From NCBI GenBank assembly GCA_945903645.1, contig CAMDOM010000035.1, forward strand, positions 1 to 38,906: 38,906 nt of DNA, in the 5' to 3' direction. Position numbers and translations under genes: made by a program. Every line of letters starts with the position of its first letter. The stretch's first letter is position 1. The notes beneath the pieces were generated by a model, which saw only the letters and a program-made list of their open reading frames with translations, was not told where the DNA came from and made no database searches. Shown piece by piece: positions 1-38,906 of the stretch. Origin of the DNA: Chryseobacterium gleum (GTDB taxonomy: Bacteria; Bacteroidota; Bacteroidia; UBA10329).

Positions 1-509
1 AACGAATTGATAAACCGATGGTCAATATCCCGAAGTAGGAGTTCGTCTGTACCATATTCTTTCCTCATAAACTCACAGGTGCGTTTAAGACCTGTCTCAT
101 AGCGCTGCATGGTCAAGGGGGCGTATTCCTTGCCCACCAGCTCAAGCATCCTCTCATTGTGCTGCTCGTAGAGCGCTTTAAGTGTTTCAACCTTCTCGTC
201 TATTCCAAGGAAGTGGTCGCGCAGAATCCCTGCGGTGACGGTACGGCCATTCTCACGTAACTCCTTATTATGATTATAGAATTGTGCTGACACACTTATA
301 AGGAACTCATTCAGCTCACGAGACACCTTGGCGTGACCACGGGCTCGGTTCTTTTTACTATCCCAAAGTTCCAGTGGGATTCCTCGCTCAAGCGAAAATT
401 CTACTCGTTCACCATTAACGGTGATACGCGCAAATAAAGGTACGTCCCCATTCCGTAGGGGTTTGGTCTTCTTGACGTAGAAGAGAACGGTAAAAGTGTG
501 GTTTTCCAT
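1..509 (-). CDS. Tyrosine site-specific integrase, 5' part (truncated by window edge)
   Basis: Read from an ATG at 509 downwards, the frame stays open to base 1 and gives about 169 residues. The N-terminus (roughly residues 1-95) resembles the Arm DNA-binding domain of Bacteroidota integrases, with a beta-rich start and the stretch GIPLELWDSKKNRARG at 43-58. Residues about 105-169 look like the helical SAM-like core-binding domain (LTMQRYETGLKRTCEFM). The catalytic domain with the R-H-R-Y residues lies outside the window, so activity cannot be judged. The gene points away from tRNA-Asp, whose 3' end faces it about 250 bp upstream; this is the usual arrangement for an element that uses a tRNA as attachment site. 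On that model the mobile element extends to lower coordinates and does not include the polysaccharide locus. Confidence 0.85.
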   Translation of the reverse strand, partial: MENHTFTVLFYVKKTKPLRNGDVPLFARITVNGERVEFSLERGIPLELWDSKKNRARGHAKVSRELNEFLISVSAQFYNHNKELRENGRTVTAGILRDHFLGIDEKVETLKALYEQHNERMLELVGKEYAPLTMQRYETGLKRTCEFMRKEYGTDELLLRDIDHRFINS

Positions 510-530
510 AGCGTTAAATTTTGGGTTAAA

Positions 531-643
531 GGTGGAGCAACCCGCTCTAAAAGCTACTACGCAAACGACTGAAAATCAGTGAAATGAACCCCCATTCGGT
601 GGAGGTAATCGGATAAAGTCTCAACTCCACCGAATGCTCCACC
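531..643. repeat. Nested inverted and direct repeats in the integrase leader
   Basis: CATTCGGTGGAG at 593-604 and CTCCACCGAATG at 625-636 form a perfect 12-bp inverted repeat with a 20-bp spacer. GGTGGAGCA at 531-539 is repeated as its complement TGCTCCACC at 635-643. A small palindrome, ACTGA-AAA-TCAGT, sits at 568-580. Together they fill the 5' leader between the integrase start and tRNA-Asp. They could be binding sites for the integrase or an accessory protein, or mutually exclusive RNA hairpins in the integrase leader. The sequence does not decide between these. No T-run follows the large hairpin in either direction, which argues against a simple terminator. Confidence 0.6.
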
Positions 644-690
644 TGAAAGCAGATGAAATAGGGCGAAATTGAGTGAATTGGAAGGGGTGG

Positions 691-721
691 AAAAAAGAAA
701 AGCCCTTGATAATCAAGGGCT
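691..721 (-). terminator. Rho-independent terminator downstream of tRNA-Asp
   Basis: AGCCCTTGA (701-709) and TCAAGGGCT (713-721) form a 9-bp stem with a 3-nt loop. On the minus strand the stem is followed by the T-rich tract TTTCTTTTTT (complement of 691-700), the expected layout for ending the tRNA-Asp transcript. On the plus strand the stem is followed by TTTTCTATTT, so the element may also act in the other direction. Confidence 0.75.
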
Positions 722-757
722 TTTCTATTTGTTTCACTGCTTTACTTACAGCAAAAG

Positions 758-831
758 CGGTCTGGACGGGACTCGAACCCGCGACCTCCGCCGTGACAGG
801 GCGGCATTCTAACCAACTGAACTACCAAACC
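758..831 (-). tRNA. tRNA-Asp (anticodon GTC)
   Basis: The minus strand folds into a standard cloverleaf of 74 nt. The acceptor stem is GGTTTGG/CCAGACC with one G-U pair, and the discriminator base is G. The D-arm begins TAGTTCAGTTGGTTAGAA. The anticodon stem CCGCC/GGCGG encloses the loop CTGTCAC, giving anticodon GTC. The T-arm is GCGGG-TTCGAGT-CCCGT. The 3' CCA is not encoded. A possible promoter lies at 868-875 and a strong terminator at 691-721, so it looks like a single-tRNA transcript. The 3' end faces the integrase gene and could be its attachment site. Confidence 0.95.
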
Positions 832-867
832 AAAACCGCTGGAGCTACCTTAGCGATTAACGGGCTG

Positions 868-875
868 CAAATGTA
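868..875 (-). promoter_or_regulatory. Candidate -7 promoter element for tRNA-Asp
   Basis: The minus strand reads TACATTTG, an exact match to the Bacteroidota -7 consensus TAnnTTTG, 37 nt before the mature tRNA 5' end. The -33 region holds TTC (893-895) with a 17-nt spacer instead of the ideal TTG with about 19 nt, so the match is partial. Assignment rests on the motif and its position only. Confidence 0.45.
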
Positions 876-945
876 AAAGATTATTTTAAAGTGAATCTAC
901 TTGATGAAAAAAAATGCAGAATTGATTTTTCGAACGATATTCCCA

Positions 946-2826
946 TCAATTTTCAAGCTCCGAAAGCTCCAACCAGCGCATTTCCTTGTGCTCGAGATCT
1001 TTACTTATCTGTTCAAATGCAGTGCTGAGTTTGAGGAGTTCTTCGTGGTCGTCAACTACTAGCGATAACGCAGCTTCTAATTCCACTCGCTTTGCTTCAA
1101 GGGCCGGAATTTCTTTCTCCAACTGATCAAATTCACGTTTTTCCTTAAAGCCCATTTTACCACGCTGAATTGCCGCAACACTAGCCTCTGAGGCAACTTT
1201 AATAGATTGAGTAAAGGTGGTGGCCTGTTTACCTCCTTCTTTTAGCAGTCCTTTTCTATGCGGTATGAACTCATCATAGTTTCCAACAAATCCGCTCACT
1301 TTTCCGTTCCCTTCAAAAATGAGCAGATGGTCCACCAATTTGTTCATGAAATGCCTATCGTGGGTCACAATGAGCAAACAGCCTTGAAATTCTAGAAGAA
1401 ATTCTTCCAAAACATTTAGCGTTAAAATGTCCAAGTCGTTTGTTGGTTCATCTAGAATCAGGAAATTTGGATTGGCCATCAAAACGGTGAGCAAATACAG
1501 CCGTTTCTTCTCTCCCCCACTCAATTTATAGACATACTGATAATGGCTGTTCTTGGAAAAAAGAAAGCGCTCCAACATCTGCGAAGCGGAAATTGTCTTT
1601 CCGTTCTTTAATGGAATATGCTCGGCAATATCTGTAATCACTTCAATAACTCGCTTATCATCTGCGCCTTGCAATCCATCTTGACCATAATACCCAAACT
1701 GAATCGTTTCGCCTACCACAATCTTTCCTCCATCAGGCTGCAATTGCCCCATAATCAGCTTTAGCAATGTGGATTTGCCCGTTCCATTGCGTCCTAGTAT
1801 TCCTACGCGACCGCCTCGCTGAAACTTGTAATCTAACCCATCAATGAGAAGTAAATCACCATAACTTTTTCGCAAACGATGGAGTTCCAGGATTTTGCTT
1901 CCCATTCTCGTTGTATTGATATCCAACGACAACCCATCTTGACGAAGGTTGGTTTTTGCCACTTTCTCAATATCATAGAATGCATCTTCTCGATATTTGG
2001 CTTTGGTGCTACGCGCTTTTGGCATTCTCCGCATCCAATCCAGTTCCTTGCGATACAAGTTACGCGCTTTATCAACGTTAGCCTCAAGAACATCTTGTCG
2101 GTGCGCCTTGCTTTCGAGATAGGCACTATAGTTCCCTTTGTGCCGATACAACGTGCTATTATCCAGCTCAATAATCGTATCGCAAACCCTATCAAGAAAA
2201 ACCCTATCGTGTGTAACCATAAGAATTGTGCGCTCGGAAGCACTCAGAAACACCTCCAACCATTCAATCATTTCAATATCCAAGTGATTGGTGGGTTCAT
2301 CTAGAATCATAATGTCGGGCTGATCGATGAGCATCTTTGCCATAGCAACACGCTTGCGCTGTCCGCCAGATAGTGTACCCACCATTTGCTCTAAGTTTGT
2401 GATGTTCAACTTCCCGAGCACTTCCTTTACTCTAGCTTCAACGTCCCAAGCCGAAAGTTGATCCATGCGGTCGAATGCGGCTTGAAAACGATTTCCGTCT
2501 TCTGAATACAACATGGCTTCTTCATATTCCCTAACAGCAATCATTATGGTGTTGGTGGGGTCGAACACGGCAAGTTGAACTGTGTGATCAGGATTTAGCT
2601 CTGGATCTTGCTCCAAATACCCTACCTGAATGCCACTTCGAAAAACGACAGAGCCAGATTCAGGTGGTTCTATTGCAGCCAAAATTCGAAGCAACGAAGT
2701 TTTTCCAGTTCCATTTTTGGCAATAAAGGCCATTTTCTGTCCCTTATCCAATCCAAAAGTGGCCTCCTTAAAAAGTACTCGCTCTCCGTAAGAGCGAGAG
2801 ATATTCTCAACTGATAAATAATTCAA
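946..2826 (-). CDS. ABC-F family ATPase (two ABC domains, Uup/ribosome-associated type)
   Basis: This soluble protein has two ABC nucleotide-binding domains and no membrane segments, as in the ABC-F family, whose members act on ribosomes in translation or antibiotic protection. Numbered from TTG 2826, Walker A of domain 1 is AKNGTGKT at 36-43, the signature LSGGQ is at 152-156 and Walker B DIMILDE is at 171-177, followed by HLD. The linker contains the basic stretch typical of ABC-F. Domain 2 carries GRNGTGKS, LSGGEKKR and LILDEPTNDLD. The C-terminus (after about residue 540) is charged and coiled-coil-like, as in Uup, and total length is near the Uup size. I prefer TTG 2826 because the resulting MNYLSVENIS start is the form I recall for Bacteroidota homologues; a second TTG at 2853 would add nine residues. 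No ATG is available nearby. Confidence 0.9.
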   Translation of the reverse strand: MNYLSVENISRSYGERVLFKEATFGLDKGQKMAFIAKNGTGKTSLLRILAAIEPPESGSVVFRSGIQVGYLEQDPELNPDHTVQLAVFDPTNTIMIAVREYEEAMLYSEDGNRFQAAFDRMDQLSAWDVEARVKEVLGKLNITNLEQMVGTLSGGQRKRVAMAKMLIDQPDIMILDEPTNHLDIEMIEWLEVFLSASERTILMVTHDRVFLDRVCDTIIELDNSTLYRHKGNYSAYLESKAHRQDVLEANVDKARNLYRKELDWMRRMPKARSTKAKYREDAFYDIEKVAKTNLRQDGLSLDINTTRMGSKILELHRLRKSYGDLLLIDGLDYKFQRGGRVGILGRNGTGKSTLLKLIMGQLQPDGGKIVVGETIQFGYYGQDGLQGADDKRVIEVITDIAEHIPLKNGKTISASQMLERFLFSKNSHYQYVYKLSGGEKKRLYLLTVLMANPNFLILDEPTNDLDILTLNVLEEFLLEFQGCLLIVTHDRHFMNKLVDHLLIFEGNGKVSGFVGNYDEFIPHRKGLLKEGGKQATTFTQSIKVASEASVAAIQRGKMGFKEKREFDQLEKEIPALEAKRVELEAALSLVVDDHEELLKLSTAFEQISKDLEHKEMRWLELSELEN

Positions 2827-2892
2827 TGGTTTCGATTCAAAGTTTAAAGGCAATTTGCCAACTGCAAAGGACGGAGAACTAATCGAACTTCG

Positions 2893-4614
2893 GTGTCTAA
2901 GTTTACGCCTTCAACTCAATTAAACATGTTTAGCTCGATAGCATCTAGACTTTGGTTTCACCCGTTGTGTGGCTTATTGCTAATGATATGTTATCCTTTT
3001 CAGCTATTATTTTCGGGAAATCAAAATGTCTATTTCCTGTGGGGAATGGCAAAAGCGCAGATTGGAAGCCTTGCAATTGACCCACTTTTAGCGCAATCAG
3101 ACCCATTCCCATTATTCTCGATCGTTGTATTTGGTGTGTTCAAATTTCTTCATCCCTACTTTTTCTATGCGCTTTATTGGTTTGTTAATAGCATTTACTC
3201 TTTTGCCTTGTTTGGTATTGCTAATCACCTTTATAACATCTACAGCAAGAAAAATGAGTTAGCGTTGTTTACAGCGTTTTTCCTTTTGATACACTCAGGA
3301 TCAATTTGGGCTGGTGTGTTTAGGGTGATGTTTGGTGTTGATTTAAGTTCGGTTTGGGATAGCGGAATAGCTGAACAGGGTGTTCTTCGAGGATATCTAC
3401 AACCAAGCACCGCAGGAGTTTTTCTATTACTGTCGGTCTACTTTTTTTTAAAAAACGTTCCATCTGCGGCCTTTACAACACTTTCTGTTGCGGCAATTTT
3501 TCATGCCAACTATATCGTGTTAGGTACGGGGATGGGAGTCTCATACTTAATTCTTTTTTATTCAGACAAAAAAATCAAAAAAACGCACCTCCTAATTTGG
3601 GGCGTTGTGAGTGTTTTGATTGTGTTGCCCCAGCTTTGGTATATAAACCAGTATTTTCTTCCATCATCTGATGTCGAAACCGAATCGATGCGGCAAGCCG
3701 TGCTTCAAACTCAAAACGGAAACATGCACCTCTCCCCTGCCCTTTGGCTCAACCTCAGGACATTGCTCCAATTTCTAACCATAAGCGCAGCACTATGGTT
3801 TTACAGAAATGAAAGGATTGGAAAATTACTGCTTTTACTAGTAATCCTATTTGGAAGTCTTTCCGCGGCAACCTTCATGAGTGATAGTTCTATCTTACTA
3901 AGTCTAACTCCATGGAGAATCTCTACAGTTCTAATGCCAATTTCTTCAATACTAATTATCGGAAATTTAGTGGTTAGGAAAGAAAATTTTGTTTTAAAAA
4001 ATTATAAAAGACAAACCCTTCTAGTTACAGGACTCATATTGCTTTTCTCATTTGCAATTTATCGCGTTTTTGGAACTCAAAATGCAGATTTCATTTTCTT
4101 TTGGAAATGGCTTACGCTTTTCTCTATACTAGCGTCAATACCTGCCATTTTTTTGTTCCGATATTTTCTCAGCAAATCATGGGTTTTAAATATCGTTTTA
4201 GCGTTAACCTTGTTAAGTGCAGTTACTTCCGGAATTTTGGAAATAAAAATGGAACACTCATTCAGATTGCAAAGTCCAACCTCTGGAGTTATAAACTACC
4301 TACAGGCTCATTCCCAACCTACCACCTTAGTTTTGGCTCCTTTGGAATTCACCACATTGCGAATAAACGCTGGGGTTGCAGTGGTAACTGATAATAATCT
4401 GGTTCATGGTTTATACCTCCCACAATTACTAAAGCAGCAAGACACAGTAAATCAATTCTATCAGACCAACCACTCTGAAGAACAAATAACTACGCTTCAG
4501 CAGAAGCTAGGATTTAATACAATAGTTGCACCAATCAAACAAAAAATCCCAATAAACCTCCCAATTAAAGAGGTTTATCGGGACGATCACTATAAGATTC
4601 TCACTTTTAATTAA
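2893..4614 (+). CDS. Polytopic membrane protein of unknown function (GT-C-like topology)
   Basis: The 573-residue protein has about ten strongly hydrophobic segments spread over residues 20-460, followed by a soluble C-terminal region of roughly 110 residues. That topology is seen in GT-C glycosyltransferases and related lipid-linked sugar enzymes, but I cannot point to a diagnostic acidic catalytic motif. The gene starts with GTG at 2893; an internal ATG at 2926 (MFSSIASRLWF) would also precede the first membrane segment. It is divergent from the ABC-F gene with only 66 bp between starts, and its last 4 bases overlap the end of the convergent gene at 4611. It could be an outlying member of the polysaccharide locus or an unrelated membrane enzyme. 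Confidence 0.6.
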   Translation: MSKFTPSTQLNMFSSIASRLWFHPLCGLLLMICYPFQLLFSGNQNVYFLWGMAKAQIGSLAIDPLLAQSDPFPLFSIVVFGVFKFLHPYFFYALYWFVNSIYSFALFGIANHLYNIYSKKNELALFTAFFLLIHSGSIWAGVFRVMFGVDLSSVWDSGIAEQGVLRGYLQPSTAGVFLLLSVYFFLKNVPSAAFTTLSVAAIFHANYIVLGTGMGVSYLILFYSDKKIKKTHLLIWGVVSVLIVLPQLWYINQYFLPSSDVETESMRQAVLQTQNGNMHLSPALWLNLRTLLQFLTISAALWFYRNERIGKLLLLLVILFGSLSAATFMSDSSILLSLTPWRISTVLMPISSILIIGNLVVRKENFVLKNYKRQTLLVTGLILLFSFAIYRVFGTQNADFIFFWKWLTLFSILASIPAIFLFRYFLSKSWVLNIVLALTLLSAVTSGILEIKMEHSFRLQSPTSGVINYLQAHSQPTTLVLAPLEFTTLRINAGVAVVTDNNLVHGLYLPQLLKQQDTVNQFYQTNHSEEQITTLQQKLGFNTIVAPIKQKIPINLPIKEVYRDDHYKILTFN

Positions 4615-5264
4615 TCCTCTTCAGAGCTAGCATCCAGCGCGTCTTTTACATTCATATTTAGTTGACCGAACCGTTGACCAAAATCTCCTTTAAACTCACT
4701 GTTGGCATCAAACCAAACGGACAAACAGAAATAGCGTCCTCTTCTACCATCAACCTGCAGCGTGCGTAACCTAAAATACTCCTTACTTAAGCGACTAAGG
4801 CTGCTGGAAATACCACCACGAACAGAAGGTTCTCCAGCTTCAATATTCGCAGTTCTTTTCATGGCATGTTCCACAATTTCGTTTACCGTCATTGGTTCAC
4901 CTTTGGTGCGAAGTAAATTTAAAATATATGTGGACCACTTTGATTTACGCTCCTTTTTGCGTTTCGAACCGCGACCAAGCTTGGTAAATTCAGCAGGAAT
5001 AAACGAAATATACGCTTGCTTGACGTTGTCTTTAAACGATTCCGAAACCAAATCGATGGGCTCCGAAACCTCCTGTACTTTACTGACCTGCACAGGAATA
5101 ACTACAACTTCATTACTTTTTGAAATATCTGAAGGAACAGAACCACTCAATTTGGCAAGAATACTTTTTAAATGAGCAACTTTGCTTTCAGCTTCTAGTA
5201 GTTGAGACTGATACAACCGTTTCATTTCAGCAAGCTCTACATCATTAAATTCAATTACGTTCAT
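4611..5264 (-). CDS. Coiled-coil / winged-helix protein (HARE-HTH-like), putative regulator
   Basis: The 217-residue protein has an N-terminal heptad-like helix (about residues 8-40), a low-complexity linker, a very basic patch KLGRGSKRKKERKSKW at 95-110, and a C-terminal region (about 108-180) that reads like a winged helix. In it, a LLRTKGEPMTVNEIVEHAMK helix is followed by VRGGISSSLSRLSKE and a YFRL...GRRGRYF wing. This pattern is close to the HARE-HTH/HB1 domain, which is associated with DNA binding. The gene runs opposite to the polysaccharide operon and its 5' end faces that operon across a 128-bp gap, so it might regulate the locus, but that is inference. The family assignment is by pattern only. 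Confidence 0.6.
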   Translation of the reverse strand: MNVIEFNDVELAEMKRLYQSQLLEAESKVAHLKSILAKLSGSVPSDISKSNEVVVIPVQVSKVQEVSEPIDLVSESFKDNVKQAYISFIPAEFTKLGRGSKRKKERKSKWSTYILNLLRTKGEPMTVNEIVEHAMKRTANIEAGEPSVRGGISSSLSRLSKEYFRLRTLQVDGRRGRYFCLSVWFDANSEFKGDFGQRFGQLNMNVKDALDASSEED

Positions 5265-5301
5265 GCCTTTTTCAGTTTAACATTTGTTTTTTGTGATGCA
5301 G

Positions 5302-5309
5302 CAAAATTA
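5302..5309 (-). promoter_or_regulatory. Candidate -7 promoter element for the winged-helix gene
   Basis: The minus strand reads TAATTTTG, an exact fit to TAnnTTTG, about 38 nt before the ATG at 5264. No clear TTG is seen at -33. The region is AT-rich, so a chance match is possible. Confidence 0.35.
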
Positions 5310-5392
5310 AAATAATACTTACACTGTTTAACTCAGTAATAATATATCCTTAATAACACACGTAACTATACTTTTAAATCAAAACAATCCAA

Positions 5393-6217
5393 GTGGTTCC
5401 AAGCCGTCATATAGGTAGTTACAAGTCTATCAAAGTTTGGTTAAAAGAACTAATTACCAAACACGAAACACTTTATTTCCTCATTTGGAAGGACTTAAAA
5501 GTGCAGTACGGCAATTTTATTCTAGGATTGCTATGGTCAGTTTTTCAACCAATTTTGTATTTCGGAGCGATTGTTGGGATTTTTTCCGCTGATAAGACTA
5601 GCGTCAACAGTAATTCTATCCCCTTTCCTGTTTTCATTTTTTCAGGGATAGTAATTTGGAATTTCTTCACAAATGCAGTAAACGGTAGTGTTTCTAGTAT
5701 TCAAGCAAATGCTGGAATTATTTCCAAAAGTTATTTTCCGAGATATTACTTGGTGCTTTCACCATTTTTTCGTTGCATACTGGACTTACTAATTTCTAGT
5801 TTTTTACTGCTTTTACTAGCAATTTTCACTCAATCCAGTTTTTCGAATGTTGGATGGTGGAGCATACCAATGGCTGCCATTTTGCTCTTCTTAACCACGC
5901 TTGGACTAGCTACTATAGCTTCAATTTCGGTGGTTTACAACCGTCATCTGCGACACGGAATTCCAATGCTTCTATATGCTGGATTGTTTTTGCTGCCGGT
6001 ATTTCATGCCATACCGACCATAAAATTCACTGTATTGCGAATACTGTATCAGGCAAACCCACTTTCTGTAGCTATTCGATTGGTTCGCTCTGCATTTGGA
6101 AATCAAATAATATCCGTTCCTGAAATATGTATTGCCACAATTTCAGCATTCTCAATTTTTATCTTTGGAATACTTGCGTTTCGCAGATTTGAGAACACTT
6201 TAGCCGATCGCCTTTAA
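5393..6217 (+). CDS. wzm: ABC transporter permease for polysaccharide export (Wzm), first copy
   Basis: This is a six-segment inner-membrane permease of the ABC-2/Wzm family, which with Wzt exports undecaprenyl-linked glycans from cytoplasm to periplasm. The N-terminal amphipathic region contains the family pattern LYFLIWKDLKVQYGNFILG followed by LLWSVFQPILYF. Hydrophobic segments lie near residues 38-60, 75-95, 115-145, 158-178, 185-205 and 240-262, and there is a late NPLS motif. Length (274 residues) is normal. The start is GTG 5393. The Wzt partner begins 2 nt after this stop codon. It is distinct from the second Wzm at 12464: it shares the fold and the LG-LW motif but differs through most of the sequence. 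Confidence 0.9.
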   Translation: MVPSRHIGSYKSIKVWLKELITKHETLYFLIWKDLKVQYGNFILGLLWSVFQPILYFGAIVGIFSADKTSVNSNSIPFPVFIFSGIVIWNFFTNAVNGSVSSIQANAGIISKSYFPRYYLVLSPFFRCILDLLISSFLLLLLAIFTQSSFSNVGWWSIPMAAILLFLTTLGLATIASISVVYNRHLRHGIPMLLYAGLFLLPVFHAIPTIKFTVLRILYQANPLSVAIRLVRSAFGNQIISVPEICIATISAFSIFIFGILAFRRFENTLADRL

Positions 6218-6218
6218 T

Positions 6219-7307
6219 ATGAAAGCTATTCAGCTCAATTCTATTGGCAAATGTTACTCGTTAAAGAATGGCGCAACCAAATGGGCCATTCGCAATGTAT
6301 CAGTAAGCATTCTAAAAGGTGAATCGGTTGGAATAATTGGAGCAAATGGAGCTGGAAAATCAACACTTCTCAAAATTCTTGCTGGAATAACACTACCCAC
6401 GGAAGGCGAAGCAGATATTCATGGTTCTTTTTCAAGTTTATTGGAAGTTGGAACGGGTTTTCATCCAGATTTGTCCGGCAAGGAAAACATATTTCTTAAT
6501 GGCTCAATTTTAGGACTATCAAAAAAACAAATCGATGCGCAACTCATTGCAATCATTGAATTTTCTGGAGTTGCCGATTATATTGATGAGCCTCTGAGAA
6601 CATATTCCAGCGGCATGAAGTTACGTTTAGCTTTTGCGGTAATGGCGCATTTAACTACCGACATTCTGGCATTAGACGAAGTATTGGCCGTTGGCGATTC
6701 GCAATTTCAGATTCAGTGTATAGAGCGCATTTTTTCATTGAAAAATAGTGGAAAAACTATTCTTTTCGTTTCTCACAATCTATCCGCTGTAAAACAACTT
6801 TGCGATAGAGTTATTGTGCTAGATAAAGGTCAAATTGTTTTTGATGGAAAATCGGACGAGGCAATTTCGTTCTATACCAAAAATTCAAGAACTCCAAGTT
6901 TTGAAGGCTCAAAAAATGGTTATTTGAGGGCTATTCAAGTAAGGACGGATAAGAAAAAAATTGAGATATTTCTTGCAATCATTAATTTACCTAAAGATAA
7001 TCCCATTGATTTGGGTGTAAACATTTCTGATAGAGAAGGCAATGCACTTTTTCACTTCAGCAATCGGTTTGTTTCTACTTCTTTAGTGCCAAAAAATGGC
7101 ATTGTAAACTGTTCGCTCCATTTTGAACACCGACTTAAACCTGGAAACTATCCTATAAACGTGTTTATTGGGCAAAACAATGAGCAATTAGAATGGGTAG
7201 AATTTGCTTCTTCTATTGAAATTGAACCCTACAATCCCTACGGATTTCACAATCCAGAGGCTATTCAGGCTTCAATAATTTGTCCCTTTGAGATTATTCA
7301 ACTTTAA
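6219..7307 (+). CDS. wzt: ABC transporter ATP-binding protein (Wzt) with C-terminal glycan-recognition domain, first copy
   Basis: The ATPase domain spans residues 1 to about 235: Walker A GANGAGKST at 41-49, signature YSSGM at 129-133, Walker B DILALDE at 148-154 and the H-loop histidine in FVSHN at about 186. The segment LLEVGTGFHPDLSGKENIFLNG is characteristic of polysaccharide and teichoic-acid exporters. The last 125 or so residues form a beta-rich domain in the Wzt C-terminal position, which in characterised systems binds the modified end of the O-antigen and confers export specificity. It immediately follows its Wzm and is probably co-translated. It is shorter at the N-terminus than the two Wzt proteins at 13351 and 15884, which carry an extra insertion before the Walker A motif. 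Confidence 0.92.
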   Translation: MKAIQLNSIGKCYSLKNGATKWAIRNVSVSILKGESVGIIGANGAGKSTLLKILAGITLPTEGEADIHGSFSSLLEVGTGFHPDLSGKENIFLNGSILGLSKKQIDAQLIAIIEFSGVADYIDEPLRTYSSGMKLRLAFAVMAHLTTDILALDEVLAVGDSQFQIQCIERIFSLKNSGKTILFVSHNLSAVKQLCDRVIVLDKGQIVFDGKSDEAISFYTKNSRTPSFEGSKNGYLRAIQVRTDKKKIEIFLAIINLPKDNPIDLGVNISDREGNALFHFSNRFVSTSLVPKNGIVNCSLHFEHRLKPGNYPINVFIGQNNEQLEWVEFASSIEIEPYNPYGFHNPEAIQASIICPFEIIQL

Positions 7308-7313
7308 TACAAG

Positions 7314-9269
7314 ATGCCGCCCATCTTGCTCCTAATATACAATCGTCCTGAACACACTCGTTTGGTGTTGCAGCGATTACGAGAATTGGGGATTACCGAG
7401 CTTTATGTGTCAGCCGATGGGCCTAAAGATGCTGCTGACATGGTGGCTTGTCGCAAAGCCCAAGATGCATGCCGAACAACTGGAATGAATTTAATTTCCA
7501 ACTTTAGAACGACTCATTTAGGATGCAAAAATGGCGTGATAAGTGGAATTAACTGGTTTTTCAATCATGTAGAAAGCGGCATTATTCTGGAGGATGACTG
7601 CATTCCAAATGCAGCATTTTTGGATTTTTGTTCGCACATGTTGGAGCAATATGCAAGTAACTCCAGCGTGTATATGGTAAGTGGAAATAACCCATTGGGA
7701 ACGTGGGAAAGTGGACACAGTCATCATTTTTCTCGCATTGGTCACATTTGGGGATGGGCAACTTGGCGCGACCGTTTGGAGAATTTTGACCCCAATCTGC
7801 CTAACCTTGAAAGCTTCTCAGAAAACAACGGTTTCACTCGATTATTTGGAAACACGGATATTCCAAAAGAATTGGTACGAAATGTAAAATCGGCTCTTAA
7901 TGGAACGATTGATACGTGGGATTTCCTTTGGACAACGCACCAAGCCATATTAGGACGTTTAGCAATTATACCATCTGAAAATTTGATAGAGAATATCGGT
8001 TTTGATAGTTCAGCAACCCACACATCCTTTCGCCCGCTGTGGATAAGCACACACGTTAGAAACGAGTTATTGGTCTATTCAAATCCTTCATGCCAGCCAG
8101 ATAGAGCTTACGAAATGAGCTTATTCTCGAGCAAAAAACGAAATAAAATTGGCTCTAATTCACCAAATTTCTTTCTTGCAAAAGGAAGAGTATGCAACCA
8201 AAAGCTTCGTGTTCTTCAAATTAATAGTACTGAATCTGGTGGTGGCGCAGAATCTATAGTCCTACAGAATCATCGTATGCTTCTTTCTAAAGGGCATTTT
8301 GCAAAATTTTTAGTTGGAAGCAGTAGCTCAACAGAAGAAGGATTAGAACTGCTACAAAGCGATGCGATAAAGCAGATAAATACGTTTTGTCCAGATGTGA
8401 TTCATATCCATAATCTCCATGAAACCGCGCTTTCTTTGGAAAGTCTTTGTGAGTTAAGCAAAGAAATTCCTGTTGTTTGGACCTTACATGATTCGTGGTT
8501 AACCACTGGTAGCGAATTTCATCCTTTTGATTTGGAAGGACAGAATTTATCTTACCTCGATTTGGAACGCTACCAATTTGTTTTGGAAAGAAGAAAGAGT
8601 GTGATTTCAGCTACCAGCATTCGATTTCTGGCGCCAAGTCAATGGATGAGAAACCGAATGCTAAAAATCTACGGACTTGAAACTCATTTTGTTGCCAATG
8701 CAATAGCAATTCCTTCCAAAAAACCAAAAGACGATACCAAGGGTAGCTATCTGCTATTTGTGGCTAATCACGCTGACAGAAATCCTTACAAAGACTTAGA
8801 TACGTTGATTAGTGCGTGGAAAATCGTAGTCAAGATACTCAATATCAAACAGTTAAATCTCATATGTATTGGAGGAAAAAAGGAGGGATATAGCTTCAGG
8901 GGAAGTACATTTCAAATGTTAGAAAGACAATCCTCATCTGTTGTTAAGGAATATTTAAGTGAAGCGCTTTTTCTCGTGCAGGCTAGCCTTCAAGATAATT
9001 CGCCTTTATCAATTATGGAGTCACACAGTGTTGGAACACCCGTAATTGCATCAATGGTTGGCGGAATCCCGGAATTGTTAGGCTCTTTGGAATCAGAATT
9101 AATGTATGAAACACAGAATCCAACTGACTTAGCAAACAATTTAATCTCCGCACTTCAACGAGTTAAGGAACTTAGAGAGGAAGTGACTTCAAATTCCCGA
9201 AATTTGATTGATACAGCAGAAATGAATAACACTTATTTGGGCCACTATTTGGATGTGATTCATGGCTAA
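7314..9269 (+). CDS. Two-domain glycosyltransferase: N-terminal GT-A (GNT-I/HlpA-like) fused to C-terminal GT4
   Basis: At 651 residues this is about twice the normal size. Residues 1 to about 290 resemble a GT-A nucleotide-sugar transferase. They begin PPILLLIYNRPEHTRLVLQ, contain the SADGPKD turn, and carry a DXD-like EDDCIPN motif at about 92-98. The tract GHIWGWATWRDRL at about 143-155 is typical of the stand-alone family. From about residue 300 (LRVLQINSTESGGGAESIVL) a GT4-type GT-B enzyme begins, with the gly-rich loop at its N-terminus. Near the C-terminus, DNSPLSIMESHSVGTPVIA is the donor-binding region, in which the first acidic position of the E-x7-E pattern is D. Acceptor and donor are unknown. 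It starts 6 nt after the first Wzt and overlaps the next gene by 8 nt. Confidence 0.85.
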   Translation: MPPILLLIYNRPEHTRLVLQRLRELGITELYVSADGPKDAADMVACRKAQDACRTTGMNLISNFRTTHLGCKNGVISGINWFFNHVESGIILEDDCIPNAAFLDFCSHMLEQYASNSSVYMVSGNNPLGTWESGHSHHFSRIGHIWGWATWRDRLENFDPNLPNLESFSENNGFTRLFGNTDIPKELVRNVKSALNGTIDTWDFLWTTHQAILGRLAIIPSENLIENIGFDSSATHTSFRPLWISTHVRNELLVYSNPSCQPDRAYEMSLFSSKKRNKIGSNSPNFFLAKGRVCNQKLRVLQINSTESGGGAESIVLQNHRMLLSKGHFAKFLVGSSSSTEEGLELLQSDAIKQINTFCPDVIHIHNLHETALSLESLCELSKEIPVVWTLHDSWLTTGSEFHPFDLEGQNLSYLDLERYQFVLERRKSVISATSIRFLAPSQWMRNRMLKIYGLETHFVANAIAIPSKKPKDDTKGSYLLFVANHADRNPYKDLDTLISAWKIVVKILNIKQLNLICIGGKKEGYSFRGSTFQMLERQSSSVVKEYLSEALFLVQASLQDNSPLSIMESHSVGTPVIASMVGGIPELLGSLESELMYETQNPTDLANNLISALQRVKELREEVTSNSRNLIDTAEMNNTYLGHYLDVIHG

Positions 9270-10200
9270 ATTCACCATTATAACGCCCGTTCTTAATGGG
9301 GCAGATTACATCGAAACCTGTATTCTCTCCGTTGCTAATCAAGAATGCGATGTTCAACATATTATAATGGATGGTGGAAGTTCGGACGGCACGCAAGAGA
9401 TTATCGAGAAACACGCACACCTTTTGGCCCATTGGGAAAGCGCCAAAGATTTGGGACAAAGCGATGCAATAAATAAAGGATTGACCTTGGCTGAAGGCCA
9501 TATTTGCAATTGGCTTAATGCTGACGATACTCTTTGTGTTGGCACTCTAAAGGAAGTGTCTGATTTGATGAGCAATGAAACGTTAGTGTTTACTGGCAAG
9601 TGCGAACATGTAAATTCACAGAAACAAACTATTGCAATTGGAGGTGTGGTTATTTATCCCACGCTGGAACAAACATTGGGACGCTATACTATGGGGCAAC
9701 CATCCCACTTTTACAGAACAAGCGTTTTGAAAGCTCTTGGCCCTTTAAAAACCAATTTGCATTACGCCATGGACATGGAACTTTGGTTTAGATTCCTTCT
9801 GAAACATGGCCAGAAATCAGTGAGAACAACAGATAAAATTCTTAGCCAATTCCTGGTGAGAGGAGATGCGAAGTCTCAAGCTATGGCCGCGGAGATGGGC
9901 TCAGAGAAATATGGGATATTTCGAGCATTACTTCAAAACGAGGTGCAAACGGGTGATTTCAATGCGCTACTCCACAAATATTCAATCCCAACAGGCGTTT
10001 ATTTTTCACCTGAAGTTCCGCTAGACTATATGTTGCTTTGCGCCCATTTCAGTTATCCGCTTTTATCAAATTACTACGAGCAAAGAAAGATTGCGGAAAC
10101 AAAAACCTTGTTACAAATGGTGAATAAGTCGGATTTACTCTCCCACTGGAACAGATTTTTGTGGGAACTTCGCGTCATCAAATTGAGTTTATCCAAATGA
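9262..10200 (+). CDS. GT2 family glycosyltransferase
   Basis: This is an inverting GT-A transferase of about normal size (312 residues). The nucleotide-binding start is FTIITPVLNGADYIE, with DGGSSDGT at 37-44 and the metal-binding DXD equivalent NADD at 86-89. The block HWESAKDLGQSDAINKGL before the DXD marks the same subfamily as the enzymes at 18849 and 27236. A later segment, HYAMDMELWFRFLLKHG, fits the acceptor-side region of that subfamily. Sugar specificity cannot be read from the sequence. It overlaps the upstream fusion gene by 8 nt, which suggests translational coupling. Confidence 0.88.
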   Translation: MAKFTIITPVLNGADYIETCILSVANQECDVQHIIMDGGSSDGTQEIIEKHAHLLAHWESAKDLGQSDAINKGLTLAEGHICNWLNADDTLCVGTLKEVSDLMSNETLVFTGKCEHVNSQKQTIAIGGVVIYPTLEQTLGRYTMGQPSHFYRTSVLKALGPLKTNLHYAMDMELWFRFLLKHGQKSVRTTDKILSQFLVRGDAKSQAMAAEMGSEKYGIFRALLQNEVQTGDFNALLHKYSIPTGVYFSPEVPLDYMLLCAHFSYPLLSNYYEQRKIAETKTLLQMVNKSDLLSHWNRFLWELRVIKLSLSK

Positions 10201-11204
10201 GTGGCTTGGTGCCCATGCGAATGACCTTTCCTCCTTTGCCACACCAACCATTGATTAGTGTGCTGATGCCTGCGTATAATGCAGCTCCTTTTCTTTCAAA
10301 AGCAATTGGGAGCATACTCAACCAAACGTATCCAAATTGGGAACTTCTTATATTGGATGATGGAAGTACAGATGAAACAGCTAACATAATTGCTGGCCTA
10401 ACTGATGTTCGGATACGTAAATTCAAAAATGAGGGGAATCAAGGCTACTTGAAATCGTGCAACAGCCTATTCACAGAAGTGAAAGGCGATTTGGTTACTT
10501 TTCTGGATGCAGATGACACCTGTATTTCAACTCGATTTCAGATTTGTGTAGATGAAATCGCATCGAACCGAGAAGTCGGATTTGTAACGACAAACTTTTG
10601 CAAATCAAACCTTGAAGGAACCATTGAGTCCAATCATGTTGGTAAGGTTGATTACGAGAAATATGCAACTGATGCCAAATACTATCCCTTGGTATGCTGT
10701 GCTACGATTTTCCTCCGATTTGAACTGTTAAATAAAGTTGGAGGCTATCACCCGTTTTTTGATCGTATTGGTGGCGAAGATTACCATTGGCTGTTTCAAT
10801 TGGCCAGAAATTCATTGGGTAAACACATTTCAGTTGTAGGATACAACTACACAAGCCATCCGAATCAAACCCACATCCGAAACAGTAATCCTTTGAAATA
10901 TTTTTCGGAGGAAATTGATTCCCAAATTCGAGTAAGCATTCTATCCAATGGATTTGACTTGCTTTCAAAACCGACTGATTTGAGGTCAACTTGGAACAAC
11001 TACATTCAAGAATATCCGCACGAACTCGCTTTTCATAAGGCCGCTAGTGAGCTTAACAAAGGGAATTGGGGTGCTGCTTTATCGGGGACATTCAATATTA
11101 TAGCAACGGCTCCACAGCGACCTGCAGCATGGAAAAGATTTGTTTTTCTCTCATATTCCTGGAGTAGAAGACTCGTATCCTCACTAGAATTCAAGTTGGG
11201 TTAA
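10197..11204 (+). CDS. GT2 family glycosyltransferase
   Basis: This is a 335-residue GT-A enzyme. The catalytic domain starts at LISVLMPAYNAAPFLSKAI; DDGSTDE is at 54-60 and DADD at 104-107. GGEDYHWLFQLA further on is the usual ED acceptor-side motif. I place the start at ATG 10197, which overlaps the previous TGA in an ATGA arrangement, instead of an upstream ATG at 10161 that would lengthen the overlap for 12 residues with no family match. It is the last gene before a 140-bp gap that holds a promoter-like sequence, so it probably ends the first transcription unit. Confidence 0.85.
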   Translation: MSGLVPMRMTFPPLPHQPLISVLMPAYNAAPFLSKAIGSILNQTYPNWELLILDDGSTDETANIIAGLTDVRIRKFKNEGNQGYLKSCNSLFTEVKGDLVTFLDADDTCISTRFQICVDEIASNREVGFVTTNFCKSNLEGTIESNHVGKVDYEKYATDAKYYPLVCCATIFLRFELLNKVGGYHPFFDRIGGEDYHWLFQLARNSLGKHISVVGYNYTSHPNQTHIRNSNPLKYFSEEIDSQIRVSILSNGFDLLSKPTDLRSTWNNYIQEYPHELAFHKAASELNKGNWGAALSGTFNIIATAPQRPAAWKRFVFLSYSWSRRLVSSLEFKLG

Positions 11205-11244
11205 GCAACAATTCCTATTTACCTACGTGATTCGCGTAAAAAAA

Positions 11245-11273
11245 TTGCCCTATCCCCTATTTGCCTTACTTTG
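11245..11273 (+). promoter_or_regulatory. Candidate promoter upstream of gmd
   Basis: TTG at 11245-11247 is followed by an 18-nt spacer and TTACTTTG at 11266-11273, close to the Bacteroidota consensus TTG-N19-TAnnTTTG with one mismatch in the -7 box. It would start transcription near 11280, leaving a leader of about 65 nt before gmd. It sits in one of the larger gaps of the locus, which supports a new transcription unit here. Confidence 0.5.
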
Positions 11274-11344
11274 TAAGATGCGGAATGCTATTTTTGCCAT
11301 CGTTCTTTAATTCGGTTTACCAAAAGGCAGTTTAATCTATCGCT

Positions 11345-12457
11345 ATGAAAAAGGCTCTAATTACTGGAATCACTGGTCAGGACGGAGCTTATTTAGCGGA
11401 GTTATTGCTTTCTAAAGGTTACGAAGTTCATGGTATAAAGAGAAGAAGTTCTCTATTAAACACAAACCGTATTGACCATCTCTATATGGATCCGCATGAG
11501 GATAAGGTTAACTTATTCCTTCATTACGGTGACCTAAGTGATTCACTAAACATTACTCGAATTATTCAAGAAGTACAGCCCGATGAGATTTATAATCTCG
11601 GTGCAATGTCTCATGTTAAAGTGAGTTTTGACGAGCCTGAATATACTGCCAACGTTGATGGTCTTGGTGCCCTTCGCATTTTAGAAGCCGTTAGGATGCT
11701 TGGTTTAGTTGGCAAAACGAAAGTGTATCAAGCATCAACGTCCGAACTTTATGGTTTGGTTCAACAGGTGCCTCAAAGTGAACAAACTCCTTTTTATCCG
11801 CGCTCGCCTTATGGCGTAGCAAAACTATATGCCTATTGGATTACCGTAAACTACCGCGAAGCTTACAATATGTTTGCAAGCAATGGAATACTATTTAATC
11901 ACGAAAGTCCTGTAAGAGGTGAAACATTTGTAACGCGAAAAATCACACGTGCAGCAGCGAAGATTGCTCTAGGGCTTGACCGTAAACTCTATCTTGGAAA
12001 TTTAGATGCTCAGCGCGATTGGGGACATGCCAAAGATTATGTGGAAGCCATGTGGCTTATTTTGCAACAGGAGAAACCCTCAGACTTTGTTATTGCAACT
12101 GGCATAACTACTGCAGTTCGCGAATTTGTTCGCCAATCTTTCGTGAAAGCTGGAATAGTTTTAGAGTTTGTCGGAAAAGGCAAAGATGAAAAAGGGAAGA
12201 TAAAGGACTTGATGGGAGAATTTTCCCATTTGAAGATAGGTGATGTGCTCGTGGAAGTAGACTCAAATTACTACCGACCAACTGAAGTGGATTTACTAAT
12301 TGGTGACCCAACAAAGGCAAATCAAGTGTTAGGTTGGACTCCAAAATATACCCTCGACCAGCTGATTACGGAAATGATGGAAAGTGATTTAGCTTATTTC
12401 AAAAAGCAATTACACCTAACAAATTCTGGTTTTACTATCAATATTGAAAGAGAGTAA
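11345..12457 (+). CDS. gmd: GDP-mannose 4,6-dehydratase
   Basis: Gmd is a cytosolic extended short-chain dehydrogenase that converts GDP-D-mannose to GDP-4-keto-6-deoxy-D-mannose. The NADP-binding glycine motif is GITGQDG at 8-14. The active-site set is visible as STSE at 131-134 (T132, E134) and YGVAK at 156-160 (Y156, K160). The tracts [26 protein letters not shown] and [15 protein letters not shown] are diagnostic of Gmd. Length (370) is normal. The usual next enzymes (GDP-fucose synthase, GDP-rhamnose reductase) are not beside it or elsewhere in this window. Its product could therefore be used by an enzyme encoded elsewhere or, less likely, by one of the aminotransferases here to give GDP-perosamine. 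The next gene (Wzm) starts 6 nt later. Confidence 0.96.
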
Positions 12458-12463
12458 CCAAAA

Positions 12464-13339
12464 ATGGCCTTATCTAAACAAATAAGCTCTAAAGAAACCG
12501 AGCAGTGGGATTTAGTAATAGGTCCAAAAGATAAATGGTACGACTTAAGACTGGCAGAACTGTGGGATTATCGTGATTTGATATCCATTTTTGTTCGAAG
12601 AGACCTTGTAGCAACCTACAAACAAACGGTGCTTGGACCATTGTGGTTCTTCTTGAGCCCTTTGTTTACAGTAATCATGTTTACTTTCGTTTTTAACCGA
12701 ATTGCAGGTATATCTACGGATGGAATACCAGCTCCTGTTTTTTACATGGGTGGCACTACACTTTGGAACTACTTCTCTGCATGCTTTGGTGGTGCATCTA
12801 ACACATTTGTTTCGAATGCAGGCCTTTTTGGAAAAGTTTACTTTCCTCGATTAGCGGCCCCAATTGCTATGGTTATAAGTAACTTATTCAAATTTAGCGT
12901 TCAAATGCTAATGTTTCTTGTATTCCTCTTCTACTATCGAATGCAGGAAGGAAACACGCTACACTTCACCCCTTACTTAGCTTTATTCCCGTTATTAGTA
13001 GTGTTGATGGGCGGTATGGCTCTTGGAATTGGTATTATCATTTCTTCGTTTACCACAAAATATCGAGATCTTACGTACTTTATTGGTTTTGGAGTTTCAC
13101 TTTTGATGTATGCAACTCCAGTTATTTATCCCGTGTCTGCAATACCAGACAGCTACCGTTGGTTTGTAGAAATCAATCCAATTTCTCCACTAATAGAAAT
13201 GTTCCGACTTGGATTTACTGGAAGCGGTACGGTAACTTTATGGGGAGTCCTCTATAGTGCTGTTTTCACTTTGATTTCACTATTACTTGGTGCTATCTTA
13301 TTCCATCGTACGGAAAAAACTTTCATGGATACCGTCTAG
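12464..13339 (+). CDS. wzm: ABC transporter permease for polysaccharide export (Wzm), second copy
   Basis: This is a 291-residue ABC-2 type permease with about six membrane segments. The cytosolic N-terminus contains YDLRLAELWDYRDL and the Wzm hallmark VRRDLVATYKQTVLGPLWFF. The C-terminal half has YATPVIYPVSAIP and NPISPLIEMFR, both typical of O-antigen exporters. It lies 6 nt after gmd and 11 nt before a Wzt gene. Because two closely related Wzt subunits (13351 and 15884) follow but only this permease is near, it may pair with both. The start at ATG 12464 fits the spacing. Confidence 0.93.
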   Translation: MALSKQISSKETEQWDLVIGPKDKWYDLRLAELWDYRDLISIFVRRDLVATYKQTVLGPLWFFLSPLFTVIMFTFVFNRIAGISTDGIPAPVFYMGGTTLWNYFSACFGGASNTFVSNAGLFGKVYFPRLAAPIAMVISNLFKFSVQMLMFLVFLFYYRMQEGNTLHFTPYLALFPLLVVLMGGMALGIGIIISSFTTKYRDLTYFIGFGVSLLMYATPVIYPVSAIPDSYRWFVEINPISPLIEMFRLGFTGSGTVTLWGVLYSAVFTLISLLLGAILFHRTEKTFMDTV

Positions 13340-13350
13340 GAAATTTAAAG

Positions 13351-14619
13351 ATGTCCGCTGTTATCAAAGTTGAATACGTCTCAAAACAATACCGGCTTGG
13401 ACTTGTAGGCACTGGGACTATGCGTGATGATTTGGAAGGCTGGTGGTATCGCGTGCGCGGAAAGGAAGACCCTACCCTTAGACTGAGAGAAACAAACGAT
13501 AGAACTTCATCTAGCGACAGCAACTATGTATGGGCTTTACGCGATGTTAATTTCGAGGTAAAGCAAGGAGAAGTACTTGGAATTATTGGAAAGAATGGAG
13601 CAGGAAAAAGCACTTTACTCAAACTACTTTCTAGAGTAACAGCACCTACAATTGGCAATATCAAGGTTAAAGGACGCATTGCCAGCCTCTTGGAAGTAGG
13701 AACTGGATTTCATCCAGAACTCACAGGCAAGGAGAATATTTTCCTAAACGGGGCCATCATGGGCATGAAGAAACACGAAATTGCCAGCAAACTGGACGAG
13801 ATTGTTGACTTCGCAGGCGTGGAGCGCTACCTAGAAACCCCAGTAAAACGCTACAGCAGTGGCATGTATGTGCGTTTAGCCTTTGCCGTAGCTGCTCACT
13901 TAGAACCTGAAATTCTAATTGTAGATGAAGTTTTAGCAGTTGGAGATGCTGACTTTCAAAAAAAAGCTTTGGGCAAGATGAAAGAAGTTTCCTCAGGTTC
14001 AGGAAGGACTGTGCTATTTGTTAGTCATAATATGGCCTCCGTCAAGTCTTTGTGTAATCGCGCTTTACTCTTAGAAAATGGTCAAGTTCGATTGGACTCG
14101 TATACTAGTCAAGTTATTTCCGCATACCTCGGCATTTTCAATTCAGCTGAAACACAGAATCATAGAGTTTTTGGGGAGTCATTCAATTTGGACTTATTCC
14201 ACTTGCATTCCGTGGCAATTGAAGTTCTAGGAAAAATCCAAGGAAAACCTATTGAAGAAGATGATGCAATTGAGGTTATCACAGTTATAACTTTAAAAAC
14301 AGACCATCCAGAACGCTACCATATTACCTATCATTTACATAGTGGTTCAGGTGACCCAGTGTTCTCGTTCGGTAGTGATACCGTGAATTTAAAATCAGGA
14401 ATGAATATTTTGACTTGCCGATTTCCAGCAGGATTTCTTCAATCAGATGAATACTTCCTAAGCTTTCTATTTATCGAGGACAAACACACAGCGATATTTA
14501 AAGAAAAAGACATCTTACAGTTCGCTATTATAAATGCACCACGAGAACTCGGGATATATATGGGAAAAGAGCCAGGATATGTGCGGCCACGATTTGAATG
14601 GGATATTAGTACTAAATAA
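13351..14619 (+). CDS. wzt: ABC transporter ATP-binding protein (Wzt) with C-terminal recognition domain, second copy
   Basis: This 422-residue Wzt has Walker A GKNGAGKST at 80-88, signature YSSGM at 168-172, Walker B ILIVDE at 188-193 and an H-loop at H226. A 30-residue insertion (about 25-58, with WWYRVRGKEDPTLRL) precedes Walker A, as in many O-antigen Wzt proteins. After about residue 245 the protein changes to a beta-rich domain of about 175 residues in the Wzt C-terminal position. By eye the first 205 residues differ from the Wzt at 15884 at 18 positions, while the C-terminal domains show no clear similarity. It most likely energises the Wzm just upstream and recognises a specific modified glycan end. 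Confidence 0.93.
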   Translation: MSAVIKVEYVSKQYRLGLVGTGTMRDDLEGWWYRVRGKEDPTLRLRETNDRTSSSDSNYVWALRDVNFEVKQGEVLGIIGKNGAGKSTLLKLLSRVTAPTIGNIKVKGRIASLLEVGTGFHPELTGKENIFLNGAIMGMKKHEIASKLDEIVDFAGVERYLETPVKRYSSGMYVRLAFAVAAHLEPEILIVDEVLAVGDADFQKKALGKMKEVSSGSGRTVLFVSHNMASVKSLCNRALLLENGQVRLDSYTSQVISAYLGIFNSAETQNHRVFGESFNLDLFHLHSVAIEVLGKIQGKPIEEDDAIEVITVITLKTDHPERYHITYHLHSGSGDPVFSFGSDTVNLKSGMNILTCRFPAGFLQSDEYFLSFLFIEDKHTAIFKEKDILQFAIINAPRELGIYMGKEPGYVRPRFEWDISTK

Positions 14620-14625
14620 ACTTTA

Positions 14626-15699
14626 ATGATTCCCGTTACCAGAACCTTCCTCCCCCCCATACAAGAGTATAAAGCACTGGTGCAGCGCGCATTTGATGCA
14701 CATCACCTCACAAATCGTGGTCCGATGGTAGTTGAGCTTGAGGCTAAATTACGGGAGTATTTAGGAGTGCAAAATATTCTAATGATGACTAACGGCACCA
14801 TACCTATTCAAATAGCTGTGAAGCTTTTGGGGAATGGTGGAGAAATCATTACCACTCCGTTTAGTTATGTGGCCACAACCTCATCCATTGTTTGGGAAGG
14901 ATGTACTCCGGTTTTCGTTGATATTCATCCAGAATACCTTACGATTGATGAAACCAAGATAGAAGCTGCCATTACGCCTAAAACCACCGCTATACTCGCC
15001 ACTCATGTATTTGGCAATCCATGCAATGTGGAGGCAATAGAAGGAATTGCGCATAGGCATGGGCTGAAAGTAATCTATGACGGGGCCCATGCTTTTGGAG
15101 TAAATTACCAAGCTCAAAGCTTATTCAATTTTGGTGATGTAAGCACCTGTAGTTTTCATGCCACGAAACTGTTTCACACGGGCGAAGGCGGTGCCATTTT
15201 CTGCTCTGATAAAGAATTAGCGAATAAAATTTACTATAGCCATAACTTCGGTCATGATGGCCCTTTGGCATTCCAAGGACTAGGTATAAACGGTAAAATG
15301 TCTGAATTACAAGCCGCTATGGGGCTGGCCGTATTTCCATATCTCAAAACTATTATTGAGCAACGTAGGGAACTCGCCTTCAGTTATATCGATTTACTTT
15401 GCAATGCTGATTTAACTTTTATAAAAATTCGCGATAACACCGATTGGAATTATAGCTACTTTCCTATTCTTTTCCGTAGCGAGAATGATTTATTACGAGT
15501 TGTAGAGGTCTTGAATAAAGCCGATATTTTCCCGAGGAGATACTTTTTTCCATCCCTAAATACCCTTCCATACCTTCCTGCTTCTTCAATGCCAGTTTCG
15601 GAATCTGTGGCATCTCGAATTGCTTGTATACCCATTTATCCCGGACTGGAAATGGTAGAAGTGCACCGTATCTCACAAATTATTAAAAATGCTCTTTAA
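14626..15699 (+). CDS. DegT/DnrJ/EryC1/StrS sugar aminotransferase, VioA-like
   Basis: This is a PLP-dependent aminotransferase (357 residues) that converts a 4-keto-6-deoxy nucleotide sugar to the 4-amino sugar. The PLP lysine is K181 in SFHATKLFHTGEGG, and D152 in IYDGAHAFG contacts the cofactor. The N-terminal pattern TRTFLPPIQEY...HLTNRGP and ITTPFSYVATTSSIVW resembles VioA/FdtB enzymes, which make dTDP-Qui4N or related amino sugars, more than perosamine synthases. A VioF-like N-formyltransferase at 20276 and a second, decayed copy of this gene's 3' end directly before it support a path to a formamido sugar. The alternative substrate is the product of Gmd. It sits between two Wzt genes, 6 nt after the first. 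Confidence 0.88.
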   Translation: MIPVTRTFLPPIQEYKALVQRAFDAHHLTNRGPMVVELEAKLREYLGVQNILMMTNGTIPIQIAVKLLGNGGEIITTPFSYVATTSSIVWEGCTPVFVDIHPEYLTIDETKIEAAITPKTTAILATHVFGNPCNVEAIEGIAHRHGLKVIYDGAHAFGVNYQAQSLFNFGDVSTCSFHATKLFHTGEGGAIFCSDKELANKIYYSHNFGHDGPLAFQGLGINGKMSELQAAMGLAVFPYLKTIIEQRRELAFSYIDLLCNADLTFIKIRDNTDWNYSYFPILFRSENDLLRVVEVLNKADIFPRRYFFPSLNTLPYLPASSMPVSESVASRIACIPIYPGLEMVEVHRISQIIKNAL

Positions 15700-15883
15700 A
15701 AATTACAAAGTGAATCAAACAAAAAATATTAGTTAAAACTAACACCGCAATATTGCTATCGGCCTTTCAAAAAGAATTGCACCAAGAACAGTACTTCCTT
15801 TAAGCTTTTAAAACGAAAAATCATGATTTGGATGTACTTGTGAAATTTAAAATTGGAATAACTACTCTCATAAATTACAGAAT

Positions 15884-17140
15884 ATGCCAACGGCAATACG
15901 TGTAGAGCATGTGTCAAAACAATACCGCCTAGGACTCGTAGGTTCCGGAACCATGCGAGACGACCTTGAAGGCTGGTGGTATCGCATGCGCGGTAAAGAT
16001 GACCCTACCTTAAAACTGGGCGAAACAAACGATAGAACTTCTTCTAGCGACAGCAACTATGTTTGGGCTTTACGCGATGTCAGTTTTGAGGTGCAACAAG
16101 GCGAAGTGTTAGGTGTTATTGGCAAAAACGGAGCAGGAAAAAGCACTTTACTTAAGCTACTTTCTCGTGTAACGGCACCTACCATTGGCAATATAAAAGT
16201 TAAGGGTCGCATTGCCAGCCTTTTGGAGGTAGGCACTGGATTTCACCCAGAACTTACCGGAAAGGAGAATATTTTCCTGAATGGAGCAATTATGGGTATG
16301 AAGAAGAACGAAATTGCCCGCAAGCTGGATGAGATTGTCGATTTTGCTGGAGTGGAACGCTACCTCGAAACACCTGTCAAACGCTATAGCAGTGGCATGT
16401 ATGTGCGTTTAGCCTTTGCAGTGGCTGCCCATCTAGATCCGGAAATCATGATTGTAGACGAAGTTCTGGCAGTAGGAGACGCAGAGTTTCAGAAGAAGTG
16501 TCTTGGCAAAATGCAATCTGTTTCTTCGAATGAAGGTAAGACAATACTCTTCGTAAGTCACAATATGGCTTTCGTTAAAAACCTTTGCAGAAATTGCATA
16601 TATCTGCAACGCGGAACGGTTCATGCCACAGGAACTGCTGACGAAATGGTAGCAAGCTATCTGAATGACCAATCAGAGGACGTTAGAGTAAGGCGCACAG
16701 GAGGAGACCAACTATTCCTTAAGTCTTTTTCTATGCTATCGCAAGATAATCAAAGGATAGACAGTCCAATTTTATGGGAGCCTTTGACCTTTTTACTAGA
16801 GTATCAAGTAAATACATCTTTGAGGGGTGTAACATTTTCAGTATGCTTCAACGACACTTCAGGAAATCGTATTGTTTCCTATTGGAGCGAATTCGCAGGC
16901 AACCGCTACGACCTAAAATCAGGAAAATTCTCCATACGCGTTGATGTTGAACGGTTCAAATTGACCCCCGGAGTGTACGAGATTGTTATTTATGCTGGAG
17001 TCGGAAACGCTGTTTTGGAGCAACTTGATAACTTCAAGAGGGTCACAGTAGGAATTGATGCAGCGAAACGTATGGAGATATTACCATTATCTACACAAGG
17101 GCACTTTATAGACATGTGTGCGTTTCATTTTAATAGCTAA
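15884..17140 (+). CDS. wzt: ABC transporter ATP-binding protein (Wzt) with a different C-terminal domain, third copy
   Basis: This 418-residue Wzt uses the same motif positions as the gene at 13351 (Walker A 80-88, signature 168-172, H226) and is nearly identical to it up to about residue 205. After about residue 230 the two diverge, and the C-terminal region here (about 270-418, with YQVNTSLRGVTFSVCFND and FKLTPGVYEIVIYAG) is a separate beta-sandwich-like recognition domain. Many synonymous differences are present in the shared part, so this is not a very recent copy. No separate Wzm is adjacent. It is followed by two FkbM methyltransferases that could create the terminal mark it recognises. 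A 184-bp gap without a gene precedes it. Confidence 0.92.
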   Translation: MPTAIRVEHVSKQYRLGLVGSGTMRDDLEGWWYRMRGKDDPTLKLGETNDRTSSSDSNYVWALRDVSFEVQQGEVLGVIGKNGAGKSTLLKLLSRVTAPTIGNIKVKGRIASLLEVGTGFHPELTGKENIFLNGAIMGMKKNEIARKLDEIVDFAGVERYLETPVKRYSSGMYVRLAFAVAAHLDPEIMIVDEVLAVGDAEFQKKCLGKMQSVSSNEGKTILFVSHNMAFVKNLCRNCIYLQRGTVHATGTADEMVASYLNDQSEDVRVRRTGGDQLFLKSFSMLSQDNQRIDSPILWEPLTFLLEYQVNTSLRGVTFSVCFNDTSGNRIVSYWSEFAGNRYDLKSGKFSIRVDVERFKLTPGVYEIVIYAGVGNAVLEQLDNFKRVTVGIDAAKRMEILPLSTQGHFIDMCAFHFNS

Positions 17141-17177
17141 AATTTTAAATCCAATTATTGCTCTAAACAAAACGTTG

Positions 17178-17933
17178 ATGAAGGAACTAGTAAGGAAAGC
17201 TTTCGGTACTTTAGGCTATGAGGTAAAAAGAGCAAAACAGAATGTAGAGGGCTATGACAACCATCTAAATGCTTTCCTTTATCAACGTAAACTGCTTGGT
17301 GAATTGGGCAGAAATCCCTTGATTCTAGATGTGGGTGCTTACCACGGCCAAACAGTTAGACTCTACAAGGAGCAATTTCCAAATGCTATCATTCACGCTT
17401 TCGAGCCATTTGCAGAATCATTAGAGATTGCAAAACGAGCGACTGCTGATTTAAATAATATCCATTTTCACGGTGTGGCTCTTGGCAAAAACTCAGGAAT
17501 TAGTTCATTTAATCTTTTGACCCATACGCCAGCCAGTTCACTTTTGGAGCTTGATAAGAGTGCTGGAGAAGCATGGGGAAAAGGTCTCTTAGAAAATGCA
17601 TCTACTATTGAAGTGGAAATCATTACGTTGAATGACTTTGTTAAGAACAACCAACTGAAGCATATTGACATACTAAAGTTAGACACTCAGGGACTTGAGT
17701 ACGAAATTCTTAGTGCCTCATCAGAATTACTTGCCTCAAAAAAAATTTCAATGGTGTATGCAGAAATCATCACCATGCCCACTTATAAAAACCAAAAAGG
17801 ACTTGAAGAATACTTGAAGCTATTCAAAGATTGTGGATTCGAGCTTTTCAATTTTTTCAATTCATCAACTAGAAATGGTAAACTTCGCCAAGTGGATGCT
17901 CTCTTCTTCCATCCTCAGTTGATAAATATCTAA
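17178..17933 (+). CDS. FkbM family SAM-dependent methyltransferase
   Basis: FkbM-type enzymes O-methylate sugars or other small groups using S-adenosylmethionine. The SAM-binding motif is ILDVGAYHGQT at 49-59, followed by HAFEPFAES (73-81) at the second strand. The late motif DILKLDTQGLEYEIL at 164-178 is the hallmark of the family. I chose ATG 17178, giving the start MKELVRKAFGTLGYEV; an upstream GTG (17118) would overlap the preceding Wzt and add 20 residues that match nothing I know. It is followed after 1 nt by a second FkbM gene. A role in capping or decorating the exported glycan is inferred from context. Confidence 0.85.
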   Translation: MKELVRKAFGTLGYEVKRAKQNVEGYDNHLNAFLYQRKLLGELGRNPLILDVGAYHGQTVRLYKEQFPNAIIHAFEPFAESLEIAKRATADLNNIHFHGVALGKNSGISSFNLLTHTPASSLLELDKSAGEAWGKGLLENASTIEVEIITLNDFVKNNQLKHIDILKLDTQGLEYEILSASSELLASKKISMVYAEIITMPTYKNQKGLEEYLKLFKDCGFELFNFFNSSTRNGKLRQVDALFFHPQLINI

Positions 17934-17934
17934 C

Positions 17935-18852
17935 ATGTTAACTCTCGACCTTCATTTGGTGGATTTCTTTCTGCATCGATTAACCATCTATCGTAAGCGA
18001 AGAACTTTAAAGCCACATCGTTTTAAAATCTGGAAAGCTCAGTATGAATTTGATATTTTTTTAGGCGAATCAAGTAAGACTGTTTTCAATTTTGTGAATG
18101 GTGTGCAAATGATGCTATACAAGGACAATAAGCTATCATTTGAAATTTTCCATGGATTTGAATTGGATGAGATAGATTTTGTAAATCGATTCCTTAAGCA
18201 AGGAGATACGTTTGTTGATGTCGGTACTAATGTGGGACTGTTCTCTTTACACGCAAGTGCAATTGTGGGTGAACGCGGCAAAGTCATATCCTTCGAACCT
18301 TCATCGGCCACGGTGCATCGATTGCAAGAGAATATTGCATTGAACGGTTGTATCAATATTGAAATTGTACCAAAAGGACTATCTTTCGAACCAGGTGTTC
18401 TTGAGTTGGTAGTAGCTGGGAATGGCTATGATGCTTTCAATTCTTTTGCAGTCCCATCTATGGGAGCCATTACAGCACGGGAAAAGGTTGAAGTTACAAC
18501 CGTAGACTCTTTTATGACCCTCAAGGGTATCGCACCGAAAGATGTTAAATTGATAAAAATTGACGTGGAGGGCTGGGAGCTGCATGTACTTAAAGGAGGT
18601 GAGACCTTTTTCGGTCACGTTGATGCTCCCGTACTTCTGGTTGAATTCACCGAGACCAACGCCAAAAATGCAGGAACTTCTTGTATTGAACTAGGACTAC
18701 TTTTGCAAAAACTAGGCTACACCCTTTATGTTTATGATTCAAAACTTAAGAAACTGACGGATGAACCCTTTGGCAAAACCTATGACTATAAAAACCTCAT
18801 AGCCTCCAAGAACAATCGCGAAGGATTAAGCGACTTTATGCAAAAATCATGA
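17935..18852 (+). CDS. FkbM family SAM-dependent methyltransferase
   Basis: This second FkbM enzyme (305 residues) has the SAM motif VDVGTNVGLFSL at 94-105, ISFEPSS at 118-124 and the family signature LIKIDVEGWELHVLKGG in its second half. The N-terminal 85 residues form an extra region seen in longer FkbM proteins. It begins 1 nt after the preceding FkbM stop codon and overlaps the next GT2 gene by 4 nt (ATGA), so all three are probably translated as a unit. The methylation target is unknown; a sugar hydroxyl on the growing or finished chain is the usual expectation in such clusters. Confidence 0.87.
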   Translation: MLTLDLHLVDFFLHRLTIYRKRRTLKPHRFKIWKAQYEFDIFLGESSKTVFNFVNGVQMMLYKDNKLSFEIFHGFELDEIDFVNRFLKQGDTFVDVGTNVGLFSLHASAIVGERGKVISFEPSSATVHRLQENIALNGCINIEIVPKGLSFEPGVLELVVAGNGYDAFNSFAVPSMGAITAREKVEVTTVDSFMTLKGIAPKDVKLIKIDVEGWELHVLKGGETFFGHVDAPVLLVEFTETNAKNAGTSCIELGLLLQKLGYTLYVYDSKLKKLTDEPFGKTYDYKNLIASKNNREGLSDFMQKS

Positions 18853-19940
18853 AGACTAAGCTGCCGTTATATGTAGGAACCCCAGAGATTCCTGACGAGG
18901 ATGCCTATAACTGCACCTATGACCCCTTGGTACAATGGCCAAAAATATCTATCGTAACTCCCAGTTTTAATCAGGGTCAGTACATCGAAACCACAATACG
19001 CAGTATTTTACTTCAGAAATATCCCAACATTCAATATGTTATTATAGATGGCGGAAGCAAAGACAAAACTCTCGCAATAATTAAACATTATGAAAGTTAT
19101 ATCTACTTTTGGACATCTGAACCTGATAAAGGGCAAAGTGATGCTATTAACAAGGGGCTTAAAATAGTAAACGGTGAAATCTTCAATTGGATTAATTCTG
19201 ATGACTATTTGTTGCCGAAAGCTCTTAAGACCGTGGCAGAGCTTTTCCTTAAGAACGATGCTCTAGCAATCGGAACACAGTCAAACCTAATCCGTGGCAA
19301 TGAATTTGAACGTGTTAACGAATCAACGATAAAGCGAAAATCTGTCTTGGAAAGTGCTTGGGAGCGAGGGATGAATCAACAAGGGCTATTCTTTTCCATG
19401 GAAAGTATTATTGCTTTGAAAGGCGTTGATGATCGTTATCATTACTCCATGGACCTCGATTTATGGGTTCGTTTTTTACTCACATTTGGACAAGATCGTT
19501 ATTTCACCGATATTTTTGTAAGTTCTGTTTTTAGATTACATGACAACTGTAAGTCAGTGGATGGATGGGGACAAGGATCGCCATCTGACCGAGAGACACA
19601 GGCTTTATATTTTAGATTGGCCAATTTGCTTAAAGATTCAAGATATTTCCCAGCACTTAATTTACTATTCCCTGACTGTAAGACAGACCTCGCTAGTTTA
19701 CCCTTACATAGTGATGTGCCAACACAAAATGTTGAGAAATGGCTGAATTTTGGCCTTTTCTTGGAATTGAAAAAATCTTATCATTTGGAGCATTTTGAGC
19801 GTGCTGCGATAATTAGTAGCGCCATTAATCCCGATTATCTCGATAATATCTATTCAAAGGACTTTAAAGCAATTCTTCGTTACACAAAATTGCATGGTTC
19901 GCATTTAGGGAGATTTGTTAAAAAACTTTTAAATAGGTGA
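18849..19940 (+). CDS. GT2 family glycosyltransferase
   Basis: This is a 363-residue GT-A enzyme with a short N-terminal extension (about 30 residues) before ISIVTPSFNQGQYIETTI. DGGSKDKT is at 67-74, SEPDKGQSDAINKG at 90-103 and the DXD equivalent NSDD at 116-119. YHYSMDLDLWVRFLLTFG matches the acceptor-side block in the GT2 enzymes at 9262 and 27236, which appear to be paralogues. The start overlaps the previous stop as ATGA. Downstream is a 335-bp stretch without an intact gene that holds a decayed aminotransferase fragment. Confidence 0.88.
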   Translation: MKTKLPLYVGTPEIPDEDAYNCTYDPLVQWPKISIVTPSFNQGQYIETTIRSILLQKYPNIQYVIIDGGSKDKTLAIIKHYESYIYFWTSEPDKGQSDAINKGLKIVNGEIFNWINSDDYLLPKALKTVAELFLKNDALAIGTQSNLIRGNEFERVNESTIKRKSVLESAWERGMNQQGLFFSMESIIALKGVDDRYHYSMDLDLWVRFLLTFGQDRYFTDIFVSSVFRLHDNCKSVDGWGQGSPSDRETQALYFRLANLLKDSRYFPALNLLFPDCKTDLASLPLHSDVPTQNVEKWLNFGLFLELKKSYHLEHFERAAIISSAINPDYLDNIYSKDFKAILRYTKLHGSHLGRFVKKLLNR

Positions 19941-20001
19941 GCAAATTTAACATAACCCTCCACCTATTAATGAAAGAATTTGAAACCTTTGTAAAATATA
20001 G

Positions 20002-20244
20002 GCTTTTCAAGCCTTTCAAGTCCATTCGCGTTCAAACATTGGTCTATATAATTTATTTTGTAAAGTAAACATTCCCTACAAATTATACTTTTTCCCATCC
20101 TTAAATACGCTTCCTTATCTGCCCATGATTTCAATGCCAATTTCGGAATCCGTGGTATCACGAATTGCTTGTCTTCCCATTTATCCAGGACTGGAAATGG
20201 CAGAAGTGCATAGAATTACGGTAATTATAAAAATTGCACTTTAA
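20002..20244 (+). pseudogene. Remnant of a VioA-like aminotransferase (C-terminal end only)
   Basis: From 20086 to the stop codon at 20242-20244 the plus strand encodes 52 residues that align almost without change with the last 52 residues of the aminotransferase at 14626. Both read YFFPSLNTLPYLP, then SMP-SES, then SRIAC-PIYPGLEM-EVHRI and a final ...II-AL stop. A weaker but in-frame resemblance (RS...L...K..I) extends upstream to about 20026, and the frame is closed by a TAG at 19999. The rest of the gene, including the PLP lysine region, is missing. It sits directly upstream of the formyltransferase, which suggests that an intact aminotransferase gene once preceded that gene and was lost or moved. 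This stretch accounts for most of the 335-bp gap between 19941 and 20275. Confidence 0.88.
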
Positions 20245-20275
20245 TCATCCAGAAGTGTCTCAGATAGCAAAAAAA

Positions 20276-20995
20276 ATGTTGGTCATTACTGATAACACAG
20301 TTTTACTAACTGCATTTCAAGAAATAGTTGCAGACTTACCAGAACATCACTTTAGTTATGGTTATAGTCCAAAAAATCGTAATCCAGATGCTCTTGTTAA
20401 ATTGGGTTGCACGGCTGTCGATGTAAAAAAGGATTGGCAGAAAATAGCTTCGTCATTCCAAATCGTATTTTCACTTCATTGCAAGCAAATTTTCCCGGTT
20501 GAATTAGTGAATTCTGTGAGATGTCTAAATCTGCATCCTGGACTAAATCCGCACAATCGTGGATGGTTTCCACAGGTGTTTTCAATTCTAAATAATTTGC
20601 CTGCAGGAGCTACCCTCCACGAAATGGTTGCTGAAATTGATAGAGGTCCAGTTGTTGCCCAAAAAACAGTAGAATTACTCCCTCAAGATACTTCTCTATG
20701 TGCATACAACAGGATTCTTGATGCCGAAATTGAGCTTCTAAAAGCCTGGTTACCTCAAATACTTTCTGGCAATTATCATTGCCGCGATACCGAAGAAGGT
20801 AACTATAACGGGATTGCGGATTTTAATGCACTGTGTCATATCGACCTCAACGAAACTGCTACATTTAAGGATTTTGTCAATAGAATTCGTGCTTTAAGCC
20901 ACCCTCCTTATCGAAACGCCTATTTTATAGCCGATTCAGGCCAAAAAATCTATCTGAATCTTGAATTATTCTCAGAAAATGATAGCAAAGCCTGA
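20276..20995 (+). CDS. Nucleotide-sugar N-formyltransferase (VioF/WbtJ-like)
   Basis: These enzymes transfer a formyl group from N10-formyltetrahydrofolate to the 4- or 3-amino group of a dideoxy amino sugar nucleotide. The catalytic triad is visible as N85 and H87 in CLNLHPGLNPHNRGW and D122 in EIDRGP, and the spacing fits the family. The tract GWFPQVFSILNNLPAGATLHEM is typical of dTDP-4-amino-4,6-dideoxyglucose formyltransferases. After about residue 200 there is a short C-terminal subdomain. I use ATG 20276 (MLVITDN) because the Rossmann fold begins there; TTG 20234 lies inside the aminotransferase remnant. With the aminotransferase at 14626 it would give a 4-formamido-4,6-dideoxyhexose. 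It overlaps the next gene by 17 nt. Confidence 0.88.
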   Translation: MLVITDNTVLLTAFQEIVADLPEHHFSYGYSPKNRNPDALVKLGCTAVDVKKDWQKIASSFQIVFSLHCKQIFPVELVNSVRCLNLHPGLNPHNRGWFPQVFSILNNLPAGATLHEMVAEIDRGPVVAQKTVELLPQDTSLCAYNRILDAEIELLKAWLPQILSGNYHCRDTEEGNYNGIADFNALCHIDLNETATFKDFVNRIRALSHPPYRNAYFIADSGQKIYLNLELFSENDSKA

Positions 20996-21929
20996 TATTA
21001 GTATTGCTGTCATTTCGTATAACCACGAAAAATTCATTGCAGATACTTTTCGAGGCATTGCCATGCAGAAGTTTTCTGGTGTTATTGAGGTTGTAGTTGG
21101 TGATGACTGCTCAACAGACAAAACCCGAGAAATGGCGCGAGATTTCGCAAGTCAGCAGTCGAATGTAAAACTTTTGTTTCATACTAAGAATGGTGGGATG
21201 GTTCTCAACTGGATTACAACAATAGATGCTTGTTCAGGCCGCTATATTGCACTTTGTGAAGGCGATGATTACTGGACCGACCCATTAAAATTGCAGCGGC
21301 AGTTCGACCTAATGGAACGTCATCCCGAATACAGTATGATTTGGCATCCTGTTGATGTGATTGAAGAAGGAGTGCAACGTCCTTATCCCTACGCACCCGG
21401 GATTGAGGTGGCCGATATTCAAGCTATAATTCGGCATCATTTTATCCCAACATGCAGTCTTATGTTTCGAAACGGACTCGTAAATAGTTGGCCGAAATGG
21501 ATTAATAAGGTTATGAGCATGGATATTGCTTTAGAAATGATGCTGGCAATGCACGGAACCGCTCTTCGTATTGATAACAAAATGGGTGCATATCGACAGC
21601 ATCCCCAAGGCATAAGCAAAAGCAACGCTCACGTTAGGCTTGGACAATTGCGGCTTTTGGAAGCTTTCAAAGCGTTTAATGAATATTCCAAACTCATGGC
21701 GGACGAAACAGTTAGGGAGCGAATGATGGAAATAACACGCCTACAATTAAAAATTCCCGAAAACAGGAGGTTTTTTGCGCTAAAACAGCTCTTTGGATTT
21801 TTTGGTCTGCACCTATATGCCGTTCGCGCACAAACCTTTCAAGCTATACGGCATGAAATTTATACCCACCTTATGCCTGATTTATACGTATCTATTCGTT
21901 CAAAACGAACCAAAGCCTCAATCAAATAG
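20979..21929 (+). CDS. GT2 family glycosyltransferase
   Basis: This is a 316-residue GT-A enzyme that starts MIAKPDISIAVISYNHEKFI. GDDCSTDKT is at 41-49 and the metal-binding block EGDDYW at 94-99. The EGDDYW form and the following DPLKLQRQFDLMERHPEYSM are typical of a GT2 subgroup common in Bacteroidota capsule and O-antigen clusters. A TTG at 20961 would add six residues; ATG 20979 is preferred. Being coupled to the formyltransferase gene by a 17-nt overlap, it is a candidate for the enzyme that adds the formylated amino sugar, but this is inference. Confidence 0.87.
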   Translation: MIAKPDISIAVISYNHEKFIADTFRGIAMQKFSGVIEVVVGDDCSTDKTREMARDFASQQSNVKLLFHTKNGGMVLNWITTIDACSGRYIALCEGDDYWTDPLKLQRQFDLMERHPEYSMIWHPVDVIEEGVQRPYPYAPGIEVADIQAIIRHHFIPTCSLMFRNGLVNSWPKWINKVMSMDIALEMMLAMHGTALRIDNKMGAYRQHPQGISKSNAHVRLGQLRLLEAFKAFNEYSKLMADETVRERMMEITRLQLKIPENRRFFALKQLFGFFGLHLYAVRAQTFQAIRHEIYTHLMPDLYVSIRSKRTKASIK

Positions 21930-22003
21930 CTTTCAATATTAAAATTGATGGAAAATGCAAAGAACGAAGGCAAAATCAAAACTTTTCATCGTTAATTCTA
22001 TCC

Positions 22004-22011
22004 TAAATTTG
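22004..22011 (+). promoter_or_regulatory. Candidate -7 promoter element
   Basis: TAAATTTG matches TAnnTTTG exactly, 35 nt before the ATG at 22046, inside a 116-bp gap. The -33 box is not clear: TTTTC at 21983-21987 with a short spacer is the best candidate. A promoter for the methyltransferase gene is plausible but unproven. Confidence 0.35.
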
Positions 22012-22045
22012 ATTTCGTACTATTGTTTAAACTAACCCAAATGTA

Positions 22046-22693
22046 ATGACAGGACTAAAAAATTTATTAAAGCAAACTGCCTTATACCACATGTACTATG
22101 ATAAAAAGTACAACGAATTTTGGCAGCGCATAACGGACAGTGATAATGCTTATAGGGGTCCAATTATAGAGAAGTATCTTCCTAAAAATGCAGTTGGTGT
22201 AGAACTGGGCGTACTCAAAGGCAATTTCACGAGTGTTCTATTTAATAGACTATCCCCAAAAGAACTTCATGTCATTGATCCATGGTATTTGCTTAGTGCC
22301 GAGTGGGATTGGAAAATGGATTACCCAAGCACAATTGATGCCTTATGTGATGTATTAAAACGGTTTAAAAAGGAGATTGAAGAGAAAAGAATTGTTGTTC
22401 ATGTTCAGGATGATTTAAAAGCACTAAAAGAATTTCCAGATAATTATTTCGACTGGGTTTATCTAGATTCTTCTCATCATTACGAGCATACTGTTGCAGA
22501 ACTTGAGTTGTTAAGGTATAAGGTAAAACCTGAAGGAATTATAAGTGGTGACGATTGGCGTTCAGATAGCAGTCACATTCATCATGGAGTGTATAAAGCC
22601 GTCAATGAGTTCATGGTTAAATACGACTATAAACTCATATATGCTGATGACAGCAGTGGACAATGGTTTATTGTGAAGGCCAAAGCAAATTAA
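22046..22693 (+). CDS. Class I SAM-dependent methyltransferase (Methyltransf_24-like)
   Basis: This 215-residue Rossmann-type methyltransferase has motif I VGVELGVLKGNFT at 50-62 and an acidic end of strand 2 in LHVIDPW. The block DWVYLDSSHHYEHTVAELELL, with GGDDW-like SGDDWRSD later on, is the form seen in polysaccharide-cluster methyltransferases of the Methyltransf_24 type. Target unknown; O-methylation of a sugar or acyl group is likely from context. It stands between gaps of 116 and 134 bp and so may form its own short transcription unit. Confidence 0.8.
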   Translation: MTGLKNLLKQTALYHMYYDKKYNEFWQRITDSDNAYRGPIIEKYLPKNAVGVELGVLKGNFTSVLFNRLSPKELHVIDPWYLLSAEWDWKMDYPSTIDALCDVLKRFKKEIEEKRIVVHVQDDLKALKEFPDNYFDWVYLDSSHHYEHTVAELELLRYKVKPEGIISGDDWRSDSSHIHHGVYKAVNEFMVKYDYKLIYADDSSGQWFIVKAKAN

Positions 22694-22827
22694 CTAGTAA
22701 CTAAGGAACTTAATTGACCAATTTAAGAAGGCATAATAAACTCAACATGATTATTTCCTAGCAATATTTCTGTTTCATTTTATTTCACTTTGAAATTGAT
22801 TTAATACGACTGTAAACGCATATTTCT

Positions 22828-24084
22828 ATGGAAAAAAAAGGAGAACATGAAGCAAAGCGCAGAGGTCTGCTTTTTGTCATTAACGCGCTTGAACCAGGTG
22901 GAGCAGAAATGTTTTTGGTTCGCCTTGCAGAGCATCTTCAGAAACATTTTGATATCCACGTCCTGTCGCTCTTTCCCGAGAAAGACGATTTCGCATTTAT
23001 TGCAATGATGCAAGAACGTTTTACGTTCCAATTGATGCCCCGAAATCCAAAACCTATTGACTCTCGGACCGATTATGTTTTTTGGAAGTTAAATGCTTTA
23101 GCATTTCACTTGGGTTCAAAAGGCTTGTATGCTCGATTAATGAAAATGCGTAGGGATGCTCACTTAAGAAATGAACTTCGCAGAAGAAAGATTTCAGCTA
23201 TAAATTCTTCTTCGAGCACTTCAGATTTTTTTGCCATTCACCAACTCAAAATGTTGTCAGGCATTCCGGTGCTAATAACTATGCATAGCTCCTACAATCC
23301 AGAAGTTTGGCCAAGCAATGACCTTAATCGGAAAGATTTTTTTGATTTGGCAAAGAGCATATTTGACAAGGCAGATAGCATACTCTACACAGCTAATCGC
23401 AACATTGAGCTATTCCAAAAGTTTAGCAATTATTGTGGGCCAAAGCCAGAAAAACAATACATGGGTTATGAAGCTCCATTGTCTTTTTCGAATATTAGGC
23501 AAGAACATGGCATTGATAATTCTTCTTTCCTTATTTCCATGGTGGCTAGAGGAGCACGAGAAAAAGGCTGGATTGAAGCAATAGCAGCATTCAGACAACT
23601 GCGTGCAATTCATCCAAACGCATGGCTAATTTTAGTTTGTCCTTTTACCGAGCATATTCTAGAACTTAAAAGAACTGTCTCTCAAGACGAACAGATTATT
23701 TTTACAGGGTACATGAGTAATCCTATTGAAATAATGTGCAGTTCCGACTGTACCATCTTGCCTTCTCACTACCCCGAAAGTCTGCCATATTCCATTATTG
23801 AATCGTTGGGGGCAGGTCGTCCTGTATTTGCCACACCTATTGCAGAAATCCCGATAATGCTGCAAACTTCGGAAGGAATGGCTGGTGCATTGATAGGACT
23901 AAACAAGGATGGATTAGCAAGTACAACTGAGTTGACTGATGAACTTTGCAAAGCGGCAATGGATAAAGCGTATTTAACAACGCTTCAGAACCGAAGTAAA
24001 TTGGCGTTTGTGAAATTTTCTATGGCTCAATGCGGAGATCGGTATAGAGAAGTATTTCAACAATTGATGAATGCCAAGCGCTAA
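22828..24084 (+). CDS. GT4 family glycosyltransferase
   Basis: This 418-residue GT-B enzyme starts its N-terminal Rossmann domain at LLFVINALEPGGAEMFLVRLAEHL. The C-terminal donor-binding domain has MVARGAREKGWIEAIAAF and the E-x7-E type motif in PESLPYSIIESLGAGRPVFATPIAEIP. It retains configuration by family rule; donor and acceptor are unknown. It overlaps the next GT4 gene by 14 nt. It is not closely similar to the two GT4 enzymes that follow, so it is not part of their tandem duplication. Confidence 0.88.
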   Translation: MEKKGEHEAKRRGLLFVINALEPGGAEMFLVRLAEHLQKHFDIHVLSLFPEKDDFAFIAMMQERFTFQLMPRNPKPIDSRTDYVFWKLNALAFHLGSKGLYARLMKMRRDAHLRNELRRRKISAINSSSSTSDFFAIHQLKMLSGIPVLITMHSSYNPEVWPSNDLNRKDFFDLAKSIFDKADSILYTANRNIELFQKFSNYCGPKPEKQYMGYEAPLSFSNIRQEHGIDNSSFLISMVARGAREKGWIEAIAAFRQLRAIHPNAWLILVCPFTEHILELKRTVSQDEQIIFTGYMSNPIEIMCSSDCTILPSHYPESLPYSIIESLGAGRPVFATPIAEIPIMLQTSEGMAGALIGLNKDGLASTTELTDELCKAAMDKAYLTTLQNRSKLAFVKFSMAQCGDRYREVFQQLMNAKR

Positions 24085-25171
24085 GGACATTTATCTTATT
24101 GTATTGCCCTCACTTACATTGGGTGGGTGTGAAACTCAAGGCCTGTTTTATGCACGAATTATTGCGAACTCAAGAGTTGGAACACCCATTTTCGTTAATC
24201 TTGGAAGAGAAGGCGAATTGGTTCCCCTTCTCGACTTTTACGGGTTTAAGTACTTCAGCGTCAATAGTAGCCCATTTTATCAAAGTGGCCGTTTTCAAAA
24301 AATCTTTATTCTCCTGCGATTAGCGTTAGTACTGAGAAAATACAAACCTAAACACATTATTGCTCAAAGTTATTGGCCCAATCTTTTTGCTGGTGTGGTG
24401 TGGCGTTTTACGGGTGCCACGCGTTTTTTTTGGATTCAAGGTTCAGTAGACAGCGAACTAGGAATGACGATATGGGAAAAAATTGCCAAAATTTTTCGCC
24501 CAACCTATCTTGCCAATAGCCAAGCTAGTTGGGAATTCATTAAAAAAAGGCATAATCTAAAAAGTAATTCGCCAATAATTTACAATGCCTTAGATATACC
24601 AGAACTATATCCCAAAGAAAAAAAGGAGTGCCTTCAACTTATTATGGTCGCCAACTTCTTTCCTGAAAAAGACTTTGAAACTCTTTTAAGAGCATTCTCC
24701 AAAACGTTGGAAACATATCCTAACTGCATTCTTAATTTAGTTGGGAAAAGTCCTGGAAATGACCTTAAAATGAACAAGATGAAAGCTCTTGCTTTTGATT
24801 TAAAATTAGGTCGTAAGGTCATATTTCACGGACCAGTTAAGGATGTTTCAGAATTATTGCGGAGTGCAGATATTGGCATTCTTTCCACTTTTTCAGAAGG
24901 ACTTTCCAACTCACTATTGGAATATATGGCGTATGGACTTCCGATTTTAGCTACCATTATTGCCCCCAATAAAGAAGCTTTAGGCGAAAATAACTTCCGA
25001 TGGCTTTTCACTCCAAAAGATGTCGTTAAGCTCACCGCTTTACTATCGGAATTATGCTCTGATGAAAGCCTTCGAAAAGAGATTGGGAAAAAAAATCGCG
25101 AACGAGCAATCGAGCTATTCTCTTTTAATGCTTTCCAGGAGCGCTTTTTAGATATACTCCGCCAAAATTGA
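24071..25171 (+). CDS. GT4 family glycosyltransferase
   Basis: This 366-residue GT-B enzyme starts with IYLIVLPSLTLGGCETQGLFYARII, the glycine-rich acceptor loop. The donor-side motif is FSEGLSNSLLEYMAYGLPILA, with both glutamates of E-x7-E present. It shares long runs with the next gene at 25192, for example YWPNLFAGVVWRFTGATRFFW against HWPNLICGTIWRTTGANRFFW, and VMVANFFPEKD-type blocks. The two are tandem paralogues. It overlaps the upstream gene by 14 nt and is separated from its paralogue by 20 nt. Confidence 0.88.
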   Translation: MPSAKDIYLIVLPSLTLGGCETQGLFYARIIANSRVGTPIFVNLGREGELVPLLDFYGFKYFSVNSSPFYQSGRFQKIFILLRLALVLRKYKPKHIIAQSYWPNLFAGVVWRFTGATRFFWIQGSVDSELGMTIWEKIAKIFRPTYLANSQASWEFIKKRHNLKSNSPIIYNALDIPELYPKEKKECLQLIMVANFFPEKDFETLLRAFSKTLETYPNCILNLVGKSPGNDLKMNKMKALAFDLKLGRKVIFHGPVKDVSELLRSADIGILSTFSEGLSNSLLEYMAYGLPILATIIAPNKEALGENNFRWLFTPKDVVKLTALLSELCSDESLRKEIGKKNRERAIELFSFNAFQERFLDILRQN

Positions 25172-25191
25172 TGGCTCGTTGATTCCTATTT

Positions 25192-26307
25192 ATGACTCTA
25201 CTACCCAACTATATTATTGTCATTACTTCACTTACTGTTGGTGGCGCTGAAAATCAAGCGCTTCAATATGCCCTCGCAATTAAAAAGCTTAGGCTTGGCA
25301 ATCCGATTATTGTAAGTGTTGGGAGTAGTGGCCTTTTGACCAATCAATTAGAAGAATTAGAAATAAAATTTACCACTTATGACACCCAGCATTTTTTTGG
25401 TTTATCTCGATTTCGAAAAATCATCACCCTTTTTGGCTTCGCCAAATTTATACGAAGTTTAAATCCACACACCATTATTGCATTCACCCATTGGCCTAAT
25501 CTCATTTGCGGAACAATTTGGCGCACAACTGGTGCAAATCGCTTTTTTTGGAACCAGCGTTCAGTCGATTCGGATATCGCTATCACCTTATGGGAGCGCA
25601 TAGCAATTTTCGCTCAGCCAAAATATCTATCCAACGGCCAGGCTGGAGGCAATTTCATAGCAAATCGACATGGACTTCAAAATAATGATATGCACATCAT
25701 TCCGAACGCTGTCATTATTCCTTCCGTATCTTTAATTTCCTCTAAAAAAAAAGGGGAAGGCATTATTAACCTTGTTATGGTCGCAAATTTTTTTCCGGAA
25801 AAGGACTATGCTACCTTGTTGCATGCCGTTAGAATTTACGTTGATCGAAAAGACACTCGAAAAATCATGGTTCATCTTATTGGAAGTGCACCTGGCAACA
25901 GTCCGGCTCTTTTAAACATGAAAGCTTTGGCTTTTGAGCTTCAGCTTGAAAATCACGTAACTTTTCACGACAAACAAGAGTCTGTTGATTTCTATTTATT
26001 AGATGCCGATATTGGTATTTTATCCACGCGGTCGGAAGGTGTAAGTAATGCCATCTTAGAATATATGGCCTATGGATTGCCAGTTATAGCCACTGACATT
26101 CTCGCAAATCGTGAAGCACTTGGGCCTGAAAATCGAAGATGGTTATTTCCGATTGGAGATGCCGAACGGTTGTCTGAACTTTTGGATGAACTCATTGGTT
26201 ACGCGGATAGAACTACCCTTGGTGAACACAACCGAAACTATGTGGAAGGACGACACTCGCTAAGAGTGTTTGAACAACGGTTGCATGCAGAGCTAGTTGC
26301 TTCGTAA
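25192..26307 (+). CDS. GT4 family glycosyltransferase (tandem paralogue of the preceding gene)
   Basis: This 371-residue GT-B enzyme has YIIVITSLTVGGAENQALQYALAI at the N-terminus and SEGVSNAILEYMAYGLPVIA carrying the E-x7-E pair. Its layout and many motifs follow the gene at 24071 throughout. Differences are spread along the length, including the acceptor-binding half, so the copies may now use different acceptors. The following GT2 gene starts 2 nt after the stop codon. Sugar specificity cannot be predicted. Confidence 0.88.
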   Translation: MTLLPNYIIVITSLTVGGAENQALQYALAIKKLRLGNPIIVSVGSSGLLTNQLEELEIKFTTYDTQHFFGLSRFRKIITLFGFAKFIRSLNPHTIIAFTHWPNLICGTIWRTTGANRFFWNQRSVDSDIAITLWERIAIFAQPKYLSNGQAGGNFIANRHGLQNNDMHIIPNAVIIPSVSLISSKKKGEGIINLVMVANFFPEKDYATLLHAVRIYVDRKDTRKIMVHLIGSAPGNSPALLNMKALAFELQLENHVTFHDKQESVDFYLLDADIGILSTRSEGVSNAILEYMAYGLPVIATDILANREALGPENRRWLFPIGDAERLSELLDELIGYADRTTLGEHNRNYVEGRHSLRVFEQRLHAELVAS

Positions 26308-26309
26308 TT

Positions 26310-27239
26310 ATGACGTATTCGGCCAAAGACATTACCATCATCATAACCTGTTACAAGGAGGGCGAATTGCTGCGGAGAGCACTTGCATCTGTGACCAATC
26401 AGACAATGCAGGGATTTTCTGTCCTTCTCATTAATGACTGCTCACCCGATACAATTACCAACTCCATTTGCATAGAATTAGCAAGGACATTTCCATTGCA
26501 TTATATCCGTCTTGAACGCAATGGAGGCTCGGCAATGGCTCGAAATATGGCCCTTAAAAACTGCTCCACCTTGTTGATTGTACCATTGGATGGAGATGAT
26601 GAATTGCCTAAAAACCTAGTCGAAACCGTGCTTTATCAATTCAATAAGCACCCTAAAGCCGATTACCTATTTGGAGATTACGTAGTAGAAGTTCCCGAAA
26701 CCAACCATCGTTCGTTGGTGTCATGCGCTGAACTTGCAGATGAAACAGGACTATTGAAAGGTGAATCGCTTGCTCGCAATTGGTGTTTACTGGGACAGCT
26801 GCCCTATAAACGTCATCTGTGGGAACGTATTGGGGGTTTCAATGAAGCGTTTTCTCGAACTTATGAAGACGTAGTGTTTTGGAGAGATGCAATCTTGGCA
26901 GACTTGCAGGGGATCTATGTAAATCAAGTGTTGTATACATGGCATCGGTCCGAGCAAGGGAAGAATGCATCCTTGGATGAGCATGCTTTCCTGCCTGTTC
27001 GCATTCATGGTTTACCATTTTATGACCGCTTCTATCCTGAATATTCGCTCGATATGCGACATTATATTCATCGTTATTTCGCAGCAAGACTTATGGCGTC
27101 AGAATTAAATGAATTTTTGAAATTACCTCACGAGAATACGTTTACCTTTTGGCAGAGATTTAAAGTAAAATTGATGTATGCTCGGCCCATTTACATTATG
27201 CTTAGGCGTATAGCGAATATTTTCCGCTTTCCAAAATGA
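26310..27239 (+). CDS. GT2 family glycosyltransferase
   Basis: This is a 309-residue GT-A enzyme. The start is ITIIITCYKEGELLRRALASV, NDCSPD is at 42-47 and the DXD block DGDDE at 94-98. RTYEDVVFWRDAI supplies the ED acceptor-side motif. It belongs to a different GT2 branch from its downstream neighbour. It overlaps that neighbour by 4 nt (ATGA at 27236) and starts 2 nt after the upstream GT4, consistent with one operon. Confidence 0.87.
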   Translation: MTYSAKDITIIITCYKEGELLRRALASVTNQTMQGFSVLLINDCSPDTITNSICIELARTFPLHYIRLERNGGSAMARNMALKNCSTLLIVPLDGDDELPKNLVETVLYQFNKHPKADYLFGDYVVEVPETNHRSLVSCAELADETGLLKGESLARNWCLLGQLPYKRHLWERIGGFNEAFSRTYEDVVFWRDAILADLQGIYVNQVLYTWHRSEQGKNASLDEHAFLPVRIHGLPFYDRFYPEYSLDMRHYIHRYFAARLMASELNEFLKLPHENTFTFWQRFKVKLMYARPIYIMLRRIANIFRFPK

Positions 27240-28210
27240 ATGCACTCCCTAGGATTTCCATAGTTACCCCTTCGTATAATCAAGGTCAGTATATTGAACA
27301 AACTATTTTAAGTGTTATCAATCAAAACTATCCAAACCTTGAATACATTGTAATAGATGGTGGAAGTACTGATGATACGGTGAGTATTCTGAAGAAATAT
27401 TCCGACAAATTAACCTATTGGGTTAGCGAAAAAGACAGCGGTCAAAGTCATGCCATTAACAAAGGACTAAAGTTTTGTACTGGTGATGTATTTAATTGGT
27501 TGAACTCTGACGATTTTCTTCAGCCCGGTGCTCTTGCCCATATTGCAAACGAATACAAAAAAAAGTCGTTCACCGCTCTATGTTGTAGGGTTCACGTGCT
27601 CAACGGCACTGACTTTTCTCACATTAGAAAGCCCTCATACATTGGGAATTCACTTGAAGAAACTATTGCTTTGTTCAATATCAATCAAGAAGGAACTTGG
27701 TGGTCACTTGATGCTGTGAAACACGTAGGCGGTGTAAAAGAGGATTTATACGGTGTAATGGATTTAGACCTTTGGTTCAATTTACTTTGCACTTATCCGC
27801 TTGATTCTTTTCGAAGTTCTTCTGAAATTGTCTCCAATTTCAGAAGACATGAGGGTGCAAAATCTACGCAGAACAGAAAAAATGATTTTGAAAATGACTT
27901 ATTTTGGTTTGAACAACTCTTACTATTCCAACAGTTTGTGCCAAAATCGATGAAACTGAATTATGGAGATTTATTTCCTAATTCCCATAAAAGGATAATT
28001 ATTATCCCCGAGTCAAAACTTCCTGAAATCATAAAGACTCGTATTACGCAATTGTTCCTTTTTCAATGCACAAAAAACTTCTACCACTCAAATAATATGA
28101 AGTTTGCAAGTGCCGCAAGTACGTATCTCAATGCTGACTTACTAAAAGAAAAGGCTGGCGATATAAGGTACCTGAAACGGATGATATTTCTAAAAAAATG
28201 GTTCAATTGA
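27236..28210 (+). CDS. GT2 family glycosyltransferase
   Basis: This 324-residue GT-A enzyme starts RISIVTPSYNQGQYIEQTI, with DGGSTDDT at 41-48, SEKDSGQSHAINKG at 64-77 and NSDD at 90-93. YGVMDLDLWFNLLCTY is the acceptor-side block. It is a clear paralogue of the GT2 enzymes at 18849 and 9262. It overlaps the previous gene by 4 nt and the next by 13 nt. Confidence 0.88.
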   Translation: MNALPRISIVTPSYNQGQYIEQTILSVINQNYPNLEYIVIDGGSTDDTVSILKKYSDKLTYWVSEKDSGQSHAINKGLKFCTGDVFNWLNSDDFLQPGALAHIANEYKKKSFTALCCRVHVLNGTDFSHIRKPSYIGNSLEETIALFNINQEGTWWSLDAVKHVGGVKEDLYGVMDLDLWFNLLCTYPLDSFRSSSEIVSNFRRHEGAKSTQNRKNDFENDLFWFEQLLLFQQFVPKSMKLNYGDLFPNSHKRIIIIPESKLPEIIKTRITQLFLFQCTKNFYHSNNMKFASAASTYLNADLLKEKAGDIRYLKRMIFLKKWFN

Positions 28211-29223
28211 ATTCGAGCCAGAGTCCATTGGTTAGTATTGTGATGCCCGTTTACAACGCGGAAAAGTTTCTACAATCGGCTGTGAGCAGTATTCTTGCCC
28301 AATCCTATTCAAACATTGAACTTATCGCAATAAATGATGGTTGTTCAGACCATTCGATGGAAATCCTTCAAAGTTTTAACGATACTAGGTTACGCATACT
28401 GAGCAATGAACGTAATTTTGGAATTGTGTACTCCCTTAATGTCGGAATTGATAATGCAAATGGGGCTTATATAGCTAGAATGGATGCAGATGATGAATCT
28501 TTACCTGATAGAATAAAGGAACAGGTAGTTTTCATGGAAATGCATTCTGAGATAGGTTTAAGCGGAACTTGGTATGAAAATATTGGTGATTTGAGTGGGT
28601 TAGTACAACTTGAAACTGAGCATGATGCAATTGTATTTCGTCTTCTATATCAGTTTCACATGCTACATCCATCATGGATAATTCGCAAATCTGTTTTGGA
28701 GGAACATCCTCTTCGATACAAAACGCTATATGGAGAAGACTATGAATTTGTATCAAATTTGATTGCACAGACACGCATTGCTAATATTCCTAAATATTTA
28801 ATAAGATACCGGCAGTTCGCTCAAAGCATGTCAAAATCCAATGCTGAAGTAACTATCAAAAATTGTTTGGCAATTCGGAAACAGCTATTTAAAACGTTAG
28901 GAATATCTTTAAATGATTTTGAGTTAATACTTTTCGAAAAGATAATGCACCAAGATTATGAAACTAGTATTAGTTTCATGGAGTCCGTAGATTCTTTACT
29001 ATCAAGATTATGGAACGAGTTTGATACTAAGAATAGAATTTTGAGTGAGCACTATTTTAGACCTAAATTAATTGAACTTTGGCAGAGCTGTTTAACGAAT
29101 ACCAGTAGCCTAGGGTTTGATGGATTGTCCCTCTATCATTCATCCAATTTCCGAAAATCCGTTAAAACCGCATCGGTAAAATTCGAACTAAAGTATTTTG
29201 TAAAAAGTATTTTCAGACGTTAA
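28198..29223 (+). CDS. GT2 family glycosyltransferase
   Basis: This 341-residue GT-A enzyme contains LVSIVMPVYNAEKFLQSAVSS, NDGCSD at 46-51 and the DADDE metal-binding block at 96-100, all in expected order. LYGEDYEFVSNLIAQ is the acceptor-side ED motif. The last 110 residues are less conserved and helical. It overlaps the previous gene by 13 nt and ends a run of overlapping GT genes; a 153-bp gap without a recognisable gene or clear promoter follows. Confidence 0.87.
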   Translation: MVQLNSSQSPLVSIVMPVYNAEKFLQSAVSSILAQSYSNIELIAINDGCSDHSMEILQSFNDTRLRILSNERNFGIVYSLNVGIDNANGAYIARMDADDESLPDRIKEQVVFMEMHSEIGLSGTWYENIGDLSGLVQLETEHDAIVFRLLYQFHMLHPSWIIRKSVLEEHPLRYKTLYGEDYEFVSNLIAQTRIANIPKYLIRYRQFAQSMSKSNAEVTIKNCLAIRKQLFKTLGISLNDFELILFEKIMHQDYETSISFMESVDSLLSRLWNEFDTKNRILSEHYFRPKLIELWQSCLTNTSSLGFDGLSLYHSSNFRKSVKTASVKFELKYFVKSIFRR

Positions 29224-29376
29224 TGGCACTGTACTAATAGCTGGATTTAGATAATTTCATTCTGTTATGTTGTAAAAATTAGAACAGTAATTAAAAGTAG
29301 CTAGTGATATTTCTAAAATGATGTTCAATGTATTTTTTCTTCTGAGGAAATGCCTAAGTAGACGTGAAATAACCAG

Positions 29377-30537
29377 ATGAATCTGCCATTCAATCTCCAA
29401 TATATAAGTGGATTAGAAGAAACGTATCTAAAGGAATGCATCCATAACGGACTTTTTTCAGGGAATGGTCCATTCACCGTGAAATGTCAATCTTGGTTAG
29501 AAAATCGCTATCCCTTTCATAAAGCGATGCTAACCAGCTCTTGCACTGATGCGTTAGAAATGGCTGCACTTTTACTGGATGTGCGCTCGGGAGATGAAAT
29601 TATTATGCCTTCCTACACATTTGTTAGTACTGCAAATGCATTTGTATTAAGAGGGGCAACTGTAGTTTTTGCGGATAGTAGAACGGACCATCCTGGAATT
29701 GATGAAACACGAATAGAAGCCCTGATATCTTCGCGTACTAAGGCAATTGTAGTAGTGCATTACGCAGGTGTGGCTTGCGACATGGATGTGATTATGGATA
29801 TCGCTGCGCGGTATGGACTAAAAGTGGTTGAGGATGCTGCTCAAGCAATAGATTGTTTTTACAAAGGAAGGCCGTTGGGTGGAATTGGGCATTTGGGTGC
29901 CTTTTCATTTCATGCTACAAAAAATATCCATTGCGGTGAAGGTGGAGCCTTAATCATAAATGACATTTCGTTAGTGAACCGTGCTGAAATTCTTTGGGAA
30001 CATGGAACCGACAAAGCTGCATTTGTAAGAGGAGAGATTGAACATTATCAGTGGCGAGAAGTGGGATCTTCATTTTTACCTTCAGAACTAAATGCCGCTT
30101 TTCTTTGGGGACAATTTCAATCTCTAGATGAAGTTACTAAAGAACGATGCCGACTATCAGAATTGTATATTTCGAAATTATCTGCTTTTTTTGAACGTAG
30201 TCTACTCTATAAGCCCAGTATTCCAGATTACAGCAAACACAATGGACACATTAGCTATATTGTGTGCCAATCAATGGAACAACGGGATGCATTAACAAAA
30301 CACTTAAAACAAGCTAGTATTCAAGCGTGCTCGCATTACCAACCACTTCATTCTTCTCATTACTATCAAGCTAGTCAAAAAAATCAACATCTGGGAAATT
30401 GTGAACGATATGGAAGCTGTCTACTCCGCCTTCCTATGTATGTTGGTCTTAAAGATGAAGACATAATTAAAATTTGCGAGGAAATTGGTTCTTTTCTCCT
30501 TAATACTAAAAAGGACAATTCAAACAATTCTTACTAA
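29377..30537 (+). CDS. wecE: dTDP-4-amino-4,6-dideoxygalactose transaminase (WecE/RffA-like)
   Basis: This PLP enzyme aminates dTDP-4-keto-6-deoxy-D-glucose to dTDP-4-amino-4,6-dideoxy-D-galactose (dTDP-Fuc4N). The 386 residues follow the WecE pattern closely: LFSGNGPFTVKCQSWLE, LTSSCTDALEMAALLLD, IMPSYTFVSTANAFVLRGA, VHYAGVACDMD and WREVGSSFLPSELNAAFLW. The PLP lysine is K182 in SFHATKN and the cofactor aspartate is D153 in EDAAQAI. It is clearly different from the VioA-like enzyme at 14626. The supply enzymes RmlA and RmlB are not in this window and must be encoded elsewhere. A 136-bp gap with a promoter-like element follows. Confidence 0.87.
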   Translation: MNLPFNLQYISGLEETYLKECIHNGLFSGNGPFTVKCQSWLENRYPFHKAMLTSSCTDALEMAALLLDVRSGDEIIMPSYTFVSTANAFVLRGATVVFADSRTDHPGIDETRIEALISSRTKAIVVVHYAGVACDMDVIMDIAARYGLKVVEDAAQAIDCFYKGRPLGGIGHLGAFSFHATKNIHCGEGGALIINDISLVNRAEILWEHGTDKAAFVRGEIEHYQWREVGSSFLPSELNAAFLWGQFQSLDEVTKERCRLSELYISKLSAFFERSLLYKPSIPDYSKHNGHISYIVCQSMEQRDALTKHLKQASIQACSHYQPLHSSHYYQASQKNQHLGNCERYGSCLLRLPMYVGLKDEDIIKICEEIGSFLLNTKKDNSNNSY

Positions 30538-30632
30538 TCCATGTCTGTTTTTTTTTCGAATCACCAAAATGTACTACTGTCAGAATAAAACATTGAGATA
30601 ATCTGCGTTTTTCATGGAATGAATAATTACTT

Positions 30633-30640
30633 TAGATTTG
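30633..30640 (+). promoter_or_regulatory. Candidate -7 promoter element
   Basis: TAGATTTG is an exact match to TAnnTTTG, 34 nt before the ATG at 30674 and within a 136-bp gap. There is no convincing TTG at -33. It would drive the polyprenyl-phosphate transferase, methyltransferase and GT-C trio. Confidence 0.4.
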
Positions 30641-30673
30641 GCTAAAATATACGTGTAAAAAAGAAAAGCTACC

Positions 30674-31402
30674 ATGTCAAAACCTTCCATCACAGTATTT
30701 TTCCCTGTTTATAACGATGAGAATACAGTGGAGAATTTGACATTAAAAGCTATTGAAGTTTTGGAGGAAATTGCTTCTGAATATGAAGTGATTATAGTGA
30801 ATGACGGGAGTCCTGATAGATCTGGAGCGATTGCAGAAGAATTAGCCAAAAAACATTCCTGTGTTAAAGTGCTGCACCATGAAACAAACAAAGGGTATGG
30901 AGCAGCGATTCGGACTGGTTTTAATGCCGCCAAATTCGAGTGGATTTTTCAAACAGATGGAGATTTTGAATATGACATTGTAGATATCAAGAAAATGGTG
31001 CGTCTCTTGGACTTTTACGATTTAATAATCACTTTTCGCTACGTAAAGCTGTATTCAAATTGGCGGATTTTTGTTTCTACCATCTACAATCAAGTGTGTA
31101 GATGGGTATTTAGAACGAATTTCCGCGACATAAGTACAGGTATGCGGATGATACGAAAAAATGTCTTCGATGAATTGACCTTGGTTTCTACTAGTCCTTT
31201 TATTGGTGCTGAAATAGCATTTAGAACAATGCTAAAAGGGTATCGCGTAGGCGAAATGGGAATACAAACGTTTCCACGTGAGTTTGGTAGTGGTTCCTCT
31301 ACTTCATGGAAGAATATTTTACTCACTATAAAGGATATGCGAAAAGTTCACTCACACATTTTTTCAGCACATTATGAATTGCCAAGCAACAGAAAGCGCT
31401 AG
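30674..31402 (+). CDS. GT2 polyprenyl-phosphate glycosyltransferase (DPM1-like)
   Basis: This 242-residue GT-A enzyme resembles dolichol/undecaprenyl-phosphate sugar transferases, which load a sugar on the lipid carrier at the cytosolic face. ITVFFPVYNDENTVE leads to NDGSPDRSG at 43-51, and TNKGYGAAIRTGF at 71-83 is a strong DPM1-type marker. QTDGDFEYD at 93-101 is the metal-binding block, and ISTGMRMIRKNVF fits the acceptor side. There are no C-terminal membrane segments, so it would rely on partners or a soluble DPM1-like mode. The GT-C membrane enzyme at 32099 is the natural user of its product. Confidence 0.85.
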   Translation: MSKPSITVFFPVYNDENTVENLTLKAIEVLEEIASEYEVIIVNDGSPDRSGAIAEELAKKHSCVKVLHHETNKGYGAAIRTGFNAAKFEWIFQTDGDFEYDIVDIKKMVRLLDFYDLIITFRYVKLYSNWRIFVSTIYNQVCRWVFRTNFRDISTGMRMIRKNVFDELTLVSTSPFIGAEIAFRTMLKGYRVGEMGIQTFPREFGSGSSTSWKNILLTIKDMRKVHSHIFSAHYELPSNRKR

Positions 31403-31431
31403 GAAATATTTTACCGAAAAATCTCCACCCA

Positions 31432-32070
31432 ATGAGTAGCTATTATGATTCTAGATTCAAATTCGACCCAAAAAGACGCATTGTATGGAATGAGATAGTC
31501 GCTTATTTGAGCCATCACATTCCAATCAAAGGAACTGTAGTGGATCTTGGAGCGGGGTATTGCGATTTCATCAATGCTGTGAACGCCAAACGCAGAATTG
31601 CCATTGATATTTCGGATGAATCTGAGCATTACTGTCATCCTGAAGTGGAGTTTCTGCGTTCATCGGTACTTGACTTAAGCGTATTGGGTGATTCATCTGT
31701 AGATGTGGTGCATGCTAGCAATCTTTTAGAGCATTTTAATGATGATGACTTGGATAAGCTTATTGCGGAAATATATCGCATACTTTCCCCTTCGGGCAAG
31801 CTTATCCTATTGCAACCAAACTATCGCCTTTCCTACAAGTATTACTTTGATGATTACACCCACAAGAAAGTGTGGACCCATGTATCTCTGCGAGATTTTT
31901 TAACGGCAAATAAATTTAAGGCGGTAAAAGACTACACGAAATTTCTTCCTTTCTCCATGAAATCTTCCGGCAGTTTACCCGTATTTCCAGTTATAATTAG
32001 GGCTTACCTCCACTCTCCTTGGAAACCGTTTGCTGGACAGATGCTCTTGGTTTCGGAAGTAAATAAATAA
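31432..32070 (+). CDS. Class I SAM-dependent methyltransferase (Methyltransf_11-like)
   Basis: This 212-residue enzyme has motif I VVDLGAGYCDF at 36-46, an acidic strand-2 end in AIDIS, and the HASNLLEHFNDDDLDKLI block with the NLLEH post-motif typical of Methyltransf_11. LSPSGKLILLQPN follows in the normal position. The C-terminal part lacks a recognisable substrate motif. It lies between the polyprenyl-phosphate transferase (29-nt gap) and the GT-C gene (28-nt gap), suggesting that it modifies the same sugar or lipid-linked intermediate. Confidence 0.83.
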   Translation: MSSYYDSRFKFDPKRRIVWNEIVAYLSHHIPIKGTVVDLGAGYCDFINAVNAKRRIAIDISDESEHYCHPEVEFLRSSVLDLSVLGDSSVDVVHASNLLEHFNDDDLDKLIAEIYRILSPSGKLILLQPNYRLSYKYYFDDYTHKKVWTHVSLRDFLTANKFKAVKDYTKFLPFSMKSSGSLPVFPVIIRAYLHSPWKPFAGQMLLVSEVNK

Positions 32071-32098
32071 ACTGCTTGGAAGACTTAACTCGCAACTG

Positions 32099-33577
32099 AT
32101 GAAAACAAGCGATTCTCTTTTCAAAAAAAGTTTTCGTTACATTTTCATATGTTTCCTATTACTCTTAGTCGTTTATCGCGGAGTAATTGCGTTTAGCTAT
32201 ACGCCCGAACTGGTGAATGGTGAATCCAATAACATTTGGAATGCCATTAATGTAAGTAATGGAAAGCCAGTTTATACCAACCCTGAGGCATTGCCATTGG
32301 AAATATATCAATACACCCCATTATCTCAATTGCCCATTTTGTGTGCGGCTCTTGTTTTTGATTCCTCAGAAATGAACTACGTCCATAACATTACGGTTAC
32401 AGGTAGGCTGTTTACTCTGCTGTTGAATTTGTTGACCGCTCTCCTACTCTATTTTGCTTGCGTACAACTCTACCTAACCAATCGATGGGTAGTAGCACTT
32501 GCCTGCCTGCTTGGTTTAGCGTCTCTAACCCACTTGTCTTTCGCCATTCGACCAGATGCCATGGCGTCATTTCTAATGATGCTGTCCTTCTATTGTTTCA
32601 CAACATTTACAGTTTCAAACCGAACCATTTATCTAATCCTATGCGCCTTAGTTTTGGCTTTGGCATTCATGGCTAAACAGGATGCTATTGTTATAATTGC
32701 ACCTCTATCTCTCGTTCTTTTGTTACAGGGCAAATGGAAGCAGCTGGGGCTTTTCGACTTGGCTTTTATCACCTTTTTGACGGGAATGATTTTTATTGGT
32801 CATTGGTTTTTGGGGAAATATTTCGTGAAATCTATTTTTATAGGCCTAAACAATCCAGTTTCGTATCACCAGTTTATAAGTGTGCTACAAAGGTTAGTGG
32901 AACTATACCCAGTTCATGTTATTGCTGGAAATATTGCCATTATAATGGGATTGTGGAAGTACAAAAGCCTATCAAAATCACTTCCATTAACCCTTGTTAC
33001 CTTATTTTTTGAGTGTTTTGCTTTTTTGACCACTTCAAAAGTAGGGTCTGGAGTTAGTTACTATACCCCTTTCATTCTCTTCTCGAGCGTTCTAATTCTG
33101 ATTACACTGTATTCCCTTTGGCAACACAAAGCACCTTCGCTTCCGCTCAAATACGGAATCTTACTCGCTGTGCTTGCTGTTTCTGGAACTTTTATATTCC
33201 GTCAGGCATATCATTATACATCTCCATTTCTAAAATATGCGACCTCAAAAGCAGAATACGAGCATCGATGGACAGAGATTGAAAAAGTGTGCAAAGAAAT
33301 TCATCTAAAGCAACAGGATAAAATATTGGTGTTAGACCCGCTGACTAGAATTATGTTGGCCACAAACACAATTATGCCTAATCTTGAATACTATATGGTT
33401 TCGCCTTTCGATTATTCCAATTTCATTGGCAACGAAGAAAAAGGAATAGATTACCTCATTTTTCAATCCTCTAGTGCAGGAACTATGGACGATTGCATGA
33501 AATTTTTCAATATAAATCCAACCACGTATATGTTGAGAGAAACGAAATCAGAATACACCATCCTTGCAAAAAGATAA
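32099..33577 (+). CDS. GT-C fold membrane glycosyltransferase (GT39/ArnT-like)
   Basis: The 492-residue protein has a first membrane helix at about 12-32, a short periplasmic loop containing NGESNNIWNAINVSNGKPVY at about 40-59, and then roughly ten more hydrophobic segments and a soluble C-terminal region. A first helix followed by an acidic loop, plus the YTPLSQLP motif, is characteristic of dolichyl-phosphate-mannose-type and ArnT-like enzymes, which use lipid-phosphate sugars on the periplasmic side. FAIRPDAMASFLMML is the second conserved block. Placed after a DPM1-like gene, it most likely transfers that sugar to a glycan or protein. The acceptor is unknown. Confidence 0.75.
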   Translation: MKTSDSLFKKSFRYIFICFLLLLVVYRGVIAFSYTPELVNGESNNIWNAINVSNGKPVYTNPEALPLEIYQYTPLSQLPILCAALVFDSSEMNYVHNITVTGRLFTLLLNLLTALLLYFACVQLYLTNRWVVALACLLGLASLTHLSFAIRPDAMASFLMMLSFYCFTTFTVSNRTIYLILCALVLALAFMAKQDAIVIIAPLSLVLLLQGKWKQLGLFDLAFITFLTGMIFIGHWFLGKYFVKSIFIGLNNPVSYHQFISVLQRLVELYPVHVIAGNIAIIMGLWKYKSLSKSLPLTLVTLFFECFAFLTTSKVGSGVSYYTPFILFSSVLILITLYSLWQHKAPSLPLKYGILLAVLAVSGTFIFRQAYHYTSPFLKYATSKAEYEHRWTEIEKVCKEIHLKQQDKILVLDPLTRIMLATNTIMPNLEYYMVSPFDYSNFIGNEEKGIDYLIFQSSSAGTMDDCMKFFNINPTTYMLRETKSEYTILAKR

Positions 33578-33746
33578 AGCTGTCTCGATCTTCTCAAAAC
33601 GATGCCAAAAGACTTAATCAATTAGGTAAAACTCACCTTTGCAATAACCGCTATACTGACATAAGAAATGCGGAATGATGAAACATGTTTCAAAAAGTGA
33701 ATGAATCATAACGGATAGCAAAATTCATTTCGCTACAGTTTTACAA

Positions 33747-33776
33747 TTGAAGTTATGCGTTTTGGATGTACGTTTG
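33747..33776 (+). promoter_or_regulatory. Promoter upstream of the GT61/PIG-L module
   Basis: TTG at 33747-33749, a spacer of exactly 19 nt and TACGTTTG at 33769-33776 fit the Bacteroidota consensus TTG-N19-TAnnTTTG without mismatch. This is the best promoter match I found in the window. It lies in the largest promoter-free gap of the locus (33578-33862) and would begin transcription near 33783, giving a leader of about 80 nt before the GTG at 33863. It marks a new transcription unit for the terminal module. Confidence 0.6.
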
Positions 33777-33862
33777 AACACGAATCTCGTTTAGAATAAA
33801 TCCAACTTTATCAAAAAAGAGTTTGGGTAGTTTTATCCGATTTAATTGCGTCTTATAAAATT

Positions 33863-34960
33863 GTGAATTATCTAGTCGCTCCGAGTCCCGTAATTGGTAC
33901 GATTGATTATTGCCCACCCGTAAATATGCGCCCAGAATGGGAGCAGCTATTTCGTTCCGACCAATCCTACACTAAAGTAAAACTTGGAGCACTCAAGTTG
34001 CGCAATGTCTTTGTGAATCACTATGGATTAGTAATAGATAATGGGCTTCTGGTACCAGGGTGCGCACCAAATATTGGATTTGACAGCTATGACGAAGGCT
34101 TTTATTATTCGCATTGGCGTAAGGCTATGGAGCAAAATTTGGTGTGTAGATTTGGCAAAAGCCTACCCTCCAAAAGGTTAGATGATGGGCGGACCTACCT
34201 GATTATTCACTCGCCTTGGTTTAGCTATTATTTCTGGCTTACGGAGTGCATACCAAGACTGCTTATGGTGCGCGAACATTTGAAAGACCTGATACTTATC
34301 TATCCCGAAAGTTGGAAAAACCTAACCTTTGTTAATGAAACTTTGGCGTTATTCCCAGAGTTGCAGATTGAGATGACACCTTCCGATGTGCATCTCTTTG
34401 TCAAAAATTTAGTAGTGCCTGAAGTGAAACCTTGGACACCCATGTTCATTCCCGACCATGTGCATGCTGTTCGCAAACTGCTGTTCGAAGCATTGGATGC
34501 GAAGACCACGGACGATCACAAACTGTCCGACCGCCATGTCTACATGTCGCGCATTGCCGCCAAGCGAAGAAAATTCACCGATGAACAGGCTGTTGAAGCC
34601 CTGTTGATACCACAGGGCTTTGAAACAGTGCGAATGGAGCACCTCGGTTTTATGGAGCAGATTGGCCTTATGAGGCAAACAAAGCTACTATCTGGCATAA
34701 CAGGTGCTGGCCATATCAATATACTATTTATGCCCGTAGGTGGCGGGTTCCATGACCTGACCAATGTGGAATACATCACCAAATCGCAATACAAGTTCCA
34801 TTACTTCAAGTTGTGTAACCTATTGAATATCCATTACGCAGTTACGTTCTTTGAGCATGAGAACAGCCCGGAAGCAGACCACTACAGCAATCAGAACCTT
34901 ATAGTCGATACACAACGGCTCAATACCGACCTAAATACATTACGAACTCATGTTAGATAG
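33863..34960 (+). CDS. GT61 family glycosyltransferase (DUF563), first paralogue
   Basis: This 365-residue protein has no signal peptide or membrane segment. The N-terminal block FVNHYGLVIDNGLLVPGC and HWRKAMEQNLVCRFGKSL, together with YLIIHSPWFSYYFWLTECIPRLL, match the gene at 36971 in order and spacing. HVYMSRIAAKRRKFTDEQAVEALL resembles the nucleotide-binding part of GT61 enzymes. The motif that is normally HGAGL-N-LF reads TGAGHINILF here, so the usual histidine is replaced by threonine, while the second paralogue keeps it. The start is GTG 33863; an ATG at 33926 is possible. It overlaps the PIG-L gene by 11 nt. Confidence 0.82.
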   Translation: MNYLVAPSPVIGTIDYCPPVNMRPEWEQLFRSDQSYTKVKLGALKLRNVFVNHYGLVIDNGLLVPGCAPNIGFDSYDEGFYYSHWRKAMEQNLVCRFGKSLPSKRLDDGRTYLIIHSPWFSYYFWLTECIPRLLMVREHLKDLILIYPESWKNLTFVNETLALFPELQIEMTPSDVHLFVKNLVVPEVKPWTPMFIPDHVHAVRKLLFEALDAKTTDDHKLSDRHVYMSRIAAKRRKFTDEQAVEALLIPQGFETVRMEHLGFMEQIGLMRQTKLLSGITGAGHINILFMPVGGGFHDLTNVEYITKSQYKFHYFKLCNLLNIHYAVTFFEHENSPEADHYSNQNLIVDTQRLNTDLNTLRTHVR

Positions 34961-35591
34961 TATGCAAGGCAAACGGGTGCTGGTACTTGCGCCCCATACG
35001 GATGATGGCGAACTGGGATGTGGTGGCACTATAGCCAAACTATGCGCACAAGGGGCCGAGGTCTACTACATGGTATTCTCCATCTGCACCCGTTCGTTGC
35101 CTGCCGGACTCGCCCCCGATACACTGGCAAAGGAAGTTGCCCGCGCCACTACCATTCTCGGCATACCCGAAAGTAGGCTCATCCTATTCGATTATGATGT
35201 ACGTACCTTCAAAAACTTCCGGCAAGAAATATTGGAAGACATGGTAAAATTTCGCAACACGTTTGCTCCTCAGCTCGTATTTCTCCCATCTCCTACCGAT
35301 ATCCATCAAGACCATGAGGTGATATCACAAGAGGGTATAAGAGCTTTCAAATCGGTCAATGTTTTGGGCTATGAGATGCCTTGGAACAATCTATCCTTCA
35401 ATACCCGTTGTTTCTTCCGCTTAGACGAGGCCCATATCGATACCAAAGTACGCGCCTTGGGAGAATATGCTTCGCAGCGGCATCGGGACTACTTCAACGA
35501 AACCTTTATACGTTCGTTGGCCTATACCCGTGGTGTGCAGATTGGACATACCTACGCAGAAGCCTTTGAAGTGGTGCGTATTGTACAATAA
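34950..35591 (+). CDS. PIG-L family deacetylase (LmbE-like)
   Basis: This zinc-dependent N-deacetylase-type protein has 213 residues. The metal motif PHTDDGELGCGGT is at 15-27 (family AHPDDE, with H16 and D18-D19), and the second motif HQDH is at 119-122, both intact. Known members remove acetyl groups from GlcNAc-type sugars on lipids or small molecules. Its 11-nt overlap with the upstream GT61 and its location two genes before WbqC suggest it acts on a sugar in this module. Base composition here looks richer in G and C than in the genes before 33 kb. ATG 34950 is used; ATG 34962 is also possible. Confidence 0.87.
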   Translation: MLDSMQGKRVLVLAPHTDDGELGCGGTIAKLCAQGAEVYYMVFSICTRSLPAGLAPDTLAKEVARATTILGIPESRLILFDYDVRTFKNFRQEILEDMVKFRNTFAPQLVFLPSPTDIHQDHEVISQEGIRAFKSVNVLGYEMPWNNLSFNTRCFFRLDEAHIDTKVRALGEYASQRHRDYFNETFIRSLAYTRGVQIGHTYAEAFEVVRIVQ

Positions 35592-35599
35592 ACAGGATC

Positions 35600-36268
35600 A
35601 TGAAAAACGCCCTTATTTACAGTAGTGGCCTCACAACTGGAACAATTCTAGACATTCTTAAGAACAATAACGATGGTTCTTTTGAATGTATAGTAGGTCT
35701 AATTGATGATGACCTTTCCAAATTGAATCGCAGTTATTTTGGCAAAAACGTGTTGGGTGATTATTCCTCAATTGAATCGCTTAAAAGTTCTTTAAATGTA
35801 ACTTCATTCTTATTGGGGCTTGGCTCCGTAAAGCATATAAGGCTTAGAGAACTTAAGTTTGAGGCAATAAAAAAAACTGGACTTATACCCTTCAATTGTA
35901 TATCAAACAGGAGCTACATAGCCTCGGATGCAACAATTGGAGCAGGCATCCTAATACTTCCCTTCTCCATGATAGGATCAGGTGCTTATATCGGTGATAA
36001 CAGCATTATCACCGCTTCCGTTTCCATCTTGGAGAATTGTAAGGTTGGGAATAATGTCCACATAGGGTCAAACTCGTTTCTAGGAGGTGCCTGTACTGTA
36101 GGAGAAAACACGTACATAGGGCCAGGTACAACTGTGGTTTCAGGTGTTAAGATTGGAAAAAATGCCTTGATTGGCGCTGGATCGGTAGTTCTTAAAGATG
36201 TCCCAGACGGCTTATTCGGATATGGCAATCCATTTGCTATTCATGGTACCAATAAATATTATCCCTAG
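35600..36268 (+). CDS. NeuD/PglD-like sugar O- or N-acyltransferase (left-handed beta-helix)
   Basis: The 222-residue protein has an N-terminal Rossmann-like part (1 to about 100, with GLIDDD and FLLGLGSVKH) and a C-terminal hexapeptide-repeat beta-helix (about 105-215) with many I/V-G-x4 turns. It ends with AGSVVLKDVPDGLFGYGNPF, as in NeuD/PglD acyltransferases that use acetyl-CoA. In those enzymes a catalytic histidine sits in an EH-C motif; the equivalent stretch here reads SILENCKVGNNVHIG and lacks that histidine. The later histidine in VHIG is present. Function may therefore differ. It starts 8 nt after the PIG-L gene and shares its last base with the next start codon. Confidence 0.82.
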   Translation: MKNALIYSSGLTTGTILDILKNNNDGSFECIVGLIDDDLSKLNRSYFGKNVLGDYSSIESLKSSLNVTSFLLGLGSVKHIRLRELKFEAIKKTGLIPFNCISNRSYIASDATIGAGILILPFSMIGSGAYIGDNSIITASVSILENCKVGNNVHIGSNSFLGGACTVGENTYIGPGTTVVSGVKIGKNALIGAGSVVLKDVPDGLFGYGNPFAIHGTNKYYP

Positions 36269-36966
36269 TGGTAGTTGCAGTCCATCAGCCCAATTTCATC
36301 CCTTGGCTCGGCTATTTTGACAAGATAGCCCAGGCTGATATCTTCGTTTTACTTGATACAGTGCAGTATCCGCGAAGTAAAAGTGTTGCAAACAGGAACA
36401 TTATAAAGACCAAGAGTGGTGCATTGGAGCTTGTGGTTCCCATAGCGCATCCAAAAGGCTCCCAGCGATTGTCCACCTATCAAGAAGTGGAATTTGCAGA
36501 CCTCAGCTGGAAAAAGAAAGCACTCAATACGTTGACCCATGCCTATGGTCGCGCACCGTATTTTGAAGAGGTGCTCGCATTGCTGCAACGATGTTTTGAA
36601 CAGCCCACATTCGTCAGCATGAACACCATGTTTATACAAGAAGTGGTCAAAGCACTTGGACTATCCACTAAATTGGTAAACTTATCTGATTTACCAACGG
36701 TCAGTGGTGCGAATAATGCCAAGATTATAGCAATTTGCGAGGCTTTCAGCGCCACGTGCTATCTGAGTGGTAAAGGTGCTTTGGCCTACAACGATGAGTG
36801 CATGTATTATGCGCATGGAATCAAACTAGCGTATCAGTCTTATGTCCCATTGGAATATCCTCAACTGCACGGAGATTTTATCCCCAATCTATCTGTAGTA
36901 GACGTACTTTTCAATTTAGGCTTTGAAGCCACATCTCAACTACTGACTAAAACCAATTGCAGATAA
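36268..36966 (+). CDS. WbqC family protein
   Basis: The 232-residue protein opens VAVHQPNFIPWLGYFDKIAQ and continues with DTVQYPRSKSVANRN, the hallmark of the WbqC family found in O-antigen and capsule loci. CYLSGKGALAY and YPQLHGDFIPNLSVVDVLFNLG near the C-terminus are also family features. The biochemical role of the family is not something I can state with certainty; association with modification of amino sugars is suspected from gene context. The start is GTG 36268, overlapping the previous TAG by one base, so translation is probably coupled. Confidence 0.85.
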   Translation: MVVAVHQPNFIPWLGYFDKIAQADIFVLLDTVQYPRSKSVANRNIIKTKSGALELVVPIAHPKGSQRLSTYQEVEFADLSWKKKALNTLTHAYGRAPYFEEVLALLQRCFEQPTFVSMNTMFIQEVVKALGLSTKLVNLSDLPTVSGANNAKIIAICEAFSATCYLSGKGALAYNDECMYYAHGIKLAYQSYVPLEYPQLHGDFIPNLSVVDVLFNLGFEATSQLLTKTNCR

Positions 36967-36970
36967 TACT

Positions 36971-38110
36971 TTGTCTCTTTTAGAATTGCTTCCTTCATTA
37001 TGTAGCTATCAGGATACTGCTCATATGGTTACCTGCAATATGCCTATTGGCATTGCACCAGAGGAAGCACATTTTTTCAATCAAAGACTTACGCGAAAAG
37101 TCAAGATACCGCAAATACATCATTTGCAGAAGGTATTCGTGAGCCACTGGGGTCTAGTATTAAACAAGGGTATACTGGCTTCCGGCTGCGCCTTCAACAT
37201 TCGTGGTAATGAAGATATTAGTTATCACTATCATTATTGGCGGCACACGGTGGAGGAGTATGCCGTTTGTCGTTGGGGAAAAAGTTTAAAATCAATCCAT
37301 CTACATGGCCCTAAGCCATACCTGCTGATACACTCCAAATGGTTCAACTATTCATTTTGGTGCAGCTCCTATTTGTCGCGCCTTGTGGAGGCGGAGAAGC
37401 AAGGTTTGCTCAAGAATTGCATACTGATAGTGCCCGAATTGTGGCAACAGATACCCTATGTTTGGGAAAGCCTCAAGGCTTTTGAGGTGGAAAAGATAAT
37501 AATCCCTGATGGTGTCCATGTGTTCGTGGATAGGCTGGTTATGCCAGAAACTCGACAGTACACGGCCACCTTCTATCCGCCTCAATTGCAATCTGTGGCG
37601 CAAAGGCTTATTCTTGCCGCAAATAATCGCGTGGAGATTGCCCCCAACGCAAAAAGACGCATCTATTTGAGCCGAGCCAAACATGGCGCTCGGTGCGTGG
37701 CCAACGAAACGGAAGTTCTAGAAGCGTTGTCCCCTCTTGGATTCGAAAAAATAACCTTTGAAGACCTCAGCATTTGGCAACAGGTGGCGCTAATGCAAGA
37801 AACTGAATGTTTTATTTCGCTGCATGGTGCTGGCTTGTCCAACTTAATGTTCATGAACAAGGACTCGGCCGTCATTGAATTGATTAACAGACCTTATGCC
37901 GAAGCCGAATACACCTTCCCGTTTTGGCGTATGGCCGATGCTATGCACCTGCACTATGTGGCCCAGTTTTGCGATGTGGAGGGCAATAAACGAACGCGTC
38001 TAGCTTATGGTCTTGGCAATAACGAAGATTTGAGTGAATTTCTCGTAAATCAAAATGTTGTGGTAGACATACCCAGACTTTTAGAAAACATTCAACTCCT
38101 ATCCTTGTAG
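36971..38110 (+). CDS. GT61 family glycosyltransferase (DUF563), second paralogue
   Basis: This 379-residue protein matches the GT61 gene at 33863 along its length: KVFVSHWGLVLNKGILASGC, HYWRHTVEEYAVCRWGKSL and YLLIHSKWFNYSFWCSSYL. It keeps the canonical GT61 motif HGAGLSNLMFMN followed by AVIELI, unlike the first paralogue. RRIYLSRAKHGARCVANETEVLEAL is the conserved region before it. The start used is TTG 36971, 4 nt after the WbqC stop codon; ATG 37025 (MVTCNMPIGIAPEE) is an alternative. The fragment of an MBOAT gene begins 4 nt after its stop codon. Confidence 0.84.
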   Translation: MSLLELLPSLCSYQDTAHMVTCNMPIGIAPEEAHFFNQRLTRKVKIPQIHHLQKVFVSHWGLVLNKGILASGCAFNIRGNEDISYHYHYWRHTVEEYAVCRWGKSLKSIHLHGPKPYLLIHSKWFNYSFWCSSYLSRLVEAEKQGLLKNCILIVPELWQQIPYVWESLKAFEVEKIIIPDGVHVFVDRLVMPETRQYTATFYPPQLQSVAQRLILAANNRVEIAPNAKRRIYLSRAKHGARCVANETEVLEALSPLGFEKITFEDLSIWQQVALMQETECFISLHGAGLSNLMFMNKDSAVIELINRPYAEAEYTFPFWRMADAMHLHYVAQFCDVEGNKRTRLAYGLGNNEDLSEFLVNQNVVVDIPRLLENIQLLSL

Positions 38111-38114
38111 GCCA

Positions 38115-38231
38115 GTGCTTTTCAACTCAATAGACTTTGCTATTTTTCTTCCAGTAGTGTTTACACTCTATTGGTTTTTGGCACGCTTTGGGCTTCGCTG
38201 GCAATATCTGATTACAACGGTGGCTAGCTAA
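38115..38231 (+). pseudogene. Remnant of an MBOAT O-acyltransferase gene (N-terminus only)
   Basis: A GTG at 38115, 4 nt after the GT61 stop codon, opens a 38-codon frame. It reads VLFNSIDFAIFLPVVFTLYW, then FLARFGLRWQYLITTVAS and a stop. This is the start of AlgI/DltB-type membrane-bound O-acyltransferases, which begin (M)LFNS-FL-FLP-V-LYW and continue into LLLVASY-FYGWW. The frame stops right at the VAS position and the remaining 400 or so residues are absent; I could not find a continuation in the 130 bases before the next gene. It is most simply a gene truncated by deletion, perhaps replaced by the downstream GT2 segment. A stand-alone small membrane peptide is possible but less likely. 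Confidence 0.7.
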
Positions 38232-38358
38232 AGTGCTTGATGGATTATCGTAACATCTAAATTTTCAATGAATTTTCGTAGAATTACGGTTGTATTTACC
38301 TCTTTTAGCATTGAATTCTAACAACAGGATTAAAGCTGTTTTCAAATAAAACCAATTT

Positions 38359-38906
38359 GTGAAATTCTCTATCATTATTCCTTCCTATAATAGGGCCTTT
38401 CTTATTGAAGAAACGCTTCATTCGATAGAATCTCAATCGTATACCAATTGGGAGTGTATTGTTATTGACGATGGGAGCACGGACAATACACGAGAAGTTG
38501 TTAGTCATCTAAGTGAAAAAGATACTCGAATTCGCTATATCTATCAAGACAATGCTGAGCGTAGTGCGGCCAGAAACAATGGAATGCGCAATGCCACTGG
38601 ACAGTATATCTGTTTTTTAGATAGTGATGATCGTTATGCACCTAGTTATTTAGAGCGTCTTCACAGTTTTCTGCAAAATCTCAATTTTCCAATAGGATTA
38701 GTTGTAACCGATTTTTGCATTTGGGATGGAAATGAAACTATTCCAGTTGAAGTACCGAGTTTTATCGAAAACATCTCAGAATGGTTATTCTCAAACCCTG
38801 TATCTCCATCTAGGGCCTGCATCCATTCAGAAATCACGCAAAATTTTCAGTTTCGTGAAGATATTGTAATGGTTGAAGACTCAGTTTTGTGGGTAAGCAT
38901 TGCCAC
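38359..38906 (+). CDS. GT2 family glycosyltransferase, 5' part (cut by window end)
   Basis: GTG 38359 opens a frame that runs off the window after 182 codons. FSIIIPSYNRAFLIEETLHS is the nucleotide-binding start, DDGSTDNT is at 37-44, ERSAARNNGMRNATG at 67-81 and the metal-binding DSDD at 88-91. MVEDSVLW near the window end is the ED acceptor-side motif. These are all intact GT2 features, so the gene is probably functional. About 130 bp of sequence without a recognisable gene separates it from the MBOAT remnant. Confidence 0.88.
   Translation, partial: MKFSIIIPSYNRAFLIEETLHSIESQSYTNWECIVIDDGSTDNTREVVSHLSEKDTRIRYIYQDNAERSAARNNGMRNATGQYICFLDSDDRYAPSYLERLHSFLQNLNFPIGLVVTDFCIWDGNETIPVEVPSFIENISEWLFSNPVSPSRACIHSEITQNFQFREDIVMVEDSVLWVSIA

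Follow-up and report, generated by a model that had tools for sequence, protein, structure and literature searches.

The O-antigen clusters of Salmonella include wzy remnants in groups B1 and D1, a D2 cluster that is a D1/E recombinant, and a group A triplication with a chimeric wbaU::wzx gene (PMC3715488). In these clusters, as in the locus described here, stumps of once-functional genes or chimeric genes record recombination and loss. In Wzm/Wzt export, as described in other species such as Aquifex aeolicus, the C-terminal domain of Wzt recognises the cap, frequently a methyl group, that the growing chain carries (PMC9445017), and the Wzt of E. coli O8/O9a is cited in the same article as likewise cap-reading.

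The window analysed here is contig CAMDOM010000035.1 of Chryseobacterium gleum (GCA_945903645.1), 38,906 nt long, to which all coordinates below refer. It holds, in order, wztA, an aminotransferase gene (AT) and a formyltransferase (FT) stump, then wztB, fkbM1, fkbM2 and GT2, and finally an AT stump and an intact FT (Table 1). A 4.2-kb block is framed by two copies of one AT-FT junction, which overlap over about 310 nt. A further complete and genus-conserved pair (wzm1, wzt1) lies upstream at 5393-7307, so that the window contains two wzm genes and three wzt genes in all. The stretch between the upstream glycosyltransferase (GT) genes and wzm2 holds a GDP-mannose 4,6-dehydratase gene (11345-12457), which is not found at that place in the relatives G005, G004 and G008.

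Table 1. Features of the locus, with coordinates in the window.
Feature	Coordinates	Strand	Description	Evidence
wzm2	12464..13339	+	ABC O-antigen exporter permease; sole wzm immediately 5' of the two following wzt genes	63-66% identity to wzm preceding wzt in same-genus genomes
wztA	13351..14619	+	ATPase half, up to about codon 240, is sister to that of wztB; the C-terminal half, for cap binding, is of the type mostly seen directly 5' of AT	Predicted Wzt carbohydrate-binding fold for C-terminal half
AT	14626..15699	+	Intact DegT-family sugar aminotransferase	PF01041
FT stump	15721..15848	+	Decayed formyltransferase 5' end	Alignment to 20271-20404
Left junction	15849..15883	+	35 nt immediately 5' of wztB; FT homology not detectable	Score at shuffle level
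wztB	15884..17140	+	ATPase half sister to wztA; other C-terminal cap-binding half, nearest relatives in wzm-wzt-fkbM2-GT2 module of another family (f28)	
fkbM1	17118..17933	+	FkbM-family methyltransferase, start codon uncertain	PF05050, TIGR01444
fkbM2	17935..18852	+	FkbM-family methyltransferase	48% to f28-family module
GT2	18849..19940	+	GT2 glycosyltransferase	42-45% to f28-family module, full length
Right junction	19941..20084	+	144 nt without AT homology	Score at shuffle level
AT stump	20085..20244	+	Second aminotransferase gene: last 52 codons and stop, left edge sharp	
FT	20276..20995	+	Intact dTDP-4-amino-4,6-dideoxyglucose N-formyltransferase, 239 aa	NF005755; PDB 6v2t, 4yfv VioF

The original prediction placed the decayed end of an aminotransferase gene at 20002-20244, with the 52 codons before the stop matching the C-terminus of the intact AT. 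This match was borne out, 43 of the 52 residues being identical (83%). Nucleotide alignment of 15540-15699 with 20085-20244 gave about 80% identity across the 52 codons, with a local alignment score of 199 (shuffled sequences: mean 22, maximum 37). A repeat finder paired 15540-15726 with 20085-20271 as a 187-nt direct repeat (77%), and its spacing of 4545 nt agrees with the distance claimed between the AT copies. The resemblance exceeds that to random DegT C-termini, since identity to the stump does not go above about 60% for the other ATs compared and is about 51-54% for the AT of the same-genus genome G005. The comparison set comprised the best 80 loci from a scan of the genomes of about 85,000 species, together with 395 class genomes. 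The predicted extent held only in part: AT homology begins at 20085, at AT codon 305/306, whereas 20002-20084 is only a stop-to-stop open frame. The cofactor-binding part and most of the enzyme are missing, and the fragment has no Pfam match. The stump is truncated, but its frame is open and retains the conserved residues of the family, so it is not decayed at the base level. The right junction scores at shuffle level against AT and holds a 32-codon ORF (MKEFETF...) and a small hairpin at 20000-20014. This ORF was considered as a second truncated gene and rejected, as it has no convincing homologue among the loci compared. At the level of sequence, 20085-20244 is confirmed as a pseudogene remnant of an AT of the DegT/DnrJ/EryC1/StrS family.

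A mirror image of the AT stump, unremarked in the original prediction, lies in the spacer (15700-15883) 3' of the intact AT: the decayed 5' end of an FT gene. Alignment of 15721-15848 with 20271-20404 scores 82.5, compared with 23.5 on average for shuffles (sd 3.6, maximum 46.5), and the other window segments listed, apart from those overlapping FT or the spacer, all score below 82.5. The stump is nearer to the FT of the window (score 64) than to eight other FTs (16-40). The start-codon position (15726) reads ATA, and the stump carries an in-frame TAA and gaps of 1, 2 and 3 nt. With FT homology and disabling lesions both present, 15721-15848 is classed as an FT pseudogene remnant. Comparison of the flanks revealed sharp edges at 20085 and 15848, with flanking sequence at shuffle level; FT homology is not detectable beyond 15848. 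The start of the intact FT is most likely the ATG at 20276, 31 nt past the stop of the AT stump, and the AT-FT gap in the first copy is 26 nt.

The intact FT passes the equivalog model NF005755 (258.5 bits, cutoff 238). AT stays below the cutoffs of its best NCBIfam models (DesI, 238.6 of 650; WecE, 133 of 435), and its membership holds only at the level of PF01041. Judging from the substrate of the paired FT, AT likely makes dTDP-4-amino-4,6-dideoxyglucose. AT was probably acquired from outside the genus, because it is closer to ATs of distant Bacteroidota, many of them Flavobacterium (62-68%, in loci compared without a detected FT), than to those of its own genus (only about 54%), whereas wzt and wzm are genus-like. 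A WecE-type sugar aminotransferase gene downstream, at 29377-30537, exceeds the NCBIfam cutoffs of NF008687 and TIGR02379 and is not a copy of AT.

The stump had been attributed to duplication followed by loss of one AT. A duplicate did exist and one copy was lost, but the losses are reciprocal, given the FT stump 3' of the intact AT. The duplicated unit was not AT alone either: the ATPase half of wzt is doubled too, so the unit spans wzt to AT-FT. wztA and wztB share 84% identity over residues 1-250, with similarity at background level from about codon 240 onwards. They group as sisters (support 100/98) in a tree of 47 Wzt ATPase domains, within a clade that holds same-genus Wzt. Their C-terminal halves show no more than background identity to each other. 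The wztA-type C-terminus was found in 11 of 20 loci with wzt directly before AT versus 3 of 29 with intervening genes, and the nearest relatives of the wztB type are in wzm-wzt-fkbM2-GT2 modules of the f28 family. wztB is thus a mosaic of a local-lineage ATPase half and a module-specific, predicted cap-binding half, because the former is sister to that of wztA and the latter differs, with relatives in f28 modules. Against PF14524 (Wzt_C), wztB scores 27.6 bits, below the cutoff of 30.4, and wztA has no match, yet 9 of the 13 members of the wztA alignment do match. The predicted folds of both C-terminal halves best match structures of Wzt carbohydrate-binding domains (8dky, 2r5o, 5hno). We infer that the two Wzt proteins recognise different chain caps. 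By analogy with known Wzt proteins, the FkbM methyltransferases adjoining wztB may plausibly make the cap read by its C-terminal domain; no paper in the literature library searched treats Wzt and FkbM together with the C-terminal domain.

The relatives agree with the claim that AT-FT is the natural order. Among class-sample genomes with both sides readable, AT directly precedes FT in 12 of 13; the order is reversed in G297, and G357 is cut by a contig end. A search for an undisrupted pair found it intact in G005, but none at strain level, the closest AT among the best 80 loci of the scan being at 68%. The G005 order, wzm1-wzt1-GT-GT-GT-wzm2-wzt-AT-FT, is that of the window minus the block. Other genes lie between wzt and AT in G004 (5.6 kb), G008 (1.5 kb) and G001 (3.3 kb). 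Relatives have a single wzt-AT-FT interval, in which variable genes take up 0 to 5.6 kb ahead of AT, and the window has two versions in tandem. Because the relatives differ in these genes (G005 versus G004, G008 and G001), the wzt-to-AT interval is a hypervariable slot, of which the window holds two fillings. As a unit, the hypervariable part seems to comprise the Wzt cap-binding domain and the genes that follow as far as AT. In G295 and G110, both of the f28 family, a wzm-wzt-fkbM2-GT2 module lies a few kb 5' of a second arrangement, wzm-wzt stump-AT-FT. Between wzm and AT, these wzt 5' stumps have 75 codons in G110 (L152:14335-14559) and about 30 codons in G295 (L151:12421-12510), and their identity to the intact G035 wzt is 75-80%. 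From these stumps, beside those of the window, neighbouring modules with pruned genes are found at this locus in two families.

The divergence between the copies bears on their history. It had been suggested that the block was inserted by recombination between copies. wztB-fkbM-fkbM-GT2 does lie between two AT-FT junction copies, but near-identical copies are unlikely: a recent duplication or recombination between near-identical sequences is disfavoured because the copies are about 80% alike at best and share no exact word longer than 13 nt at the AT-FT junctions; the longest inside wzt is 32 nt. The proportion of synonymous differences, pS, is 0.67 for wzt, 0.45 for AT and 0.57 for FT, near saturation. 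Over 52 codons, 17.7 synonymous and 13.3 non-synonymous changes separate AT from its stump (dN/dS 0.18), and the unconstrained share of the stump branch is estimated at 0.07-0.22, with an upper bootstrap limit of 0.74. The two AT genes thus diverged mainly as working genes, because fuller release from constraint would give more replacement changes. The dN of the FT stump is 0.34 versus 0.12 for the AT stump (bootstrap difference 0.06-0.38), which suggests that FT was lost earlier than AT; the dN/dS of the FT stump is not significantly above that of the AT stump.

The locus is probably the product of two alleles of one O-antigen export and cap module that were stacked by additive recombination and then underwent complementary loss. 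The module, as seen in relatives, begins with wzm and wzt and ends with AT and FT, with anything from no to several variable genes in between. Version 1 would have been wztA-AT-FT and version 2 wztB-fkbM-fkbM-GT2-AT-FT, and recombination would have joined them additively rather than by replacement. The doubled sugar-pathway genes would then have been redundant and each lost once, in complementary fashion. Version 1 would have kept only the first ~43 codons of FT, unless the join itself made that cut, and version 2 only the last 52 of AT. With one AT and one FT left, synthesis of the formylated sugar could continue, and two Wzt with different predicted cap-binding domains would persist. We infer the order of these events and the route of the crossover; the two stumps, the sharp edges, the sister duplicated parts, the alternative intervals in relatives and the undisrupted genus order are seen directly. 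The similar AT-FT gaps, the sister ATPase halves, the contexts of the wztA and wztB C-termini, the G005 order and the G110 and G295 modules also support stacking. Several observations argue against it. The intermediate is not seen, as both modules were found complete in no strain or close species. A full tandem duplication predicts a second wzm before wztB, barring its later loss or a join at that point; none is present, and inspection by eye showed no wzm tail residue there. Divergence is uneven among wzt, AT and FT, which may therefore stem from more than one event, and the stumps are short (52 aligned codons for AT, 37 for FT).

A single event could also be envisaged, in which a circle with wztB-fkbM-fkbM-GT2 and some 310 nt of the AT-FT junction integrated by one Campbell-type recombination into the chromosomal AT-FT junction. 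It would yield both stumps, both sharp edges and the intact AT and FT at once, and the overlap of the copies is indeed a single continuous segment (15540-15848 versus 20085-20404). We consider it unlikely: the crossover would have to join sequences that are no more than about 70-80% alike and have no exact word above 13 nt in common, and the sister relation of the ATPase halves would stay unexplained. The higher dN of the FT stump is not predicted by simultaneous truncation, although the dN/dS difference is not significant, and there is no integrase, transposase or plasmid gene among the genes examined. Insertion of the block as a mobile element was rejected, since wzt, fkbM, fkbM and GT2 include no transposase or integrase and the flanking copies are diverged AT-FT parts rather than identical terminal repeats.

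Every duplicated part is the closest relative of its partner among the sequences compared, as expected if wzt-AT-FT had been duplicated in tandem within one genome, a foreign wzt C-terminus-fkbM-fkbM-GT2 segment had recombined into the second copy and pruning had followed, with no allele from another strain. Yet the AT divergence accumulated mostly under constraint, so both copies would have been functional for long in one genome, and the join within wzt at about codon 200-240 requires a separate event, which makes this course quite improbable. Finally, the genome is a draft of 105 contigs, and the assembler might have joined alleles of two strains. This is very hard to credit, as neither the AT-FT copies nor wzt share a repeat long enough for a likely mis-join (13 and 32 nt), and the lost start, stop and gaps of the FT stump are not expected from mis-joined intact genes.

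If the two modules were stacked as proposed, the locus shows the doubling and then the trimming of a surface-polysaccharide export module. If both Wzt proteins are used, it is a natural test of one Wzm serving two cap specificities. A further step, which we regard as rather doubtful, is that stacking was kept by selection, one Wzm with two interchangeable Wzt exporting chains with two kinds of cap, and that the wzt-to-AT interval serves generally as an exchange site, moving the cap-binding domain and the cap-making genes together.

In contrast to the Salmonella clusters, reciprocal stumps frame a block here, the cluster is of the Wzm/Wzt export type in a genus of Bacteroidota, and no IS element was found among the genes examined. 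Both Wzt of the locus are predicted to have the same fold as the cap-reading carbohydrate-binding domain of A. aeolicus Wzt (PMC9445017), but unlike the Aquifex and E. coli systems, one wzm is followed by two wzt genes whose ATPase halves are closely similar but whose cap-binding domains differ. The locus resembles a VioA/VioF-type pair in that its FT passes NF005755 and AT precedes FT in relatives; it departs from it in that AT and FT are split by 4.6 kb and AT is above no NCBIfam equivalog cutoff. In Massilia, variable genes lie between wzm/wzt and vioA, as here, and a two-wzt cluster is also mentioned; that genus belongs to another phylum, and the portion of the article consulted reports no stacked double module or stumps (PMC9834719). 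Remnants and chimeras in O-antigen loci are thus already known, and the present locus is a clear and well-preserved new example with reciprocal stumps rather than a new kind of system.
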